From positions 692,391 to 756,390 of the forward strand of contig JAILWJ010000001.1 of assembly GCA_025699025.1 (NCBI GenBank): 64,000 nt of DNA, given 5' to 3'. Below the pieces are notes generated by a model. It saw only the letters and a program-made list of their open reading frames with translations. It made no database searches and had not been told where the DNA came from. Shown piece by piece: positions 1 through 64,000 of this stretch (position 1 is the stretch's first letter; each line of letters begins with the position of its first letter). The DNA comes from Nitrosarchaeum sp. (GTDB lineage: Archaea; Thermoproteota; Nitrososphaeria; Nitrososphaerales; Nitrosopumilaceae). The position numbers and the translations under genes are program-made.

Positions 1-1
1 A

Positions 2-1081
2 GTAGGGCAGGAGAAATATCAAAAGTTTCTACCATATTTTCCAGTATGTGCAAGCTGTAACAGACTATACACAGCAGAATCATTCGAATACATAGAAAAC
101 GAAAAGAAAGTCAGATATAGATGCCATGATGCAGAAATAGGCTCAAAAATGATCAAAGGATGCGGATATGAAGGGGAAGCAGACATCACCAAAGATTTGG
201 GAAAGTTGGCATGGAAAGTAGAATTTGCTGCAAGATGGGCTGCGTTTGACATAAGATTTGAAGCATATGGAAAAGACATAATGGATTCAGTCAAGGTCAA
301 TGATTGGGTAGCAGATGAGATTCTAAACTATCCGCATCCACATCACGTAAAATATGAAATGTTTTTAGATAAGGGAGGAAAGAAAATTTCAAAATCATTA
401 GGAAATGTTGTCACTGCACAGAAATGGTTGGAGTTTGGAGACGCTAAATCAATCCTATTGCTACTATACAAAAGAATTACTGGTGCAAGGGAACTTGGAC
501 TTGAAGACATTCCATCTCTAATGAATGAATACAATGAACTTGAAGACATTTATTTTGGCAAAGTGAAGGTAGACAACCAAGCCAAACTCACAAAATCAAA
601 GGGACTTTATGAGTATGTCAATTTGCTTGAAGTGCCAAAGCAACCTCGCATCCATGTGAATTACAGGCTACTAATAGAATTGGCAAAGATGTTCAAAGAG
701 AACAGATCAGAAAGAGTGATGAAAAAATTAATAGATTACGGAGTGATTAAAAACTCAGAACAATCAATTGAGAAAATAATCGAATTAGCAGGTAACTTTG
801 CAGACGAGTTTGATCAGCAGGAAAAAACAGAAATAGATCTGGATGAAACGACCAAAACATCGCTAAAAATTCTTACTGAGGCGTTATCATCTGAAAATGA
901 ACCAGAAGACATACAAAATACAATTTACCAAATTGCAAAATCAAATAACATAGAACCAAAAGATTTCTTCAAAGTGCTATACCAGATAATACTTGGAACT
1001 TCCAGAGGCCCAAAAATAGGACCGCTAATTTCAGACATTGGAAGAAAACAAGTTGCAAAGACGATTTCAAAATACATCTAA
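2..1081 (+). CDS. lysS: Lysine--tRNA ligase, class I (5' truncated)
   Basis: Charges tRNA-Lys with lysine using the class I (Rossmann) LysRS found in most archaea. The reading frame is open from base 2, so the N-terminal half with the HIGH motif lies outside the window. Visible are a zinc-like cysteine set (CASC near base 50, then two further Cys), the stretch with the KMSKS-equivalent KISKS at 383-397, and the alpha-helical anticodon-binding C-terminus. The stop is followed one base later by the start of a small membrane protein gene, so the two are probably co-transcribed. An internal Met at 149 is not the real start because conserved sequence runs upstream of it. Confidence 0.93.
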   Translation, partial: VGQEKYQKFLPYFPVCASCNRLYTAESFEYIENEKKVRYRCHDAEIGSKMIKGCGYEGEADITKDLGKLAWKVEFAARWAAFDIRFEAYGKDIMDSVKVNDWVADEILNYPHPHHVKYEMFLDKGGKKISKSLGNVVTAQKWLEFGDAKSILLLLYKRITGARELGLEDIPSLMNEYNELEDIYFGKVKVDNQAKLTKSKGLYEYVNLLEVPKQPRIHVNYRLLIELAKMFKENRSERVMKKLIDYGVIKNSEQSIEKIIELAGNFADEFDQQEKTEIDLDETTKTSLKILTEALSSENEPEDIQNTIYQIAKSNNIEPKDFFKVLYQIILGTSRGPKIGPLISDIGRKQVAKTISKYI

Positions 1082-1082
1082 A

Positions 1083-1283
1083 ATGGCTCATAGCGAACAT
1101 AACAGATCAAAAAACAGTGGAGGTTTTGCACTAATAATTTTTGGAGCGTTGCTGCTCTTTCTTGCACCGCAAGAAATCACAGTTTCTGCAGGATTGAACA
1201 TGGTTGCATGGGTTGGCGGAATTGTGATTGGTGGAATTGGATTTTATATCAAATTTATTAAAAATAGACCAAAAAGAGTCTAG
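1083..1283 (+). CDS. Small membrane protein, two TM segments
   Basis: A 66-residue protein with a charged, His/Ser/Asn-rich N-terminus, a hydrophobic segment near residues 14-28 and a second Gly-rich one near 38-56, ending in a basic tail (KNRPKRV). The ATG at 1083 is chosen because it directly follows the lysS stop; an ATG at 1038 in the same frame lies inside lysS. I do not recognise a named family. The positive-inside rule suggests both termini are cytoplasmic. Confidence 0.7.
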   Translation: MAHSEHNRSKNSGGFALIIFGALLLFLAPQEITVSAGLNMVAWVGGIVIGGIGFYIKFIKNRPKRV

Positions 1284-1318
1284 AAACGTTCATCTTTTGG
1301 ATTAGAAAATAGGTACTC

Positions 1319-2113
1319 ATGGGGCTTTTTGGGAAGAAAAAAGAGGCTACAGAAGAGAGAATCTCTGAGAAAAGTGAGGAATTTGTCCTAAAAAAAGATC
1401 TTGAGACAGAAGTTGAAAATCTTCAGACCCAATTTAGAGCCAAACAAGAAGACATTGAAAAGATAAATGAAAAACTCCAGAGTGTCAGAGAGGAATATGA
1501 CAATGCAGTAAGCAATTTGATGATGCTAAAAAAAGAAACCAATCAGAAAAAGATGGAATTGGACACAGTTCAGCGAGAGTATAAAGAGATAAAATCAAAG
1601 ATAGACAGTGCAGATCAGAAGATAAACCAGAGCAAGAAAGCATTAGACGAAATAAACAAAATTGAATCGAATCTTTCAAAAACAAAGCAAGAGATGGAAG
1701 AAACTATAAAAAAACATGAAGAGTTGAAATCCAAAATTGCAGAAGAGCAAGAAACATTGCACAAAATACGGACTCAGCAGATACAAGCACGAGAAGAGTT
1801 GGAAGAGATCAATTCCAGACTATACAACGCAAGACAGGAATTAACAAACATGCCTGAAACCCATGTTACAGACATAAACACAGCATTATCGTCAAAAGAA
1901 AGAGAGTTTATCCAAAAAGAATCAGATAGCAAAAAAAACACCAGTGGGATAATAGAGGCTGCAAGCGCGGTTGTGGGATCATTAAAATCAAAATTAAGTA
2001 TGAGAGAAAAAGAGCTTGAAACAGTTCAGCAATTATTAGAAAAGGAAAGAGAAGAACACGAAAAAACGAAAAAAGAATTGGAAAAAATTAGAAGAGCAAC
2101 AAATACAGAGTAG
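1319..2113 (+). CDS. Long coiled-coil protein
   Basis: A 264-residue hydrophilic protein, almost all heptad-like Glu/Lys/Leu sequence from residue 20 to about 175 and again from about 220 to the end, with a short non-helical linker near 178-215. It starts MGLFGKKKE, a basic amphipathic N-terminus that could touch the membrane. No enzymatic motif is seen. SMC/myosin-tail similarity in a search would reflect only coiled-coil composition. Probably a structural or tethering protein; function unknown. Confidence 0.75.
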   Translation: MGLFGKKKEATEERISEKSEEFVLKKDLETEVENLQTQFRAKQEDIEKINEKLQSVREEYDNAVSNLMMLKKETNQKKMELDTVQREYKEIKSKIDSADQKINQSKKALDEINKIESNLSKTKQEMEETIKKHEELKSKIAEEQETLHKIRTQQIQAREELEEINSRLYNARQELTNMPETHVTDINTALSSKEREFIQKESDSKKNTSGIIEAASAVVGSLKSKLSMREKELETVQQLLEKEREEHEKTKKELEKIRRATNTE

Positions 2114-2165
2114 GCATTCCTAAAAATAACCAGCCCATTTTATGTTGAGCGCGAATTCTAGAGTA

Positions 2166-2264
2166 TTAACGCATTGCTTCTGCAGCATATTGTGAGAAGA
2201 AGAAAAAAGCAATACCCCCTCCAAGGATTGCAACCCAAGCCGCAATTTGTTTAGTTCTTGACAC
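2166..2264 (-). CDS. Microprotein with one TM segment (32 aa)
   Basis: A GTG-started 32-residue frame read on the minus strand: a short basic start (SRTKQ), a 20-residue hydrophobic Ala/Ile/Gly/Phe segment, then YAAEAMR. It has the composition of a real single-pass membrane peptide, and no other gene covers the gap between the coiled-coil gene and the 57-aa cysteine-rich gene. Nothing in the sequence indicates its partner. Confidence 0.45.
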   Translation of the reverse strand: MSRTKQIAAWVAILGGGIAFFFFSQYAAEAMR

Positions 2265-2377
2265 ACAAATACTGGAAAAAAGACATTATTGAATCTAATT
2301 GATCATTAATCAAAATCATTAAAAAAATATGCATTTAATCATGAAAAATAGGAAAACGAGTTGGACAGATAAAAGAA

Positions 2378-2551
2378 TCAACCATAAACTATGCAATGTT
2401 CACATTCACAATTTGGTTGCTCTTTTGTTTTTGCTAGACATTTTTTATGTTGTCCAGCTTGACATTGAACACATATCTCATCCAAATTTTCAACGTGAGT
2501 ATATTTTTTTGATTGATCAAATCCAAATCCGCCATCCTTAGGTCCAACCAT
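2378..2551 (-). CDS. Small cysteine-rich protein, putative zinc binder (57 aa)
   Basis: The frame starts ATG at 2551 and encodes 57 residues with six cysteines: CVQC near 27-30, C38, and CECEHC near 48-53, the spacing expected of one or two small zinc sites. The N-terminus is Gly-rich (MVGPKDGGFG). The plus-strand frame on the same DNA (2329-2541) has no such pattern, so the minus-strand frame is preferred. It lies just downstream of the 101-aa gene on the same strand and may be in its transcript. Confidence 0.6.
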   Translation of the reverse strand: MVGPKDGGFGFDQSKKYTHVENLDEICVQCQAGQHKKCLAKTKEQPNCECEHCIVYG

Positions 2552-2577
2552 ATCAGCAATACATCATAGGAGTATTT

Positions 2578-2883
2578 CTACTTCACTGAAAGTCCGGCTC
2601 GAATAGAAGTTTTGAGCTGTTCTCGATAGGATTCGATTATCCCTCTAATTTCAAAAGTATCGGCAAATCCACCTGCAGAAGCACGGGTTGCTTTTAGAAG
2701 AAAATGTAGTGTTCCCTCTTCAATTTTCCCCACATAATATCCGTAGAGAAAATCTTCTTCGTCATGACACTTCCAAATTTGTTGTATGTTTGGGGATGAT
2801 TGGCGGATCTCGGATGGGATTTCTCTGATTCGTCTTTTGACATACTCATCAAGTGATTTTCTAATAGAAGAATCATGAATCAA
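2578..2883 (-). CDS. Conserved hypothetical protein (101 aa)
   Basis: A soluble 101-residue protein with a charged helical N-terminus (residues 1-35), a central beta-rich part (FLYGYYVGKIEEGTLHFLL, about 45-63) and a C-terminal helix. No catalytic motif, signal peptide or metal site is visible. A second minus-strand frame (2694-2876) is its shadow. I do not recognise a family. Confidence 0.6.
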   Translation of the reverse strand: MIHDSSIRKSLDEYVKRRIREIPSEIRQSSPNIQQIWKCHDEEDFLYGYYVGKIEEGTLHFLLKATRASAGGFADTFEIRGIIESYREQLKTSIRAGLSVK

Positions 2884-2910
2884 GATAAATGAATTAAACC
2901 ATACATGTTT

Positions 2911-3060
2911 TTAGTCATTGTTCTTATCTGGTTTTTTACTCGAGTCAGGTTTGTCCCAAAGATGCATGGTGCCACGAATCATAAAAGATCCCACAATAAT
3001 TGCGACAATTCCCCCTACAATAAACATGAAAAATTGTCCTACACTTTTAATGCCAACCAA
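2911..3060 (-). CDS. Small single-TM protein, TTG start (49 aa)
   Basis: A 49-residue frame with a hydrophobic helix (QFFMFIVGGIVAIIVGSFMI) followed by a short basic/acidic cytoplasmic tail containing HLWDKPD and a Lys/Asp-rich end. The start is uncertain: the TTG at 3060 gives MVGIKSVG, and an in-frame stop lies a little further upstream. It is divergent from the 36-aa cysteine-rich gene. Unknown function, but the N-in helix plus charged tail is typical of real small membrane proteins. Confidence 0.55.
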   Translation of the reverse strand: MVGIKSVGQFFMFIVGGIVAIIVGSFMIRGTMHLWDKPDSSKKPDKNND

Positions 3061-3108
3061 TAACGAATATACGATTACTGCATAATTATAATTGTCTAAT
3101 CAAGAGAA

Positions 3109-3219
3109 ATGAACTGTAAAAATAAGAAAATAGGGTGTTATCATGATGAATCCATACATTATGAAGGTCATGGAAGCTGCCTAGTCAGAGGATGTAAATG
3201 TCAAAAATACGAAAAATGA
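3109..3219 (+). CDS. Cysteine-rich microprotein (36 aa)
   Basis: Starts ATG at 3109 after an AAGAGA stretch that can act as a ribosome-binding site. The 36 residues contain five cysteines and three histidines (MNCKNKKIGCYHDES..., then GCKCQKYEK at the end), consistent with a single zinc or other metal site. It sits between the divergent 49-aa membrane protein and the ferritin gene, so a metal-related role is possible but not shown. Confidence 0.5.
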   Translation: MNCKNKKIGCYHDESIHYEGHGSCLVRGCKCQKYEK

Positions 3220-3277
3220 TTTTATTTTTTGTTGTTTAATTAACAACCCATACATTACAAGATTTTAGAAAAAAAGT

Positions 3278-3787
3278 CTATGCAGGAGCAGAAACAGTAG
3301 CAGACGCTGCAAGAATTTTATCTATTTCATTAATAGCAAGCTTGTCTCTTCCGATTAGCTCAAACTTTTGTATCAAAGTCTCAAACTTTGTTTCCTCTTG
3401 AACTTGCTCATTAACAAACCATTCTAGAAATGCATACGTAGAATGATCCTTTTCTTTTTGTGCAATTTCAACCATCTTGTGGATTGCGGCAGTTACCATT
3501 TGTTCACTATTCAGAGCAGTCTTTAGAATAGATTCCAAAGACTTGAAATTACTGGCAGGCAGTTTTGTTGCTGGAATAACGGCAGGAACTCCCAATCCAT
3601 TTAGATAACGAACAATTTTCAACATATGTGTTCTTTCTTCGTCAGATTGGGCATAAAAGAAACTAGCGCCTCCTTCATAGCCAGTAACTTCACACCACGA
3701 TGCCATTGCCAAATAGCTGTTTGAGGCATTTGCTTCCAGCGTAATTTGGTTGTTTAGTGCACTTTGCATGGTTTTAGATATTTTCAT
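3278..3787 (-). CDS. ftn: Non-haem ferritin
   Basis: Oxidises Fe(II) and stores it as a mineral core inside a 24-mer shell. The 169-residue length matches bacterial/archaeal FtnA. Ferroxidase ligands can be placed: E18 (in ITLEANAS), E51 and H54 (in DEERTHMLK), with further Glu/Gln in the third and fourth helices. It lies 28 bp from the start of the genome-adjacent metal-transporter gene on the same strand, downstream of it, so uptake and storage may be co-transcribed. Confidence 0.92.
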   Translation of the reverse strand: MKISKTMQSALNNQITLEANASNSYLAMASWCEVTGYEGGASFFYAQSDEERTHMLKIVRYLNGLGVPAVIPATKLPASNFKSLESILKTALNSEQMVTAAIHKMVEIAQKEKDHSTYAFLEWFVNEQVQEETKFETLIQKFELIGRDKLAINEIDKILAASATVSAPA

Positions 3788-3814
3788 GTTTTCATAGATA
3801 TTTGCAACTCTTTA

Positions 3815-5095
3815 TTAAAATAACTTACTAAAATCAGGCATCCTACTAATCACAAACACAATTGCAAATCCAATTAGAAACACAATTCCGGCTAAGCTTA
3901 GAATTCTGAGATGTATGGAAGGTTGGGAATCTTTGTTCAAAAATTTGCCAGTGACCAACTTGTAATTAAAAATCGCAATCACAGGTGCAATAACAAAAGA
4001 AAGGACGGTTGCAAAGTCTACCAATTCTTTCAGATTATCTTCAAACTTGAAAATTACAATCAACGAGCCAATAGAGATTACAAGTAAAAATAAAATGTAA
4101 AAAGAGCGAGTTTTTTGCCGCATAACTTGCTCTTTGGAGGCAAAAACAAGATCTACTGTTTTTTGCAATGATCTGGAATAACCATCAAAAACTGCAATAA
4201 TAGTGCCAAACATCACAGTAAACGCAGAAGCTGAAATTATTAGGTAGCTCCAGTCTCCAATGGTATCAGTGTATAATGTTACAATTTTACTGGCAAATAA
4301 GGCATTATTGTTTGGCAAATCCTCTCCAGAGCCATAGAAGATAAAGGCGCCAAGAATAACAAACATGACAGCTAAAACAGAGGTAACAAGATATGCCAGC
4401 CTAAATTCAAAGAGAGTTTCTTTGAGTTTTGGTCTATAATTGGATTGTTTTATTCTCTCCAAGGTCCAAAGGCTATTCCAACTTGAGAGATCAACTGCTG
4501 TGGGCATCCATCCCATCAAAGCCAATAAAAAAAAGATCCCGGATGTAGTCCATAATTCTTGAGGGATAAAATCAGAGGCAGGTTCAACGGGTCCATTCCA
4601 CAACGCTAGCAAAAATGCAGAGACAGTAGACAGTAAAAGGACAATAGCGATAATTTTGATTAGACTATCAAGTGCATTGTATCTTCCTATTGCTAAAATC
4701 AAGACACATATTGCAAACAATATGACAACAGACCATTCGCCTAAAAAATCAACACCAAAAAGATTTTCAAAAAATCCTGCAGTTACAAACCCAACTGCAC
4801 CAGTTACAAAGAACATTGATGCAACTGTCAATGCAAAATACAACCATATTGCAGGAGAACCCAGTTTTTTGTACCCATCAATAATGCTTGTTTGTGTAAC
4901 ATTTGCATAACGAGAACCATATTCAAAGAAAGGATATTTCATCAAGTTAACTAGAATTACAAAACCCAACAAGAGAAGGCCAAAATCAGCACCAGCCCTA
5001 GTGGATTGAACAAGGTGCGATACGCCAATTGCCGTGCTGGCAAACAATATTCCAGGACCAGCAGTTTTTGAGAAAGAGGACAGACGTTCATCCAT
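3815..5095 (-). CDS. Nramp-related divalent metal transporter lacking the DPGN motif
   Basis: A 426-residue polytopic protein with about 11 TM segments. TM1 begins TAGPGILFASTAIGV, the Nramp pattern, but where canonical Nramp has DPGN this protein has GVSH; in TM6 the canonical A-x-x-MPH is replaced by MGWMPTAVD. This places it in the Nramp-related group rather than among proven Mn/Fe importers, so the substrate (Fe, Mn or Mg) cannot be read off. Its position directly upstream of ferritin supports iron handling by context only. Confidence 0.85.
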   Translation of the reverse strand: MDERLSSFSKTAGPGILFASTAIGVSHLVQSTRAGADFGLLLLGFVILVNLMKYPFFEYGSRYANVTQTSIIDGYKKLGSPAIWLYFALTVASMFFVTGAVGFVTAGFFENLFGVDFLGEWSVVILFAICVLILAIGRYNALDSLIKIIAIVLLLSTVSAFLLALWNGPVEPASDFIPQELWTTSGIFFLLALMGWMPTAVDLSSWNSLWTLERIKQSNYRPKLKETLFEFRLAYLVTSVLAVMFVILGAFIFYGSGEDLPNNNALFASKIVTLYTDTIGDWSYLIISASAFTVMFGTIIAVFDGYSRSLQKTVDLVFASKEQVMRQKTRSFYILFLLVISIGSLIVIFKFEDNLKELVDFATVLSFVIAPVIAIFNYKLVTGKFLNKDSQPSIHLRILSLAGIVFLIGFAIVFVISRMPDFSKLF

Positions 5096-5186
5096 GAACC
5101 AATATTTTAAATTGTGCCATATAACTAAAATCCATAAAAAAGTACTTTAGAAAATCAATTATATATTAGTAAAAAATAATTTTATT

Positions 5187-5495
5187 ATGCTCTTTGGGGT
5201 CTTTGCAACACACAGTCCGGAATTATGTCCACTAAACAACGAAAACAGTAAGAAGATTTTCATGAATCTCAAAGCCAAAATGGAAGAAGGAATAAAAAAA
5301 TACGAAATAAACAAAATTGTGGAGTTTTACATGTCAGTTCTAGAACACGAGTGGATAATTGTCATTGATGCAGTTCACGCACATGACATTGAAAAGTTGT
5401 GCATAGACGTGGGAATATCATCACTAAGTACGGTCAAAATAGTCCCAATGAATCTGTATGACCACACATTAAAGAAACTTCAGGCAAATCAATAG
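5187..5495 (+). CDS. Conserved hypothetical protein, ferredoxin-like fold candidate (102 aa)
   Basis: A soluble 102-residue protein starting MLFGVFATHSPELCPL, with the alternation of strands and helices expected of a small alpha/beta dimeric-barrel domain and a KIVPMNLYDH strand near the end. It loosely resembles DUF3303-type proteins in architecture, but I cannot confirm this. Its 3' end overlaps the convergent tag gene by about 60 bp, so the two transcripts are antisense there. Confidence 0.65.
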   Translation: MLFGVFATHSPELCPLNNENSKKIFMNLKAKMEEGIKKYEINKIVEFYMSVLEHEWIIVIDAVHAHDIEKLCIDVGISSLSTVKIVPMNLYDHTLKKLQANQ

Positions 5496-6057
5496 AGTTT
5501 TCAATTATTTTTGATATCGAAAACATCTTTGTATGATCATTTACCATCCCAACTGCCTGCATAAATGCATAGCATATTGTAGGACCAACAAAGGTAAATC
5601 CACGTTTTTTAAGATCCTTGCTCATTTGTTCAGAAATTGTTGAAGATGTGGGCAATTCAGAGGATGTTTTGAATTTATTTTTAATTGGCTTGTAACTTAC
5701 AAACCTCCAAATATATTTATCAAAAGAGCGAAACTCTTCCTGAATTCTTAAGAACTGTTTTGCATTATTAATAGCAGACATGATTTTTAGTTTGTTTCGT
5801 ATGATTGATTCATTTTTTAGTAATGCAGCGATATCTTTTTGGTTGAACTTTGAAACTTTTAACGGATCAAAGTTTGCAAAAGCCTTTCTGTACCCTTCTC
5901 TTCTTTTGAGAATGGTAGTCCAAGAAAGTCCCGCCTGAGCACCTTCAAGAATCAAAAATTCAAACAACGTTTGATCATTGTGTTGTGGTCGTCCCCATTC
6001 TTTATCATGGTAGGATATATTCGGTTCTTCGGTTGCCCATTCACATCGTTTTTTCAT
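5434..6057 (-). CDS. tag: DNA-3-methyladenine glycosylase I
   Basis: Excises 3-methyladenine from alkylated DNA. Family signatures are RCEWA near the N-terminus, YHDKEWGRPQ, and FEFLILEGAQAGLSWTTIL with the HhH-type fold. The ATG at 6057 (MKKRCEW) is preferred over 6072 because it fits the family N-terminus. Of the Tag zinc-snap ligands, the Cys, the first His (YHD) and the second His (NDHT) are present, but the fourth, Cys four residues after the second His, is Phe. The protein is about 20 residues longer at the C-terminus than E. coli Tag. Confidence 0.88.
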   Translation of the reverse strand: MKKRCEWATEEPNISYHDKEWGRPQHNDQTLFEFLILEGAQAGLSWTTILKRREGYRKAFANFDPLKVSKFNQKDIAALLKNESIIRNKLKIMSAINNAKQFLRIQEEFRSFDKYIWRFVSYKPIKNKFKTSSELPTSSTISEQMSKDLKKRGFTFVGPTICYAFMQAVGMVNDHTKMFSISKIIENSIDLPEVSLMCGHTDSLGLF

Positions 6058-6136
6058 GTCAAACGACCACAAAACATACTCAAATGTGTTTGGAATTTTA
6101 CTGAAGATTAATAATTACAAAAACAAGCGCTAGGTT

Positions 6137-6562
6137 ATGAAGATGAATCAACAGTTGTTTCAAATCAATCGGAATTTTCTAATTTGTTTTATTGTATCAG
6201 CATTATTTTCAGCAATTGTTGCGCAAATGCTATCAGGGTATGAAAATCACCTAAACACGACAATTACAATTGTTATAGGATATGTGATTTATTTCGGCAT
6301 TTTTTCATCGCTATTTTACATAGATAACAAAACAAGATACAGTCAGATGAAAAGGGGATTGATAAAAAAAGAGATGCTTGGATTAATCTCGTCATTTGGC
6401 ATAGGTGAAATTGTATATTTGGGAATAAGATGGCCAACTTTGTATTATTTTCTGGAAGTCAATATAGAGCCATTTCTTGCATCCATAATTTCAGAAATAA
6501 TATCTACTTTATGTTATATGATTGCAGTGACAGTATTTTTACGAAAGACAAAAACATACTAG
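6137..6562 (+). CDS. Four-TM membrane protein
   Basis: A 141-residue protein with four predicted TM segments (near 15-33, 42-60, 80-100 and 112-134) and a basic loop KTRYSQMKRGLIKKE between the second and third. Size and topology resemble GtrA-like small membrane proteins, but no diagnostic motif is seen. A start at 6143 (MNQQ) is equally possible. Transcribed away from tag; convergent with the dienelactone hydrolase gene with 3 bp between stops. Confidence 0.65.
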   Translation: MKMNQQLFQINRNFLICFIVSALFSAIVAQMLSGYENHLNTTITIVIGYVIYFGIFSSLFYIDNKTRYSQMKRGLIKKEMLGLISSFGIGEIVYLGIRWPTLYYFLEVNIEPFLASIISEIISTLCYMIAVTVFLRKTKTY

Positions 6563-6565
6563 GGT

Positions 6566-7600
6566 TCATTGTAAATTATTAGCAAAGAAATTCAAAGTTT
6601 TCTCCCATGCATCTTTTGATGCGTCTGGAGCATAACGTTCTCCTGAGGGATTTGCAAATGCATGATCAACGCCAGGATAAACATGGATCTCATTTGATAT
6701 TCCGAGTTGGTTTAAGGCAGATTCAAATTCATTTACATCATCGACGGTTATCCCTTTATCTAATTCTGCAAATATGCCTAGAATTGACCAAGAAATAGAA
6801 GAGAGGGAGTCAATATCAGAAGTTAATGAGCCATAATAAATCACAGTGGCATCCATATCATTGTTTTTTAGTGCCAAGTTAAGTGATTGACCACCTCCAA
6901 AACACCATCCAATTGAGCCAAGTTTCCCAGGAGAGTAATTTTCTTGGAGGTAAGAGATTGCAGCATTCATGTTTTGAATTCCATGATCAGAGTCAAAAGA
7001 AGTTACCAATTGCCTTGCCTCTTCAGAGGTAGTACCTACATTCCCATTGTAAAGATCAACTGCAAGGACAATATACCCATGAGAAGCAAGTTTATCAGCC
7101 ATGACTTTTATGTTGTCATTTAGTCCCCACCACTCATGAATCATGATCACAGCAGGGTATGTGCCATCAACGATAGGTCTTGATAGATAGCCATTGGATG
7201 ATTCAAAGTAATTTATTGACTCAGAAGTGGTGGAAAACATTCCAACTTTGAAAACTTCTGAATTTGTATTATCAGAATCATAATCAGGTAAAACATGAAT
7301 AGCCCAACCACGCTGAATTAGTTTTGATACGCTTGAAGGCTTTATACAAGCTGGAAAGCCGTTTGACTGCTTTAAGACAAGTTCCAATCCCTCAATACAA
7401 GTTACATGTGAGGGGTCATGACCATCTTGTAGTTGTTTTAACGGTGGAGGAAAATAGACAATAGAAGTCAACTCCATATGTTCGGATTCAGCATTAGAGC
7501 ACGGGTTGTCTCCACACTCTTCCTCGGAATAGATACTTGAAGACATTGTGCCAATAACGAAAACAGAGATTATGGAGAAAAATACAACAGTTGAGTTCAT
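6566..7600 (-). CDS. Secreted dienelactone hydrolase family protein
   Basis: An alpha/beta-hydrolase of 344 residues. Residues 1-25 form a signal peptide or anchor; about 100 residues of unassigned, Cys-containing sequence follow, then the DLH domain. The nucleophile elbow is GWCFGG (Cys nucleophile, as in DLH), the acid is in FAELDKG and the histidine in PGVDHAFANP. It probably hydrolyses an ester or lactone outside the membrane; the natural substrate is unknown. The N-terminal domain contains two Cys pairs that could be disulfides. Confidence 0.85.
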   Translation of the reverse strand: MNSTVVFFSIISVFVIGTMSSSIYSEEECGDNPCSNAESEHMELTSIVYFPPPLKQLQDGHDPSHVTCIEGLELVLKQSNGFPACIKPSSVSKLIQRGWAIHVLPDYDSDNTNSEVFKVGMFSTTSESINYFESSNGYLSRPIVDGTYPAVIMIHEWWGLNDNIKVMADKLASHGYIVLAVDLYNGNVGTTSEEARQLVTSFDSDHGIQNMNAAISYLQENYSPGKLGSIGWCFGGGQSLNLALKNNDMDATVIYYGSLTSDIDSLSSISWSILGIFAELDKGITVDDVNEFESALNQLGISNEIHVYPGVDHAFANPSGERYAPDASKDAWEKTLNFFANNLQ

Positions 7601-7661
7601 AATTGGACATGTATGAATTAGAATTTAAAGGATCTTTTAGATAGGGCAACAAGAGAGTACA

Positions 7662-7850
7662 ATGGTGGAATATACAAACATCATAGTAGGAATTACCATA
7701 ATCATAATAGGAATTGTAATAGCATTCATCGGAAGATACTATAGTAAAAAAATAGGAATAATCCATGTTGTGATCTATTTTATGGCAGCGTTTGTAATTT
7801 TTGGAGGAGTGTCAATTTTATTCTTGTATGACAAGGCATCAATTTTTTAA
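7662..7850 (+). CDS. Small two-TM membrane protein (62 aa)
   Basis: Encodes two hydrophobic helices (about residues 7-25 and 33-54) separated by a short basic loop RYYSKK. The frame is divergent from the dienelactone hydrolase gene and convergent with the DUF5654-like gene. No family recognised. The antisense frame at 7494-7766 is a shadow. Confidence 0.55.
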   Translation: MVEYTNIIVGITIIIIGIVIAFIGRYYSKKIGIIHVVIYFMAAFVIFGGVSILFLYDKASIF

Positions 7851-7858
7851 AAAAAGAG

Positions 7859-8113
7859 TTAGAGATGCTTTTTTGCATTAGTAACTGCTTTGGCAACCAC
7901 AATAGTGAGGATCACAGCAATAATCGTAACAGCTATTGCGTAAATAACCATCGGCCCTATACTGTCGGCGTCTCCAAAGATTTCTTTGAAGATAGCAAGT
8001 ATTGCACCGTTCCACGCTAATGCAGCCACAAGACCAAATGCTGCGGTGATTAATGCAGCTATTTTATCTAGGATTTGCACCTTTAGCGACTCTTCTTTTG
8101 ATTCGTCTGCCAC
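7859..8113 (-). CDS. DUF5654-like small membrane protein
   Basis: Has the pattern charged N-terminus, then ILDKIAALITAAFGLVAALAWN, a soluble loop, and a second TM helix ending in a basic tail, typical of the archaeal DUF5654 family (about 80 residues). I choose the GTG at 8113 (84 aa, ADESKEESL...) because the family starts with a short acidic helix; the ATG at 8167 would add an 18-residue hydrophobic leader without precedent that I know. An AT-rich TATA-like run lies about 28 nt before the GTG, fitting leaderless transcription. Confidence 0.7.
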   Translation of the reverse strand: MADESKEESLKVQILDKIAALITAAFGLVAALAWNGAILAIFKEIFGDADSIGPMVIYAIAVTIIAVILTIVVAKAVTNAKKHL

Positions 8114-8198
8114 AAGGTTGTTGAAAATAGCAATTATTACAACATTGGGAATCAAAAAACTTGACAAATCAACAAGAGGTCAGCATATCTAACAAAAA

Positions 8199-8318
8199 TT
8201 ATGAGAAGAATCGATCATTAGGGGCAGCAGCGTGTTCTTTCATTTGATGCTCCAACAAAGAGGATTCATTTTTTGCGACAAAGCCACAAATGGGACACTT
8301 AAAATCCACATAGAACAT
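8199..8318 (-). CDS. C2H2 zinc-finger microprotein (39 aa)
   Basis: A single zinc finger: CPICGF near residues 8-13, then LLEHQMKEH with the two histidines (H24 and H29), which is the C-x2-C-x12-H-x4-H arrangement. The finger fills the protein, leaving only a short C-terminal tail. It could bind nucleic acid or a protein partner. Too short for routine gene callers, but the motif is complete. Confidence 0.65.
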   Translation of the reverse strand: MFYVDFKCPICGFVAKNESSLLEHQMKEHAAAPNDRFFS

Positions 8319-8380
8319 ACAGATAATCATTATTTATTTTGATCTTTGTATTCAGGGATTAAAAGAACAAAGACAACATA

Positions 8381-8455
8381 TTACAGCATAAGCTGAATGC
8401 TGACTGCCAAAGCCAGTAATACAAATACAGCAGCGGCAATTTTAGAGTCTCGCAT
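8381..8455 (-). CDS. Single-TM microprotein (24 aa)
   Basis: Starts ATG at 8455 with MRDSK and then one uninterrupted hydrophobic helix to the end (AAAVFVLLALAVSIQLML). The basic N-terminus followed by a helix of correct length is membrane-protein-like, but a frame this short can occur by chance. It lies alone between the zinc-finger microprotein and tbp. Confidence 0.4.
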   Translation of the reverse strand: MRDSKIAAAVFVLLALAVSIQLML

Positions 8456-8600
8456 GAAAGGACGTTTTTACATCAGAATTTAAGATTTTAGGTCAAAAAT
8501 TCAGAGCACGAGTCAATTTTTCAATTCCTAGGCACGCTACCACAGGAATTGTGGTGGTTTTAATTGAAATTTCCAAAATAAGCCAGTTATTATAGGAAGT

Positions 8601-8626
8601 AAAATAACCATTATTGGTCTTATTTT
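8601..8626. promoter_or_regulatory. Inverted repeat upstream of tbp
   Basis: AAAATAA at 8601-8607 pairs with TTATTTT at 8620-8626, and inside them ACCA pairs with TGGT, giving an imperfect dyad 42-67 nt before the tbp start codon. It could be an operator or a 5'-UTR hairpin. The dyad is visible; its role is inferred. Confidence 0.35.
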
Positions 8627-8667
8627 GATTTCAAAATTATCAAGGATTAAGGGCTGAAAATCTCAAC

Positions 8668-9228
8668 ATGGCACAAACAAAACCCGTAATAGCAATTGTA
8701 AATGTTGTGGCATCTGCTACAATAGATCAGAGATTAGATCTGGTCGATATCACAAAAAAGTTTCCAGACGTAGAATATCATCCCGAACAGTTTCCAGGAG
8801 CGGTGTTTAGACTGGAAAGCCCAAAAACTGCCACGTTGCTTTTCAGTTCAGGAAAAATGGTATGTACAGGGGCAAAATCAGAAGATCTTGCAATAAAAGC
8901 AGTCAACACAGTAGTTGCAAAATTAAGAAAGGGTGGAATTAAAATTAAAAAAGAGGCAGATGTAACTGTCCAGAACATTGTTTCATCAATAAGTCTTGGA
9001 GGAAGGGTCCATCTCGAACATGCAGCAAGGACATTGCCCAGAAGCATGTATGAACCAGAGCAATTTCCAGGACTCATCCATAGAATGCTAGACCCAAAGA
9101 CAGTAATTTTGATTTTCACATCAGGTAAGCTAGTATGTGTTGGAGCTAGAAAAGAATCAGAAGTCTATCGCTCAGTAAATAACATCCATGCATTGCTTGA
9201 AGAAAAAAACTTGATGCTATACGAATAA
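8668..9228 (+). CDS. tbp: TATA-box-binding protein
   Basis: General transcription factor that binds promoter TATA elements and recruits TFB and RNA polymerase. The 186 residues contain the two imperfect direct repeats of the saddle fold: first repeat with FPGAVFRL and TATLLFSSGKMVCTGAKS, second with FPGLIHRML and TVILIFTSGKLVCVGARKE. Full family length, no truncation. Monocistronic, with an inverted repeat just upstream. Confidence 0.97.
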   Translation: MAQTKPVIAIVNVVASATIDQRLDLVDITKKFPDVEYHPEQFPGAVFRLESPKTATLLFSSGKMVCTGAKSEDLAIKAVNTVVAKLRKGGIKIKKEADVTVQNIVSSISLGGRVHLEHAARTLPRSMYEPEQFPGLIHRMLDPKTVILIFTSGKLVCVGARKESEVYRSVNNIHALLEEKNLMLYE

Positions 9229-9255
9229 AGAAGTTTTTGATTCAAAACGGATGGA

Positions 9256-9372
9256 ATGAAATTTAGAGTAAATATGATTGCAAAATGTAAAGAATGTGGA
9301 AAAGAGTTTGATCTTTTTGTTAGCGAGTTTTGTTGTGACAGATGTGCCGAGGCATATTTTATGCATCCGTAA
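9256..9372 (+). CDS. Zinc-ribbon microprotein (38 aa)
   Basis: Contains CKECGKEF and, after 14 residues, CCDRCAEAYF, a complete four-cysteine zinc ribbon. ATG at 9256 (MKFRVNM) or 9274 (MIAKC) may start it; the second removes six residues that are not part of the motif. It lies 27 bp after tbp on the same strand and may be read from the same transcript. Confidence 0.6.
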   Translation: MKFRVNMIAKCKECGKEFDLFVSEFCCDRCAEAYFMHP

Positions 9373-9812
9373 TTGTTTGCAAGTTTAAAATAAAATATCA
9401 CATATGCAAAACAGAGTTTAGTAAACAACTAATTTGATCAGTAAAACAATGCATACAATCATGAATCTGATTTTTTGATGAATTTGAACATCATATTGAT
9501 GTCATGCAAACTAATTCGCATGATTTGATGCAAGACAGCAGATGGATTTTAGATTATTTTTTTATGGGTTTTTTGAAAATGGATTGAATTCCCCATAAGA
9601 CAAACAATCTTTGAACATTCAGAGAAGAGGACTCAGATAACATCTTTAATGCAAATCAACCAAATGTAAGTACTTGATGAAACATGCTTAGTAGATCAAT
9701 CAATTAAACGTGCGTAAATAATCACAGATAGTGAGTCAGATTGAAAATATTATTCGGTTAGTGTACTTTTGTACACATCGGGTAATTTGAGAAAAATTTC
9801 CATAGTAATATC
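9373..9812. other. 440-bp gap, regulatory DNA only
   Basis: I find no frame with a credible protein and no tRNA-like fold in this gap. It is AT-rich throughout. Box C-like TGATGA strings occur (for example near 9477 and 9676) but without paired D boxes. The only clear structure is the short dyad close to the CdvB-like gene listed separately. Confidence 0.5.
9761..9776. promoter_or_regulatory. Perfect dyad before the CdvB-like gene
   Basis: GTGTAC-TTTT-GTACAC forms a perfect 6-bp inverted repeat with a 4-base centre, ending 36 nt before the start codon at 9813. That distance overlaps where the TATA element or transcription start would be, so a repressor site is plausible. No regulator is identified. 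Confidence 0.45.
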
Positions 9813-10454
9813 ATGCCAACATTTCAAGACAATTGGAATAGAACCCCAAAGCCCGGGTTCAATGAACAAATTCATGGCATGATAAAAAAAGAACCACCAC
9901 TCAAACCGAGAATACAACAATCAGTCGGAAAACTGAATCAAACAATTTCAAAGATTGATTATATGCACAAAAAACTACAAGAAAAAGATGCAAAATTATT
10001 CAACAGAATTGTTGATGCACAACAAAGACACGACAAAACTACAGGTAAAGTTCTTGCTAACGAGCTTGCAGAAGTGAGAAAAAATGAGAGAATGCTAGGC
10101 AATCTCAAATTATCACTCGATCAAGTTCAATTAAGATTATCAACTATGAACGAACTTGGCGATGCAATGGTAACACTAGGACCGGTAATTGCTACAATGC
10201 GTTCAATCGGACCAGCATTAAGCAGATTCATCCCACAAGCAGGTGCTGAATTTGAAATGATGTCAGGATTATTGGGCGGAATGATGACTGATTCATTTGG
10301 TGGAAGCTTTGAGTTAGATAGCTCATCAAATGAAGAAACAGACAGCATTCTAAGAGAAGCAGCTGCAGTTGCAGGAAATAGAATTGGGGAGAAATTCCCA
10401 TCAGTGCCATCCCCAGTCAACAATGGTTTAGAATCAAGAATTAACGAATTCTAA
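9813..10454 (+). CDS. CdvB/ESCRT-III-like cell division protein
   Basis: A 213-residue Snf7-type protein: a Pro-rich N-terminus, long basic helices from about residue 30 to 115 (KPRIQQSVGKLNQTISKIDYM...), a Met/Gly-rich middle and an acidic C-terminal third. ESCRT-III proteins polymerise on membranes during division. Near the C-terminus FPSVPSPV (about 195-202) resembles the MIM2 motif by which ESCRT-III tails bind the MIT domain of Vps4/CdvC. No winged-helix is visible, so it is a CdvB paralogue rather than full CdvB. cdvA and cdvC are not in the window. Confidence 0.82.
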   Translation: MPTFQDNWNRTPKPGFNEQIHGMIKKEPPLKPRIQQSVGKLNQTISKIDYMHKKLQEKDAKLFNRIVDAQQRHDKTTGKVLANELAEVRKNERMLGNLKLSLDQVQLRLSTMNELGDAMVTLGPVIATMRSIGPALSRFIPQAGAEFEMMSGLLGGMMTDSFGGSFELDSSSNEETDSILREAAAVAGNRIGEKFPSVPSPVNNGLESRINEF

Positions 10455-10571
10455 TTCCATTTCTTTATTTTTCCAACTTGTATGTGAAAAGTCACCAAAA
10501 ATTGCATTCCAAATAATACTCATTTTGTGTAATTTTTTTAATTTCACCGGTAGAAATTCTAGTAAACAAAC

Positions 10572-10637
10572 ATGCCAAACATGGCAGCAAAGAAAAAAGC
10601 AGCAGCAAAATCAACAAAAGCCACAAAAAAGAAATAA
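10572..10637 (+). CDS. Lys/Ala-rich basic microprotein (21 aa)
   Basis: Encodes MPNMAAKKKAAAKSTKATKKK: nine lysines and seven alanines, like the C-terminal tail of histone H1 or bacterial HU-tail proteins. It stands alone downstream of the CdvB-like gene. If translated it is likely to bind DNA or RNA; it could also be a chance frame, although its composition is highly biased compared with the surrounding AT-rich DNA. Confidence 0.4.
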   Translation: MPNMAAKKKAAAKSTKATKKK

Positions 10638-10727
10638 ACTCTTGAAACCTTTAGTTTTTTTTAATTAGAAACCGCTTTTTGTTTTTACCTCGTCAAAATT
10701 TCAAAGTGTATGCGGGCAAAGTTTGGA

Positions 10728-11216
10728 TTAGGAAGATGTTTCGCGATCTCTTAGTTTGTTGTAATCCACCATGATTTGAGGCAATTTGTCATCTGGGTTG
10801 GGCAGAATATTGTATCTTTCACAGTAGACAAAATAATTTGGCCAGTTCTTTCTGGCTGTCTCCCTAAAGTCTTCACCAACCATTTCATTGTACCAGTCAA
10901 TGATTATTTTTCCATACGCAAAAAATCGCGTAAGATATCCAGATACCGTATGAGGAATCTTTCCTTGTATGTCAAGATAGGCGATCTCATCTACAGTATT
11001 TAAAAAGTCATTGGCATAACGCATGCAATCCTCAGTAGTTTTCAGAACAGAGTTTTTGTTTAATCTGCTAGTTAGGTCTTCATGAAAACTACGCAGCAAT
11101 TGGGCATGTGTTGCTCGTGTATTTTCCTTGATATTCTTCCAAGTAAGAATCAAGGTTATGGCAAAAATGGTTGCCGTAATAGTGCTAATTATTATCGGAA
11201 TTACAGTTAGATCCAA
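10728..11216 (-). CDS. Membrane-anchored hypothetical protein (162 aa)
   Basis: One N-terminal TM helix (about 5-25) followed by a helical cytoplasmic domain of 135 residues with the segments RSFHEDLTSRL and TVDEIAYLDIQGKI. The layout resembles the DUF4760 type (TM anchor plus helical domain), but I cannot verify this. The ATG at 11216 gives MDLTVIP, a normal anchor start. No catalytic motif. Confidence 0.65.
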   Translation of the reverse strand: MDLTVIPIIISTITATIFAITLILTWKNIKENTRATHAQLLRSFHEDLTSRLNKNSVLKTTEDCMRYANDFLNTVDEIAYLDIQGKIPHTVSGYLTRFFAYGKIIIDWYNEMVGEDFRETARKNWPNYFVYCERYNILPNPDDKLPQIMVDYNKLRDRETSS

Positions 11217-11307
11217 CCCATGACATGTATGTTTTTCTGGTATCTAAACATACAAACTCTAGCAACATCACCAAAATAGCCTCAACAGGGCAATAAATGG
11301 ATGATTT

Positions 11308-11346
11308 ACCATTTATTTTAGAATCTCTAGGCACAAAATAAATGGT
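11308..11346. repeat. 12-bp perfect inverted repeat
   Basis: ACCATTTATTTT at 11308-11319 and its exact reverse complement at 11335-11346 enclose a 15-base spacer. A partial extra copy (ATAAATGG, 11293-11300) precedes it. It lies between two minus-strand genes, downstream of the helical protein gene ending at 11410, so it may be a termination or processing hairpin, or an operator of the 10728-11216 gene. Confidence 0.6.
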
Positions 11347-11409
11347 AAAAAATGGCAAAGAAAAAAAATCACGTTTTGAGTTATTTTGTAGCATGTATGA
11401 TAGAAAGTA

Positions 11410-11937
11410 TCATACAGCAGATGAAATGGTTTTAGAAATGTAAGATACCTCCTTGATCGTATCTCGGATATTTCCAATAGTATCTGTTTTTGAGGATGCA
11501 ACAGTCATGGTCAATTCATTCATCAATTCTTTGATGGATACAAACATCTCTTTTGTAGCTAAAGTGACATTTCGAAGGTCCTGACCACAGAGATTATCCT
11601 CAGAATCATTCCCGAATGAATCAATCTTTCCTTTAGCGGTGATAATCAAGTCAGATGTTTTATCAATAACTCCTGTTTCTTTTAGTTGTTGTACGGTTTC
11701 TTGTATCTTTGATGCAGTATCGTTTAGATTTTCAGAGATCTGTCGAAAATTTTCAATGTTTCTTACCATTTCAGGGGTTTTTAGGACATGTATGATTCCA
11801 TTGATTTGCGAAGCGGTTTCCTTGACATGATTTAGAGATTCCAAGACGCCAGGAGTGCCAATCTGACGCATGATTTCTGCCGCATCAGAGGCAGTAGCCC
11901 TAATCTCTTGTAGTTTACTTGCCTTCTTTGCATCCAT
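11410..11937 (-). CDS. Helical repeat-like protein of a three-gene cluster (175 aa)
   Basis: Soluble, strongly amphipathic helical protein with repeated patterns of the type SxxLNDTASKIQETVQQLKETGVIDKT, similar in character to apolipoprotein/phasin or MCP signalling-helix sequences. One Cys (near 119). It follows the 114-aa membrane protein by one base and is related in style to the 154-aa protein at the start of the cluster, so the three are probably one operon and one assembly. Function unknown. Confidence 0.7.
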   Translation of the reverse strand: MDAKKASKLQEIRATASDAAEIMRQIGTPGVLESLNHVKETASQINGIIHVLKTPEMVRNIENFRQISENLNDTASKIQETVQQLKETGVIDKTSDLIITAKGKIDSFGNDSEDNLCGQDLRNVTLATKEMFVSIKELMNELTMTVASSKTDTIGNIRDTIKEVSYISKTISSAV

Positions 11938-11938
11938 G

Positions 11939-12283
11939 TTACTTTACCTTCTCCATGGCAAGTTCCGAGGATTTTCCCATATTGGGTAGATCGCTTTTGT
12001 GTATTTTCCCCATCAGGTGCATTTGTAAAAGAAAAACTAGTCCACTTATGGCAAACAAGGAGTTAAGAATGGCAAAGGCAATATTTTGTGCAACAAAATC
12101 ATTGACTGCCAACAAGAGATTCAGGCCCACCATAGAAATGGAAACGAGTGGAAAATGCCTGCATATCTTGATAACCAGATCCAGCAGATGTACAAATATT
12201 CCAATAAAGGTAAAATCAGAAATAAAAGTTAACCAGGATTCGGATCTGTGCCCAATATCCTGATTAATGATTTTGTGTGTCAA
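11939..12283 (-). CDS. Membrane protein of the three-gene cluster (114 aa)
   Basis: Three or so hydrophobic segments (about 18-38, 46-62 and 68-88) and a hydrophilic C-terminal tail. Its ATG overlaps the stop of the upstream 154-aa gene (12280-12283), and its stop is one base before the start of the 175-aa gene, indicating translational coupling. It is the only membrane member, so it probably anchors the two helical soluble proteins. Confidence 0.68.
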   Translation of the reverse strand: MTHKIINQDIGHRSESWLTFISDFTFIGIFVHLLDLVIKICRHFPLVSISMVGLNLLLAVNDFVAQNIAFAILNSLFAISGLVFLLQMHLMGKIHKSDLPNMGKSSELAMEKVK

Positions 12284-12744
12284 GACACGCCCACCTTTGT
12301 TTTGAAACCTTTCATCACCTTGCCAGTTACATGAGGGGTTTCTTTTTTGACCAGATCTAGTCCATCATGAATTACTTTTGATGTATGAGGCGATGCTTTA
12401 ACTGCACCAGTTGTGAGTTCTTTGACAGTTGCCACTGAATCCTCCACAGTTGTCAATGTGTGTTCAATTGCACCAGCAGTTTCAGCAAAGACATTCTTTT
12501 GTTTTAGGTCTTTGGTGGTTTCATTGATGTCATTTACGGTATCACGAACAGCAAATGTTGCTCCTTTGATTGCATCTGCCATTTCTTGGATTGCACCGCT
12601 TTCACGAAGAGTTTTCATAGTTTCTCTCATTCGAAATGAATACTCTCTGATGTTTTTTGAAACATTTTGTATGGCTTCTACAGTTTCTTTTGGAGTCCAT
12701 TGATGGACATCATTTGGGTTTTGATTACGATTGTAATCTTTCAT
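12280..12744 (-). CDS. Helical protein, first gene of the three-gene cluster (154 aa)
   Basis: Hydrophilic, helical, with repeating patterns such as VRDTVNDINETTKDLKQKN and TVEDSVATVKELTTGAV that give a long apolar stripe. The C-terminus is basic (KGFKTKVGVS). No signal peptide, Cys or catalytic motif. Similar in style to the third gene of the cluster, which suggests an old duplication around the membrane gene. It starts 103 bp upstream of tRNA-Arg in the opposite order of transcription from its own promoter region. Confidence 0.7.
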   Translation of the reverse strand: MKDYNRNQNPNDVHQWTPKETVEAIQNVSKNIREYSFRMRETMKTLRESGAIQEMADAIKGATFAVRDTVNDINETTKDLKQKNVFAETAGAIEHTLTTVEDSVATVKELTTGAVKASPHTSKVIHDGLDLVKKETPHVTGKVMKGFKTKVGVS

Positions 12745-12840
12745 GACAATACAATGTTAGATTTTCTTAATAATCTCCACTCATAATTTGATCTAACAAA
12801 TCATCCATTTTTTCAAATGAGAAAAATCGCAACTAGTTTG

Positions 12841-12846
12841 AAAAAA
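12841..12846 (-). terminator. T-run terminator after tRNA-Arg
   Basis: Six consecutive T on the minus strand begin one base after the discriminator region of tRNA-Arg. Oligo-T after a stable RNA is the usual archaeal intrinsic termination signal. Confidence 0.55.
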
Positions 12847-12847
12847 G

Positions 12848-12922
12848 CGGACCCGACCGGATTCGAACCGGCGACCTAACGCTCCGCAAGCGTTCGCACT
12901 ATCCATGCTATGCAACGAGTCC
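12848..12922 (-). tRNA. tRNA-Arg (GCG anticodon)
   Basis: All arms fold: acceptor GGACTCG/CGGGTCC, D stem GCAT/GTGC, anticodon stem AACGC/GCGTT with loop TTGCGGA (anticodon GCG, reading CGC and CGU), T arm with GGTTCGAATCC, discriminator G. CCA is not encoded. No intron. A run of six T on the minus strand (12841-12846) follows directly and can terminate transcription. Confidence 0.95.
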
Positions 12923-12960
12923 GAAAAAGATGGCAAATTTGCGCTTAATTTGGATTGCGA

Positions 12961-13800
12961 TTAAGGAGGAGATTTTGTAAAGACATAGTAAGTGTCATCT
13001 GGTTCCCTAAATGTCCAAGCAGTTGGTAAAACTATTGTGTCAATCATTTGAAGATCGTATTTATCAATTAATGTTCCCCAACCAGATTTGCCAAGCGGAT
13101 CTATAGAGTATTTTTCAGAGATGGTTCCTGCAAAGACCATTCCAAAGTTTTGCAGTGAATAATTTCTGATATGATCAAGAATTCCCCCAGCCAGCACGAT
13201 GCCGCCCATCTGCGCCAACCCACCTATAAAAAATGCAGGATTTGTAAGGCAAATAGAACCATAATCAAACAACGTTGCATCAGTACAGTTTGAGACATAG
13301 TTGATTTTTGTCGAATTTGAAATGGAGCGTTGCAGTTCGGTTAAGGTTTCATCAATTTCAATTCCGTATGAATCCATGCCCAGAACTTTGGCACAATATG
13401 CAATGCGGCCATCACCAGATCCAATATCAACTAGTTGTTTGTAATCAAGAGTTTGTGCCAAAAGAGAGCATATGTATGCAGATAAAATCCAAGTCGGTGA
13501 AAAAGGCGCACGACTAGAACCGTGTTGAATGCTGTTTAGCCAATATTTGTTGATATCTCCTTCATACACAATACAAGGAATGTCTAGAATTTTGTCTTCA
13601 TATGAATGATAGTAGATAGGATTGCTATTGGCAAAAAGATGCAACAAATCAAGATGTGTGGGGTCAATTGCAAACAATTCAGAGTTTGACACAGGAATAA
13701 TTTCTTGAATATTACTGGTTCCATCATAAACACCAGTAAACTCATGTTTTAGTTTAACAAGGTTTTTTGCAAGTTCCTTAACCAGAGATACTTTTTCCAT
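12961..13800 (-). CDS. SAM-dependent methyltransferase-like protein
   Basis: 279 residues with a class I methyltransferase core: motif I VDIGSGDGRIAYCAKVLG (about 138-155), the acidic loop YGIEIDE after it, and CLTNPAFF in the place of motif IV. The region before residue 115 is a separate alpha/beta part. The order motif I then E-loop is like DOT1/eukaryote-type and protein methyltransferases, so a protein or small-molecule substrate cannot be chosen. Its start overlaps the end of the upstream gene by 23 bp, so they are coupled. Confidence 0.75.
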   Translation of the reverse strand: MEKVSLVKELAKNLVKLKHEFTGVYDGTSNIQEIIPVSNSELFAIDPTHLDLLHLFANSNPIYYHSYEDKILDIPCIVYEGDINKYWLNSIQHGSSRAPFSPTWILSAYICSLLAQTLDYKQLVDIGSGDGRIAYCAKVLGMDSYGIEIDETLTELQRSISNSTKINYVSNCTDATLFDYGSICLTNPAFFIGGLAQMGGIVLAGGILDHIRNYSLQNFGMVFAGTISEKYSIDPLGKSGWGTLIDKYDLQMIDTIVLPTAWTFREPDDTYYVFTKSPP

Positions 13801-14209
13801 ATTGTTCTACGAATTCCCTAGTACTCATCATTTGCCGTAATTCTTCATATTGTTTGGCTTCATTCTCAATGTCTTGTTTTGATTTTTTTTCAGAGTTTTT
13901 GGACTGAAGATCTTTCATAATGTTTTGAATTGAATTTGTGAGATAGATGCTTACTTTTGGATGTATTTCAGAGTCAAAAGTGCCTGAGATCATGGTCTCC
14001 GTTTTGTTAATTTTTTCGAGTGCTTTATCATTGTTAAAATCAAGTTGTTTCAATATAGTCACCATAGAGGAAACGTTCATGACGTGATAATATGTTTCAA
14101 CAATTTCAGATAGAGACAGTATTGGTTTTGCGGATGCATTGTGAATCAGATTTCCTAGTTTTTCAGATTCATCGTAAAACCTAGTAAGAAGATCAAATGA
14201 GCCCATCAA
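13778..14209 (-). CDS. Conserved hypothetical helical protein (143 aa)
   Basis: All-helical, acidic/lysine-rich, with no TM segment or metal motif; the C-terminal 40 residues are a likely coiled coil (KKSKQDIENEAKQYEELRQM). Overlaps the methyltransferase gene, so the two probably act together, perhaps as enzyme and partner. A start at 14206 (MGSFDLL) is as likely as 14209. Confidence 0.65.
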   Translation of the reverse strand: MMGSFDLLTRFYDESEKLGNLIHNASAKPILSLSEIVETYYHVMNVSSMVTILKQLDFNNDKALEKINKTETMISGTFDSEIHPKVSIYLTNSIQNIMKDLQSKNSEKKSKQDIENEAKQYEELRQMMSTREFVEQYGKSISG

Positions 14210-14244
14210 GTGAAAATAAATTCAAATTTTTAAAAATGTTGAGT

Positions 14245-14949
14245 TTATGCTTCTTTTTCTGCTTTATTGACATAAACATAGTTCATGATCAAGCCTGCAA
14301 TTATTCCGCCCAAAATAGGTGCAGCCCAATACAACCAGTGAAATTCCCAGAATCCAGATATCAATGCAGGACCAAATGTTCTTGCTGGATTTACGGATGC
14401 TCCTGTTAATGGGACAGCAACCAAATGAATCAGAAACACCATACCACCAATTGTGAGTCCATGCAGTCCGGCAGATGCTTTTTTGTGAACAGCGGACATA
14501 AAAATTACCGTGACTAGGAAGAATGTCAAAATTGCCTCGATTGCAAATCCAGAGCTAATGCTCTTATTGATAAGATCGCTTGGTCCTCCTTGTGTTGCAA
14601 AGTTTACCTTGGCACCAAGTTCAGGCAAAATTACTTTAAGCGTAGCAGCTGCTGCTATGGCGCCAATTAATTGTGAAATAATATAGCCGATACCATCGGC
14701 AATTCCGATTTTTTTTGTGATCATCATTGGAATTGTAACTGCAGGATTGATGTGAGCGCCAGAGACATGCCCAAACGCGTAAACCATTAATGCAATTGCA
14801 CCTCCGTGTCCAAGTGAGATAAACAATACGGATTGAGTTGTAAGTTCCTCGCCAAAAGATGCAATAGCCAAGATGACTGAGAGAGGACCAAAGAACACCA
14901 AGCCATAGGTTGCAATTGCTTCTGCAAGATAGGCTCTTGGATTAACCAT
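14245..14949 (-). CDS. Aquaporin / glycerol facilitator (MIP family)
   Basis: A channel for water or small neutral solutes in the cytoplasmic membrane. Six TM helices and both signature loops are present: HINPAVT in loop B and SVNPARTFGPAL in loop E. Length of 234 residues is normal. The ATG at 14949 (MVNPRAYLAEA) is preferred to the upstream TTG at 14958. The Arg after the second NPA is present; selectivity (water versus glycerol or ammonia) cannot be told by eye. Confidence 0.93.
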   Translation of the reverse strand: MVNPRAYLAEAIATYGLVFFGPLSVILAIASFGEELTTQSVLFISLGHGGAIALMVYAFGHVSGAHINPAVTIPMMITKKIGIADGIGYIISQLIGAIAAAATLKVILPELGAKVNFATQGGPSDLINKSISSGFAIEAILTFFLVTVIFMSAVHKKASAGLHGLTIGGMVFLIHLVAVPLTGASVNPARTFGPALISGFWEFHWLYWAAPILGGIIAGLIMNYVYVNKAEKEA

Positions 14950-15047
14950 CAAGCACAAACCATTTCAATTTCCATATAAAACATTCGGACTGGGAAGATG
15001 CAGTAAAGTGAAAAGGTAATTAATTACGAAGGAACCAAGGAAAAACA

Positions 15048-15512
15048 ATGCTTTCAGAAGGAGATCCCGTTCCAAAATTTGAAATCAACGATGCAAATGG
15101 CAACAAGGTCAAGTCTAGTGATTTTAAAGGGAAAAAACATGCAATTTACTTTTACCCAAAAGACTTTACACCGGGATGTACCACAGAGGCAGATGAATTC
15201 TCAAAAGACTATAAAAAATTTCAAAAAGAAGGAATAGAAATTATAGGCATTAGTCCTGACGACGTGGATTCTCACAAGAAATTCTGTGAGAAAATGGGAA
15301 TCAAGTACCCATTATTAGCAGATGTGGAAAAGGAAGTGTCAAAGAAGTTTGGAGTTTGGGGCAAAAAGCAATTCATGGGTAGAGAATACATGGGGGTCAT
15401 GAGGAGCACCTTTTTAGTAGATGAGAAAGGGAAAATATTCAAAATATTTCCAAAAGTAAAACCAGCTGGACATTCAAAGGAAGTTCTAGAAGAATTTTCA
15501 AAGTTAAGCTAA
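15048..15512 (+). CDS. bcp: Peroxiredoxin, BCP/PrxQ type
   Basis: Thiol peroxidase that reduces hydrogen peroxide and alkyl hydroperoxides. Peroxidatic Cys44 is in the canonical context DFTPGCTTEA. The PrxQ resolving Cys five residues later is absent (Asp49); Cys80 (KKFCEK) is the only other candidate. 154 residues, full length. Divergent from the aquaporin gene with a shared promoter region of about 100 bp. Confidence 0.94.
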   Translation: MLSEGDPVPKFEINDANGNKVKSSDFKGKKHAIYFYPKDFTPGCTTEADEFSKDYKKFQKEGIEIIGISPDDVDSHKKFCEKMGIKYPLLADVEKEVSKKFGVWGKKQFMGREYMGVMRSTFLVDEKGKIFKIFPKVKPAGHSKEVLEEFSKLS

Positions 15513-15530
15513 AAGAAAATAATAGAAAGG

Positions 15531-16463
15531 TTAGAAACCTTTGGGTAGAGTTCCTCGTGAAGCTTTGGGTGGTTCAGGTTGAGGCTTTGGTTCAAATCCT
15601 TTTGGTAAAGATCCACGTGTTGCTTTAGCTCGTTCTGCAATTTCCCTTTCGATGATTTTAGATTCAGCTTGTTGCGTCTCGACTCGTTCTTGTTCAAGTC
15701 TGTTTAGGTAATCTTGCTCATACTCTTCTAGTTGTTCTTTTCGTGACTTGTGTTGATCACCTGAAGAAGATGTTTGAGCTTTTGGTTGCTCAGAATCCTT
15801 TGGAAGAGTATTTGGTTTAGGTGGTGGTGGAGGGGCTTGTTGTGTTTGAGCTTTTGCAGCTACGCCCTCAACGGTCATAGCTGATCCACTGAAACTACCA
15901 AAGGTTTTGTTTGTTGGGTGGTATGCTAGTCTTGCCCTAGTTGCAAAGTACTGGTTTGATGGTTGTGTGTATCCCGTTACTTTGGTTTTTTGCTCGTTCC
16001 AATTTGATGTTGGAACCTTGCCTACTGGAGCAGTTCTTCTTACAAAGTATCTGTTTGGTGCTGGTGAATATCCAGTAACTGTTGCCCGATATTTGTGGAA
16101 ATCAGTCATTGGTGCATTCATGTACGCATTTTCTAGTGCATCGTTGAATGTTGTTGGAAGTTGTGATGTTTTCTCAGCTGGTTTTGGTGCATCTGCAGGT
16201 TTAGATTCTACTGGTTTTTCTGCGAATCCTTTTGGCAGTGTACCTTTTGGTTTGGTGGTTGCAGCTGGTCTTTCTTGTGGCTTTGGTGCCGGTTGTGGTG
16301 CTGGCTTGGTTTCTGCAGGTTTTGTCTCAGCTGGTTTTACCTCAGCTGGCTTGGTTTCTGCAGGCTTTGATTCTAGTTGTGTAGATAATTTTGATAGCTT
16401 TGCTTCGAGTTCTGCAATCTTGGCTTCAAGATCTTGTTTAGTTTTTGCCTTTTTGGTTGCCAT
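15531..16463 (-). CDS. Pro/Ala/Lys-rich coiled-coil protein with LPKGF motifs (long paralogue)
   Basis: 310 residues, cytosolic, no signal peptide. Order: coiled coil (8-32); PAETKPA-type repeats (33-60); GTLPKGF at 74-80; two related segments 33 residues apart, VTGYSPAPNRYF (129-140) and VTGYTQPSNQYF (162-173); a Gln/Pro stretch ending in PPPPPKP (about 207-217); a second charged coiled coil (240-280); GSLPKGF (284-290) and GTLPKGF at the very C-terminus (304-310). I do not recognise a family. Codons for residues 25-217 are identical in DNA to those of the paralogue at 16861-17541. Confidence 0.78.
   Translation of the reverse strand: MATKKAKTKQDLEAKIAELEAKLSKLSTQLESKPAETKPAEVKPAETKPAETKPAPQPAPKPQERPAATTKPKGTLPKGFAEKPVESKPADAPKPAEKTSQLPTTFNDALENAYMNAPMTDFHKYRATVTGYSPAPNRYFVRRTAPVGKVPTSNWNEQKTKVTGYTQPSNQYFATRARLAYHPTNKTFGSFSGSAMTVEGVAAKAQTQQAPPPPPKPNTLPKDSEQPKAQTSSSGDQHKSRKEQLEEYEQDYLNRLEQERVETQQAESKIIEREIAERAKATRGSLPKGFEPKPQPEPPKASRGTLPKGF
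15813..16391. repeat. 579-bp exact direct repeat, copy 1
   Basis: Every base from 15813 to 16391 equals 16891-17469 (constant offset 1078, line-by-line comparison, no mismatch). Both flanks diverge at once, including at synonymous sites in the first 25 codons, which points to gene conversion or a very recent duplication with flanking divergence. Confidence 0.95.
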
Positions 16464-16600
16464 TTACTAGGATAGAAATTGATTATTTATTTACATTTTG
16501 TTAGGTGGGAAGATTATGTGAAATAATTTCAAAAATTAAATCAAATCATTCAAATTTTAATATGTGTTGATCATAAAACGAATAATTCCAGATTCGGAAG

Positions 16601-16792
16601 TTAATCTGGCTCCCAAAACTGCATTACAAACATACAGTTATTGCACCGCCATAATCGCACATGAATGCCATTTTCAGTATCAGAAGCATATACTCCGTTT
16701 TCTAGCTTAGTAACACGCGGAAGATAATTCAGTTCTGGATTTTCAAGCCATTCGTTTTGACCACAGTTGGGACATTTGATTTGTGGAGGCAT
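16601..16792 (-). CDS. Zinc-ribbon protein (63 aa)
   Basis: CPNCGQNEW near the N-terminus and CNNCMFVMQFWEPD near the C-terminus form a four-Cys zinc ribbon with about 40 residues between the knuckles. No other domain. It lies on the same strand between the two LPKGF paralogues, so it is either their partner or a gene trapped by the duplication. Confidence 0.75.
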   Translation of the reverse strand: MPPQIKCPNCGQNEWLENPELNYLPRVTKLENGVYASDTENGIHVRLWRCNNCMFVMQFWEPD

Positions 16793-16860
16793 ACATCAAA
16801 GAATACACAATCAAAGAAGAATGTTGTGATTAAAAATAGAAAATAAAGAATGTTGTCGAA

Positions 16861-17541
16861 TTAGAATCCTTTTGGTAAAGTGCCTCTCTGTGGTTTAGGT
16901 GGTGGTGGAGGGGCTTGTTGTGTTTGAGCTTTTGCAGCTACGCCCTCAACGGTCATAGCTGATCCACTGAAACTACCAAAGGTTTTGTTTGTTGGGTGGT
17001 ATGCTAGTCTTGCCCTAGTTGCAAAGTACTGGTTTGATGGTTGTGTGTATCCCGTTACTTTGGTTTTTTGCTCGTTCCAATTTGATGTTGGAACCTTGCC
17101 TACTGGAGCAGTTCTTCTTACAAAGTATCTGTTTGGTGCTGGTGAATATCCAGTAACTGTTGCCCGATATTTGTGGAAATCAGTCATTGGTGCATTCATG
17201 TACGCATTTTCTAGTGCATCGTTGAATGTTGTTGGAAGTTGTGATGTTTTCTCAGCTGGTTTTGGTGCATCTGCAGGTTTAGATTCTACTGGTTTTTCTG
17301 CGAATCCTTTTGGCAGTGTACCTTTTGGTTTGGTGGTTGCAGCTGGTCTTTCTTGTGGCTTTGGTGCCGGTTGTGGTGCTGGCTTGGTTTCTGCAGGTTT
17401 TGTCTCAGCTGGTTTTACCTCAGCTGGCTTGGTTTCTGCAGGCTTTGATTCTAGTTGTGTAGATAATTTGTTTAATTTAGCTTCTAATTCTGCAATCTTG
17501 GCTTCAAGATCTTGCTTTGTTTGTTTTTTAGTAGCTACCAT
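16861..17541 (-). CDS. Pro/Ala/Lys-rich coiled-coil protein with LPKGF motifs (short paralogue)
   Basis: 226 residues, the same layout as the long paralogue up to PPPPPKP, after which it ends directly with QRGTLPKGF, so the second coiled coil and the GSLPKGF copy are missing. The start is ATG at 17541 (MVATKKQTKQ). Residues 25-217 are encoded by the exact 579-bp tract. Both proteins keep GTLPKGF as the extreme C-terminus, which argues that the free carboxyl end matters, for example as a docking motif. Confidence 0.78.
   Translation of the reverse strand: MVATKKQTKQDLEAKIAELEAKLNKLSTQLESKPAETKPAEVKPAETKPAETKPAPQPAPKPQERPAATTKPKGTLPKGFAEKPVESKPADAPKPAEKTSQLPTTFNDALENAYMNAPMTDFHKYRATVTGYSPAPNRYFVRRTAPVGKVPTSNWNEQKTKVTGYTQPSNQYFATRARLAYHPTNKTFGSFSGSAMTVEGVAAKAQTQQAPPPPPKPQRGTLPKGF
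16891..17469. repeat. 579-bp exact direct repeat, copy 2
   Basis: Second copy of the tract described at 15813-16391, in the same orientation. The 499 bp between copies hold the 3' end of this paralogue, the zinc-ribbon gene and the promoter and 5' end of the long paralogue. Confidence 0.95.
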
Positions 17542-17639
17542 TAAGTTTGATTGAAATTCCCGGGTTTATTTACATTTGGGTTGATTACCAGTACAAAATT
17601 TGATCAAGTTTTATAAGCAGAGAACGATCAGTTACAGTA

Positions 17640-18014
17640 ATGGATGATTTTGAAAAAGAATACCCAGGATTTGATTGGAAGAATACGCCTGCATACAAAC
17701 ATCCAGGTGGAAAAGATTGTCCGTGTCCAAAACACGAATACATCAGAGAGCAAATTAATTTTACAAAACAGGTAAACGAGAAAGGAAAAGAACCAGCAAA
17801 AGTGACTCTCAAGTTTTGTCCCGATCATTATAAGGTATACATGGAAGAAGTGATTCCTGCAATGCCATTGAAATATAGAATTCTAACAAAGATAGCACTA
17901 AAACTTGGAGCAATTCAAGTGGAGCAACTAAAATACATGGAATCGGATTTGTGTTTCTACTGTAAATTTGGGTCTGGCGGACATGAAAAAAAAGCCGAAC
18001 TGCCACCAATGTAA
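17640..18014 (+). CDS. Conserved hypothetical protein with cysteine pairs (124 aa)
   Basis: Soluble; contains DCPCPKHEY (near 28-35), CPDHYKVY (near 60) and CFYCKFG (near 106), together able to bind a metal. The N-terminus is acidic and aromatic (FEKEYPGFDW). Transcribed divergently from the short LPKGF paralogue and convergent with the DnaJ-like zinc protein, 3 bp between stops. No family recognised. Confidence 0.68.
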   Translation: MDDFEKEYPGFDWKNTPAYKHPGGKDCPCPKHEYIREQINFTKQVNEKGKEPAKVTLKFCPDHYKVYMEEVIPAMPLKYRILTKIALKLGAIQVEQLKYMESDLCFYCKFGSGGHEKKAELPPM

Positions 18015-18017
18015 AAA

Positions 18018-18248
18018 TTATTCTGGACTAAGTAGGATTTTTGGTTTGTTTGGAGTATCATGATGGCATCGTTTGCCACAAAGAGGGCAACGTTTTCGAT
18101 CAAGAAATATGCATTGGCAGATATGAGAATCAAGATATGACTTTGCAGGCTTGTTTGGTTCTCCCGTCCCGTTACAGAAAGGGCATTGAGAACCCAAAAG
18201 TTCGATAGTACCGTTTCCCTTACAGACTGCACACTTATCATCAGCCAT
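18018..18248 (-). CDS. DnaJ-type cysteine-rich zinc-finger protein (76 aa)
   Basis: Has CAVCKGNGT and CPFCNGTG, two CxxCxGxG motifs like the zinc centre of DnaJ, then CQC and CPLCGKRCHH forming a second site. There is no J-domain, so it is a stand-alone zinc domain that may bind unfolded protein or a thiol partner. Divergent from the ubiD gene with about 110 bp between starts. Confidence 0.7.
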   Translation of the reverse strand: MADDKCAVCKGNGTIELLGSQCPFCNGTGEPNKPAKSYLDSHICQCIFLDRKRCPLCGKRCHHDTPNKPKILLSPE

Positions 18249-18358
18249 ATGATATATTTTCAGGAAAGGGAATTAAAATGCATGTGTTAAAATTGTTCCA
18301 AAACCAGTTTTAACACAAATCTAGTTAAGCTTATACTTGATCCATATTCAGAAAAATC

Positions 18359-19801
18359 GTGCCAATAGAAGACATTCATGAGTTCATCAAGGAACTAGAA
18401 AAGAACGGAGAGCTAAAAAGAGTAAAAACAGAAGTTGATTCAGAGTTAGAGATTGCAGAAATTCTAAGAAGAGGAATGTATGCAAATGGACCTGCAATTC
18501 TTTTTGAAAATGTAAAAAATTACGACATGCCAGTTTTAGGAAACGCGTTTGGATCAATAAAGAGATTAGAGATAGGGCTTGAAATGACAGACTTTACAGA
18601 AATTGGTCAGAGAATTGTTGACATGACAAAGCTTGACATACCATCAGGATTTTTAAACAAAATAAAAAAACTTCCAGAACTATCAAAGATGACAGATTCT
18701 TTTCCCAAACATGAGAACAGCGGACCAGTAACAGAGATTACATCAAATAATGCGTCATTTGACGACATGCCAATTTTAAAATCATGGCCAAATGATGCAG
18801 GTCGTTTCATCACATTGGGATTAGTTGCAACAAAGCATCCCGAAACAGGAGTAAGAAATCTAGGAGTGTTTAGAATGCAGATTATCGACAGCACGCACGC
18901 ATTGATGCACTGGCAGAAACACAAGAGAGGGGCTCAACACAGTGAAATTTCAAAAGAAAAGGGACTGAAAATTCCAGCTGCAATAATAATAGGAGGGGAA
19001 CCAGCAACAGTATTCTCATCAATTGCTCCAGTTCCAGAAGGGTTAGACAAGTATCTGTTTGCAGGAATTACAAGAAAAAAGGGAATAAAGACAGTAAAGT
19101 GTAAGACGATTGATCTTGACGTACCTGCAAATGCAGAGATTGTTTTAGAAGGATATGTGGATCCAACAGACATCAGAGAAGAGGGTCCATTTGGAGATCA
19201 TACAGGATATTACACTCCTGTAGAGCCATATCCAACATTCACATTGACTGGCATTATGAGAAGAAAGAATCCAATTTACGTTACAACAGTAGTAGGAAAA
19301 CCAATTCTCGAGGATGCATATATTGGAAAAGTGATTGAACAGTCATTTTTACCATTAATCAGAATGTTCCACCCAGAAGTGATAGATTTTAGCATGCCGC
19401 CTGCAGGATGGTTTCAAGGAATTGCAATAATATCAATTAAGAAAAGATATCCGGGACAGGCAAAGAAAGTCATGATGGGACTTTGGGGGATGGGACAGCT
19501 CTCACTCACCAAGATGTTTGTAGTGGTTGATGAGGATGTTAATGTTCATGACATCAACGATGTAATTTGGGCAATAACTACCCGTGCAGATGCTGCAAGA
19601 GACACGATAATCATAAACAATACACCCACAGATACTCTTGATCCCGCATCTCCGCTTGTAAACCTTGGTTCAAAGATGGGAATAGATGCAACACAAAAGA
19701 CCAAAGAAGAAGGATACGACAGAGAGATCCAACAGCAAGTCAAAGTTGATGAAAAAACAAAGAGTATAGTAGACTCGAAATGGTCGGATTACGGATTATA
19801 G
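18359..19801 (+). CDS. UbiD-family decarboxylase
   Basis: A 480-residue prenylated-FMN-dependent decarboxylase. Family blocks visible are AILFENVKNYDMPVLGNAFG (about 45-64), the R/E-rich active-site region around EGYVDPTDIREEGPFGDHTGYY (about 262-283), and FHPEVIDFSMPPAGWF. GTG start. In archaea and futalosine-pathway bacteria UbiD members carry out decarboxylation in quinone synthesis; the convergent mqnC neighbour makes a menaquinone role (MqnL-like) likely here. A prFMN synthase (UbiX) is not in the window. Confidence 0.85.
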   Translation: MPIEDIHEFIKELEKNGELKRVKTEVDSELEIAEILRRGMYANGPAILFENVKNYDMPVLGNAFGSIKRLEIGLEMTDFTEIGQRIVDMTKLDIPSGFLNKIKKLPELSKMTDSFPKHENSGPVTEITSNNASFDDMPILKSWPNDAGRFITLGLVATKHPETGVRNLGVFRMQIIDSTHALMHWQKHKRGAQHSEISKEKGLKIPAAIIIGGEPATVFSSIAPVPEGLDKYLFAGITRKKGIKTVKCKTIDLDVPANAEIVLEGYVDPTDIREEGPFGDHTGYYTPVEPYPTFTLTGIMRRKNPIYVTTVVGKPILEDAYIGKVIEQSFLPLIRMFHPEVIDFSMPPAGWFQGIAIISIKKRYPGQAKKVMMGLWGMGQLSLTKMFVVVDEDVNVHDINDVIWAITTRADAARDTIIINNTPTDTLDPASPLVNLGSKMGIDATQKTKEEGYDREIQQQVKVDEKTKSIVDSKWSDYGL

Positions 19802-20914
19802 CAGTTTGACTGGATTATAGAAATTGTCACGCTCTTCAACATGATAACCTATTTGATGAATTGCGTCAATAATCATTTTATCTGTAAGTTCGGTGGATCT
19901 AGATCCCGTGCACGAAACCACTTCTTCACCGATGAGGGTACCACCAAAGTCATCTGCGCCATATTGTAATGCAAGTTGAGCCATACCAACACCATTTGTC
20001 AGCCAAGAGGATTGGATATGAGGAATTAAACCGTCAAACACCAATCTAGAGATAGCAATCATCTTTAGCAGCTGAATTCCGCCAGTTCCGTATTGGACTA
20101 GGCTTTCTTTTTGCATCAGAGTATTATTTGGCTCAAAATTCCAAGGAATAAATGCCATAAAGCCATTAGTTTTTTCCTGCAGTTTTACAATTTTAAAAAA
20201 GTGATCAACTATATCGTTGTTGTTTTCAACATGTCCATACATCATTGTTGCAGATGCCGGTAAACCGAGATTATGAGCTTCTTCCATAATTCGCAACCAA
20301 TCAGCACTCGAAATTTTCTTCGGACTGATGATGTCTTTTACAGAATCTACAAGAATCTCTGCACCTGCACCGGGAATAGATTGGAGTCCTGCTTCTTTTA
20401 ATCTTGAGAGAATCTCATTAGTGGAGGATTTTTCAACTTTTGCAATCATGTGAATTTCAGAAGTAGATAATCCATGAACCCCTACTTCAGGAAATTTTTC
20501 ACGGATCATCTTAAACGCATCTTCATAATATTCAATCTTTAAACTTGGGTTATGCCCGCCTTGAATCAAAACTTGTCGGATTTTAAACATCTCCCAAGCC
20601 GTCTTTACTCTAGACTCAATCTGTTCCAGAGCAAGAGTATAGGAATCTTCAGCGCCGGGAGAACGATAAAATGCACAAAACTTGCAATCAGTTATGCAGA
20701 CATTAGTATAATTCAAAATTATGTTATTAACAAACGATGCCTTCTTTCCAAAATGTTTCCGAGTCAAATGACCTGATGCCAATCCCATCAAGTGAACATC
20801 GTCAGATTCCAATAATCGCAAACAGTCTTCAGGTTCAGGCCTTTGTCCGTTTAAAGAATTTTCAAGAATATCCCCAATATCGCTTTTGTAAAGTTGTTCA
20901 GTTGTTTGACTCAA
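19796..20914 (-). CDS. mqnC: Cyclic dehypoxanthinyl futalosine synthase (radical SAM)
   Basis: Cyclises dehypoxanthine futalosine in the futalosine menaquinone pathway. The 4Fe-4S motif is CITDCKFCAFYR near residue 72, in the MqnC context NYTNVC rather than the MqnE/CofH one. 372 residues, full length. The stop overlaps that of the UbiD gene by 6 bp. Menaquinones are known thaumarchaeal quinones, so the pathway fits the organism. CofH is the main alternative, less likely because of the N-terminal motif. Confidence 0.85.
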   Translation of the reverse strand: MSQTTEQLYKSDIGDILENSLNGQRPEPEDCLRLLESDDVHLMGLASGHLTRKHFGKKASFVNNIILNYTNVCITDCKFCAFYRSPGAEDSYTLALEQIESRVKTAWEMFKIRQVLIQGGHNPSLKIEYYEDAFKMIREKFPEVGVHGLSTSEIHMIAKVEKSSTNEILSRLKEAGLQSIPGAGAEILVDSVKDIISPKKISSADWLRIMEEAHNLGLPASATMMYGHVENNNDIVDHFFKIVKLQEKTNGFMAFIPWNFEPNNTLMQKESLVQYGTGGIQLLKMIAISRLVFDGLIPHIQSSWLTNGVGMAQLALQYGADDFGGTLIGEEVVSCTGSRSTELTDKMIIDAIHQIGYHVEERDNFYNPVKLL

Positions 20915-21069
20915 TTGACTGGTCTTCTCCTCGTTGAATTCTATTTAATCCTTGATAGAAAAAGTGAAAAGAAATTATGCAAAACAAGTGATTTGTGCTC
21001 AAAATGCGATTGTGATAACAAAGTTTGTTCACGTTATTTTTAAGTAGGGCACCAAAAGGAGAATGTCTC

Positions 21070-21858
21070 ATGGTATCCGGTGTAGAGATCAGACTAAACA
21101 GAATTCTCAGAAAAGGCAAGATGCTTTGCATTCCAATGGATCATGGAATTTCTAACGGGCCAATAGAGGGGTTAGAAGATGCTGCATCCATGATTTACAA
21201 GTGTGAAGGACATGGTCTTACAAGCGTCATTATTAACAAAGGTATAATCAAAACCCTCCCTAAACCAACAAAGGTTGGAATTTTAGTTCATTTTTCAAGT
21301 AGCACATCATTATCGTTATCTCCCAATCGTAAAATGCTTACTGGATCTGTAAAAGAAGCAATTGCACTCGGAGCTGATGGAGTATCACTACACATCAACA
21401 TTGGTGGAAAAGAAGAACCAGAGATGTTAGAGCAGCTTGGCATGACAGCAGATCAGTGTCACAGATGGAATATGCCATTACTAGCAATGATGTATCCCCG
21501 AGGAGAAAATATCAAGAATCCACATGATCCAGAAATTGTTGCACATGTCGCAAGAATTGGAGCAGAATGCGGTGCAGACATTGTAAAAACAGTGTACACT
21601 GGAGACGTAGATTCATTTGCTAAAATTGTAAAGAGCACACCAGTGCCAATTGTGGTAGCAGGCGGGCCAAAAGTAAAAACAGATTTAGATATTTTACAAA
21701 TGACCGAAGACATAATGGCGGCAGGTGCAAAAGGTGTAACATATGGCAGAAATATCTTTGTACATAAAACCCCTGAAAAAATGGTAGAAGCATTAGCATC
21801 AATAATTTTCAAAAAAGAGTCCGCAAAGGAAGCAATGAAAAAAATTGAGCAAAAATAG
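21070..21858 (+). CDS. 2-amino-3,7-dideoxy-D-threo-hept-6-ulosonate synthase
   Basis: First step of the archaeal DAHP-independent route to dehydroquinate: an aldolase-like class I enzyme (TIM barrel) joining a ketose phosphate and aspartate semialdehyde. Visible are PMDHGISNGP, GADGVSLHINIGG, the Schiff-base Lys in the ADIVKTVYTGD stretch (about residue 178-188) and VAGGPK. 262 residues. The ATG at 21070 is preceded by AAGGAG, a good Shine-Dalgarno; an earlier in-frame ATG at 21025 adds non-family residues. First gene of the aromatic cluster. Confidence 0.92.
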   Translation: MVSGVEIRLNRILRKGKMLCIPMDHGISNGPIEGLEDAASMIYKCEGHGLTSVIINKGIIKTLPKPTKVGILVHFSSSTSLSLSPNRKMLTGSVKEAIALGADGVSLHINIGGKEEPEMLEQLGMTADQCHRWNMPLLAMMYPRGENIKNPHDPEIVAHVARIGAECGADIVKTVYTGDVDSFAKIVKSTPVPIVVAGGPKVKTDLDILQMTEDIMAAGAKGVTYGRNIFVHKTPEKMVEALASIIFKKESAKEAMKKIEQK

Positions 21859-22903
21859 AGAATTAATAATTTTGCCCAAAGTGTCAACGGCGCAATTAGG
21901 AAAGTTTCTACCGCAACTTGAGTCAGAGGGAATCAACATTGTATATTTAGATCCAAAAAAGATGGGAAAAAAGAAAACAAAGATGGAAACGATTTACCCT
22001 TCATCTTCAGCAAATTACGTAGTACTAGAAAAGGATGGTGGCAAACAGAAGGGGAAAAAAATAGGAAGGAAATTTCAAGTATTGTCAAACAAAGACATTG
22101 AAAACATTCTGACAATTGCCAAAAAAGGGCTGGATTTTGTAATCATAGAAGTCAAAGATTGGAAGATAATCCCGCTGGAGAACATCATAGCAAAATTGCA
22201 CAAGATTCACACCAAGATATTTGCAATCGCCAGAACGCCTGAAGAAGTAAGAAAGATGTTCTCAATTTTAGAGGTAGGTGTAGACGGAGTAATCTTTAGC
22301 ACATCATCAATTAACGAAGTCAGAGAAGTCATGGTGTATCTAGGAACAAGAAGTTTTGATTTGAGTCCTGCAAAGATAATTGAAGTCAAAGAAGTAGGTG
22401 ACGGAGAGCGAGTTTGTGTAGATACTGCGTCAATACTACACAGGGGTGAGGGAATGCTAATTGGAAGCAGATCGAATTTTTTGTTTCTGGTTCACAATGA
22501 ATCAGTGGGTTCATCGTTTACGTCACCAAGACCATTTAGAGTCAATGCAGGAGCTGTTCATTGCTATACATTATCACCAGATGGTACGACAAACTACCTT
22601 TCAGAGGTTGAGACAGGTTCCGAAGTTTTAATTTTAAATTCAAAGGGAAAGGCACGAAGGGCAACGGTTGGAAGATCCAAAATTGAAAGGCGCCCAATGC
22701 TAATGATAAAAGCAAAAGTAGGCGATGAGATTGGCGGAATTATTGCACAAGATGCAGAAACAATCAGATTTGTGAGGCCAAATGGGCAATTAGTTTCAGT
22801 TACGCATCTAAAGAAAGGAGATATCGTCTTAGCTCATGCAAAAGCAGCAACAGGAAGACATTTCGGTATGGAAGTATCAGATGAATATATTTTAGAAAAA
22901 TAA
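21845..22903 (+). CDS. aroB': 3-dehydroquinate synthase, type II
   Basis: NAD-dependent oxidative deamination and cyclisation that converts the ADH product to 3-dehydroquinate; unrelated to bacterial AroB. 352 residues with DGVIFSTSSINEVR, EVKEVGDGERVCVDTAS, and the C-terminal LVSVTHLKKGDIVLAHAKA type block. TTG start, overlapping the previous stop by 14 bp, so translationally coupled to the ADH synthase gene. Confidence 0.92.
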   Translation: MSKNRELIILPKVSTAQLGKFLPQLESEGINIVYLDPKKMGKKKTKMETIYPSSSANYVVLEKDGGKQKGKKIGRKFQVLSNKDIENILTIAKKGLDFVIIEVKDWKIIPLENIIAKLHKIHTKIFAIARTPEEVRKMFSILEVGVDGVIFSTSSINEVREVMVYLGTRSFDLSPAKIIEVKEVGDGERVCVDTASILHRGEGMLIGSRSNFLFLVHNESVGSSFTSPRPFRVNAGAVHCYTLSPDGTTNYLSEVETGSEVLILNSKGKARRATVGRSKIERRPMLMIKAKVGDEIGGIIAQDAETIRFVRPNGQLVSVTHLKKGDIVLAHAKAATGRHFGMEVSDEYILEK

Positions 22904-22904
22904 A

Positions 22905-23579
22905 ATGAAATACAAAACATGCGTGTCAATTGCTGAAGATTCACCCATAAGACTCAAAAAGACACTAAAAAGCGCATTAAAAAAATCAGACTATGCAGAA
23001 ATAAGATTTGATTTTCTAAAAGCAGAACAAATTCCAAAAACATTAGAAATGGTAAAAAATGAATTAAAAAAATCAGTATGCACACTTAGACCGAAAACAG
23101 AAGGTGGAAAATTCAATGGAAGCGAAAAAGAAAGGATTGCAATAATAAAATTAATTGCAGAATACAATCCATTTATGTTGGATGTGGAATTTAATACAAT
23201 ACAGAAAAACAGAGACCTATCCACATATCTAAAATCTACAAAAACAAAATTACTAGTATCGTGGCACGATTTTAAAAAAACACCCAGTTTTTCACAACTA
23301 AAAAAGCAAATGGAAAAAATGACAAAGATTTCACCAGATGTGAAAATTGTGACAACTGCAAGATATGTAGATGATGCTACAAGAGTACTTCAATTATACA
23401 ACAAAAAGGGAAAAACAAACCTTATTGCATTCTCCATGGGAGATTTGGGCAGAATATCGAGAATTTTGTGCTTGTATTTGGGAAGTCCCTACACATACGT
23501 GTCATTGGGAAAGCCAATTGCCCCTGGCCAATTCAGTGTAAACGAAGTAAAAAAGATCATAGACATCAAAACAAGATAA
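22905..23579 (+). CDS. aroD: 3-dehydroquinate dehydratase, type I
   Basis: Dehydrates 3-dehydroquinate by a Schiff-base mechanism. 224 residues, TIM-barrel. Signature positions: SDYAEIRFDFL near the N-terminus, catalytic His in VSWHDFKKTP, Lys in the VKIVTTARYVDD strand, and SLGKPIAPGQFS at the C-terminal end. Starts 1 bp after the preceding stop. Confidence 0.92.
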   Translation: MKYKTCVSIAEDSPIRLKKTLKSALKKSDYAEIRFDFLKAEQIPKTLEMVKNELKKSVCTLRPKTEGGKFNGSEKERIAIIKLIAEYNPFMLDVEFNTIQKNRDLSTYLKSTKTKLLVSWHDFKKTPSFSQLKKQMEKMTKISPDVKIVTTARYVDDATRVLQLYNKKGKTNLIAFSMGDLGRISRILCLYLGSPYTYVSLGKPIAPGQFSVNEVKKIIDIKTR

Positions 23580-23683
23580 GATATCATAAAATCAATTCAT
23601 GTCTCAAAAAGCAAATAATTTGACATGAATGTTGAGAACAATAGTTGAGAGTTTAAATCAATCACAGATCTGACAAAAGTTAC

Positions 23684-24502
23684 ATGTCAACATATGCGGT
23701 AATTGGAGATCCTATAGATCATTCTTTGTCTCCAAATATCCACAGTGCGGCATTTAGAGAGATGAACATGGAACATACATACATTGCATACAGAATACCA
23801 AAAGGAGAGCTTGAAGAAGGGGTAGAATCATTAAAAAAAATAAAAATTGCAGGGTTTAATGTGACCATCCCTCACAAAATTGAGATGATGAGGTTTCTGG
23901 ATAAGATAGATGAATCATGTAGTATTATCGGTGCAGTAAATACCGTTGTAAATGAAAATGGAATGCTAAAAGGATACAATACAGATATGGATGGGTTTTT
24001 AGATCCAATAAAGAAGAGAAATCTGCAAATTGAAGGCTCCAGAGTATTACTGCTTGGAGCAGGTGGAGCAGCACGAGCAATTGTTGCAGGGTTTGCAAAA
24101 GAACATGCAAAATCAATCACCATCGCAAATAGAACTACAAATAAAGCAAAGGAATTGGCAGAGTTTTCTCAAAAAATAGGATTAGAATCAAAATTCGTCA
24201 ACATAGACAATGTAGAAAATAATGTAGAGAAGTACAACATTATTGTTAATGCAACATCAATAGGTCTCAAAAATGAACAATGTCCAATTTCACTAGAGGG
24301 AGTGAATAAAAATACAATAGCATATGACATTGTCTACATGCCAATGAATACAGATTTCTTAAAAAAAGCAAGAGAAAAAGAGGCCATAATCATTTATGGT
24401 TACGAAATGCTGTTAGGACAAGCAGCTAGGGCATTTGAGATATGGCACGGTGTGGAAGCACCTTATAATGCCATGAAACGAGCACTGTTAGGAGTGGCAT
24501 GA
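23684..24502 (+). CDS. aroE: Shikimate dehydrogenase
   Basis: NADPH-dependent reduction of 3-dehydroshikimate. 272 residues. Substrate domain with GDPIDHSLSPNIHS and the catalytic Lys in FNVTIPHK; nucleotide domain with GAGGAARA (about 125-132) and NRTTNKA for the adenosine phosphate. A 104-bp gap without any gene separates it from aroD; the stop overlaps the next start by 4 bp. Confidence 0.96.
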   Translation: MSTYAVIGDPIDHSLSPNIHSAAFREMNMEHTYIAYRIPKGELEEGVESLKKIKIAGFNVTIPHKIEMMRFLDKIDESCSIIGAVNTVVNENGMLKGYNTDMDGFLDPIKKRNLQIEGSRVLLLGAGGAARAIVAGFAKEHAKSITIANRTTNKAKELAEFSQKIGLESKFVNIDNVENNVEKYNIIVNATSIGLKNEQCPISLEGVNKNTIAYDIVYMPMNTDFLKKAREKEAIIIYGYEMLLGQAARAFEIWHGVEAPYNAMKRALLGVA

Positions 24503-25362
24503 TGGCAAAGGCAATAGCGACTATTCATGGAGCAGTATCACTAGTGAATGCAATTGCAAACAAAAAAGGAGCAACATTAGGAATAGAACTCAAAGTAGAA
24601 GCAATAGTAGAGACAACCCCAGGTAAAGGAATAACCATACAGTCAGATAGCAAAAGTTTGAGTTCAAGATTGATAAACAGCACAATAGAAAAAATAGTAC
24701 CAAAAAAAGATCTAGAAAAAAACAAAATTTCAATTATACTAAATTCAGAGATCCCATTAGGATATGGACTTAAAAGCTCAAGTGCGATTTCAACATCTGT
24801 AGCACTGGCATGTGCAAAGATATTCAATCCAAAAGCAACTGATCAGCAAATACTTCTTGCTGGAGTCGAAGCTTCAATAGAAAGTAAAGTCAGCATTACA
24901 GGGGCATATGATGATGCATGCTCTTGCTATTATGGGGGGTTTAATGTAACAGACAATGAAAAGAAAAAAAGAATCCATTTTGAAAAAGCACCATCAAATC
25001 TAATAGCAGTTATATTTCTTCCAAAAAACAGAAAGCGCGGGAATCTAAAAAACCTAAAAACAATGCCGGCTGTGTTTGAAAATGCGTGGGAGCTTGCAAG
25101 AAATTCAAAGTACTGGGACGCAATGATAATCAACGGATTAGCAACAGCCACAATTCTAAATTCTGATCCTAAAATTATTGTAAATTTGCTTGAAAAAGGA
25201 GCCATAGGAGCATCAGTTTCAGGAAATGGACCATCGATTGCAGCAATAACAAAAAAAGAAAACGAAGCAAACATAAAAAAAGTATTTTCATCTTTGGAAG
25301 GAAGCACTATTGTTTCTAAAATAAATAATCAAAAGGCAGAAGTTCATGAAGTGTATAATTGA
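24499..25362 (+). CDS. aroK: Shikimate kinase, archaeal GHMP type
   Basis: Phosphorylates shikimate at C3 with ATP. Belongs to the GHMP kinases, not to the bacterial P-loop AroK: the ATP loop is IPLGYGLKSSSAISTS (about 91-106). 287 residues. Coupled to aroE by an ATGA overlap and to the EPSP synthase gene by a 17-bp overlap. C-terminal GASVSGNGPSIAAI is the second GHMP motif. Confidence 0.94.
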   Translation: MMAKAIATIHGAVSLVNAIANKKGATLGIELKVEAIVETTPGKGITIQSDSKSLSSRLINSTIEKIVPKKDLEKNKISIILNSEIPLGYGLKSSSAISTSVALACAKIFNPKATDQQILLAGVEASIESKVSITGAYDDACSCYYGGFNVTDNEKKKRIHFEKAPSNLIAVIFLPKNRKRGNLKNLKTMPAVFENAWELARNSKYWDAMIINGLATATILNSDPKIIVNLLEKGAIGASVSGNGPSIAAITKKENEANIKKVFSSLEGSTIVSKINNQKAEVHEVYN

Positions 25363-26614
25363 AAAATCAAAAATCTCAGGAGAAGTGTCTTGCCCTTCAA
25401 ACAAGAGTTACACCCACAGAGCAATCTTTCTTGCATCACTTGCAGGAAACAATAGCAGAATAAACAAGGTTTTATTTTCAGACGATACCAAAGCTACAAT
25501 TGAAGCATGTAAAAAATTTGGAGCAGAAATACATCAAGATGGATCATCAATAATAGTAAAAACTGCAATAAAGACAGGTAATTTAGTGCCTGAGATCAAC
25601 GCCGAAAACTCTGGCACCACAATCAGAATTGCATCAGGTATAGCAAGTTTGTTTTCAAACGAAATTACACTTACAGGAGATGCTAGCCTTAGAAAAAGAC
25701 CAATGCAGCCACTACTAGATGCGCTGGAAAGCATAGGTGCAAGATGTTCATCAACGGACGGAAAACCGCCAATAAAGATTACAGGAAAAATTTTAGGTGG
25801 AAATGTCACGATTCCAGGAAATTTTTCTAGTCAATTTATCTCGGCATTATTAATCTGTGCACCAATGACAGAAAAAGGGATTAATTTGACAATTGAGGGA
25901 AATTTAGTTTCAAAACCATATCTTGATGCAACTATTGCAACCATGAGACAATTTGGAGTGACGGTTCAGACATTAATACCATATAAAAAATACAACATAC
26001 ATCCCCAAGTGTATAAATCAACAACATTTGACGTACCGATTGATTTTTCAAGCCTTGCGTTATTGCTTTCAGCATCAGTTTTAAACGGAGAAAACTTTAC
26101 TATTAGAGGAGACGTAGGAAACCTGCCTCAAGGGGATGAAGTCTTTATTGACATCTTAGAACAATTAGGAGTACAAGTCACAATAAAAGATGACAAAATC
26201 ACCGTCAAATCTCCAGAAAAACTAAATGGTGGAACATTTGATTTGAGCAACTCACCAGATCTTCTACCACCTCTTGCGATATTGGCGTTAAAGACATCTT
26301 ATCCCATAGAAGTAATTAATGTAAAACATGCAAGATTAAAAGAGACAGACAGGATTGCGATTTTGTCAAGAGAGCTTGTAAAGATTGGAATAGATGTAAA
26401 AGAAAAAGAAGACGGATTAATTTTAGGACCGCCAAAAAAGATGCAGTCTGCAGAACTAGATTCAGAAAATGATCATAGATTATTTATGGCATTTTGTATT
26501 GCAGGAATGTTCATTGGGAACTGTCACATTACAGATCCTCAATCAGTGTCAGTATCATATCCAAATTTTATCAAGGACATGAACAATTGTGGCGCAAAAA
26601 TCATACTAGAATAA
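25346..26614 (+). CDS. aroA: 3-phosphoshikimate 1-carboxyvinyltransferase (EPSP synthase)
   Basis: Transfers enolpyruvate to shikimate 3-phosphate. 422 residues with the two inverse alpha/beta domains. Motifs: CPSNKSYTHRA near the N-terminus, ENSGTTIRIASG, LTGDASLRKRPMQPL, SSQFISALL, and KETDRI in the second domain. No anomaly. Last gene before the gap that holds the candidate structured RNA. Confidence 0.96.
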   Translation: MKCIIEKSKISGEVSCPSNKSYTHRAIFLASLAGNNSRINKVLFSDDTKATIEACKKFGAEIHQDGSSIIVKTAIKTGNLVPEINAENSGTTIRIASGIASLFSNEITLTGDASLRKRPMQPLLDALESIGARCSSTDGKPPIKITGKILGGNVTIPGNFSSQFISALLICAPMTEKGINLTIEGNLVSKPYLDATIATMRQFGVTVQTLIPYKKYNIHPQVYKSTTFDVPIDFSSLALLLSASVLNGENFTIRGDVGNLPQGDEVFIDILEQLGVQVTIKDDKITVKSPEKLNGGTFDLSNSPDLLPPLAILALKTSYPIEVINVKHARLKETDRIAILSRELVKIGIDVKEKEDGLILGPPKKMQSAELDSENDHRLFMAFCIAGMFIGNCHITDPQSVSVSYPNFIKDMNNCGAKIILE

Positions 26615-26642
26615 CAATTCCAAAAATATCTAGAGGCATAAA

Positions 26643-26728
26643 GGCGCGACCCTGTATAGAGTGAAAAGCATTCTCTTCACTCACATCGCGTTTGCGACGA
26701 TAACATGTCTTTTTCGCAGGGCCGCGCA
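26643..26728 (+). ncRNA. Candidate structured RNA, GC-rich island
   Basis: An 11-nt arm at 26644-26654 pairs with 26717-26727 (10 of 11 pairs). Inside are a 7-bp hairpin GAGTGAA/TTCACTC (26659-26683) and a small hairpin TCGC-GTTT-GCGA (26686-26697). The arms are mostly G+C while surrounding DNA is strongly AT-rich, the usual signature of stable RNA in AT-rich archaea. A TATA-like AAAAATATC at 26622-26630 precedes it at promoter distance. It matches no RNA family I can name (not tRNA, 5S, SRP or RNase P). Strand is assumed from its neighbours. Confidence 0.5.
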
Positions 26729-26748
26729 AATTATGCAGTAAAATTTGC
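26726..26748 (+). terminator. Hairpin after the candidate RNA
   Basis: GCAAATT (26726-26732) pairs with AATTTGC (26742-26748) over a 9-base loop, followed by a T-run at 26752-26756. It follows the long outer stem and shares only two bases with it. It may terminate the aroA transcript or the candidate RNA. Confidence 0.4.
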
Positions 26749-26936
26749 ACGTTTTTGCATGTATAGTATAGGTTATTGTAATATTTAAGATTTAATTGAA
26801 AAAATTATATAATTTTCGATTATATAATAGAGATTATAAGTATATGTAGTCAATGAGTTGAAATTAGTCCAAAAAGATCACAAAATTTTATTAGAAATAG
26901 AATGAGGAATTATAAGCATCATTTTACTCACATAAT

Positions 26937-28034
26937 ATGTTGCCAGGAAGTTCAATTGGTCAGCGTCTTGTTCTAACCAGCTTTGGCGAAAGTCACGGAA
27001 GATCGATTGGTGCAGTATTAGACGGATGTCCCGCAGGATTAGAAATTGATGAGAAAGACATTCAAAAAATGCTAGACCAAAGAAAACCAGGGCAGTCATT
27101 AATCACAACACAAAGAAAAGAAGGAGATAAAGTAGAAATTATTTCAGGTGTGTTCAGAGGGTATACTACAGGGGCGCCAATCACAATGGTGATTTGGAAC
27201 AATGATCAAAAATCAAAAGACTATGAAAATTTGAGAACACAGTTACGTCCAGGACACTCTGACTATCCAGCGATGATAAAGTACAATCATTTTAATGATC
27301 ATAGAGGTGGCGGCAGATTTTCTGGAAGATTGACTGCAACACATGTTATGGGAGGGGCAATTGCAAGAAAACTACTCAAAATCACATTAGGAATTGAAAC
27401 AAATTCTTACACAACACAAATTGGAAAAACAGCAATGGAAAAAAAGTTTGATGAACAGATGATTAAAGACATTTACAAAAATGAAGTCAGATGTCCAGAT
27501 CAAAGTACTGCAAAAAAGATGAGAGATTCTATATTAGATGCAAGAAAAAATGGGGACTCATTAGGAGGAATTATAGAATCCATTACAACAAACGTACCAG
27601 TTGGATTAGGAGAACCGATTTTTAATTCATTAGAATCAGATTTGAGTAAAGCCATATTTTCAATTCCCTCAGTTAAAGGTGTAGAGTTTGGTTCAGGTTT
27701 TGAGGGTTCAAAGTTATACGGTTCTGAGAATAACGATCTGTACATAATCAAAAAAGGAAAGATAGTTACAAAAACAAATAATTCAGGAGGAATATTGGGA
27801 GGGATCTCAAACGGAATGCCAATCGTGATGAGAGTTGCGTTCAAACCTGCATCATCAATTGCTCAAAAACAAGAGACAGTAGATATCAAAACAAAAAAGC
27901 CAGTAATATTACAAGTCAAAGGAAGACATGATCCTTGCGTGGTCCCAAGGGCACCGCCAGTAGTAGATTCTCTAGTATCGTTGACATTAGCAGATCATGC
28001 CCTGTTATCAGGAATAATCAAGCCTGTTTTGTAG
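26937..28034 (+). CDS. aroC: Chorismate synthase
   Basis: Converts EPSP to chorismate using reduced FMN. 365 residues with all three family signatures: GESHGRSIGAVLDGCP, RPGHSDYPAMIKY with HFNDHRGGGRFSGR, and the C-terminal RHDPCVVPRAPP. It begins after the structured gap, probably with its own promoter, and is followed after 4 bp by the chorismate mutase fusion. Confidence 0.97.
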   Translation: MLPGSSIGQRLVLTSFGESHGRSIGAVLDGCPAGLEIDEKDIQKMLDQRKPGQSLITTQRKEGDKVEIISGVFRGYTTGAPITMVIWNNDQKSKDYENLRTQLRPGHSDYPAMIKYNHFNDHRGGGRFSGRLTATHVMGGAIARKLLKITLGIETNSYTTQIGKTAMEKKFDEQMIKDIYKNEVRCPDQSTAKKMRDSILDARKNGDSLGGIIESITTNVPVGLGEPIFNSLESDLSKAIFSIPSVKGVEFGSGFEGSKLYGSENNDLYIIKKGKIVTKTNNSGGILGGISNGMPIVMRVAFKPASSIAQKQETVDIKTKKPVILQVKGRHDPCVVPRAPPVVDSLVSLTLADHALLSGIIKPVL

Positions 28035-28038
28035 AGAA

Positions 28039-29406
28039 ATGGCAGATATTAACGAATTACGTAGCAAGATGGATGAGATAACCATCGAGATGATCAAATT
28101 GTTAAAAACCAGGACAGATATTGCTAAAGAAATTGGAGACGTCAAGAAGAATATCGGAAAGGGAATCACAGACGAGACAAGGGAAGAGAACCTTCGATCA
28201 AAGGTAATAAAATTATGCAATGATCTAAGATTTGATGAAACGATTGCATCAAAATTTTTAAATTTTTTGCTAAATGAATCAGTTAAGGTACAGTCATCCA
28301 ACAAACAAACACATCTTTCAATTTTTCTCAAAGCAAAAGCATTAGAACAAAATGGAAAAAAGATCATCCACATGGAGGTAGGAGAACCAGATTTTTCACC
28401 ACCAGAGATTGTTAGAAATGCCTTGGGAGAAGTATTTGATAAAGGATTTGTAAAGTACGGCCAAGCAAAAGGAATGCCAGCGTTCAGAGAGGCACTGGCA
28501 AAATACACTTCAAAAAAGTTTTCGGCAAAAATATCTCATGAGAACATCATTGTGAGTCCCGGAGCAAGATTTTCAATATTTACCGCAATTTCCACATTAC
28601 TTAATCCTGGAGATGAGATCATAGTCATAGAACCTGCATGGCCAGCTTACAAAGAATGTGCGATGAATGCAGGAATCAAGGTCAGGACAATAACCACTAC
28701 GCTGGAAACCAATTGGGAGCCGTCAATAGAACAGATAGAAAAAATGATCAATTCAAATTCAAAGATGATCGTATTGAATTATCCAAATAACCCAACAGGT
28801 AAGATCCTACCTGAAAAACTTCAAGACAATATTGTAGACATTGCAATTAAAAACAACCTATACATATTAAGTGATGAAATATACTCAGAATACGCATTTA
28901 GCAATTGGAAAAGCATTCTTGCATACAATTATGATAAAAGTATAGTAACACAGTCATTTTCAAAGTCACATGCAATGACAGGATTTAGAATAGGCTATGC
29001 AATAGCATCTCCAGTAATCATTGAGAAAATGGCAAAACTAGAATCCCTTTGCCTGACAAGTGTTTCAGAACCAATACAATACATAGCAATGAAGGCATTA
29101 GAAGCAGATATTTCAAACAATTCTAATACAGTAAAACAAAGACTATCAATATTGACTCAAGCTGCAAAAGAGATGAAACTAGATTTTGCTGTTCCAGATG
29201 GAGCAATATACCTTTTTGCTCGAATAAACAAAGAAGGATTTGATGGAGTGAAATTTGCAAATGAGCTGTTAGAAAAAGGCCTAGCAATAGCCCCAGGCGA
29301 GGGATTTGGGGATTATAAGAACTACATAAGAATCTCTGCATGCCAAGACGAAAAGACACTAAAAGAAGGAATGAATATACTAAACAGTACAATTAGAGGA
29401 ATATAA
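28039..29406 (+). CDS. Chorismate mutase (AroQ) - aspartate/aromatic aminotransferase fusion
   Basis: 455 residues. Residues 1-85 form an AroQ helical chorismate mutase (INELRSKMDEITIEMIKLL, then the KNIGKGITDETREE loop); residues 95-455 form a class I PLP aminotransferase with the substrate loop EVGEPDFSPP, YPNNPTGK, and the PLP lysine in SFSKSHAMTGFRIG. The fusion would make prephenate and transaminate it or the arylpyruvates. Ends in an ATGA-like overlap with tyrA. Confidence 0.93.
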   Translation: MADINELRSKMDEITIEMIKLLKTRTDIAKEIGDVKKNIGKGITDETREENLRSKVIKLCNDLRFDETIASKFLNFLLNESVKVQSSNKQTHLSIFLKAKALEQNGKKIIHMEVGEPDFSPPEIVRNALGEVFDKGFVKYGQAKGMPAFREALAKYTSKKFSAKISHENIIVSPGARFSIFTAISTLLNPGDEIIVIEPAWPAYKECAMNAGIKVRTITTTLETNWEPSIEQIEKMINSNSKMIVLNYPNNPTGKILPEKLQDNIVDIAIKNNLYILSDEIYSEYAFSNWKSILAYNYDKSIVTQSFSKSHAMTGFRIGYAIASPVIIEKMAKLESLCLTSVSEPIQYIAMKALEADISNNSNTVKQRLSILTQAAKEMKLDFAVPDGAIYLFARINKEGFDGVKFANELLEKGLAIAPGEGFGDYKNYIRISACQDEKTLKEGMNILNSTIRGI

Positions 29407-30260
29407 TGACAAAGAAAGTTACAATCATAGGTGCAGGCGGGCAAATGGGGCAATGGTTTACGAAATATTTTCTCGCCAACGGCTACGAAGTAACAGGTTA
29501 TGATTCAGAAAATAAAATACTAGGAAAAAACATCATAAGAGCAGAGTCACTCGTAGGGTCCATTCTTAAAGCAGACTATGTTGTGTTATGTACCCCAACA
29601 AGAAGAACCCCAGAAATAATCAGACTAATAGCAAAAGAAATGAAGCGTGGAACATATCTCATAGAAATATCATCAGAAAAATCCAAAGTCGTATCATCAC
29701 TATCAAAGATGCCTGCGAAGATCAATCCAATATGCATACATCCAATGTTTGGTCCAGGAGCAAAGGCAATAAAAGGACACAACATAATTTCAATTCCGGT
29801 CAAAGATGCAAAAAAAGAATTAACAGTTGCAAAATCTCTTTTCCCAGGAGCAAACTTTGTAACGATTGATGCGATAGAACACGACAAAAAAATTGCAGTT
29901 ATTTTGGGACTGACTCATCTGATGAACCTTGTGTTTGCAAACATCATTTCAAAGGATGATAAAATGTCATTAACAGAAAAAATGTCAGGTACTACTTTCA
30001 GAGTCCAGAAAACATTGGCAGAGAGCATCATGACAGAATCACCAGAATTAATTGAGACAATCATCGCCAATCCAGAAATCAGAAGAGTCGCAGAAGAATT
30101 ATGGAAAGATGTAGGAAGACTGCTGACAGCAGTACAAGAATCAAAAACCGAAGAGGTGATAAACTATATCAAGACATGTCAAGAAAGACTTTCAGAAAAC
30201 ACCAATTTGGAAGAATCCTACAAGAAACTTACAAAGATGGTAAATGCTGTTGAAAAGTAG
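29406..30260 (+). CDS. tyrA: Prephenate dehydrogenase
   Basis: Oxidative decarboxylation of prephenate (or arogenate) on the tyrosine branch. 284 residues; NAD(P) motif GAGGQMGQW near residue 9, and HPMFGPGAKAIKGHN, the typical TyrA active-site His block. The start overlaps the preceding stop. With the upstream fusion it completes the route from central metabolites to the aromatic amino-acid branch. Confidence 0.93.
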   Translation: MTKKVTIIGAGGQMGQWFTKYFLANGYEVTGYDSENKILGKNIIRAESLVGSILKADYVVLCTPTRRTPEIIRLIAKEMKRGTYLIEISSEKSKVVSSLSKMPAKINPICIHPMFGPGAKAIKGHNIISIPVKDAKKELTVAKSLFPGANFVTIDAIEHDKKIAVILGLTHLMNLVFANIISKDDKMSLTEKMSGTTFRVQKTLAESIMTESPELIETIIANPEIRRVAEELWKDVGRLLTAVQESKTEEVINYIKTCQERLSENTNLEESYKKLTKMVNAVEK

Positions 30261-30265
30261 CAAGT

Positions 30266-30670
30266 ATGCGCTCAACCAAAATTGTGACGTCATTTATCAA
30301 AAATAATGAAAAAATATTACTTCTAAAGAGAAGTAACAATGTAAAAACAATGAAAGGTTTGTGGGCAGGCATTAGTGGAATTATTGAAAAAAATGAAGAT
30401 CCGCTATCCAGAGCAAAGATAGAGATCTATGAAGAAGTGGGAATTTCAGAAAATAAAATCAAACTGGTAAAAGCAGCACGAGAAATCAAAATACATTCAC
30501 CACAATATGAAAACCATGAATGGGAGATTTTTCCATTTTTGTTTGAAGCTAAAAAACCAGAAATCAAATTGAATTGGGAAAACTCGGAATATGCTTGGAT
30601 AAATATTGAAGAATTACCAAATTACAAAACGGTTCCCAGTCTAGATAGAGTGTTATTCAACCTGCTGTAA
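30266..30670 (+). CDS. NUDIX hydrolase
   Basis: 134 residues with a NUDIX box beginning SGIIEKNEDP and ending IEIYEEVGI: the metal-binding EE pair is intact but the usual Arg at the start of the RE element is Ile. It would hydrolyse a nucleoside diphosphate-linked substrate; the substrate is unknown. It follows tyrA by 5 bp and its 3' end overlaps convergent thiC by 18 bp. Confidence 0.82.
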   Translation: MRSTKIVTSFIKNNEKILLLKRSNNVKTMKGLWAGISGIIEKNEDPLSRAKIEIYEEVGISENKIKLVKAAREIKIHSPQYENHEWEIFPFLFEAKKPEIKLNWENSEYAWINIEELPNYKTVPSLDRVLFNLL

Positions 30671-31981
30671 ACTTTCATTTTCTTTTACATATTTTTTTTG
30701 TTGAGGCAACATCATGTACACACATGCACCACCACACATAGTACATGGAACATTATTTCCAGGATGTTGTCCAGTCCTACTATGAATCCTAGCAGCTGTT
30801 TCAGGATCTATTGATAAAGCCAATTGTTTTTCCCAATCTAATGTGCGCCTAGCTTCAGTCATATCCATATCCCATTTTATTGCCTTTTCTCTAATCTTTA
30901 CAAGATCAGCCGCATGCGCTGCAATTCTATATGCTATCAAGCCAGCTTTTACTTCGTCAGGATTTGGCAAAGCGAGATGTTCTGAAGGGGTAAGATAACA
31001 TAACAAGTCAACTCCTTCAGCTGCAGAAACAGCTGCACCTATTGCACTTGCAATATGATCATGTCCAGACGCAACATCGGTGACTAGTGGCCCAAGAACA
31101 TAATATGGGACATCTCCAATGAGCGACTTTGCCAGTCGGACATTAGCAGCAACTTCATTAAGAGGCACATGTCCTGGACCCTCAACCATCACTTGCACAT
31201 CATGTTCATGAGCCCGCTTTGTGAGTCGTGCAACATTGATCATTTCTTGAACCTGTAATTCATCGTGTGAATCCAAAATAGAGCCTGGTCTAAGGGCATC
31301 ACCAAGACTAAACGTAACATCATATTTTTTGGCCATTTCGATTAGATAATCATAATGTGTAAGGTATGGGTTTTCTTTATCATGTTTTAGCATCCAAGCA
31401 GCAGTAATTGTCCCACCCTTACTTACAACACCGCCGTATCGCTGCACTTTCAAGATTCGTTTAGCAATATCTTTTGTAATACCGCAGTGAATGGTAGTAT
31501 AATCAACACCATCTTTTGCATTATTTTCAAATGCATTTAGATAATCATCTTCAGTTAGATTCAATGGATTTTTATGAACTTCAACACCATAGTTGTACGC
31601 CTCATAAATTGGAACGGTTCCAAAGGTAATCGGTGCAACATCCAAAAGAGATCGACGGATCTTTCGCACATCGCCACCATCACTTAGATCCATCATAGTA
31701 TCTGCATGATATTTTACTGCAACCTTTGCCTTCTCTATTTCTTCTTCAAGATTCACATTCAATGTAGAAGTTCCAATATTGACATTGACCTTTGTTTTCA
31801 GACCTTTGCCAATTCCCACATTGTGTATTTTTTGAGGTCTGACATTATTACTAGGAATGATGATGGAACCCTTGGCAATTTTAGGGAGTAACCACTCTAA
31901 TGTGACATCCTCATCTTTTGCCACTTGTTTCATTTGATCAGTTGCAACACCTCTTCGTGCCGCACTCATCTGAGTACCCAT
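30653..31981 (-). CDS. thiC: Phosphomethylpyrimidine synthase (ThiC)
   Basis: Radical-SAM conversion of aminoimidazole ribotide to HMP phosphate in thiamine synthesis. 442 residues; conserved blocks include VPIYEA, HCGITKD, EGPGHVPLN and GPLVTDVASGHDHI. The C-terminal Fe-S motif reads CTMCGGAC, which is Cx2Cx3C, one residue shorter than the bacterial Cx2Cx4C. Expression is probably controlled by the structured leader just upstream (31982-32097). Confidence 0.94.
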   Translation of the reverse strand: MGTQMSAARRGVATDQMKQVAKDEDVTLEWLLPKIAKGSIIIPSNNVRPQKIHNVGIGKGLKTKVNVNIGTSTLNVNLEEEIEKAKVAVKYHADTMMDLSDGGDVRKIRRSLLDVAPITFGTVPIYEAYNYGVEVHKNPLNLTEDDYLNAFENNAKDGVDYTTIHCGITKDIAKRILKVQRYGGVVSKGGTITAAWMLKHDKENPYLTHYDYLIEMAKKYDVTFSLGDALRPGSILDSHDELQVQEMINVARLTKRAHEHDVQVMVEGPGHVPLNEVAANVRLAKSLIGDVPYYVLGPLVTDVASGHDHIASAIGAAVSAAEGVDLLCYLTPSEHLALPNPDEVKAGLIAYRIAAHAADLVKIREKAIKWDMDMTEARRTLDWEKQLALSIDPETAARIHSRTGQHPGNNVPCTMCGGACVYMMLPQQKKYVKENESLQQVE

Positions 31982-32097
31982 ATGCTAAACTACATCTTTG
32001 CCTGATTTAAACAATCGTGAAAATCAGACCCAACGATCTCATATGAGATAAAGGATTTGACACACTGAAGAGATTGAAAAACACCAATCGTGGGTAA
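31982..32097 (-). promoter_or_regulatory. Structured 5' leader of thiC with competing stems
   Basis: On the RNA strand: stem A pairs ACCCACGAT (32095-32087) with ATCGTTGGGT (32037-32028); inside lies the 14-bp palindrome at 32036-32049; directly abutting is hairpin B, CTGATTT/AAATCAG (32027-32021 with 32008-32002). The loop of hairpin B carries CACGAT (32019-32014), which can also pair with the ATCGTTG arm of stem A, so two exclusive folds are possible. This is riboswitch- or attenuator-like. I could not fit the conserved TPP (THI) aptamer core to it. Confidence 0.5.
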
Positions 32098-32151
32098 GAG
32101 TTTCAAAGATCTAATTCTTTTTGGATGAAGTAATTTGCAATTTAAGAGCAG

Positions 32152-32370
32152 CTATTTCAAATCAAGATGAGATTGGAGAATATGTCTCTCTTCTTTGATT
32201 GTCAAAATCCTATCTACAATAGGCGTGATAATACGTTCAGAATCAGGCGAGTTTGCAAAATTTTGTTTGATTTCACCAACTCGTTCAACTAGTTCAATTT
32301 CAGCCAATACTAACGAGATAAACTTTCTAAGATCTTCATTTTCTTTTTTTAGAGAGTCTATTTCAGACAT
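32152..32370 (-). CDS. Small coiled-coil protein (72 aa)
   Basis: Begins MSEIDSLKKENEDLRK, a heptad-type coil, then VLAEIELVERVGEIKQ and a C-terminal helix ILTIKEERHILQSH. No catalytic motif. The ATG at 32370 follows the stop of the upstream zinc-ribbon gene by one base, so the two are an operon; 32385 is an alternative start giving an overlap. Confidence 0.6.
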   Translation of the reverse strand: MSEIDSLKKENEDLRKFISLVLAEIELVERVGEIKQNFANSPDSERIITPIVDRILTIKEERHILQSHLDLK

Positions 32371-32371
32371 C

Positions 32372-32569
32372 CTATCTTGAATCACTCCAAGACTCTTCTA
32401 TATCATATGCATTGTTAGATTGACGAATGAAATATTTTTTACCACATTTGAAACATTGCCAAATAAAATAATCTTGTATTTTTGTTTGGTATTGCATTGG
32501 GAGCAAACAAGACGTACAGATCAAATTATCATGTAGATTATCAACTAGGGGAATCTTATTTTCAATCAT
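32372..32569 (-). CDS. Zinc-ribbon protein (65 aa)
   Basis: CTSCLLPMQYQ near residue 18 and CFKCGKKYF near residue 40 make a four-cysteine ribbon. A charged C-terminal tail follows (EESWSDSR). Upstream partner of the small coiled-coil gene. No recognised family. Confidence 0.65.
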   Translation of the reverse strand: MIENKIPLVDNLHDNLICTSCLLPMQYQTKIQDYFIWQCFKCGKKYFIRQSNNAYDIEESWSDSR

Positions 32570-32684
32570 GATTTGACAGGAGTATGTTTTTGAACTATAA
32601 AATATCTATCATAAAAATAAGAACCAAGCATTTCAAATAAAACATAGAAAAATAGATTAGGATTAGGCTTCTGAACGAGACATA

Positions 32685-33983
32685 ATGAACTTGTTGACTA
32701 TAGGAGGATCAGATCCTTCATGCGGAGCAGGAATCCAAAGTGATGTTAAGACATTTGATCAATTAAATGCGCATGGATTCACCGTGATTACCGCCGTAAC
32801 TTCTCAAAACAGTTCAGGGTTTGGATTAGTAGAACCGGTATCAACTCAGATTTTGAAGGATCAGATAAGATCAATTTTTTCTGATTTTAAAATCGACGGA
32901 ATAAAAATTTCCATGGTATACAATTCAATGATCATAAAGACGATTTTTAAGGAATTAAAAGACATGAAGATTCCTATTGTTGTAGATCCAGTAATAAAAT
33001 CAACCACAGGTGGAATACTTTTGGAAAAATCAGCGGTGGATGATTTTAGAAAATTTCTAATTCCCTTGGCCACAGTAATAACGCCAAATAAATTTGAGGC
33101 GGAGTTTTTAACAAAAACCAAAATCAACACAAAAAAAAGTCTTCAAAATGCTGCAAGAAAAATTCAGAAGTCCGGTGCAGAAAATGTCATAATAACAGGA
33201 ATTAAAGACGGAAAGAGGATCACAGATTGGATTTTTGAACAAAATGATGAATTTTCAGAATCATCTGACAAACTGGATGTCATTAATCATGGAAGCGGAT
33301 GTAATTATTCAGCTGCACTAATTTTTGCACTAACAAGCGGAAAATCATTAAGAGATGCAGCCAGATTTGCAAAGAGATTTGCCCACAATTCAATTAAAAA
33401 TGCTCAGAAAATAGGAAAGGGTTTTGCCATAACAGAAAACAAGAATCAAGACAAAATTGCAGCAGAGTTGAGCAGATCAATTTTGGAATTTGCATCCATC
33501 AAAGACATATACAAAAACATTCCAGAATGCCAGACAAACTTTGTGTTCTCAAAAAAACACCCAAAATCAACCAAGGACGTACTTGGGATTGAGGGAAGAA
33601 TAGTAAAAACAGGAAAACGAGTTTCAGTTGTAGGGAATTTAGAATACGGAGGATCAAAACATGTTGCAACAGCATTGATTACAATGAATCAAAAATTTTC
33701 TGAAATTCGTTCTGCAATTAATTTGAAATATACCCCTCAAACAATATCAAAATTTGAGAGAGTGAAATTCAAAGTTTCACATTATGACAGAAGCAAAGAA
33801 CCAGCAAACATCAAAAGTGATGGTTCAACTATAGAATGGGGGATAAAATCGGCCATAAGAGGATCAAAAATACCACCAGATGTAGTTTATCACAGAGGGG
33901 ATGTAGGAAAAGAACCCATGATCATAGTTTTTGGAAATACTCCAACTCAGGTATTAGAAAGAATTTCAAAAATCATACCATGA
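32685..33983 (+). CDS. thiDN: Bifunctional HMP(-P) kinase / thiamine-phosphate synthase (ThiD-ThiN)
   Basis: Residues 1-255 are ThiD (GGSDPSCGAGIQSD, VVDPVIKSTTGG, TPNKFEAEFLT, GSGCNYSAAL), phosphorylating the HMP made by ThiC. Residues about 260-432 are ThiN, the archaeal thiamine-phosphate synthase that replaces ThiE (GIEGRIVKTGKRV, EWGIKSAIRGS, HRGDVGKEP). Divergent from the thiC side with two small genes between. Confidence 0.94.
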   Translation: MNLLTIGGSDPSCGAGIQSDVKTFDQLNAHGFTVITAVTSQNSSGFGLVEPVSTQILKDQIRSIFSDFKIDGIKISMVYNSMIIKTIFKELKDMKIPIVVDPVIKSTTGGILLEKSAVDDFRKFLIPLATVITPNKFEAEFLTKTKINTKKSLQNAARKIQKSGAENVIITGIKDGKRITDWIFEQNDEFSESSDKLDVINHGSGCNYSAALIFALTSGKSLRDAARFAKRFAHNSIKNAQKIGKGFAITENKNQDKIAAELSRSILEFASIKDIYKNIPECQTNFVFSKKHPKSTKDVLGIEGRIVKTGKRVSVVGNLEYGGSKHVATALITMNQKFSEIRSAINLKYTPQTISKFERVKFKVSHYDRSKEPANIKSDGSTIEWGIKSAIRGSKIPPDVVYHRGDVGKEPMIIVFGNTPTQVLERISKIIP

Positions 33984-34035
33984 CAAATAAAACCAAATGC
34001 AAAAGCATACTTGAACATAAATACTCATTTCTCAA

Positions 34036-34746
34036 ATGGGTTTCATGAAAGCAGTAATTCTTGCCGGCGGGTTAGGTACAAGGCTGCAACCATATACAAC
34101 ATTTCTTCCAAAACCCATGTTGCCGTTAGGAGAAAAACCGATTTTGGAGCACCTAATAGAATGGACAAGAAAAAATGGCGTAAGATCAATTGTATTGTGT
34201 GTAAGTTATCTAAGAAAAACAATTGAAGATTACTTTGAAGACGGAAAGAGATTCGGGGTCAGCATAGAATATGCAATATCAGATAAACCACTTGCTACTG
34301 CAGGACAACTAAAGACTGCAGAGAAATTCATTGACGATACGTTTGTTTGTATGTATGGAGACTCGATATTTGATTTCAGTCTAAGAAACATGATAAAACA
34401 ACACCAGCAGAAAAAAGCATTTGTTACTATGAGTTTGTATGAATATAAAACAAATCTAGCTTATGGAGTAATTGAGACTGCAAAAAATGGGAGGGTGTTA
34501 AGCTGGAATGAAAAACCTGAGATCAAAGCAAACATCAACATGGGATGCTATGTAATGGAACCAAAAGTCATGGATTTGATTCCAAAAAATAAACCATATG
34601 GAATGGATGATGTGATCAAAAAAGCAATGATCAGAAAGAAACTAATCAATAGCTTTGTAACAAAAAAAGGATTTACAGATATTGGAAACAAAACAACATA
34701 TAAAAAAGCAAATCAAGAGTATCTCCAAAAACTAGGAAAGATCTAA
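34036..34746 (+). CDS. Sugar-1-phosphate nucleotidyltransferase
   Basis: 236 residues of the NTP-transferase type: KAVILAGGLGTRLQP (nucleotide loop), FLPKPMLPLGEKPILEH, and the metal Asp in MYGDSIFD. There is no left-handed beta-helix tail, so it is a single-domain pyrophosphorylase, sugar unspecified. ATG at 34036 (MGFMKAVIL) or 34045. Followed after 8 bp by a GNA1-like acetyltransferase, suggesting an amino-sugar nucleotide. Confidence 0.87.
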   Translation: MGFMKAVILAGGLGTRLQPYTTFLPKPMLPLGEKPILEHLIEWTRKNGVRSIVLCVSYLRKTIEDYFEDGKRFGVSIEYAISDKPLATAGQLKTAEKFIDDTFVCMYGDSIFDFSLRNMIKQHQQKKAFVTMSLYEYKTNLAYGVIETAKNGRVLSWNEKPEIKANINMGCYVMEPKVMDLIPKNKPYGMDDVIKKAMIRKKLINSFVTKKGFTDIGNKTTYKKANQEYLQKLGKI

Positions 34747-34754
34747 AAGGAAAA

Positions 34755-35192
34755 ATGAGCAATTTAATCATCCGTGAATTAAAAAAAGACGATCTGTGGA
34801 AGGGATTTTTGACAACTCTGGATTCACTACGCCAAGCAAGCAATATTGAAAAAGACACGGCAGAAAAAATTTTTGACAAAATCAATTCCAATGAAGATTA
34901 CACCATAGTGGTGGCAGAAGTAGATGGGAAGATAATAGGCACCACAACACTCCTCATAGAATCCAAGTTCATCCACAATGGAGGAAAAGTAGGCCATATT
35001 GAGGATGTAGTAGTAGACAAGAACTACCAAGGCAAGGGCACAGGTGAAAAGATCATCAAGTACGTCTTAGAAATAGCAAAGAAGAAAGGATGTTACAAAA
35101 CGATTCTTGATTGTACCGATGATGTAAAGCCATTTTATGAGAAAATTGGCTTTAAACACAATGCAAACGCATTAAGATTCGATCATGTTTAG
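34755..35192 (+). CDS. GNAT acetyltransferase, GNA1-like
   Basis: 145 residues; the acetyl-CoA loop is VVVDKNYQGKGTGEKI, followed by CYKTILDCTDD and PFYEKIGFKHN, the pattern of glucosamine-6-phosphate N-acetyltransferase. It would supply GlcNAc-6-P for the neighbouring nucleotidyltransferase. Another small-amine substrate cannot be excluded. Stop overlaps the convergent membrane gene by 4 bp. Confidence 0.83.
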   Translation: MSNLIIRELKKDDLWKGFLTTLDSLRQASNIEKDTAEKIFDKINSNEDYTIVVAEVDGKIIGTTTLLIESKFIHNGGKVGHIEDVVVDKNYQGKGTGEKIIKYVLEIAKKKGCYKTILDCTDDVKPFYEKIGFKHNANALRFDHV

Positions 35193-35629
35193 AAATATTC
35201 TTTTTTTGGACGTTTCTTTTTTGTCTTTAATAGAATGCTACCAGCTGCAATTACAGGTATTGAAAGAATCATGAATAGTAATGGGACAAACATTACTGCA
35301 TCAGTCATGTATGAATCTACCACTTGGTCTAGCATAGAATAGCAAATTGCCATTCCAATAAGCATTATCACGCCGCCTCCAACAATCATCAGGCCAATTG
35401 GTTTTGAACCATATTGTCTTGACATGATAAATGAAAGTGCCGCCATAATAGAAGCAGGTGCAACACCAATGGAAATGAATTGTAAAATTTTTGGATTTGC
35501 TTCAAATGCCATTCCAAATTCAAAATCAGATGGAACGTTTGTCATAAAATAGTAAATAGAAATCATTTCGCCAGAAAACATCGCAAAAAGCCCAATACTT
35601 GCTATTGCAGCCCATTTCTCTATTGCCAT
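35189..35629 (-). CDS. Four-TM membrane protein (146 aa)
   Basis: Hydrophobic segments near 9-30, 50-68, 78-98 and 108-132, ending in a basic tail KTKKKRPKKEYF. Glycine-rich third helix (GLMIVGGGVIMLIG). No motif for a known transporter. Convergent with the acetyltransferase gene. Confidence 0.62.
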   Translation of the reverse strand: MAIEKWAAIASIGLFAMFSGEMISIYYFMTNVPSDFEFGMAFEANPKILQFISIGVAPASIMAALSFIMSRQYGSKPIGLMIVGGGVIMLIGMAICYSMLDQVVDSYMTDAVMFVPLLFMILSIPVIAAGSILLKTKKKRPKKEYF

Positions 35630-35672
35630 GAAATACTAAGAGACAGTTGATAAATAAACCATTCAGAAAAGA

Positions 35673-36689
35673 TCACAGAATGCCAACTAAATTGGCCAAT
35701 TCTTTCCTACATGCAGCTCCAAGTTTTTCTGCAGCTTGTTCTGGAGATACATCATTTAGAAATATCCCATATCCACGTTCCAAGCCGGACCAAGATTTTG
35801 TAATTGGATAGATTTCAATGTGCCAATGAATTTGCCTACTATTTTTCTTTTCAGGAGAAAGATGGAACACTAGATTGTAAGAAACATCCTTGATTGTTTT
35901 GGAAAGACCTCCAAGAGTAGCTCGTAAGATAAGAGACAAATCATTAATTTCTTTTTGGGTGATTTTTGAAAAACTTGTGGTGTGTTTTTTTGGAGATACC
36001 CAAAACTCGTAAGGATATGACGGAGCCCACGGACAAAATGCGATGAACCCTTCGGTTTGAAGAACTTGTCTAGGACCACCGATTTCTTCGTTTACCGTCT
36101 GACACATAGGACATACGCCTTTTTCATTTAGAATTTTGTGCGACGCCTCTGCTTCCTCTTCAATAATTGGAGGAATTGTTGAAAATGTCAAGATGTTCAG
36201 ATGGGGGTGTGGATTGTTGGTACCTGCAAGCTCACCCTGATCAGCATAAATTGAAACGTATGTGACACCTTTTTGAGTATAAAGCCATCGTAATCTATCC
36301 TGAACAACTACAAGTACATTTGACCACTGTTCAGCATTAATCGTTGCAAATGTGTCTTTTTCATTTGGAGATGCAACTACAATGTAATGATAACCATAAG
36401 CAGGTTCACTATAATGTGGACGGTCACTGTAGGAATTCTCAGTTTCTATTGAGACTATTGGGTTCTTGCTTTCAAAAACCCTAATTGACCATCCTTCTAC
36501 ATATTCATCTTCATTGTCTTGTAATCGTTGGAGCATTCCATCTTTTGCAACAAGTGAAAGAACAGATGGGTTTGTCATAGATTCATTGCCAGGTGCAAAA
36601 GGAAGTTTTTTTGGGTCAATTATTTTGTCGTCTTTTTTTGAAACGATCATAAAACGCTCAGAAACATAGTCTTTGCGCATGTCTCCCAT
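35673..36689 (-). CDS. galT: Galactose-1-phosphate uridylyltransferase-like (HIT superfamily)
   Basis: 338 residues. Zinc-type CPMC near residue 192, the HPH loop as NPHPHLNILTF (about 155-165), and the second histidine pair QIHWHIEIYP. GalT transfers UMP between sugars; the nucleophilic His normally sits in HPHxQ, and here the second residue pattern is in HWHIE. It may act on other hexose-1-phosphates or as an ADP/UDP-sugar phosphorylase. Divergent from apgM with a 200-bp intergenic region. Confidence 0.83.
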   Translation of the reverse strand: MGDMRKDYVSERFMIVSKKDDKIIDPKKLPFAPGNESMTNPSVLSLVAKDGMLQRLQDNEDEYVEGWSIRVFESKNPIVSIETENSYSDRPHYSEPAYGYHYIVVASPNEKDTFATINAEQWSNVLVVVQDRLRWLYTQKGVTYVSIYADQGELAGTNNPHPHLNILTFSTIPPIIEEEAEASHKILNEKGVCPMCQTVNEEIGGPRQVLQTEGFIAFCPWAPSYPYEFWVSPKKHTTSFSKITQKEINDLSLILRATLGGLSKTIKDVSYNLVFHLSPEKKNSRQIHWHIEIYPITKSWSGLERGYGIFLNDVSPEQAAEKLGAACRKELANLVGIL

Positions 36690-36891
36690 AGTGCATTTTG
36701 CGTTTAATGTATGTTAAAATGTTTGCGGAGATCCAAAAAGGAAAAAGTAACAAGTAATCAGATGGTAAATTCATCATAACATCAAAAAATAATTTTTGAA
36801 TTTGAGGTGTTGAAAAGAAAATAATTGATCGCAAAATATTGTGCAAGATTTAAACAGAGCAGATAAATCTGAAAAAAACAGATGGTCATAA

Positions 36892-38181
36892 TTGGATAAT
36901 TCTGACATTCATATGATTTACGTTCTTTTAGACGGAGTTGGAGACCTCCCTCATCCAGATTTGGATGGAAAGACGCCGTTGGAGGCAGCCAATACACCGA
37001 CTTTAGACAAACTATCAAAAAACGGAGTGATTGGCGAAGTGATTTCAGTAGGCAAAGGAATTGCCCCCGAATCAGACATTGCAGTATTCAATATGTTAGG
37101 ATACAAATTTCATCACTCAGATTATGCGGGACGTGGTGTAATAGAAGCAATAGGAATAGGAATTGATTTCAAAAATGGAGATCTTGCGTTAAGAGGTAAT
37201 TATGCAACACTTGATGACCAAGGTGCAATCATAGACAGGAGAGCTGGAAGACATATTGAAAAAGAAGATGCAAACGACATCGCCAAAGAGATTGAATCGA
37301 AGATCAAATTTTCTCATCCAGACACCTCAGTAGTAGTTGCCCCAACAATTGGGCACAGAGTAACAGTTAGAATCAGGGCTGATTCAACTACACTATCATC
37401 AAAAATCACCAATACAGATCCAGCATACAGCAACATCGGAGGAATGGGAGTGGCCAAAGCAGTTGGAGATTACCTGAAAATAGAAAAATGCCTACCGCTT
37501 GATGAAACAGAAGAGGCCAAGATCACATCTAGATTAGTCAATGAATTCAATGAGCAATCAATCAAAATAATGAAAGAGAGTCACATTAACAAAAAGCGAA
37601 AGGATCAGAACAAGAAACTATTGAGTTGTATTTTACTCAGAGATGCAGGAAACAAATATCCAGATGTCATTCCAATAAATAAAAAATATTCTATGAATTT
37701 TTCATGTATTGTAGACATGCCAGTAGAGTTAGGAATTTCAGACATATTAGAAATGAAAGCATTTGAAGCAGGAGGATTAACAGATTATGAGGAGAAGGCA
37801 AGAGTTGCAGCTAAAGCGATGGAAACTCAAAATGCAATCTATGTTCACCTAAAAGGTCCAGATGAATTTGGACATGATGGAGACGCAATAGGAAAAATGA
37901 GAAACATAGAAGAAATTGATCAGAGATTTTTTAAAACATTGTTAGACAACATTGATCCTAACAAAGTTGCAATAGTCATATCAGCAGATCACTCAACACC
38001 TTGTATTAACAAGGGGCATAGTGATGATCCAGTTCCGGTGTTAGTCTCGGCAAATTTCATAAAAAATGATGGAACCACAAGGATGACTGAAAAGCAAGCC
38101 AAGAAAGGGAGCATAGGCCTAATTCAGGGTGCAGAAGTAGTAGAGACAGCCTTGAAATTAATTAAATCTCAAATACAGTAA
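36892..38181 (+). CDS. apgM: Phosphoglycerate mutase, cofactor-independent archaeal type
   Basis: Interconverts 3- and 2-phosphoglycerate in gluconeogenesis. 429 residues, alkaline-phosphatase fold: YVLLDGVGD near the N-terminus with the metal Asp, ESDIAVFNMLGY with the phospho-acceptor region, HLKGPDEFGHDGD and SADHSTP for the second metal site. TTG start at 36892 or ATG at 36913. The 3' end overlaps the convergent DUF309 gene. Confidence 0.93.
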   Translation: MDNSDIHMIYVLLDGVGDLPHPDLDGKTPLEAANTPTLDKLSKNGVIGEVISVGKGIAPESDIAVFNMLGYKFHHSDYAGRGVIEAIGIGIDFKNGDLALRGNYATLDDQGAIIDRRAGRHIEKEDANDIAKEIESKIKFSHPDTSVVVAPTIGHRVTVRIRADSTTLSSKITNTDPAYSNIGGMGVAKAVGDYLKIEKCLPLDETEEAKITSRLVNEFNEQSIKIMKESHINKKRKDQNKKLLSCILLRDAGNKYPDVIPINKKYSMNFSCIVDMPVELGISDILEMKAFEAGGLTDYEEKARVAAKAMETQNAIYVHLKGPDEFGHDGDAIGKMRNIEEIDQRFFKTLLDNIDPNKVAIVISADHSTPCINKGHSDDPVPVLVSANFIKNDGTTRMTEKQAKKGSIGLIQGAEVVETALKLIKSQIQ

Positions 38182-38761
38182 GTTTGTTTTCAGATTGCAT
38201 TTCCTTTATTTTCTTTCTGATTCTATCGACATCTATTGCAGAATACATGGAGGGGGAATCACCCAACTTATCTAATGCGCGTTGAAGCATTCCAATCCCT
38301 ATACTGTCTTCATCTTTTTGGGCATGTGCAAATGCTACTGCAAGTAAAATAATTCCCTGTACAAGTTCCTTTTCACGTCCAACACATTTTTTCCAAACAC
38401 CTTCAAATGCCTCATGACTTTCCCAGAATCGTTCATTATTAAAATAAAAAATTCCATCCGTTATCCCCTTCTCTTTGGTTATGTCCTCTTCAAACACGTG
38501 TCTAATGTTGTCCAAAGTGCCAATCGGGCTTAGTCGTTCAACCAGATTATTCATTTTATCTTGATCAATGGATACATCAAGTTCAACAAAATTACTTGCT
38601 ATACGCGCAACTCTTACTGATGCCCCCATATCAGCACACAGATCTCTTGCCATATGAACAAGTTCTCGTGAATTTTTTGGGGAATATCCCTTATTCATCA
38701 AATGCAACATGTAACGCTCCATGGATGGAATTGGACGTAATTTCTTAAATTTCTTGTCCAA
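38162..38761 (-). CDS. DUF309 family protein
   Basis: 199 residues from a TTG at 38761; an ATG at 38722 would give 186. The C-terminal half carries the DUF309 pattern FNNERFWESHEAFEGVWKKCVGREKELVQGIILLAVAFAHAQ; the N-terminal half is a helical plus beta domain with RYMLHLMNKGY. Function unknown. The larger frame to 38911 overlaps the S24e gene on the other strand and is not the real start. Confidence 0.78.
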   Translation of the reverse strand: MDKKFKKLRPIPSMERYMLHLMNKGYSPKNSRELVHMARDLCADMGASVRVARIASNFVELDVSIDQDKMNNLVERLSPIGTLDNIRHVFEEDITKEKGITDGIFYFNNERFWESHEAFEGVWKKCVGREKELVQGIILLAVAFAHAQKDEDSIGIGMLQRALDKLGDSPSMYSAIDVDRIRKKIKEMQSENKLTVFEI

Positions 38762-38774
38762 TCCGCAATCAAGG

Positions 38775-38781
38775 TTTATAT
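38775..38781 (+). promoter_or_regulatory. TATA element of the S24e-S27ae operon
   Basis: TTTATAT centred about 29 nt before the S24e ATG at 38807, the spacing for a leaderless archaeal transcript. The region of 45 bp is shared with the divergent DUF309 gene. Confidence 0.5.
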
Positions 38782-38806
38782 GAAATATCCAAAGGATTTT
38801 GGATAC

Positions 38807-39145
38807 ATGTCCATTATCAAGACTGTAAGCGACGTAAATAACACGTTCCTGTCCAGAAGAGAGCTTACCTGTAATTTTGCAGGACTGGGAGGGAAACTCC
38901 AGAAACTCCAAGCAGTAGACATGATAACAAAAGAATTCAAACTTGATGGTAAAATCGTAATTCCAATAAGATTACGATCTCACGTAGGTAAACCAGAAGT
39001 AACTGGGACATTCTTTGTGTATGATGATGAGGGATTGGCCAAGAAGCATGTAAATCCAATAATTTTTGCACGACTAGATAAATCAAAAGCAAAGTTAGCT
39101 GAAGCCCAGGCGGCAGAACAACCAGCAGAGGAGAAACCAGAATAA
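38807..39145 (+). CDS. rps24e: Ribosomal protein S24e
   Basis: Small-subunit protein. 112 residues: [19 protein letters not shown] corresponds to the S24e N-terminal strand and NPLLGRREL-like loop, followed by [20 protein letters not shown] and [15 protein letters not shown]. The tail is Ala/Glu/Lys-rich, a lineage-specific extension. The ATG at 38807 is chosen over 38780 for family length. One base before S27ae. Confidence 0.87.
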
Positions 39146-39146
39146 C

Positions 39147-39338
39147 ATGGCAGACAAAAAAGGATCTGCCGGAAAGAAAGGCTCCAGCCCCACAGTATAC
39201 AAGTATTTCAAAGTGGATGGAGAAAAGATTACGAGAAACAGAAAAAATTGCTCAAGATGCGGCAAGGGAGTTTACATGTCACAGCATAAAGACAGACACA
39301 CGTGTGGAAAGTGTGGTCTGACAGAATTTAATCAGTAA
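39147..39338 (+). CDS. rps27ae: Ribosomal protein S27ae
   Basis: 63 residues; basic N-terminal tail with Lys/Gly/Ser, YKVDGE-type strand ([15 protein letters not shown]), then [10 protein letters not shown] and CGKCGLTEF, the S27ae zinc ribbon. In archaea S24e and S27ae are commonly adjacent, as here. Confidence 0.95.
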
Positions 39339-39429
39339 ATTTTAAACACCACACTTTAGCAAATTAATTTTAATGCGGTTTTTTAAGATCAAAATATAAT
39401 AATAGGAAATCCAAAGGAAAAAAGTTACA

Positions 39430-39780
39430 ATGGATTATCATAAACTCTGCGAGGAGGTTCTAAACTCAGATCCGCAAATCAGATTTACAGGAATTTTAAA
39501 TTCAAGAGGGGACTTGTCGGTACAAAAATACAAAAACGATTCAACATTGTTGTCAGACGATGAGGTAAAAATGTCCATACACTACACATTTGAGAGATGG
39601 AATAGGGTTCAAAATCTAGAGCACAGACTAGGAAAAGAAAAAGCAACAATCACAGAATATGAAAATGTAACTTTGATTAGCTTGCTTTTGGAAGGCAATC
39701 TGCTTTTGATCAGCACAGAACCAGAAGCAAATTACCAAAATATCATCGCAAAAACAAATGATATTATCTCCAAGCAATAA
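39430..39780 (+). CDS. Conserved hypothetical protein, roadblock/profilin-like size (116 aa)
   Basis: Soluble alpha/beta protein; RFTGILNSRGDLSVQKY near the N-terminus and LISLLLEGNLLLISTEPEA near the C-terminus are paired strands in the manner of small roadblock-like or DUF6659-type thaumarchaeal proteins. The family assignment is from memory of its pattern only. Isolated gene with about 90 bp upstream. Confidence 0.6.
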   Translation: MDYHKLCEEVLNSDPQIRFTGILNSRGDLSVQKYKNDSTLLSDDEVKMSIHYTFERWNRVQNLEHRLGKEKATITEYENVTLISLLLEGNLLLISTEPEANYQNIIAKTNDIISKQ

Positions 39781-39788
39781 GGTCTAAA

Positions 39789-40496
39789 TCAATATAGTTT
39801 TTTCTTGTGGATTTTGCGACTTTTTTGTTCTAATTCGTCTAGTTTCTTTAAGAACAGTGGATCCAGCTTGATTTTAGAAAGAGATTCTGCGGAAAGTTTT
39901 ACGGTGTTAGCACCAAGGGAAATATTGGTTTTGGGAAGACCTTTTTCGATCCAAAGTTTTATCGCTTTGTCTTCTAGTTTGTAATCATGGAATCCAGCTG
40001 GAAATCGCTTCGTAATGTGATTTAGCAGAGTTCTGTCACTAAAAACGGCTTTGGGTTCAAAAAGTCGTGTTTCATCGGCATATACACTTTCAAAAAGGTT
40101 TCCAGTAATTTCATCAGAGAGCAGTTCCATTTTAGATATTCTTTTGATCAATTCTAAAAAATGCAAAAACTCATGAGCCAAAATGGCATGGATGGTTCCC
40201 TTGAGGCCATAAGCCACAAGGGGTGCAGATATTTGGATTACAACTTGGAATTTATCATCAAAGGTAATTGGAATTGTTCTTGCAAACAAGATTCCAAATT
40301 CATAAGGGTTTGTTTCAGGAGCTGAAACGATGATGGAAGGTTCAACATATGCTATTGGGAAGCGTATTCCGGAGGCTTTTTCAATTCTATTGATCCCTTC
40401 AACGGTCACAGGGAAACGATTAACCACAAGTTCATAGATTTTATCAGAAATCAACCCTTTACGATGTGCCTCTTTTATTCGGATTAGCGGATCCAT
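39789..40496 (-). CDS. Putative zinc metallopeptidase (zincin, HEFLH)
   Basis: 235 residues with HEFLHFLELIKRI (HEFLH at 108-112), the HExxH helix of zincins, and an acidic SDE stretch about 15 residues later that could give the third ligand. No signal peptide or TM segment, so cytosolic. The family is not recognised. It is the last gene of the minus-strand run that begins with dph6. Confidence 0.7.
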   Translation of the reverse strand: MDPLIRIKEAHRKGLISDKIYELVVNRFPVTVEGINRIEKASGIRFPIAYVEPSIIVSAPETNPYEFGILFARTIPITFDDKFQVVIQISAPLVAYGLKGTIHAILAHEFLHFLELIKRISKMELLSDEITGNLFESVYADETRLFEPKAVFSDRTLLNHITKRFPAGFHDYKLEDKAIKLWIEKGLPKTNISLGANTVKLSAESLSKIKLDPLFLKKLDELEQKSRKIHKKKLY

Positions 40497-40535
40497 TGTA
40501 CCATTTTCAGAATATTGAATGTAAAAAGGTTGATT

Positions 40536-40637
40536 CTATCTAGACCTTGCTTTACCTGATTTGGATTGCTTTTTTCTTCTTCTTGTAGCACGTTGATCTG
40601 CATGTCGTTGGTGCTTACCCTTTTTTCTAATTGGCAT
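40536..40637 (-). CDS. Arg/Lys-rich basic microprotein (33 aa)
   Basis: MPIRKKGKHQRHADQRATR then a run of Arg/Lys, Ser, Gly to the end; half the residues are basic, none acidic except one Asp. It resembles tiny ribosomal proteins (L41e-, S30e-like) in character but not in sequence that I can match. It lies between pus10 and the zincin gene on the same strand, a translation-related neighbourhood. Confidence 0.5.
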   Translation of the reverse strand: MPIRKKGKHQRHADQRATRRRKKQSKSGKARSR

Positions 40638-40673
40638 GGTTTACCTAGAAAATCAGGTATTAGTTAATTGTTA

Positions 40674-41825
40674 TCATTTTAGAATAACATCATAGAAGTC
40701 AAACTGAGTACAGAAACAACAGGTATCCAAGATTTGGCTTACACTGGGATTGACATCCTGAGACTCTACAAATCTCTTTATGGGAAATCCCCCTTCAACG
40801 AGAATTGTCAAAGAAAAACCGTCTTTTGAGGTCTTTTTGTACCTTAAATTAGAAATCTGTTTTTCAGTTCGTTTTCCGGATTTGTCATAGATCACGACCG
40901 GATTTTTGACAATTTTTTTTAATTTTTTGAGTTTGTCCGCATCTAGTTCATTTTGAGCAGAGACGTGAATCTCAACCAGAGAGAGAAAAGACGGGATATT
41001 TTTAGGAGATTCAGGAATCAGTCTGCAGTCAAGGATAACAACAGATTCAATTTTGATTTTTTTTGGAATTGAAACCTTTCTTTTAAAGGGGTTTTGAATC
41101 TTGGCAAAAAACGGCCTCCCAGAACCCATGACTAGACTTGATTTATCTTCACCACCAACCCATGTAAATTTTACAGTAGTTCCGCCAAATTTAGAGAAGA
41201 GATATTCTGAGATTTTTCCCTCAACACTATCAAATTCTGAAATTCCATGGTAATTACACATCCTGCATCCTTTTCCAGAGCAATTTGAGCAAGGCTTTTG
41301 TTTTTGAGCAAACCCCCTTTGTGTTTTAAGATATCTCCCTTGCAATGAAATAGATTTTGAACGAACAGCGCATGTGTCATCCTTGAAATTTATGGTGAAC
41401 GTGATCTCAGGATCTAAAAAATCAATTTTCTTTTTAGTTTTCCGTGTAAATTGCTTTCCTAGTTCTTTTGTGATATCAGTTTTAATGCTGTCAATTCCCC
41501 TTAGCCTGTACTTTGATCTAATGTGATCATCCCTATCAATGATGGATGGCTTGATCATCGCTCCGACAAGCATAGTAGTGTATTCAAAATGAGATGAAGA
41601 GTCAAGCATTAGTTTTAGGTACGGATTGAGATTGGAGAGTAGGTTTTTGCAGACATAGCATTTTGTGGAGGAAGATTTGAAATGTTTTCGGATTTTTTTC
41701 CCCAACAACTTGTTTGAATTCAAATGAAGTTGTTTTGAAAATAATCTTCCCAGGCAATTATCACACAGATCATGTTTTTTTGTAATTTCTTCTGCCACAG
41801 GCAAAATTTTTTTAAAATTTGTCAT
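40674..41825 (-). CDS. pus10: tRNA pseudouridine synthase Pus10
   Basis: Makes pseudouridine 54/55 in tRNA. 383 residues: N-terminal zinc/THUMP part with CDNCLGR and CYVCKNL, a CSNCSGKGCRMC site near the middle, and the catalytic core with TWVGGEDKSSLVMGSGRPFF. In other Pus10 proteins this reads GREDVD; the catalytic Asp is kept but the preceding Arg is Gly here. Follows srp54 by 31 bp. Confidence 0.9.
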   Translation of the reverse strand: MTNFKKILPVAEEITKKHDLCDNCLGRLFSKQLHLNSNKLLGKKIRKHFKSSSTKCYVCKNLLSNLNPYLKLMLDSSSHFEYTTMLVGAMIKPSIIDRDDHIRSKYRLRGIDSIKTDITKELGKQFTRKTKKKIDFLDPEITFTINFKDDTCAVRSKSISLQGRYLKTQRGFAQKQKPCSNCSGKGCRMCNYHGISEFDSVEGKISEYLFSKFGGTTVKFTWVGGEDKSSLVMGSGRPFFAKIQNPFKRKVSIPKKIKIESVVILDCRLIPESPKNIPSFLSLVEIHVSAQNELDADKLKKLKKIVKNPVVIYDKSGKRTEKQISNLRYKKTSKDGFSLTILVEGGFPIKRFVESQDVNPSVSQILDTCCFCTQFDFYDVILK

Positions 41826-41856
41826 GATAAATGATATATCTCAAGAATTAGAAAGG

Positions 41857-43182
41857 CTAACCAAACCCCATCCGGCGTAAGGCACCCTGCATCTGCCTTC
41901 CTTTTGATGCTTTCATCATGTTTTTGGAGTTTTTGTAGTTTTTTAGCAGTTCTTTTACCTCGTGTTCTGGCCATCCAGAGCCACGAGCTATTCTTTTGAT
42001 TCTAGAGGAGTTTAGCAAATCAGGATCTGCTTTTTCCTCTTTTGTCATACTCTGAATAATATATCGCCATTTGGATACACGTCCTTCCATTTGATCAAGT
42101 TGATCATCTTTTACCATTCCAGAAAGGCCGGGCATGTTATCAAGAAACCCACGCAGAGAGCCAACCTTTGTGACTTCTTCTAATTGATAGAAAAAGTCAT
42201 CCATGTTCATTTTACCACTGGATATTCTTTTTAGTCGAACCTCATCACCTTCATTTTCTAATCGTTTTGCCAAATCTAGGACGGCTTGAATGTCACCCAT
42301 GCCAAGTAATCTCCCAACAAATCTTGTAGGCGAGAATTTTTCCAGATCATCGATTCTTTCACCTGTACCAATGTACATGATTTGAGCCCCAGTTGCTGCA
42401 GAAGCTGCAATGGCACCACCACCTTTTGCAGAGCTGTCCAATTTTGTGATAATAATTCCGCCAACTGGAATTGTTTTGTGAAATGCCTCTGCCTGGTTGA
42501 AACATTGCTGTCCTATAGTACCATCAATTACCAATAATGCAAGATCAGGATCTGAAACCTTGTTGATTTGCTTCATCTCCGCCAAGAGATCTTCTTCCTC
42601 TTTATGACGACCAGCAGTATCAATAATTACAACATCTAAGGGCATCCCTTCAAAATGCTTCAGACCGTTTCTTACAATATCAGGAGAGTCTTTGTTATTT
42701 TCCTCGCCATACACCTCCACATTTGCCTTTTCACACATCGTTCTGAGTTGGATCAGTGCTCCAGGTCTATACGTATCTGCTCCAATCACCCCAACTTTGT
42801 ATCCTTGTTTTGTCAAGAATTTAGATAGTTTTGCAGTGACGGTTGTTTTTCCGCTCCCTTGGATACCAAGCATGACAATTTTGTTTTGTTTTCCGGGTTT
42901 GAAATCAAAGTCAGTTTCCTTTCCCAATAGTTTTGCCAGTTCATCATAGAGGATTTTTACAATATGATCCTTGCGTGACAGACCAGGGGGCGGAGTTTCG
43001 TTGAGGGATCTCTCCTCCAGCTGCTTTGTAATTTCAAGTACCAGCCTGACATTTACATCAGATTGAAGTAATGCTCGTTGAACATCCTTGGACAGTTCTT
43101 TGATTAATTCTGCATCAATGCCTGAAGATTTGACTATTTTCTTTATTGCATCACGTAAATTATTCTTAAGACCGTCAAGCAT
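41857..43182 (-). CDS. srp54: Signal recognition particle protein SRP54
   Basis: GTPase that binds signal sequences and 7S RNA. 441 residues: N helix domain, G1 GIQGSGKTTVTAKL near 105, DTAGRHKEEED, TKLDSSAKGGGA, and the Met-rich M domain with the RNA-binding SSRIKRIARGSGWPEHEV near 395. Start overlaps the dph6 stop by 8 bp. Confidence 0.97.
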   Translation of the reverse strand: MLDGLKNNLRDAIKKIVKSSGIDAELIKELSKDVQRALLQSDVNVRLVLEITKQLEERSLNETPPPGLSRKDHIVKILYDELAKLLGKETDFDFKPGKQNKIVMLGIQGSGKTTVTAKLSKFLTKQGYKVGVIGADTYRPGALIQLRTMCEKANVEVYGEENNKDSPDIVRNGLKHFEGMPLDVVIIDTAGRHKEEEDLLAEMKQINKVSDPDLALLVIDGTIGQQCFNQAEAFHKTIPVGGIIITKLDSSAKGGGAIAASAATGAQIMYIGTGERIDDLEKFSPTRFVGRLLGMGDIQAVLDLAKRLENEGDEVRLKRISSGKMNMDDFFYQLEEVTKVGSLRGFLDNMPGLSGMVKDDQLDQMEGRVSKWRYIIQSMTKEEKADPDLLNSSRIKRIARGSGWPEHEVKELLKNYKNSKNMMKASKGRQMQGALRRMGFG

Positions 43183-43864
43183 TGTAATCCAACCTCGCCT
43201 CCACTATTTCAAACCTTCCTCTATATCCATCCCAATATTTCTTACTATTGATAATTTTTATTGGATGTAAAAACAAGGGACAATCAACCACAAATGTCTC
43301 AGCTTCGCCACCTTCAAAATTCAGATTGAATCCAAATTTTTCAGACAGTATTGCCAGAGATTCAATGTCATTTTTTGTTATTTTTCTGCCAAGCCATGAA
43401 TCATCAAGACCGTCAGAAGACACGCTTGTGATAATATAGTCAAATCCTGCGGAGATTAAATCGTTCATGTATTTTCTAGGATCGCTTTCCCACAAAGGAG
43501 CAATGGATTGAAGATTTAATTTGTCACAAAGTTTGTCAAACTGTTCTTTTTGGAACTTGCTTTTGATTCCACCGTGCAGTAAACCTTCAATACAATATTG
43601 CTCTTTGGCCTGAATCAATATTTCTTCAAGCGAATTCATTTCAATTTCAGTATTATCAGATTCAGAATCAATGATTAGTTGAGGAATTTTCATTGACTCG
43701 GATTGCAATCGAGTCCATTGCAGATTAACATGATGAAGTAAGTGGCTCTCATCGGATTTGGGCATAATACTTAGGAGGCATTGTATTTGATGACCTTGAT
43801 TTTTGGCTAGAAAAAGTGAATAAGTGCTGTCTTTGCCACCAGAAAAAAGAGAACCTAACTTCAT
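43175..43864 (-). CDS. dph6: Diphthine--ammonia ligase (Dph6-type ATP pyrophosphatase)
   Basis: Last step of diphthamide formation on EF2. 229 residues: PP-loop SLFSGGKDSTYS at the N-terminus, LLHGGIKSKFQKE, PLWESDPR and NFEGGEAETFVVDCP, the Dph6 signature. The ATG at 43864 (MKLGSLFSGG) fits the family; 43888 is a longer frame. Heads the operon dph6-srp54-pus10. Confidence 0.9.
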   Translation of the reverse strand: MKLGSLFSGGKDSTYSLFLAKNQGHQIQCLLSIMPKSDESHLLHHVNLQWTRLQSESMKIPQLIIDSESDNTEIEMNSLEEILIQAKEQYCIEGLLHGGIKSKFQKEQFDKLCDKLNLQSIAPLWESDPRKYMNDLISAGFDYIITSVSSDGLDDSWLGRKITKNDIESLAILSEKFGFNLNFEGGEAETFVVDCPLFLHPIKIINSKKYWDGYRGRFEIVEARLDYNA

Positions 43865-43888
43865 GGTTAGAGAAACCCACCATGCCAC

Positions 43889-44300
43889 ACAGTAGAAGAT
43901 TTGTCAGGGATTGTTAGGGGATGCTTCATTACTCATAATCCTCATCAAAAGTCAGACGGCTTTTCCGCTCATCATCAGCATCCATACTAGTCTTGAACAT
44001 GCATTATTTTAGTGATGAACACTATTTGTGTTTCATATATAACACAAAGTTCCGTTTCCAAAGTTCTTATCCTCAAATTATCACTTCAGATAATTATCAT
44101 TTAAGATAATGAAAAAATTGTGATCATATTGAGGTGTTAATATCTTAGGCACATCAAACACAGAATATTAACAGAATCTTTTTACCGTAGACGATCCCAT
44201 ATTTGGGAATGAGAGAACGACTGGTGTGTGTTTTTGTAACAGTATTTGTATTTGTGGAATACGAATCTAATTTCGCTAATTTCTATCATAGGAAATTATT
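43889..44300. other. 412-bp gap with nested dyads
   Basis: Apart from the doubtful 18-aa frame, I see no gene. An imperfect inverted repeat pairs CCTCAAATTATCAC (44071-44084) with GTGATCATATTGAGG (44120-44134), and between them lies GATAATTATC (44089-44098), a perfect palindrome. It lies between divergent genes and is probably regulatory for one of them. Confidence 0.45.
43929..43985 (-). CDS. Possible acidic microprotein (18 aa)
   Basis: ATG-started frame of 18 residues, MDADDERKSRLTFDEDYE, upstream of dph6 on the same strand. Short enough to be chance, but it is highly charged unlike random AT-rich translation. Low confidence. Confidence 0.25.
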   Translation of the reverse strand: MDADDERKSRLTFDEDYE

Positions 44301-45221
44301 TTGAATTCTAGCAATGTCGATAAGAAAAGTGAAGATACTGCAAATTCTGTCAAACAGAAACGAATTGAAGCTGAAAATATTTTAGAGAAACAAAGAATTG
44401 AAGCTAAGAGTCTTTTAGAGAATCAAAGAATTGAAGCTAAGAGTCTTTTAGAGAATCAAAGAATTGAAGCTAAGAGTCTTTTAGAGAATCAAAGACTAAG
44501 AGCCAAAAACATCAGAGACAAGTCACTAAACGAAGCTGAAAAATTACTTAGAGACACATTAACTGAATCAGAAAAAATCATTAATGATGCAGTAATTGAA
44601 GTTGAAGACATACTTGAACAGTGGAATATTCGTCTCAAAAAATTGAAGATGGAAGCAATAATCAAAATAGATTACATAAAACAAAGTGCAGAAATTGAAA
44701 TTAAAAATCTGAAAAATTCAGTACAGTCTATCATTCGAAACATGAAAACACTTGCAGAATTGGAAGAAAACAACCTAATGCATCTAGCAAATAACGAGTC
44801 AGACAATCTAGAAAGAATTGCAAAAATACAGGCCCAAAACCTAAACGAAATAGCTAAGACCATCTCTAAAAACATCACATCTACGGCACAGTATGAACCT
44901 GAGATGCTAGGTGAAATTGCCAAGATGTATGTCGAAAACCTGAAAAATGTTGCACTACTCGAGTGTGAAAAGCTAAAAGAAAACGCATTGATGGAAGATG
45001 CAAGACTAAAACAGTCTGCAAGTTTCATTGCAGACAAACTGAGGTCGCGTGCAATGGCATTTTCTGAGAACATAAGGCATACTGCTGTTATCGAATCTGA
45101 AAAATTACTATCACAAACAAAAGAATTTGCTGCAGAGACGGTAAAGGATGCCATTGAATGGAAATTCCAAAACCTAACATCCTTGCTCCAAACGAATATA
45201 AAAAAAAGAATATTAAAATAA
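44301..45221 (+). CDS. Coiled-coil protein with 11-residue tandem repeats
   Basis: 306 residues, all charged and helical, TTG start preceded by AGGAAA. Residues about 21-64 are four 11-residue repeats RIEAKSLLENQ, the first degenerate. An 11-residue period gives a right-handed coil, as in SpoU-like or apolipoprotein helices. The rest has Asn/Ile/Ala/Glu heptads (ANNESDNLERIAKIQAQNL...). It overlaps the metalloprotease frame at its 3' end. Probably a structural protein of the envelope region; function unknown. Confidence 0.72.
   Translation: MNSSNVDKKSEDTANSVKQKRIEAENILEKQRIEAKSLLENQRIEAKSLLENQRIEAKSLLENQRLRAKNIRDKSLNEAEKLLRDTLTESEKIINDAVIEVEDILEQWNIRLKKLKMEAIIKIDYIKQSAEIEIKNLKNSVQSIIRNMKTLAELEENNLMHLANNESDNLERIAKIQAQNLNEIAKTISKNITSTAQYEPEMLGEIAKMYVENLKNVALLECEKLKENALMEDARLKQSASFIADKLRSRAMAFSENIRHTAVIESEKLLSQTKEFAAETVKDAIEWKFQNLTSLLQTNIKKRILK
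44361..44492 (+). repeat. 33-bp tandem repeat, three exact copies plus one degenerate
   Basis: Units at 44394-44426, 44427-44459 and 44460-44492 are identical; 44361-44393 is a diverged copy. Each encodes RIEAKSLLENQ in the coiled-coil gene. In-frame copy-number change would alter coil length by 11 residues. Confidence 0.95.
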
Positions 45222-45958
45222 TGACATTGCTGGTAATGGTATCTGTTTTTGTGACAGGTGCGGGCATTTTTTATTTTTCAACCCCCATGGCTTCCCTGAT
45301 GGAAAACACATTGTCGACAAAATACGTAATTCAAAACTTGCGTGGAGACACTGTAGATACTTGGCATGCTTGGAAAAAGGCAGATGGTGTGCCATTAATG
45401 ATTCATCTAATGAATTCAGAGCATGTCACAGACGAGAGGAAAGGAATAATCCAAAACATAATACTCTCTGAAGAAAAAATTGAGATTGATGATTCCATAC
45501 AGCGCAAAGGCCCTGAAGGAACCACTTCTGACTATTATGTCGGGTGGATGGGTGCCTTAAACAGCATAAGTACGGATACTAGATTTCATATTCCAAAAAA
45601 CCTTCATTTTCAAATCGATGATGACACAACTGGTGATGTCATGATTTACCTTACTGATACATCAAACCCTGAAAGATATTCTGGATTCACAAAATCAGTG
45701 ATTGATGATACAAACCACCAGATTCTAAAATCAGAAATCACCATATACAATATTGATAGGATCACATCTGATCAGCTAGAGATACTGGTAAGGCATGAGC
45801 TTGGCCATGCATTTGGTCTGGCGCACTCTACTGATCCAGATGATCTGATGGCACCCGTAATAACTACAGGATATCCTTACATCTCTGAGTGCGATGTTGA
45901 CGCAATAGAGTTTCTCTATGATGGTGGTGAATCAAGCCAAGTAGTGTGTGAGAAATAG
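45158..45958 (+). CDS. Membrane-anchored matrixin-like zinc metalloprotease
   Basis: 266 residues: one N-terminal TM anchor or signal (about 22-45, preceded by KKKNIK), then an extracytoplasmic domain with the M10 zinc motif HELGHAFGLAH (213-223) and the Met-turn DLMAP near 228-232. The start may also be the ATG at 45221, overlapping the stop of the coiled-coil gene, which would make a 245-residue precursor. Located between the coiled-coil gene and the giant surface protein, so surface-protein processing is a plausible role. Confidence 0.87.
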   Translation: MEIPKPNILAPNEYKKKNIKIMTLLVMVSVFVTGAGIFYFSTPMASLMENTLSTKYVIQNLRGDTVDTWHAWKKADGVPLMIHLMNSEHVTDERKGIIQNIILSEEKIEIDDSIQRKGPEGTTSDYYVGWMGALNSISTDTRFHIPKNLHFQIDDDTTGDVMIYLTDTSNPERYSGFTKSVIDDTNHQILKSEITIYNIDRITSDQLEILVRHELGHAFGLAHSTDPDDLMAPVITTGYPYISECDVDAIEFLYDGGESSQVVCEK

Positions 45959-46109
45959 AGCAGGACATAATAAATAACTTGCAAGACATGCACATAAAGT
46001 CAAAATACGAAGGCAGTTTGTGAAAAAAGATGGATTGTACAATGAAAGTAGTTCTCATAAATGACAATTACAAAAAATCACCAAGACATTAACACAGATC
46101 TTATAGCAA

Positions 46110-49100
46110 TCATTTCTTGTTGAGTACCACTACTAGTACAAACAAAAGAGAAACCATACCAAATATTACCAAAACAAAGGAATATGCAGGATATTGTGGA
46201 ACATAATTTTCCATCAAGAATTTATCAATTCTATCCTTACTCCATCCGATAGAAGTTAATTTTTCAGACAATTCCGCATCAGAGATATTTCTTTTGAGAT
46301 AATCACTGATGTGTGAAACGGAATCAGATTCCATATATAAAACACCTCCAAATCCATCGTCTTTTCCATCAGATACAAAAAAAGATATTTTTCCGACTTC
46401 TTTTTCGTTGAAATTTACCAGCAATCGATACATTCCACTTTCCCACTTTGTGTTTAATTTTAACGGCATGACATAATGTCCAGATTTATCAATCACAGTG
46501 GTTGCAACATGCATTGAATCATCAGGACGCAAAACAAGCAATCCCACAACATCTCCGCGTACTGCACTCTTTACAAATCCCTCAACCCTTACACTCAAGT
46601 CATGGTTATCAATAATGACAGAATTGTTGTTCTTAATTTGTGTAGTAGATCCGCCAGCCAAAGAGAATACTCGGATTGGTTCTGTAGAGGGCTTTTCTGG
46701 AACAAATACCGTTCCGGAGATGTTTTGTTTGTCAGGTTCTGTTTTAGTTTCTACGGGTTTAGAATGAACTTGTTCAACATTTTTATCTGAAGATTGAATG
46801 ATAGGAGGCTTTACTTCAAGTACCGATGGGATTGTAAAATATATTGGATGTCTGCCTTCATTCCATGTTTCCAATATTATATCAGAAGACATCATTGATT
46901 TTTTGAATGTTATTTCTGACTCCATCCACATAGAACGTCCTTCAAAAACAGTGTTTATGGTTGCGCTTTCAAACAATCCCTGTGAATCTACAATTGTTGG
47001 GTTTTTACCCTTTTCATAAATCAAATATGCATCACTTTTGGATACATCAGAAGTCCTATCGCGTATATTCAGGTACATTCCAAAATGTAAAATATTTGAA
47101 GTTGCTTCCTTGTCATCAATTTGGACACGTATCTTGACTTTATCGCCTAAATCAACTACCTTGTGCGGTAATGTTTCGTGCGGATCATACAGTCTGTAAA
47201 CGGTGCCTTGTTTTTCCGTAGAATCTAGAATTTCAAATCCTGTAAATCTAGGTAATGTGTCATCAGAGCTGCCAGTACTTGAGGATAGATTAGAGGCAGG
47301 TTCAATCACACTTATTGTCACAGAAGTAACCAAGCTAGATTCCATCCCATCATAAGACTGAAATGTAAAAACATCATCACCTACAAAGTTTTTGTCTGGA
47401 AGATATCTAAGATCAGGCGCAAGACCAAATATCGTACCGTGTTTTGGTTGCGCAACGATATCAAAAGTAAGAGGATCATCTTCAACATCTGATGAAGTCA
47501 AGGTGATGTATACCAGAGTATCTTTCTCAGTTACAACAGATTGACTATCTGCAACAGGGGCATCATTTACTGAAAGAATGGTGACACATGCGGTAGATAC
47601 ATTACTGTCAAATTCTCCATCATTTGCCTTAAAGGTAACACAGTCTTCCCCGTAATAGTTTGTATCAGGGGTGTATGTAAGATTGCCCAATGTTCCAGAT
47701 AAAACCCCATGAGACGGCGACGTTAGCAAAACAAATGTTAACGGATCATCTTCTACATCTGATGAAATCAGAATGTATTCATTCGAACCGTGATATGGAG
47801 TATCTTCATTTGTGGTAATTGCAACATCAGAGGTGATTGGCGGGTCATTTACGGGATTGATTGTAATGGATATGGTCGAGGTGTTGCTGTCAGCAAGACC
47901 ATCATTTGCCTTAAAGGAGAAACTGTCAGAGCCAAAGTAATTTTGATCTGGCGTGTATGTGACATTTGGCAGAGTGCCAGAAATAACACCATGTGAGGGT
48001 TGTGAGACGATTTCGTATGTTATTTCATCATTATCAGGATCATCTGCCTCTAAAGTGATGGCGATGGGAACATCTTCATTAATAGTAACTGATTGAGTGT
48101 ACGTTACAGGCTGATCGTTTACAGGTCCTACTTCCATGTATAATGTGGCAACATTACTGTCTAGTTCACCATCATTTACCTTAAAATCAAGGCTGTCAGA
48201 ACCAAAGTAATCCAGATCAGGAGTGTATGTCATAAATGGTGGTTCGCCGGAAAGAGTTCCATATAATGGTGCACTGACAAGAATGTATGAAAGTGTGGAA
48301 TCCTCAACATCTGATGCCACAGGAACTGTGTTTACAAATGGAATGTCCTCAGGAGTCGTAAAATTTATGGAGTATGCGACAGGAGGATCATTTATGGGAT
48401 TGATTGTAATTGATATTTTTTTGGTTATGCTGTACTCACTTCCATCAAAAACGCGAAACTGGAAACTGTCAGAGCCAAAGTAATTTTGATCTGGCGTGTA
48501 TGTAACATTTGGCAGAGTGCCAGAAATGACACCATGTGAGGGTTGTGAGACGATTTCGTATGTCAACGGATCATTTTCAACATCAGATCCAGTCAGAGTA
48601 ATTGCAAGAGGAGTATCCTCATCGGTTACAACAGATTGGCCATTTGCAACAGGAGCATCATTTACTGAAAGAATTGTAACACATGCAGTAGACACGTTAC
48701 TGTCAAATTCACCATCATTTACCTTAAAGGTAACACAGTCTTCCCCGTAATAGTTTGTATCAGGGGTGTATATGATGTCTGGCCATTCGCCTGACAAAAC
48801 CCCGTGGGATGTAGAAGACAGTATTGAGTACGTCAATACATCATCTTCCACATCAGATGCGCCTTGCAGGTTTTCATCCAAAGTAGAGTATGGCGTATCC
48901 TCGTTTGTGGTCACTGCAACATCATACGTAACAGGTGGGTCATTTACGGGATTGACTGTAATGGATACAGTCGAGGTGTTGCTGTCAGCAAGACCATCAT
49001 TTACCTTAAAGGAGAAGCTGTCAGAACCAAAGTAATTGGCGTTTGGAGTGTATGTAATGTTTGGGAGTGTACCAGATAAAAAGCCATATTCAACATCACG

Positions 49101-50111
49101 GGTAATAACAAACTGCAATGTATCTCCATCAACATCAGATGCAGAAGCCACAATAGATACAGAATTATCTTCATCAGTACTTACGGACTGACTATTTGTA
49201 ATAGGAATATCGTTGATGTTTCCAACATCGATTTGTATTGTTGCGATATTACTGTCAAAAATACCATCATTAGCTTTGAATGTAAACGAATCCGCACCAA
49301 AATAATCAGCATCGGGAGTGTAAATCACAGATGCACCATCACCAGAAAGTGAACCATGTATAGGATCAGACACAATAGTGTAAGATAATTCATCATCTCT
49401 TGCGTCAGATGCAGTCAAAGTAATTGCAATAGAAGTATCCTCCACTCCTTGTACATGTTGATCATCAGCAACAGGCTCTTCTGGAAAATGCAAGACCCAT
49501 ATGCGATTGTTGATAGAATCAGATACATATACAGACATGTCATCAATGTTTATTCCCATTGGAAATCGGAACTGTTCATCCCCACTGCCCAAAGAGCCAA
49601 ACTGCAGGAGATAGTTTCCTGCAGAATCAAACTTTTGTATTCTATGATTACCAGTGTCAGACACCAGTATTTTCCCATAATCATCTATTGTGATTCCTTC
49701 TGGACTTCGTAACTGTCCATTCCCACTGCCCAAAGAGCCAAACTGCAGGAGATAGTTTCCTGCAGAATCAAACTTTTGTATTCGGTTGTTGCTGGTGTCT
49801 GCCACGTAGATGTTGTTGCTACTATCTATGGCAATTCCACTTGGAGATCTGAACTGTCCATTATTGCTCCCTCTTGAGCCAAACTGCAGGAGATAATTGC
49901 CTGCAGAATCAAACTTTTGTATTCGGTTGTTGCTGGTGTCTGCCACGTAGATGTTGTTGCTACTATCTATGGCAATTCCACTTGGAGATTTGAACTGTCC
50001 ATCCCCACTGCCCAAAGAGCCAAACTGCAGGAGATAATTGCCTGCAGAATCAAACTTTTGTATTCGGTTGTTGCTGGTGTCTGCCACGTAGATGTTATTT
50101 GCATGAAACAC
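46110..50111 (-). CDS. Giant surface protein: NHL repeats and cadherin-like domains
   Basis: 1333 residues in this frame. Residues 1-185 are four 47-residue NHL-type beta-propeller units (YVADTSNNRIQKFDSAGNY...). Residues about 220-985 are eight cadherin-like/Big_9-type domains of about 95 residues with the repeating YTPDxNYFGSDSF and VNDPPV motifs, as in RTX and adhesin proteins. A C-terminal domain of about 330 residues ends in a TM anchor and KK. GTG start at 50111 is only the first codon of the open frame; the real start, with signal peptide, is in another frame upstream (50124-50272). Likely an extracellular adhesin or S-layer-associated protein. Confidence 0.85.
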   Translation of the reverse strand: MFHANNIYVADTSNNRIQKFDSAGNYLLQFGSLGSGDGQFKSPSGIAIDSSNNIYVADTSNNRIQKFDSAGNYLLQFGSRGSNNGQFRSPSGIAIDSSNNIYVADTSNNRIQKFDSAGNYLLQFGSLGSGNGQLRSPEGITIDDYGKILVSDTGNHRIQKFDSAGNYLLQFGSLGSGDEQFRFPMGINIDDMSVYVSDSINNRIWVLHFPEEPVADDQHVQGVEDTSIAITLTASDARDDELSYTIVSDPIHGSLSGDGASVIYTPDADYFGADSFTFKANDGIFDSNIATIQIDVGNINDIPITNSQSVSTDEDNSVSIVASASDVDGDTLQFVITRDVEYGFLSGTLPNITYTPNANYFGSDSFSFKVNDGLADSNTSTVSITVNPVNDPPVTYDVAVTTNEDTPYSTLDENLQGASDVEDDVLTYSILSSTSHGVLSGEWPDIIYTPDTNYYGEDCVTFKVNDGEFDSNVSTACVTILSVNDAPVANGQSVVTDEDTPLAITLTGSDVENDPLTYEIVSQPSHGVISGTLPNVTYTPDQNYFGSDSFQFRVFDGSEYSITKKISITINPINDPPVAYSINFTTPEDIPFVNTVPVASDVEDSTLSYILVSAPLYGTLSGEPPFMTYTPDLDYFGSDSLDFKVNDGELDSNVATLYMEVGPVNDQPVTYTQSVTINEDVPIAITLEADDPDNDEITYEIVSQPSHGVISGTLPNVTYTPDQNYFGSDSFSFKANDGLADSNTSTISITINPVNDPPITSDVAITTNEDTPYHGSNEYILISSDVEDDPLTFVLLTSPSHGVLSGTLGNLTYTPDTNYYGEDCVTFKANDGEFDSNVSTACVTILSVNDAPVADSQSVVTEKDTLVYITLTSSDVEDDPLTFDIVAQPKHGTIFGLAPDLRYLPDKNFVGDDVFTFQSYDGMESSLVTSVTISVIEPASNLSSSTGSSDDTLPRFTGFEILDSTEKQGTVYRLYDPHETLPHKVVDLGDKVKIRVQIDDKEATSNILHFGMYLNIRDRTSDVSKSDAYLIYEKGKNPTIVDSQGLFESATINTVFEGRSMWMESEITFKKSMMSSDIILETWNEGRHPIYFTIPSVLEVKPPIIQSSDKNVEQVHSKPVETKTEPDKQNISGTVFVPEKPSTEPIRVFSLAGGSTTQIKNNNSVIIDNHDLSVRVEGFVKSAVRGDVVGLLVLRPDDSMHVATTVIDKSGHYVMPLKLNTKWESGMYRLLVNFNEKEVGKISFFVSDGKDDGFGGVLYMESDSVSHISDYLKRNISDAELSEKLTSIGWSKDRIDKFLMENYVPQYPAYSFVLVIFGMVSLLFVLVVVLNKK
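49560..50110. repeat. 141-bp tandem repeats encoding NHL units
   Basis: Four near-identical copies; the marker CAAACTTTTGTATTC occurs at 49628, 49769, 49910 and 50051, exactly 141 bp apart. Each encodes one 47-residue NHL unit. The neighbouring copies differ by very few bases, so they are being homogenised. Confidence 0.9.
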
Positions 50112-50123
50112 AACATCTTCAGG

Positions 50124-50272
50124 AATTTAAAATCCCCATTACCAGTTCCAAACTGACCAAACTCAAAATCAAAAATAGGAAAAACTACAGCATACGACAT
50201 ACCAAACACAATAACAGATAACGCCACAAAAACTACAACAACTGTAAAATAATTTGGAATGCAAAATGGCAT
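50124..50272 (-). pseudogene. Signal-peptide and first-NHL fragment of the giant protein, frameshifted
   Basis: Encodes MPFCIPNYFTVVVVFVALSV (signal or TM start) and then FEFGQFGTGNGDFKF, which matches the NHL phrase FGSLGSGDGQFKSP of the downstream copies. The main frame resumes with PEDVVFHANNIYVADT, in register with that phrase if one C is added after the codon TTC. So a one-base deletion in a short C run near 50122-50123 separates the signal peptide from the body. Confidence 0.75.
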
Positions 50273-50457
50273 TGTTTTTTAATATTAATGCATAATAGAT
50301 AAGAATAGTGTTAAAAATCATACATCCCGCTTTCCATTTTGGAATAAATTCACAAATGACATCATAGTGTTATTCATACACCATATGACATGAAATGATA
50401 ATGCAATACTAGAAATTCTCAAAAATAGTTTAATATTCAAAAGAAATCCACGAAGTC

Positions 50458-52272
50458 ATGTCAGAACAGAGCAAGAACGTCATGAATGACATTCTTGACA
50501 AAAAGGTCTCCAGCTATACAAGTACAAACTTTTTGAAGCTTTTGGATTCAACCTCCATGACTATTGCATGTAGTGCAATGCAAAAAAACAACAAAGACGA
50601 GATCATTGTTGTTGACAATACAAACACACCAGTAGGAATTGTAACAGATCAGGATGTATTAAAAAAGATAGGAGAGGCACATGCAAACCCAAAAAATACC
50701 AAGTTAGAAGACATCATGACATTTCCCCTAGTATCCATAAAACACAATGACACATTACTAAAAGCACTAAAAATAATGAGAGACAACAGACTGCGAAAAA
50801 TTGCAGTCACCGAAGACAACGGGAACATAATTGGAATAATCTACCAGCACACAATTACAAATCTCATTCGTCAGAAAATAAGTTCCAAATCACAGACAAA
50901 CTACTCAATTAGAGCAATACTGTGGAATCTTGGAACCGTAACCCAATTTGCAGGCATATTGATGCTTATTCCATCATTAGTGGCAACGCTACTCAATGAA
51001 ACAATAGTTGCAACGGGGATATTTTTGATGGCTACTTTACTTTTGATTACAGGATTTTTTCTAAATGCCTACGGAGACAAGCATCAACTGAATTTACGAG
51101 GTTCGGCCATCATGATTTTATCCAGCTTTGTTATTTTAGTCCTATTTGGCACCATACCATACCTGTATGTAGCCCCATACGATAATGATAATTTTACAGA
51201 TCTGTTTGCAAACAGCTTTTTTTCAAGTGCATCTAGTTTTACCACTGCAGGAATGACATTATTTTCAACGCCAGAAGATCTTCCAGACAGTTTCACATTT
51301 TTCAGAAGCTTTAGTCAGTTTGTAGGAGGAATGAGCTTCATCTATCTAATAATGACTGCGTTCTATCCTGAAAACAAACTCATGGCAATGAGAGGATTCA
51401 TTTCAGGAAAGATTCCAAAACTACGTGAACTGTTTGCAACAATTACAATAGTGTTTTCAGTTTATGTAACAATTATTGCAATGCTAATGTTCTACTTGGG
51501 TGAGAGAAACATACTTGATGATTTCTCTCTTGCAATGAGCGTTTTATCCACAGGTGGATTTATGCCAGATTCCACAATCTTAGAGAGGTTAACACTACCT
51601 GAATATTTTGTATTAATGGGTGGAATGATTTTAGGTGCATTGCCATTTGGTCTTCACTATGCATTTGTTAGGAAAAAATTCATGTCAATAAAACTGACTA
51701 AAGAAGTTGGGGTTTATTTTGCAATACTGTCATCATCTATACTTCTTTTTATTGTGATTACTGACATTTCAGATATAGATGCGGCATTCACAGTCATTGC
51801 AGCAAGTACAACAGCAGGCATGCAGATTATAGACTTGTCTAGTATCGGTAGTGCACCCCTAGTTTTATTGTTCATACTAATGATAATTGGAGGGTGTGGG
51901 TTTTCTACGTCAGGAGGAATCAAGATATTCAGACTAGAACAGATGTACCAATTTAGAAAATATTTTAAAAAATCAGAATGGAAAAACATTACAGCACATG
52001 ACAGAAAAGAAATCTGGATAGCCTTGATCTTGCTTGTGTTATTCCCAACAGCACCAATTCCTGTGGCGTACCATTTGAGTAGTCAAGGGTATGATTTTTT
52101 TGGTGCCTATTTTGAGTCAGTTGGTGCAATAACAACTGCAGGATTGGGGGCAGGCATAATAGATATCGACCTAGATGCGTTTTCAAAGATCATCATAGGG
52201 TTTCTTATGATATTAGGTCGTCTAGAGATAATTTTGCTTGTATACATATTTGTACCAAGACTAGTTTCATAA
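50458..52272 (+). CDS. Potassium uptake protein TrkH with N-terminal CBS domains
   Basis: 604 residues. Residues 1-145 hold two CBS motifs (IIVVDNTNTPVGIVTDQDVL and IAVTEDNGNIIGIIYQHT) that bind adenine nucleotides; after a TM pair, the TrkH/KtrB channel follows with four P-loops: SSFTTAGM, LSTGGFMPDS, ASTTAGMQ, and ITTAGLGAG. The usual regulatory partner is TrkA; here CBS domains are fused to the channel instead and would sense nucleotides directly. No trkA neighbour is present. Confidence 0.9.
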   Translation: MSEQSKNVMNDILDKKVSSYTSTNFLKLLDSTSMTIACSAMQKNNKDEIIVVDNTNTPVGIVTDQDVLKKIGEAHANPKNTKLEDIMTFPLVSIKHNDTLLKALKIMRDNRLRKIAVTEDNGNIIGIIYQHTITNLIRQKISSKSQTNYSIRAILWNLGTVTQFAGILMLIPSLVATLLNETIVATGIFLMATLLLITGFFLNAYGDKHQLNLRGSAIMILSSFVILVLFGTIPYLYVAPYDNDNFTDLFANSFFSSASSFTTAGMTLFSTPEDLPDSFTFFRSFSQFVGGMSFIYLIMTAFYPENKLMAMRGFISGKIPKLRELFATITIVFSVYVTIIAMLMFYLGERNILDDFSLAMSVLSTGGFMPDSTILERLTLPEYFVLMGGMILGALPFGLHYAFVRKKFMSIKLTKEVGVYFAILSSSILLFIVITDISDIDAAFTVIAASTTAGMQIIDLSSIGSAPLVLLFILMIIGGCGFSTSGGIKIFRLEQMYQFRKYFKKSEWKNITAHDRKEIWIALILLVLFPTAPIPVAYHLSSQGYDFFGAYFESVGAITTAGLGAGIIDIDLDAFSKIIIGFLMILGRLEIILLVYIFVPRLVS

Positions 52273-52331
52273 AGACCATCAATTTATTAAATGAAAATTA
52301 ACTACAAAGAATCAAAATAGAATAGAGAATA

Positions 52332-52499
52332 CTACCAAATAGAATCGCTGGTTTGTGAACCGTTCTTGTTTTTCTTATACTCCTCAATTGCATTATGGAT
52401 TTCCTCTAGCGTGTTAAAATCAGAAAATGCCAAGATGTCTTCCACATCAATACCAAATGAGACAAGATTTTCAATCATATGTTGAATTTTTTGTTCCAA
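52332..52499 (-). CDS. Small helical protein, TTG start (55 aa)
   Basis: From a TTG at 52499: EQKIQHMIENLVSFGIDVED, then a second helix LEEIHNAIEEYKKNKN and a polar tail. It has two amphipathic helices with a turn, a common fold for small partner proteins. No family recognised. Confidence 0.5.
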   Translation of the reverse strand: MEQKIQHMIENLVSFGIDVEDILAFSDFNTLEEIHNAIEEYKKNKNGSQTSDSIW

Positions 52500-52615
52500 T
52501 CAAAAATCGGCGGAAAGAGATATCATTTAACTTTTTATTTTTGTGCGATCATAGTATTGAAATTATTTTGTAATGAATTATTCAGTGTTGTTTGTTATAG
52601 TTTGCAACTAGATGC

Positions 52616-52789
52616 CTAGTCCAATTCATCCAGATACATTTTTTCTTCATCCAATACAGATTCAGTAGTTATACGATCGAAACTGATTCCCTTACATTGT
52701 GGGCACTCTGCTATGATTGTAACTCCTGTCTTTTTAGAAAATACATTGCCACAAGACTTGCAGACTCTCAACTCATCAAAGGTTACCAT
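52616..52789 (-). CDS. Zinc-ribbon protein (57 aa)
   Basis: CKSCGNVFSKK near residue 10 and CPQCKGISF near residue 29 make a four-Cys ribbon; an acidic tail follows (DEEKMYLDELD). The ATG at 52789 (MVTFDELRV) is preferred over the ATG at 52837, which adds a hydrophobic stretch. Confidence 0.65.
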   Translation of the reverse strand: MVTFDELRVCKSCGNVFSKKTGVTIIAECPQCKGISFDRITTESVLDEEKMYLDELD

Positions 52790-52907
52790 AATATGGTATT
52801 GGTCAAAGACCTTATTGTATATTTTGTAAAAATACATCTTTGGAGATCAAAGAAATCAACATTCAAGAGCATATCACGTAACAAATATGACTCAAAAGGA
52901 ACAAAAG

Positions 52908-53873
52908 TTATTCATCTAAAACATGAATTAGATCCTTTAATTTTCTTCTTGATTTTGGAGGTTTCTTTGCATCAGGATATCCTATGCAAAGAATTGAAGA
53001 GGGAGTAAGATCTGTTCTGAGAATCTTTTTTATCTTTTCTTCATCAATCATGCCTATCCATATAGAACTAAGTCCAACTGCATGAGCCGCAAGTTGAGAG
53101 TAGGCTGCAGCTATTGTTGCATCCTGTAACGAGAATTTTGATAGCATCTCTGGTGAGAAATTCATTTTTACCCGGTTTGGATTCATGCAAAAGACCAAAA
53201 CCAGAGGTGCGTTGACAAAGGGCTGCCGATTTGCTGCCTCCACAAGTGCTTCTTTTACCTTTTTACTTTTTACGTAAAATACTTCCAATCCTTGAAAATT
53301 TCCAGCCGTGGGAGCAGTGTCTGCAGCAGCCAGAATTTTTTCTATCTTCCAATCCTCAATCTTGGTTTTGGCAAACTTTCTCGTAGAACGTCTTGTAGAG
53401 AATATCCTAAATAAATCGGAGCTTGATGCCTCTTCTGTTTTTTTTGGGCTTCCAGACAAAATAGCCTGAAGTAGAGTAATTTGCTTCTTTGGCTCTTTGA
53501 TGGTTTTTGTATCTTCTTTTTGAATCCATACTGAAGGGTAAAACTCCTTAGGAAAGATTTGAACGTGAAGTGGTTCATGAGGAATTTTGGCATATTCTAG
53601 AATATTTTCTCTAAATTCACTCGTTTTTGCCTCAAGAGGCTCTCGTTCTTTTAATCTAAATTGTACGACATCTGAATTAATCAGAATCTCACTGAAATTG
53701 TCCTCAAGTTCTACTTTTCCAACATTATTATTTTTGAGAATTTCAACTAACTGAGACAATTCATCTTTGTTTAAGATTACGGTATCTGTATCATCTTCGT
53801 CTTCCCCGATCCATACAAGCCTACATCCATCTTTAGAAAAATACGATGGTTCTATTTTGGTAAATGTCCTCAT
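52908..53873 (-). CDS. Nitroreductase family protein with N-terminal extension
   Basis: 321 residues. The last 180 form an FMN nitroreductase: STRRSTRKFAKTKIED, AAADTAPTAGNFQGLEVFY, NAPLVLVFCMNP and the C-terminal LCIGYPDAKKPPKSRRKL. The first 130 residues (RTFTKIEPSYFSKDG..., with acidic stretches) are a separate domain of unknown role. Substrate unknown; such proteins reduce nitro- or quinone-type compounds. Confidence 0.8.
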   Translation of the reverse strand: MRTFTKIEPSYFSKDGCRLVWIGEDEDDTDTVILNKDELSQLVEILKNNNVGKVELEDNFSEILINSDVVQFRLKEREPLEAKTSEFRENILEYAKIPHEPLHVQIFPKEFYPSVWIQKEDTKTIKEPKKQITLLQAILSGSPKKTEEASSSDLFRIFSTRRSTRKFAKTKIEDWKIEKILAAADTAPTAGNFQGLEVFYVKSKKVKEALVEAANRQPFVNAPLVLVFCMNPNRVKMNFSPEMLSKFSLQDATIAAAYSQLAAHAVGLSSIWIGMIDEEKIKKILRTDLTPSSILCIGYPDAKKPPKSRRKLKDLIHVLDE

Positions 53874-53907
53874 GTATTTTCTAATTTAGAACTTATAAAA
53901 AAGAAAT

Positions 53908-53939
53908 TTGTTGCTAGCCCAATAAACCGCTAGCAACAA
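53908..53939. terminator. 11-bp inverted repeat at the end of the 48-aa gene
   Basis: TTGTTGCTAGC (53908-53918) and GCTAGCAACAA (53929-53939) enclose a 10-base loop. One arm overlaps the stop codon of the 48-aa gene. It is probably a termination or mRNA-end hairpin. Confidence 0.6.
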
Positions 53940-54060
53940 GATATGCCCCGGCACCCATTCCAATCACTGCACCTATTCCCATGCAGATAAGGTCAAATTT
54001 TACGACCTTTTTGAATGGGGCGTGCACCATTTTGTCCCATGTGGATATTTCTGTGTTCAT
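53914..54060 (-). CDS. Small membrane protein (48 aa)
   Basis: From ATG 54060: an amphipathic basic N-terminus (NTEISTWDKMVHAPFKKV) followed by one Gly/Ala-rich TM helix (LICMGIGAVIGMGAGAYL). Like subunit-type small proteins. No partner identified. Confidence 0.6.
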   Translation of the reverse strand: MNTEISTWDKMVHAPFKKVVKFDLICMGIGAVIGMGAGAYLVASGLLG

Positions 54061-54300
54061 GAATATGGTTAGTTTTAGTATCTCATAGAATATGGTACAT
54101 TTTTTAGATTACCAGTAAGCTAAAAAGCTGACTGATGCATATGATCAACAACAATAAGAGTATGCCATGAAAGAAAGCACACTGCAAACTACAAGCATTA
54201 CGGGAATTATTTTCAGTGTTATTAATATCAAAATGAAGCAAATAATACTTAAAACCAAGCCCATAACCGGTGTCATGACAGTCTGTCTTGTGAGATTATA
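54061..54300. other. 240-bp gap upstream of a membrane protein gene
   Basis: The only frame of note is 54167-54301 (+), 44 residues, whose stop overlaps the next ATG (TAATG). Nothing else is seen; the rest is AT-rich promoter-type DNA. Confidence 0.4.
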
Positions 54301-54301
54301 A
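54167..54301 (+). CDS. Possible short upstream frame (44 aa)
   Basis: Starts ATG at 54167 and stops in a TAATG overlap with the next gene, the arrangement of translationally coupled genes. The product has a hydrophobic middle (ITGIIFSVINI) but is not clearly a protein. Could equally be a leader. Confidence 0.28.
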   Translation: MKESTLQTTSITGIIFSVINIKMKQIILKTKPITGVMTVCLVRL

Positions 54302-54675
54302 TGAACTATAAAATTTTAGATTTGACAATACTTGCATTTGTTGCCGTGTTTTTTGTTGGAGTGTTGGCATTTGAACACGACATATTTGGATTACAGCAGT
54401 CAATAATACACATGGATACGGAATGGAAGCAATTCTTTGACGTTTTGATCTATCCGATAGTTGTTTTACTGGTAGCTGATCTGATTTTAAAATATAGAAA
54501 ATTAAACGAACCAAGACAATTTGTAAAAAAATACTGGATAGACATTGTTATGCTTGCTCTGATTCCTGTATTTTCCATATTCAAGGTTTTAAAAATCAGT
54601 TTAAGCATGATTAAGAAGCTAAAAACACTGAAAATGGGGGCAAAAGTAATCCACAAAACAACAAAGCAACAATAG
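54301..54675 (+). CDS. Membrane protein, N-terminal hydrophobic helices (124 aa)
   Basis: Three TM-like segments (about 8-24, 44-62, 78-98) and a lysine-rich C-terminal tail. The helix-loop pattern KYWIDIVMLALIPVF with flanking Lys resembles voltage-sensor-like segments but lacks the regular Arg spacing. Function unknown. Confidence 0.6.
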   Translation: MNYKILDLTILAFVAVFFVGVLAFEHDIFGLQQSIIHMDTEWKQFFDVLIYPIVVLLVADLILKYRKLNEPRQFVKKYWIDIVMLALIPVFSIFKVLKISLSMIKKLKTLKMGAKVIHKTTKQQ

Positions 54676-54726
54676 AACTAAAACAAATTCAAATTCAATG
54701 TAAAATTTTGGCGGATGTGTAGCGCA

Positions 54727-55206
54727 TCAAGAGTTTTTAGTCTGCATATAATAACGGTCAGCAGCAAGAGTCATCTTTCTTAACACGTTTTTTGTCGTTT
54801 CAAGATCCTTTGGAGAAATATCCTGTGTAACAATCTTGCGCAAGTTAAGAACACATTCAACAATGGTATTCATCATGTTCTGGGATTTTTTTGTAGTATA
54901 AACGAGATTATTTCGTCTATCGTTTGGATCAGGTTTTCTCTGCACCAATTCCATCTCTTCTAGCTTGTCTAGAATTGAAACCAACGTAGGACCTTCAACA
55001 AATATAAGATCTGCAAGATTTGTCTGACTAATTCCATCTTCGATTGATAGGGCAGCTAAAACTTTCCATTTGCTTCCGCTCAGAGACAATTCCTTTTTCA
55101 GGTTCTCACCCAACGCCTTTTCCAAAGACTTTGAAGCGGTACGAATGATGATTCCAATACTGTTATCAATATCTAATTTTTTTACCTTGGTTTCTGCATA
55201 TTCCAT
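54727..55206 (-). CDS. MarR-family transcriptional regulator
   Basis: 159 residues with the winged-helix pattern SGSKWKVLAALSIEDGISQTNLADLIFVEGPTLVSILDKLEEMELVQRKPDPNDRRNN (helix-turn-helix, recognition helix, and DxR wing). The ATG at 55206 is preferred; the longer frame to 55287 adds a hydrophobic stretch. It is divergent from a secreted protein gene 57 bp away, with operator-like repeats at 55205-55233 in between. Confidence 0.9.
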   Translation of the reverse strand: MEYAETKVKKLDIDNSIGIIIRTASKSLEKALGENLKKELSLSGSKWKVLAALSIEDGISQTNLADLIFVEGPTLVSILDKLEEMELVQRKPDPNDRRNNLVYTTKKSQNMMNTIVECVLNLRKIVTQDISPKDLETTKNVLRKMTLAADRYYMQTKNS

Positions 55207-55233
55207 TAGTATTATAATAATTAGTACCCTAAT
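55205..55233. promoter_or_regulatory. Putative MarR operator
   Basis: ATTAGTA occurs twice in direct orientation (55205-55211 and 55220-55226), and ATTAG (55220-55224) is followed by CTAAT (55229-55233). These dyads overlap the MarR start codon and lie just before a TATA-like TTAAATATC (55236-55244) of the divergent gene, the place for a regulator to block both promoters. Confidence 0.5.
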
Positions 55234-55263
55234 GATTAAATATCTTACTGATATAGCCCAAAC

Positions 55264-56205
55264 ATGGGAATGGTAGGCACAAGACAAGCAACAGTTGTTT
55301 TGTTAGTGCTTAGCACAGGAATTGTTATTTCCAGCCCAGAAGTGTTTGCCCAAGAAAACACAGAATTTACAAAGTTTGAAGGAGATGACATTCACAAAAA
55401 TCCAGATGCAAAAATAATCCTAGACAGGATTGAAGAATCAAAGAAGATACTTGCTCAGATGATGGAGCAGCATACAGAGATGACAGAACAACAAAAACTA
55501 GTCAAAGAGCAAAGAAAAGCAGCAGAAGAAAGACTACAGATAGAATTAGAAAGAATGAACAAAGAGTATGAAGAATATACGCCAAGAAATGCATTTGCAA
55601 GTTTTGTTTCAAATTTTAATGCAACACACCATGGAATTTACTGGGATCAATTTGAGATCATGGAAAGCAAAGTATTGCTAGCAAGGGCAGCCAAACAACA
55701 GGTTCTAGAAAATGGAGGTTCATTTCAAGAGGCTCAACGCGAATACATCAAGTATGCTTCAATGCCACGAATTGAGATGATACGTACAATTATTGATCTA
55801 AACCTAAAGCATGGATTTGCACACAAGGATACACAAGTATATTTTGACGAGAATGGAAAGCTGCCAAGATATGACGATGAAAACATGGCAATATGTTATG
55901 GGTGTTTAGAGTATGAAAATATAAGAAATACGGTAATCGATTCAGAGTCCAATCCATATCTAAGTGAGGAAACCACAAACACTTTGGATTCAACTATCCA
56001 GATTGTATCTGATAAAGAACCCATACAAGTATCATATACAGAACCATATGTGGAAAAAGATTCTCAGATCTCAATATCTAAACTGGAAGAAAAAATGGAC
56101 ATGCTTGGGCAGCAGATGATAAACGAGGAGGATTTTGAAAAGCAAAAAGAAATCCGAAAAGCCATAGTAAAGGTCGCGCAAGCCATAGAGAGACTAATGT
56201 TCTAA
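55264..56205 (+). CDS. Secreted coiled-coil protein
   Basis: 313 residues: signal peptide (1-28, ending EVFAQ), then a long charged helix (about 45-100), and a mixed region with CYGC (about 212-215). C-terminal helix VKVAQAIERLMF. It is divergent from MarR and probably regulated by it. Function unknown. Confidence 0.72.
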   Translation: MGMVGTRQATVVLLVLSTGIVISSPEVFAQENTEFTKFEGDDIHKNPDAKIILDRIEESKKILAQMMEQHTEMTEQQKLVKEQRKAAEERLQIELERMNKEYEEYTPRNAFASFVSNFNATHHGIYWDQFEIMESKVLLARAAKQQVLENGGSFQEAQREYIKYASMPRIEMIRTIIDLNLKHGFAHKDTQVYFDENGKLPRYDDENMAICYGCLEYENIRNTVIDSESNPYLSEETTNTLDSTIQIVSDKEPIQVSYTEPYVEKDSQISISKLEEKMDMLGQQMINEEDFEKQKEIRKAIVKVAQAIERLMF

Positions 56206-56336
56206 GACCCAATGCAACAATATTACAAACACATCGATTTCAGATTCATTTAGGCTCAGTGCAAGACAAAAACTAGGTGTTTTTGTGATCGTGCGTCAAG
56301 CAACTCAGATATAAACTGGAATTCGTTGGGAATCAC

Positions 56337-58064
56337 ATGCCAAGCATGAAAGGCGTAGACACATCAGTTGTGTTAAAGGCCCTCCTGGCATCAGTGGTAG
56401 GCATATCACTGCTTTATACGACCCAGTTTATTTTGAATGCAGAACAATTTTACTTTGTATCCACTCCAAGCTACATTATCCTGCCGGGAATGTTTGCAGT
56501 GGCGTCAATATATGTAACAATCAAAGAATGGAAAAATAATTCCAAAAGCAGAATTGCAATAATGTTTTTCGCGGTAGGAGCAGGATGTTGGTTTGCAGGG
56601 GAACAGTTATGGATAATCATAGATGTAATTCTTGATGAAGAGCCATTCCCATCACATGCAGATGTTTTCTACATAGCAGCATATGTTTTTTTCATAATGT
56701 TTTTGGTTTTGTATATACGACAGATAAAACAAAGCATTACAAAAAACACATTGTTATTTTCTACAATAATTTCATTTGTATTTGTACTTCCCGCACTGTA
56801 TGTACTTGGGGATTATTATCAAGGGGAATCAGCGCTTAGCATATCAGTTGCATTGGTCTATCCTATCCTAAGCAGTGTTATGTTATTTTTTGTACTGCTA
56901 GGAATCATGTTCTTTGTAAAGGGAGCACATACATATTTCTGGACATTCATATTTGTGGGGTTTTTAATCCATACAGTAACAGATACGCTCTTTTTGTTTA
57001 CTGCAATTGATGATTCTTACTATGACGGACATGTTAGTGACTTGCTGTATCTTATTGGATATCTATTTTTCATTGCAGGAGTTGTGTGTTATTTCAAAAC
57101 AAAACCCAGTGCAAAAACAGAAATGACAATACTGACATTTGACGCAATTGGCAAGATTGCAATACCACTTATTATTGGAACTGTGTTTTCGGTGACATCA
57201 GTATTTCTGGTCTATGCCTATTTTTATGCAGAGGATTTTACCAACGAGACATTTCTTATCACGCTGATAATTGCAATATTTATCATCATTGCAATATTTT
57301 CCGCTAGCATCTTTATCATAATCAGACAAACAGATCGTTTCATCAGACTAAGAACAAAGGAGGTTGAGATGCAAAAAAAGGATTTGGAGATCATACTTGA
57401 AAAAAAATCACATGAAATTCTCCAGGCATCAGAATTTTCCAACATAGGGATAAATATTTCTCAGATTGTGCATGATCTGAAAAATCCATTGACGGTGTTA
57501 AAGTTGAATCTGGAAATGATCGAAAACGAGAACAAAGAAAACCCAATAATATCTAGCAGGCTTGGCCACATGAAAGAATCAATCAATATGATCTATGAGC
57601 ACATGTCTGATGTGCTAAACTATATCAAAAAACCCACGCTGGATATCTCAGAAGCAAACCTGCTTGATTTGATAGACAAATCGATTCAAAATATAGACAA
57701 ACCAAAAACAGTATCAATCAAGCTACCAAAAGAAGATGTAAAAATTCAATGCGATCCGATACGCATGGTCCTAGTATTTATCAACATACTGACTAACGCA
57801 ATTGATGCAATGAACAATCAGGGGACAATTTCAATAAATACACAACAGAAAAAAAATTCAACCATAGTCAACTTTGAGAATTCAGGACCGCCAATTCCCA
57901 ACGATATCATGGATCAGGTTTTTGAGCCATTGTTTACAACAAAGCCAAATGGCACAGGGCTCGGTCTGCCCACATGTAAAAAGATAATTCAACAACATGG
58001 TGGAAAAATTACCATAAGCAACAACCCCACAACAGTAACGATCGAACTACCACGCAAAATATAG
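56337..58064 (+). CDS. Membrane sensor histidine kinase
   Basis: 575 residues. Eight or nine TM helices occupy residues 8-330, with no extracellular sensor domain; a short coiled linker leads to the DHp domain with His379 in SQIVHDLKNPLTVL, then the HATPase with NILTNAIDAM (N box), GPPIPNDIMD, FTTKPNGTGLGL (G2). Autophosphorylates at His379. No response regulator is in the window, so its partner is unknown. The TM domain resembles those of intramembrane or lipid/energy sensors. Confidence 0.92.
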   Translation: MPSMKGVDTSVVLKALLASVVGISLLYTTQFILNAEQFYFVSTPSYIILPGMFAVASIYVTIKEWKNNSKSRIAIMFFAVGAGCWFAGEQLWIIIDVILDEEPFPSHADVFYIAAYVFFIMFLVLYIRQIKQSITKNTLLFSTIISFVFVLPALYVLGDYYQGESALSISVALVYPILSSVMLFFVLLGIMFFVKGAHTYFWTFIFVGFLIHTVTDTLFLFTAIDDSYYDGHVSDLLYLIGYLFFIAGVVCYFKTKPSAKTEMTILTFDAIGKIAIPLIIGTVFSVTSVFLVYAYFYAEDFTNETFLITLIIAIFIIIAIFSASIFIIIRQTDRFIRLRTKEVEMQKKDLEIILEKKSHEILQASEFSNIGINISQIVHDLKNPLTVLKLNLEMIENENKENPIISSRLGHMKESINMIYEHMSDVLNYIKKPTLDISEANLLDLIDKSIQNIDKPKTVSIKLPKEDVKIQCDPIRMVLVFINILTNAIDAMNNQGTISINTQQKKNSTIVNFENSGPPIPNDIMDQVFEPLFTTKPNGTGLGLPTCKKIIQQHGGKITISNNPTTVTIELPRKI

Positions 58065-58172
58065 CTATTGTGATTTTTCCAGTATCTTGTCTACTTCTTT
58101 TCTGTGAGCTGGACAGTACAGGCCAGAGTCCTTGCAGTCAGGACATCTGAGATACTTGTAATAGTCAATCAT
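58065..58172 (-). CDS. Zinc-binding microprotein (35 aa)
   Basis: CPDCKDSGLYCPAHRKE: C-x2-C and C-x2-H in a 10-residue span, a compact zinc site. ATG 58172, 35 residues, starting MIDYYKYLR. It sits immediately downstream of the histidine kinase on the opposite strand. Confidence 0.55.
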   Translation of the reverse strand: MIDYYKYLRCPDCKDSGLYCPAHRKEVDKILEKSQ

Positions 58173-58412
58173 AGAAAAAACAACAAATAACAGATTAAAA
58201 GGAATTTCTACTAAATCATATCAGTAAAAGTAGGTAGTTCAAACAGCACAAATAACAAAGAAAGATAAAACAAAAGAATTCAAAGCCATACAAAGTATCA
58301 GAGTTTGTGATTAATATGATTAATGTGAGAAATAAAATCAGAGTTTCACACGGTCAACAGAAAGGCAATAATCACAAATAGTTGAAATTTGAAAAAGGAG
58401 AAAAAAGACCAT

Positions 58413-58640
58413 TTAAGTTAGGTTGGATTTTTCACCTGACTTTTTATTTTTAGAAGGACATTCTTTTCCCTCATGTTCATCATCATATTCTGAACCACCA
58501 TGCGCAGAAATATCAGATGATTCTGCAACTGCGATATCAAATGTAGAAACAAAAGCAACTGATGCTATCAATAGACTCAGAGTCAGGGTAAAAAACAATC
58601 GTGAATCGAATTTTTGTGCAGTCATTAAGGTATGTTGCAT
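58413..58640 (-). CDS. Small secreted protein (75 aa)
   Basis: Signal peptide of about 37 residues with a long hydrophobic core (LFFTLTLSLLIASVAFV) and a cleavage-like AVAESS; the mature part is short and charged (EYDDEHEGKECPSKNKKSGEK) with a single Cys. ATG at 58640 or 58625. Function unknown. Confidence 0.6.
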   Translation of the reverse strand: MQHTLMTAQKFDSRLFFTLTLSLLIASVAFVSTFDIAVAESSDISAHGGSEYDDEHEGKECPSKNKKSGEKSNLT

Positions 58641-58724
58641 GTTTTTATTATTAAAGGCGGAGTAACATTGTTACCCACATAGCAACCATATAAAGTTCAA
58701 TAACGGTAAGATAAAGAAAATTCT

Positions 58725-59432
58725 TTATCGATTGTACATGTCATCAATGATTGTTTGGAATGTACCGTAGGGTTGGGCACCGATTACTGTTTCAGCAGTA
58801 CCGTCAGGAGCAATTATTATAAATGATGGAGTGGATCTCGCGCCTGCAGATGAGGCAATTTTCTTGTTGTCATTTACACGTTGCTCATATTTGCCAGAGT
58901 CAAGACATTCGTTGAACAAGGCGGAATCCATACCGTCAATGCCCATTACCAGTAACTTGAGATTGTTCGAGCTAGCCCAACCATCGTTTTCATGTCCTTG
59001 ATTTGCATACATATAATCATGATACTTCCAATACAATCCCTGATCTGCAGCACAGTAACTTCCTGCATGGATTTTCAGAGAATCAGGTCCAATGATTGGG
59101 TAATCTACATAAATCAGACTTGCAATTCCAGTGGCAATGAGATTTTTTTCTATTGCAGGTTTGGTAAATTCATTCCAGCGTTTGCAGAATGGACATTGAT
59201 AATCGCCAAACTCCACAATAGTTACAGGGGCCATACTATCTCCAAGAACAGGTGAGCCGTTACGCGTATCCAACGACAATTTGACAGAGTTTGGATTGTC
59301 AGCCTTTATAGAGTCAGGATTCATCAATAATGCTACAATACCTACACCAACTATGGCGCAAATAATGCCAATAAGTACAAACTTTGTTTTAGGATTACCC
59401 TTAGGCTTTATTTTTCTGCTATGTTTTCCCAT
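58725..59432 (-). CDS. DsbA-like thiol-disulfide oxidoreductase, membrane anchored
   Basis: 235 residues. Basic N-terminus KHSRKIKPKGNPKTK, one TM anchor (about 18-38), then a thioredoxin fold with CPFCKRW (about 82-88), a DsbA helical insertion and TPSFIIIAP with the cis-Pro. Acts in disulfide formation or exchange outside the membrane. The ATG at 59432 (MGKHSRK) is preferred to 59480. Confidence 0.87.
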   Translation of the reverse strand: MGKHSRKIKPKGNPKTKFVLIGIICAIVGVGIVALLMNPDSIKADNPNSVKLSLDTRNGSPVLGDSMAPVTIVEFGDYQCPFCKRWNEFTKPAIEKNLIATGIASLIYVDYPIIGPDSLKIHAGSYCAADQGLYWKYHDYMYANQGHENDGWASSNNLKLLVMGIDGMDSALFNECLDSGKYEQRVNDNKKIASSAGARSTPSFIIIAPDGTAETVIGAQPYGTFQTIIDDMYNR

Positions 59433-59583
59433 TACTATCAGATTCATTGCAGGATTAAAATAATCTATCCCTGATTGCATAACTTTGAACTGAATTTGGT
59501 ATCAAAACAGGCATTCATATCACAAATCATCAAAGTCATAAGCAAAAGATAGTCAAAAATATCCCAATCTCACAAGATGTGTC

Positions 59584-60456
59584 GTGAATCGAATTTTAAT
59601 CATAGGAATAATTCTAGTCATTGCTATTCTGATAGTCATTGCATTTACATACAGGATTCAAGATGCGGGCGAATCCACAAATGCAGATGACAAATCTCCA
59701 ATCACTACTAATGTGGTATATGACAATTCATTATTCCTCATCCATAAAAATGCAGATGATTTTATTGGAAAAGATGAAAATAATGAAGACATGTTCTCAA
59801 GATACCTGCTGTCACCAAAAAACGACAATCAGCAACTATATGATTCGCTAGGACCAAAAAATGCAAACCATACAACAGTGGTAATCATACCAATATTTAC
59901 AGCACTGGCATATCACAATCCAGGATTTTACAACTATTACGCAGGTACATGTGATGAGTCGTGTCTTACCGTAGGCGGATCTGCAGTGAATTCTTCACTA
60001 AAATATGATTATCGTTCAAGTGCCATGGCAAACCAGGTTTTTGAAATTCTTGGATATGACAGAATTTCAGATGCAGATGTACACATGGAGCCGGCCATAC
60101 TGAAAGAATATGATCGCGTGATTCTTTTACACAACGAATATGTGACAAGAGAAATGTTTGATGCCATAACAAGCCATCCAAAAGTAATCTATCTTTATCC
60201 AAATGCACTGCATGCAGAAGTACATGCCGATGTGGAAACAAGTTCAATTACTCTGATCAGAGGGCACGGATATCCTCAAAAAGAGATCAGAAATGGGTTT
60301 GACTGGGAGCATGACAATACCAACCCCTACGAATATGATAAAGAATGCAAAAACTGGGAATTCTATGAGATAAACAATGGCATGATGCTAAACTGTTATC
60401 CAGAAAACATAATTTTCAGCGACATTGAATTTCTTCAAACAATACGTGATTTGTAG
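59584..60456 (+). CDS. Secreted or membrane-anchored hypothetical protein (290 aa)
   Basis: GTG start; N-terminal anchor (about 4-22), then an extracellular domain with no assigned family. It contains CDESCLTVGG near 121-130 and, at the C-terminus, CKNWEFYEINNGMMLNCYPEN, so disulfides are likely. It follows the DsbA-like gene in head-to-head order, with about 150 bp between starts. Confidence 0.68.
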   Translation: MNRILIIGIILVIAILIVIAFTYRIQDAGESTNADDKSPITTNVVYDNSLFLIHKNADDFIGKDENNEDMFSRYLLSPKNDNQQLYDSLGPKNANHTTVVIIPIFTALAYHNPGFYNYYAGTCDESCLTVGGSAVNSSLKYDYRSSAMANQVFEILGYDRISDADVHMEPAILKEYDRVILLHNEYVTREMFDAITSHPKVIYLYPNALHAEVHADVETSSITLIRGHGYPQKEIRNGFDWEHDNTNPYEYDKECKNWEFYEINNGMMLNCYPENIIFSDIEFLQTIRDL

Positions 60457-60545
60457 AACAACACAATATCACAAAGGACAACAACAGTCAAATTTACAAG
60501 CATGGAATTAAGACAATCTATTTTACTAAAGAAATCTGAAAATAT

Positions 60546-61604
60546 GTGATGAATCAGCAAGAGCAATCCGAAATATTTTCATCTGAATGGCTATTGTTAA
60601 ATCAATTTCTTCACAAGATGAAAGAGGTAAGCACATCATGTGTATCAGTCTATTATCCCTATGGCAGGGGACATGAGACCATATCCCTGCTTGATGAAAC
60701 AAAGCAAAATGCAGAAGTAGAAAAAATCGAGTCAGAGATTCAAAAAAGAATAAAACATCTCAGAAAAAACCCATCGTCAATCGGAAAATTTACAAAAACA
60801 TTTTGTATTTTTGGATGGACTGAAAATAACAAAATAAACATTGAGAAAGTAGGCACATCAAAAAAACTACCATACATTTACATGGTAAGCAAAAAACCAT
60901 TTCTCAAGCCATTTTACGACGTTCTAAAAACACAGCAGCGAATAGTGTTGATAATCCTTGATCAAAAATCAGCTTGGATACAGAAATTTTACGGAAGTAA
61001 AATAATACAAGAATCCAAGATAAAAATAGACTTGCGGGGAAGGCACAAAAAAGGGGGACAGAGTCAGGGACGATTCTTAAGAGCAAGACAGACCAAGATA
61101 CATGTTTTTTACAAGAAAGTTGCAAACAGAGTAAAGACAATGGGGACAGATTCGGAATTAATCCTCATTGGAGGAGCAGGTCAAGCAAAGACAGAGTTTT
61201 TTGATGAAATTGATTCAGAAATAGCAAAGAAATGCAGATTTGTAGAGAACATATCTTTTTCCACATCCCAAGATGAAACATATAAAAAAATAATTCATCA
61301 TTTGTATCAACACAGAAAAAAACAAGTAAGAGAAACCATAGAGAGATATCACAGGCTGATTAAAGAGGGTTTAACTGCAAAAAGAAACACGGTGATCTTT
61401 AGAGCATTAGAACTAGGAGCAGTCGATACACTGATTGTTTCAGCAGATTATCATTCTGATTCCCAATTCAAAAAAATAATAAATATGCTAGAAACTGCAA
61501 AAAAGACTTCAGCTAAAATAGAGTTTGTAACGTCACCAAAAATAATCAAACAATTAGAGATTGAGGACTCTGTGGTGGCAATACTTCGTTACAAGATAAA
61601 ATAA
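60546..61604 (+). CDS. eRF1-family GGQ protein (Vms1/VLRF1-like)
   Basis: 352 residues. Central domain has RHKKGGQSQGRFLRARQ (GGQ at 170-172), the peptidyl-tRNA hydrolysis loop of class I release factors, and the C-terminal part ALELGAVDTLIVSADY of domain 3. The N-terminal region has no NIKS decoding motif, so it cannot read stop codons as aRF1 does. Vms1/ANKZF1-like VLRF1 proteins free peptide from stalled large subunits with such a core, and I propose that role. A divergent aRF1 is the alternative. Confidence 0.75.
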   Translation: MMNQQEQSEIFSSEWLLLNQFLHKMKEVSTSCVSVYYPYGRGHETISLLDETKQNAEVEKIESEIQKRIKHLRKNPSSIGKFTKTFCIFGWTENNKINIEKVGTSKKLPYIYMVSKKPFLKPFYDVLKTQQRIVLIILDQKSAWIQKFYGSKIIQESKIKIDLRGRHKKGGQSQGRFLRARQTKIHVFYKKVANRVKTMGTDSELILIGGAGQAKTEFFDEIDSEIAKKCRFVENISFSTSQDETYKKIIHHLYQHRKKQVRETIERYHRLIKEGLTAKRNTVIFRALELGAVDTLIVSADYHSDSQFKKIINMLETAKKTSAKIEFVTSPKIIKQLEIEDSVVAILRYKIK

Positions 61605-61657
61605 ACGTCCCAATGTAAAATGTGGGAAAAAATACAATTAAAGAGGAATATTATAGG

Positions 61658-62068
61658 TTAGCTTTTGATTCGCATGATTTTTGTTCTATCCATGACTTTC
61701 CAATATTCAACATTTTGATTATTTTCCAGTTTGCCTTTTACCTCATCATCTACCAGCGTCACGTCAATTGTCTCAAATGTCTCCGAATCCATAATTTGAT
61801 AAGTTTCTCCAATAATTGAAATGATTTGTCCGACTCGTTTGTCAATTAGAGGTACGTGAACCTGCATGCTGACAGGGCCAACATGGGGTCTTTTTTGTTC
61901 ATCAAAGACGCCAACACCTACAATTCTTGCTTTGGCAGCACCATGTTTTCCTGGTTTTGACGTATCGTATTCTACTATTCGACACGGTTCGCCAGTTGCC
62001 TGATCACCGACTGGCAACAAGATGTAAGAACCAATTTTTAATGAACCAAGATCTGCGGGTTTACTCAT
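61658..62068 (-). CDS. aif5A: Translation initiation factor 5A
   Basis: Helps the ribosome over difficult peptide sequences. 136 residues: N-terminal beta domain with the hypusine loop SKPGKHG (Lys41 in that loop is the modification site), and an OB-like C-terminal domain VPLIDKRVGQIISI. Full length. Downstream of an unknown 203-aa gene on the same strand. Confidence 0.96.
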   Translation of the reverse strand: MSKPADLGSLKIGSYILLPVGDQATGEPCRIVEYDTSKPGKHGAAKARIVGVGVFDEQKRPHVGPVSMQVHVPLIDKRVGQIISIIGETYQIMDSETFETIDVTLVDDEVKGKLENNQNVEYWKVMDRTKIMRIKS

Positions 62069-62102
62069 GAGAAAGCAGGTTTCTGTCGAATATTTAACTT
62101 TT

Positions 62103-62714
62103 CTACTTTAGTACATCCAAAATCGAAAGACTGACCAAATTTGTCATTGTAAGTCCTTTTCTGTTGATATCACGTCTTGTTTCATCACAATATTTTTTTA
62201 CACTTTGATGACTCTTCTCGCTTGTAACTTCAATAACCACTATGTTGTCACTATATGGAAAAGTAAATTTTGAAGGAACAGTGCAAAAAGTATCCAGAAA
62301 TCCCAATCCAGCAATGTGGATCTTGTCTCTTTTTATCAAAAGATGTGCAATATCTTGCAAATCCTCACCAGACTCGCCGTACTCCAGGTAGTAAACTGAA
62401 ACAAAATTTGTAATTCCTTTAGTTTCTCGCTCAAACAGATCATCTCGGATGTTAAAAACAAACGATGTTTTTTCTTGATTATGTTTTGCCAAGTCCTTTG
62501 AGATTATGCTGCTGTCTTTGAATTTTGCCAAGAGATAATGGTTTGTAGAGTCAGAAAAGTAGGGTTTGCTTTCACTAGAAAACGTCCCAGTAACAAAATA
62601 TAATTTTTCAATATTTTTTGACGATGCCCATTTTTCCTTTAATTCAATGGATTCATGATTGTGAAGATATGGGGCACATACATAACCAAAATACGACAAT
62701 TCTAGCTGGGACAC
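62103..62714 (-). CDS. Conserved hypothetical protein (203 aa)
   Basis: Alpha/beta soluble protein; no metal or nucleotide motif found. KFTFPYSDNIVVIEVTSEK and HIAGLGFLDTFCTV are likely core strands; some Cys (C13, C145, C175) without pair pattern. Precedes aif5A on the same strand by about 35 bp, so an operon is likely. I do not recognise a family. Confidence 0.6.
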   Translation of the reverse strand: MSQLELSYFGYVCAPYLHNHESIELKEKWASSKNIEKLYFVTGTFSSESKPYFSDSTNHYLLAKFKDSSIISKDLAKHNQEKTSFVFNIRDDLFERETKGITNFVSVYYLEYGESGEDLQDIAHLLIKRDKIHIAGLGFLDTFCTVPSKFTFPYSDNIVVIEVTSEKSHQSVKKYCDETRRDINRKGLTMTNLVSLSILDVLK

Positions 62715-62794
62715 GCACCAATTCGTAAAAAAGAGTATTTATGCCATTTGGAAAAGCTCGATCTTTTAGAATATTTGACGTCTTCGATAGTTTT

Positions 62795-62800
62795 TTAATA
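62795..62800 (+). promoter_or_regulatory. TATA element of tRNA-Tyr
   Basis: TTAATA within TTTTTTAATA, centred about 26 nt before the first tRNA base at 62823, the distance expected of an archaeal TATA box. Confidence 0.5.
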
Positions 62801-62822
62801 CTAGTATACTTCGTGATTTTGT

Positions 62823-62947
62823 CCCAAGCTAGCTCAGCCTGGTAGAGCTTCCGGCTGTAGTTGTTGGCTTAGAGGCTGACCGAATAACAGCATATCAGGC
62901 ATACAGAAACCGGGTTGTCGAAGGTTCAATTCCTTCGCTTGGGACCA
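62823..62947 (+). tRNA. tRNA-Tyr (GTA) with a 48-nt intron
   Basis: Mature parts fold: acceptor CCCAAGC/GCTTGGG (a C1-G72 pair, as for archaeal tRNA-Tyr), D stem GCTC/GAGC, anticodon stem TCCGG/CCGGG, T arm GAAGG-TTCAATT-CCTTC, discriminator A and an encoded CCA (62945-62947). Exon 1 ends at 62860 (position 37) and exon 2 begins at 62909 (position 38), so the intron is 62861-62908, in the canonical 37/38 site cut by the splicing endonuclease. Anticodon GTA at 62857-62859. Confidence 0.93.
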
Positions 62948-63029
62948 CAACCCCTTCTAAATAATAAAAATAAAAAAGACTAATTTAAGAAAACAAAAAT
63001 GACTCTTAAATTATAAAAAATTTCTTTGT

Positions 63030-63221
63030 CTATGCTGTTTTTTTGACCTTTTGTGCGGCTGGTCCTTTTTGTCCTTGTCCTACTTCAAACTCTACTTTAT
63101 CGCCTTCATTGATGAATCCATCAACATCTGATTTGTGGACGAATAAATCGTCACCAGATTCTCTTTCGATAAAACCAAAGCCCTTTGTACGGTTGAACCA
63201 TTTTACTGTGCCTTGTTCCAT
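63030..63221 (-). CDS. Cold-shock domain protein (Csp type)
   Basis: 63 residues, single OB-fold: [18 protein letters not shown] (RNP1) and [12 protein letters not shown] (RNP2). Binds single-stranded RNA or DNA as an RNA chaperone. Cold-shock domain proteins are less usual in archaea than in bacteria but present in marine lineages. Confidence 0.95.
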
Positions 63222-63302
63222 TTGATATGGAAGAATACAAGCCCGTATATTAAGTTGGCAATCAAAAGAGGCTTGAATAATAGAGGAGAAAATGCTCTAG
63301 GA

Positions 63303-63614
63303 TCAGAAATCTTTTGGGATGTGGCTGTTCTCTTTTAGCCATTCTACCTGGGGCAAAGTAAACCTCCAAACAATATCCCCTTGTTCGGATTCATTAAAAT
63401 CCCAGGGGGCAATAATTACAATGTCATTATCACGGATCCAAACCCGTCGTTTTAATTTTCCACGGATTCTACCGCGCCTAGTTATACCATCTGTGCATTT
63501 TATCAAAACGTTTTCTCCGCCTAGCATTTTAAGAACGCGGCCGAACATCTCACCCTCTTCAGGTAATCGAATTTCTTTCAGGTCGCTTTCGCTTTTTACT
63601 TGGCGTTTACCCAT
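63303..63614 (-). CDS. aif1A: Translation initiation factor 1A
   Basis: Archaeal eIF1A. 103 residues with an OB fold: GEMFGRVLKMLGGENVLIK, DGITRRGRIRGKLKRRVWIR, and an acidic C-terminal part. The ATG at 63614 (MGKRQ) is chosen over 63638 because the family starts there. About 80 bp upstream of the cold-shock gene. Confidence 0.95.
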   Translation of the reverse strand: MGKRQVKSESDLKEIRLPEEGEMFGRVLKMLGGENVLIKCTDGITRRGRIRGKLKRRVWIRDNDIVIIAPWDFNESEQGDIVWRFTLPQVEWLKENSHIPKDF

Positions 63615-63724
63615 GCCAGTAATGAACACTATCAGCATATAACTGTGGGGATTTTTGGAGAAAATTTCGTGATTTTTTGTTAAACAACAAAAGGAATTTT
63701 ATTAATACACGGCACAAACATTGC

Positions 63725-64000
63725 GTGGAATTCAAATGTGTAGAAGGATGCGCAGATTGTTGCATCAACAGAGAATATTATCCAAATAAAAAATTTGGGA
63801 AAATCGGAGTATTAATTCTGCCTGAAGAGAAACAAGAGATAGAAAACATGGCAAAAGAGAGAAAGATCAACGTATCAATGTTGCCAAGAATAGGAACGTC
63901 AAAAAATCAAAATGAAGTACCGACAATACTGGCATATCAGATGATGGGCAGAGAAAACAATGGCGATGTCTGTCCTTTTTTGGATACAGAGACGGAGAAT
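63725..64000 (+). CDS. YkgJ-type metal-binding protein (3' truncated)
   Basis: GTG-started frame open to the window end. EFKCVEGCADCCINREYYP and CPFLD carry the cysteine cluster of YkgJ/UPF0153-type Fe or Zn chelating proteins. At least 92 residues, length unknown. The start is the GTG at 63725, 110 bp after the aif1A start on the opposite strand. Confidence 0.75.
   Translation, partial: MEFKCVEGCADCCINREYYPNKKFGKIGVLILPEEKQEIENMAKERKINVSMLPRIGTSKNQNEVPTILAYQMMGRENNGDVCPFLDTETEN

Follow-up and report, generated by a model that had tools for sequence, protein, structure and literature searches.

Concerted evolution maintained over long periods has rarely been documented for protein-coding genes of prokaryotes. 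The closest known case to the one reported here is the mtrA-1/mtrA-2 pair of Methanococcales and Methanomicrobiales, two genes of one operon that arose by an ancient duplication (Wang et al. 2015, PMC4632066). One of the two copies gained an extra part by fusion, while the shared domain has been homogenised by long-lasting gene conversion (PMC4632066). A subsequent genome-wide survey of prokaryotes described 26 genes under long-lasting recurrent concerted evolution (Wang and Chen 2018, PMC6053082), of which seven were archaeal, all from methanogens; neither Nitrosopumilus nor any term beginning with Thaumarch- appears in its main text. The class is made up of cases that have lasted hundreds of millions of years, are seen in at least five species and have homogenised silent sites, and the products typically belong to one complex or form homopolymers, a feature that is not strictly defining (PMC6053082). 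In the bacterial tuf genes, too, conversion keeps the copies identical over a long time (PMC6053082).

The gene pair described here lies in a window of 64,000 nt (the whole stretch of DNA that was analysed), corresponding to positions 692,391-756,390 of contig JAILWJ010000001.1 of Nitrosarchaeum sp. (assembly GCA_025699025.1), an archaeon with a 1.7-Mb genome. Both genes, and all features of the pair given below in window coordinates, are on the minus strand, with the long gene (15531-16463, 310 aa) located downstream of the short gene (16861-17541, 226 aa). The short protein is composed of an N-terminal coiled coil, a Pro/Ala/Lys linker carrying a GTLPKGF motif (17302-17322), a conserved core (16927-17232) and a C-terminal RGTLPKGF (GTLPKGF at 16864-16884). 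The core is formed by two diverged half-repeats (VTGYxxxxNxYF), whose match was never equalled in 2000 shuffles. The long protein has the same layout, with its internal GTLPKGF at 16224-16244 and its core at 15849-16154 (placed by the 1078 offset from the short copy), and is extended at the C-terminus by a region that comprises a predicted helix (residues 241-281) and two further GxLPKGF motifs, namely GSLPKGF (15594-15614) and, at the C-terminus, GTLPKGF (15534-15554). A search of the whole genome with a degenerate DNA pattern for GxLPKGF returned five occurrences, all of them in these two genes. A 63-aa, zinc-ribbon-like CxxC...CxxC ORF, recognised by its reading frame and homologues, sits between the short and the long gene (16601-16792).

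The original prediction had drawn attention to 579 bp of exact identity between the two genes at a constant offset of 1078, and this was confirmed to the base (15813-16391 in the long gene versus 16891-17469 in the short gene). The tract corresponds to 193 codons, contains the internal GTLPKGF motif of each protein and is identical at 110/110 four-fold degenerate sites. The accompanying claims about its borders also held, since the genes differ at 19 of their first 72 nt, silent positions included, and the 3' ends are unrelated beyond the tract (226 aa vs 310 aa). The exact run is not a product of chance, because 5000 shuffles of the pair's aligned columns never gave a run exceeding 100, against the 579 observed. 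It is indeed the most striking repeat in the window, being the sole exact long repeat there, with the others about 65-95% alike. As separate observations, positions 44362-44495 hold a tandem repeat of about four copies of a 33-bp unit, a length divisible by three, that may correspond to a coiled-coil repeat. Positions 47334-50099 hold an array of diverged repeats, 68-89% alike and spaced at about 543-552 and 141 bp, whose product is perhaps a repeat protein, for instance a beta-propeller.

The gene family was present in 56 of the 101 relatives searched, all from one taxonomic family, the named ones being mostly Nitrosopumilus and other Nitrosopumilaceae. A wider search placed it in 132 of the 167 genomes of that family. 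One contig filed as a Nitrososphaeraceae archaeon (locus L033, sharing its contig with L143) carries the family together with the Nitrosopumilaceae gene order, and is probably misnamed or derived from a mixed bin. In 33 genomes both the short and the long copy could be measured, the comparison being made over 252 nt of the core. The core was identical between the two copies in 25 of these genomes, which represent 25 species and five genera, and its nearest relative was the copy from the same genome in 30 of the 33. Pooled within-genome differences at four-fold sites amounted to 24/1317, with 17 of the 24 coming from one genus. In the core tree the copies cluster by genome, and monophyly of all the short genes was rejected (p-AU 6.5e-7). 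Comparisons of sister species gave the same picture, as in eight out of ten all core differences were present identically in both copies (7/7, 7/7, 6/6, 14/14, 11/11, 16/16, 30/30 and 22/22). Thus, the check for concerted evolution that had been proposed, run here between species, showed tracts that are identical within genomes while both copies change together between genomes. These results strongly support gene conversion of an internal block and show the pattern to be family-wide among the Nitrosopumilaceae.

Exact repeats are classic traps for assemblers, and many short-read contigs of the relatives stop inside the gene, as would be expected of such a repeat. It could be argued that an assembler copied or smeared one gene into two. 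However, the flanks, promoters and 3' ends differ between the copies, both tract copies of the window are contained in one 776-kb contig, and the pair recurs in the 33 genomes, with identical cores in at least 11 single-contig assemblies, leaving an artefact with a negligible chance of being the explanation. Strong purifying selection on the protein core without any exchange of DNA is just as remote. The core is certainly highly conserved, with a mean column identity of 74%, and yet the silent sites of the window tract show no difference between the copies (0/110) while 9/38 four-fold sites of the core differ from the nearest sampled species. Identity between the copies is no lower at silent sites than at the others, which means that selection at the protein level is insufficient by itself. 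By a rough, uncorrected reckoning, this absence of silent differences would place the last homogenisation of the window tract recently relative to the split from the nearest sampled species.

While the interiors follow the genome, the outer parts of the genes follow the gene type. For 65 of the 66 upstream regions in the 33 genomes, the closest foreign counterpart belonged to the same gene type, and the tree of the upstream/5' regions clusters largely by gene type. At the N-terminus, the signatures AKKQTK and KRKAS/KAKT distinguish the two proteins, each gene keeping its own signature and upstream sequence. Both upstream types, the N-terminal signatures, the long-specific C-terminus and the intervening CxxC ORF are common to several genera, although the ORF, kept in many pairs, is missing from some of them. 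The relatives also have a common gene order: UbiD, a hypothetical gene, the short gene, the CxxC ORF, the long gene, a peroxiredoxin and a MIP channel. Since the upstream regions match by orthology within this fixed order, the duplication must be old, with only the interior being rewritten. These data establish that a single tandem duplication gave rise to the pair before most of the sampled Nitrosopumilaceae genera diverged. The other scenario contemplated in the original prediction, a recent duplication followed by 5' change, was consequently wrong, the pair, its order and the two promoter types being common to several genera.

A version of that scenario in which every lineage underwent its own recent tandem duplication, followed each time by 5' change and gain of a 3' extension, would likewise produce identical interiors within each genome, and duplication usually leaves its copies in tandem. 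Nevertheless, it would require the same two ends and the same order to be reinvented in every lineage, and both ends, the signatures and the CxxC ORF are common to several genera, with same-type upstream matches in 65/66 cases. The short and long types had thus separated before the genera did, and repeated fresh duplication is therefore very unlikely. A similarly low probability was attributed to lateral transfer from other species, in which the entire locus would have been replaced again and again instead of the two copies exchanging DNA with each other. Recombination among related marine archaea is plausible, but moving a locus would not in itself make its two copies alike, and the flanking genes are in place with ordinary divergence.

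Both genes also carry a short element upstream of their start codons that is conserved across the family. The box CAAATGTAAATAAA of the short gene (17565-17578) ends about 22 nt before the ATG, and the long gene has AAAATGTAAATAAA at the same spacing (16486-16499). In nearly all pairs, CAAATGTAAATAAA or a near-match stops 20-25 nt short of the start codon. Across the genome, the 14-mer is matched exactly once and with one mismatch three times, and the 13-mer AAATGTAAATAAA occurs there only before the short and long genes. The CAAATGTAAATAAA box is likely to be the core promoter, and its distance would fit that of a transcript with almost no leader. Farther upstream on the side of the short gene there is a TATA-like TTATAAAA, which can probably be assigned to the divergent gene 17640-18014. 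The idea that the upstream box contains a start-stop mini-ORF (ATG TAA) was discarded, several relatives being devoid of it.

Taken together, the locus corresponds to an old tandem duplication whose interiors have since evolved in concert, very probably by recurrent recombination. In most pairs, the longest identical stretch starts at codon 24-80 of the short gene and ends no more than about 13 codons from its stop, where the long-specific sequence begins, and the promoters and N-terminal ends are mostly outside the tract. In the proposed mechanism, the two direct repeats, or sister chromosome copies, would recombine homologously and repeatedly overwrite the interior of one gene with that of the other. 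The tracts would start at about codon 24-80 and mostly extend to the end of the short gene or its vicinity, beyond which the sequence is specific to the long gene, so that the promoters and the N-terminal coiled-coil ends would mostly be spared. The limits of the tract could be set either by loss of pairing at the mismatched ends or by selection for distinct ends.

When resolved as a deletion, the same pairing would yield a single gene with the 5' end of the short gene and the 3' end of the long one. Eight genomes (G014, G101, G102, G115, G127, G137, G156 and G188) carry just one gene, in which the upstream region is of the short type and the C-terminus of the long type. The CxxC ORF is gone in 8/8 of these fusions and the usual neighbours are kept, except that in G115 the contig ends just past the gene. 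Fusions in fragmented assemblies could be collapsed repeats, an explanation that is unlikely for G101 and G188 (loci L132 and L138) because each consists of a single contig, of 1.77 and 1.86 Mb, respectively. An ancestral single gene behind the fusions seems less likely, judging from their distribution, as they sit in genera in which many complete genomes have the pair. Other reduced forms were found in G148 and G151, with only the long gene and the CxxC ORF, and in G177, where a short-type gene is directly followed by the peroxiredoxin. The single-gene forms could be leftovers of recombination between direct repeats.

Homogenisation is not universal and can lapse, as indicated by genus g22 (genomes G025 and G041, the latter flagged as 8% contaminated; loci L060 and L061), in which 46 and 55 of the 252 core sites differ between the copies and the clustering is by gene type. 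Divergence of the two copies along their length, the outcome that had been put forward as evidence against exchange, was thus found in part, in these two genomes only; elsewhere the result for the pair stands. In a further genome (G047), which we take to be N. maritimus-like, only part of the gene is homogenised, with 11/252 core differences, and the copy from the same genome is not the nearest relative.

Both proteins are basic (pI 9.6-9.9), have a high content of Pro, Ala, Lys and Thr and carry a predicted helix at the N-terminus. No Pfam or NCBIfam model, MtrA included, matched the short or the long protein above its cut-off, and all sub-threshold matches were to coiled coils. Among these, ribosomal protein L29 was rejected as an identity, since it scored 16.1 bits against a cut-off of 24.5 in Pfam and 17.2 against 22.6 in NCBIfam, with the match covering the N-terminal coiled coil only. 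The PDB profile search matched fimbrial constructs as well as coiled coils over some 26 profile positions, which was attributed to low complexity or chance. AlphaFold2 modelled the long protein with a mean pLDDT of 57.8, being confident only in helices 9-31 and 241-281, and the core alone with a mean pLDDT of 51.8, both models being of low confidence. A search for papers naming the N. maritimus locus tags of the pair found none, a result of little weight given that the tags were estimated from position.

As for function, selection may keep both genes because their proteins cooperate via the shared core, perhaps in one scaffold or polymer to which the long form would add its C-terminal helix; this reading, drawn from the sequences, is tentative. 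A self-associating scaffold of both forms is the preferred function, with low confidence. More doubtful still is a fuller version, in which the interior would be actively held identical for co-assembly of paralogous subunits in a family-specific intracellular scaffold of ammonia-oxidising archaea, with GxLPKGF acting as a binding element and the gene-specific promoter box tuning the short-to-long ratio.

The resemblance to mtrA-1/mtrA-2 lies in the old duplication, in the extra part owned by one copy and in the homogenised shared part. The mtrA genes belong to Euryarchaeota, encode a methyltransferase subunit whose extra part is a transmembrane domain, and are unrelated in sequence to the present pair, which in turn has an uncharacterised product and deletion fusions between its copies in living lineages. 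The two tuf copies encode the same protein, whereas the present products differ at both ends. With respect to the features that mark long-lasting recurrent concerted evolution, the paralogues within a genome are closer to each other than to their orthologues (30/33, 25 identical cores and the core tree), identical cores extend over 25 species in five genera, well above five species, the duplication is older than the species split (65/66 upstream regions, 5' tree and gene order) and silent sites are homogenised (0/110 in the window tract, 24/1317 pooled). By these features, the pair can be regarded as belonging to the class and is, as far as the papers searched show, a new member of it.

The locus also brings its own internal controls, in the form of ends and promoters that escape, one genus in which homogenisation lapsed, and fusions by deletion in which the recombination itself is visible. 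In practical terms, it serves as a warning that short-read assemblies of these archaea are prone to break or collapse at the pair. In biological terms, the finding adds a case outside the methanogens, in the ammonia-oxidising archaea, one of the most abundant marine archaeal groups, and points to a conserved, family-specific protein without a known family.
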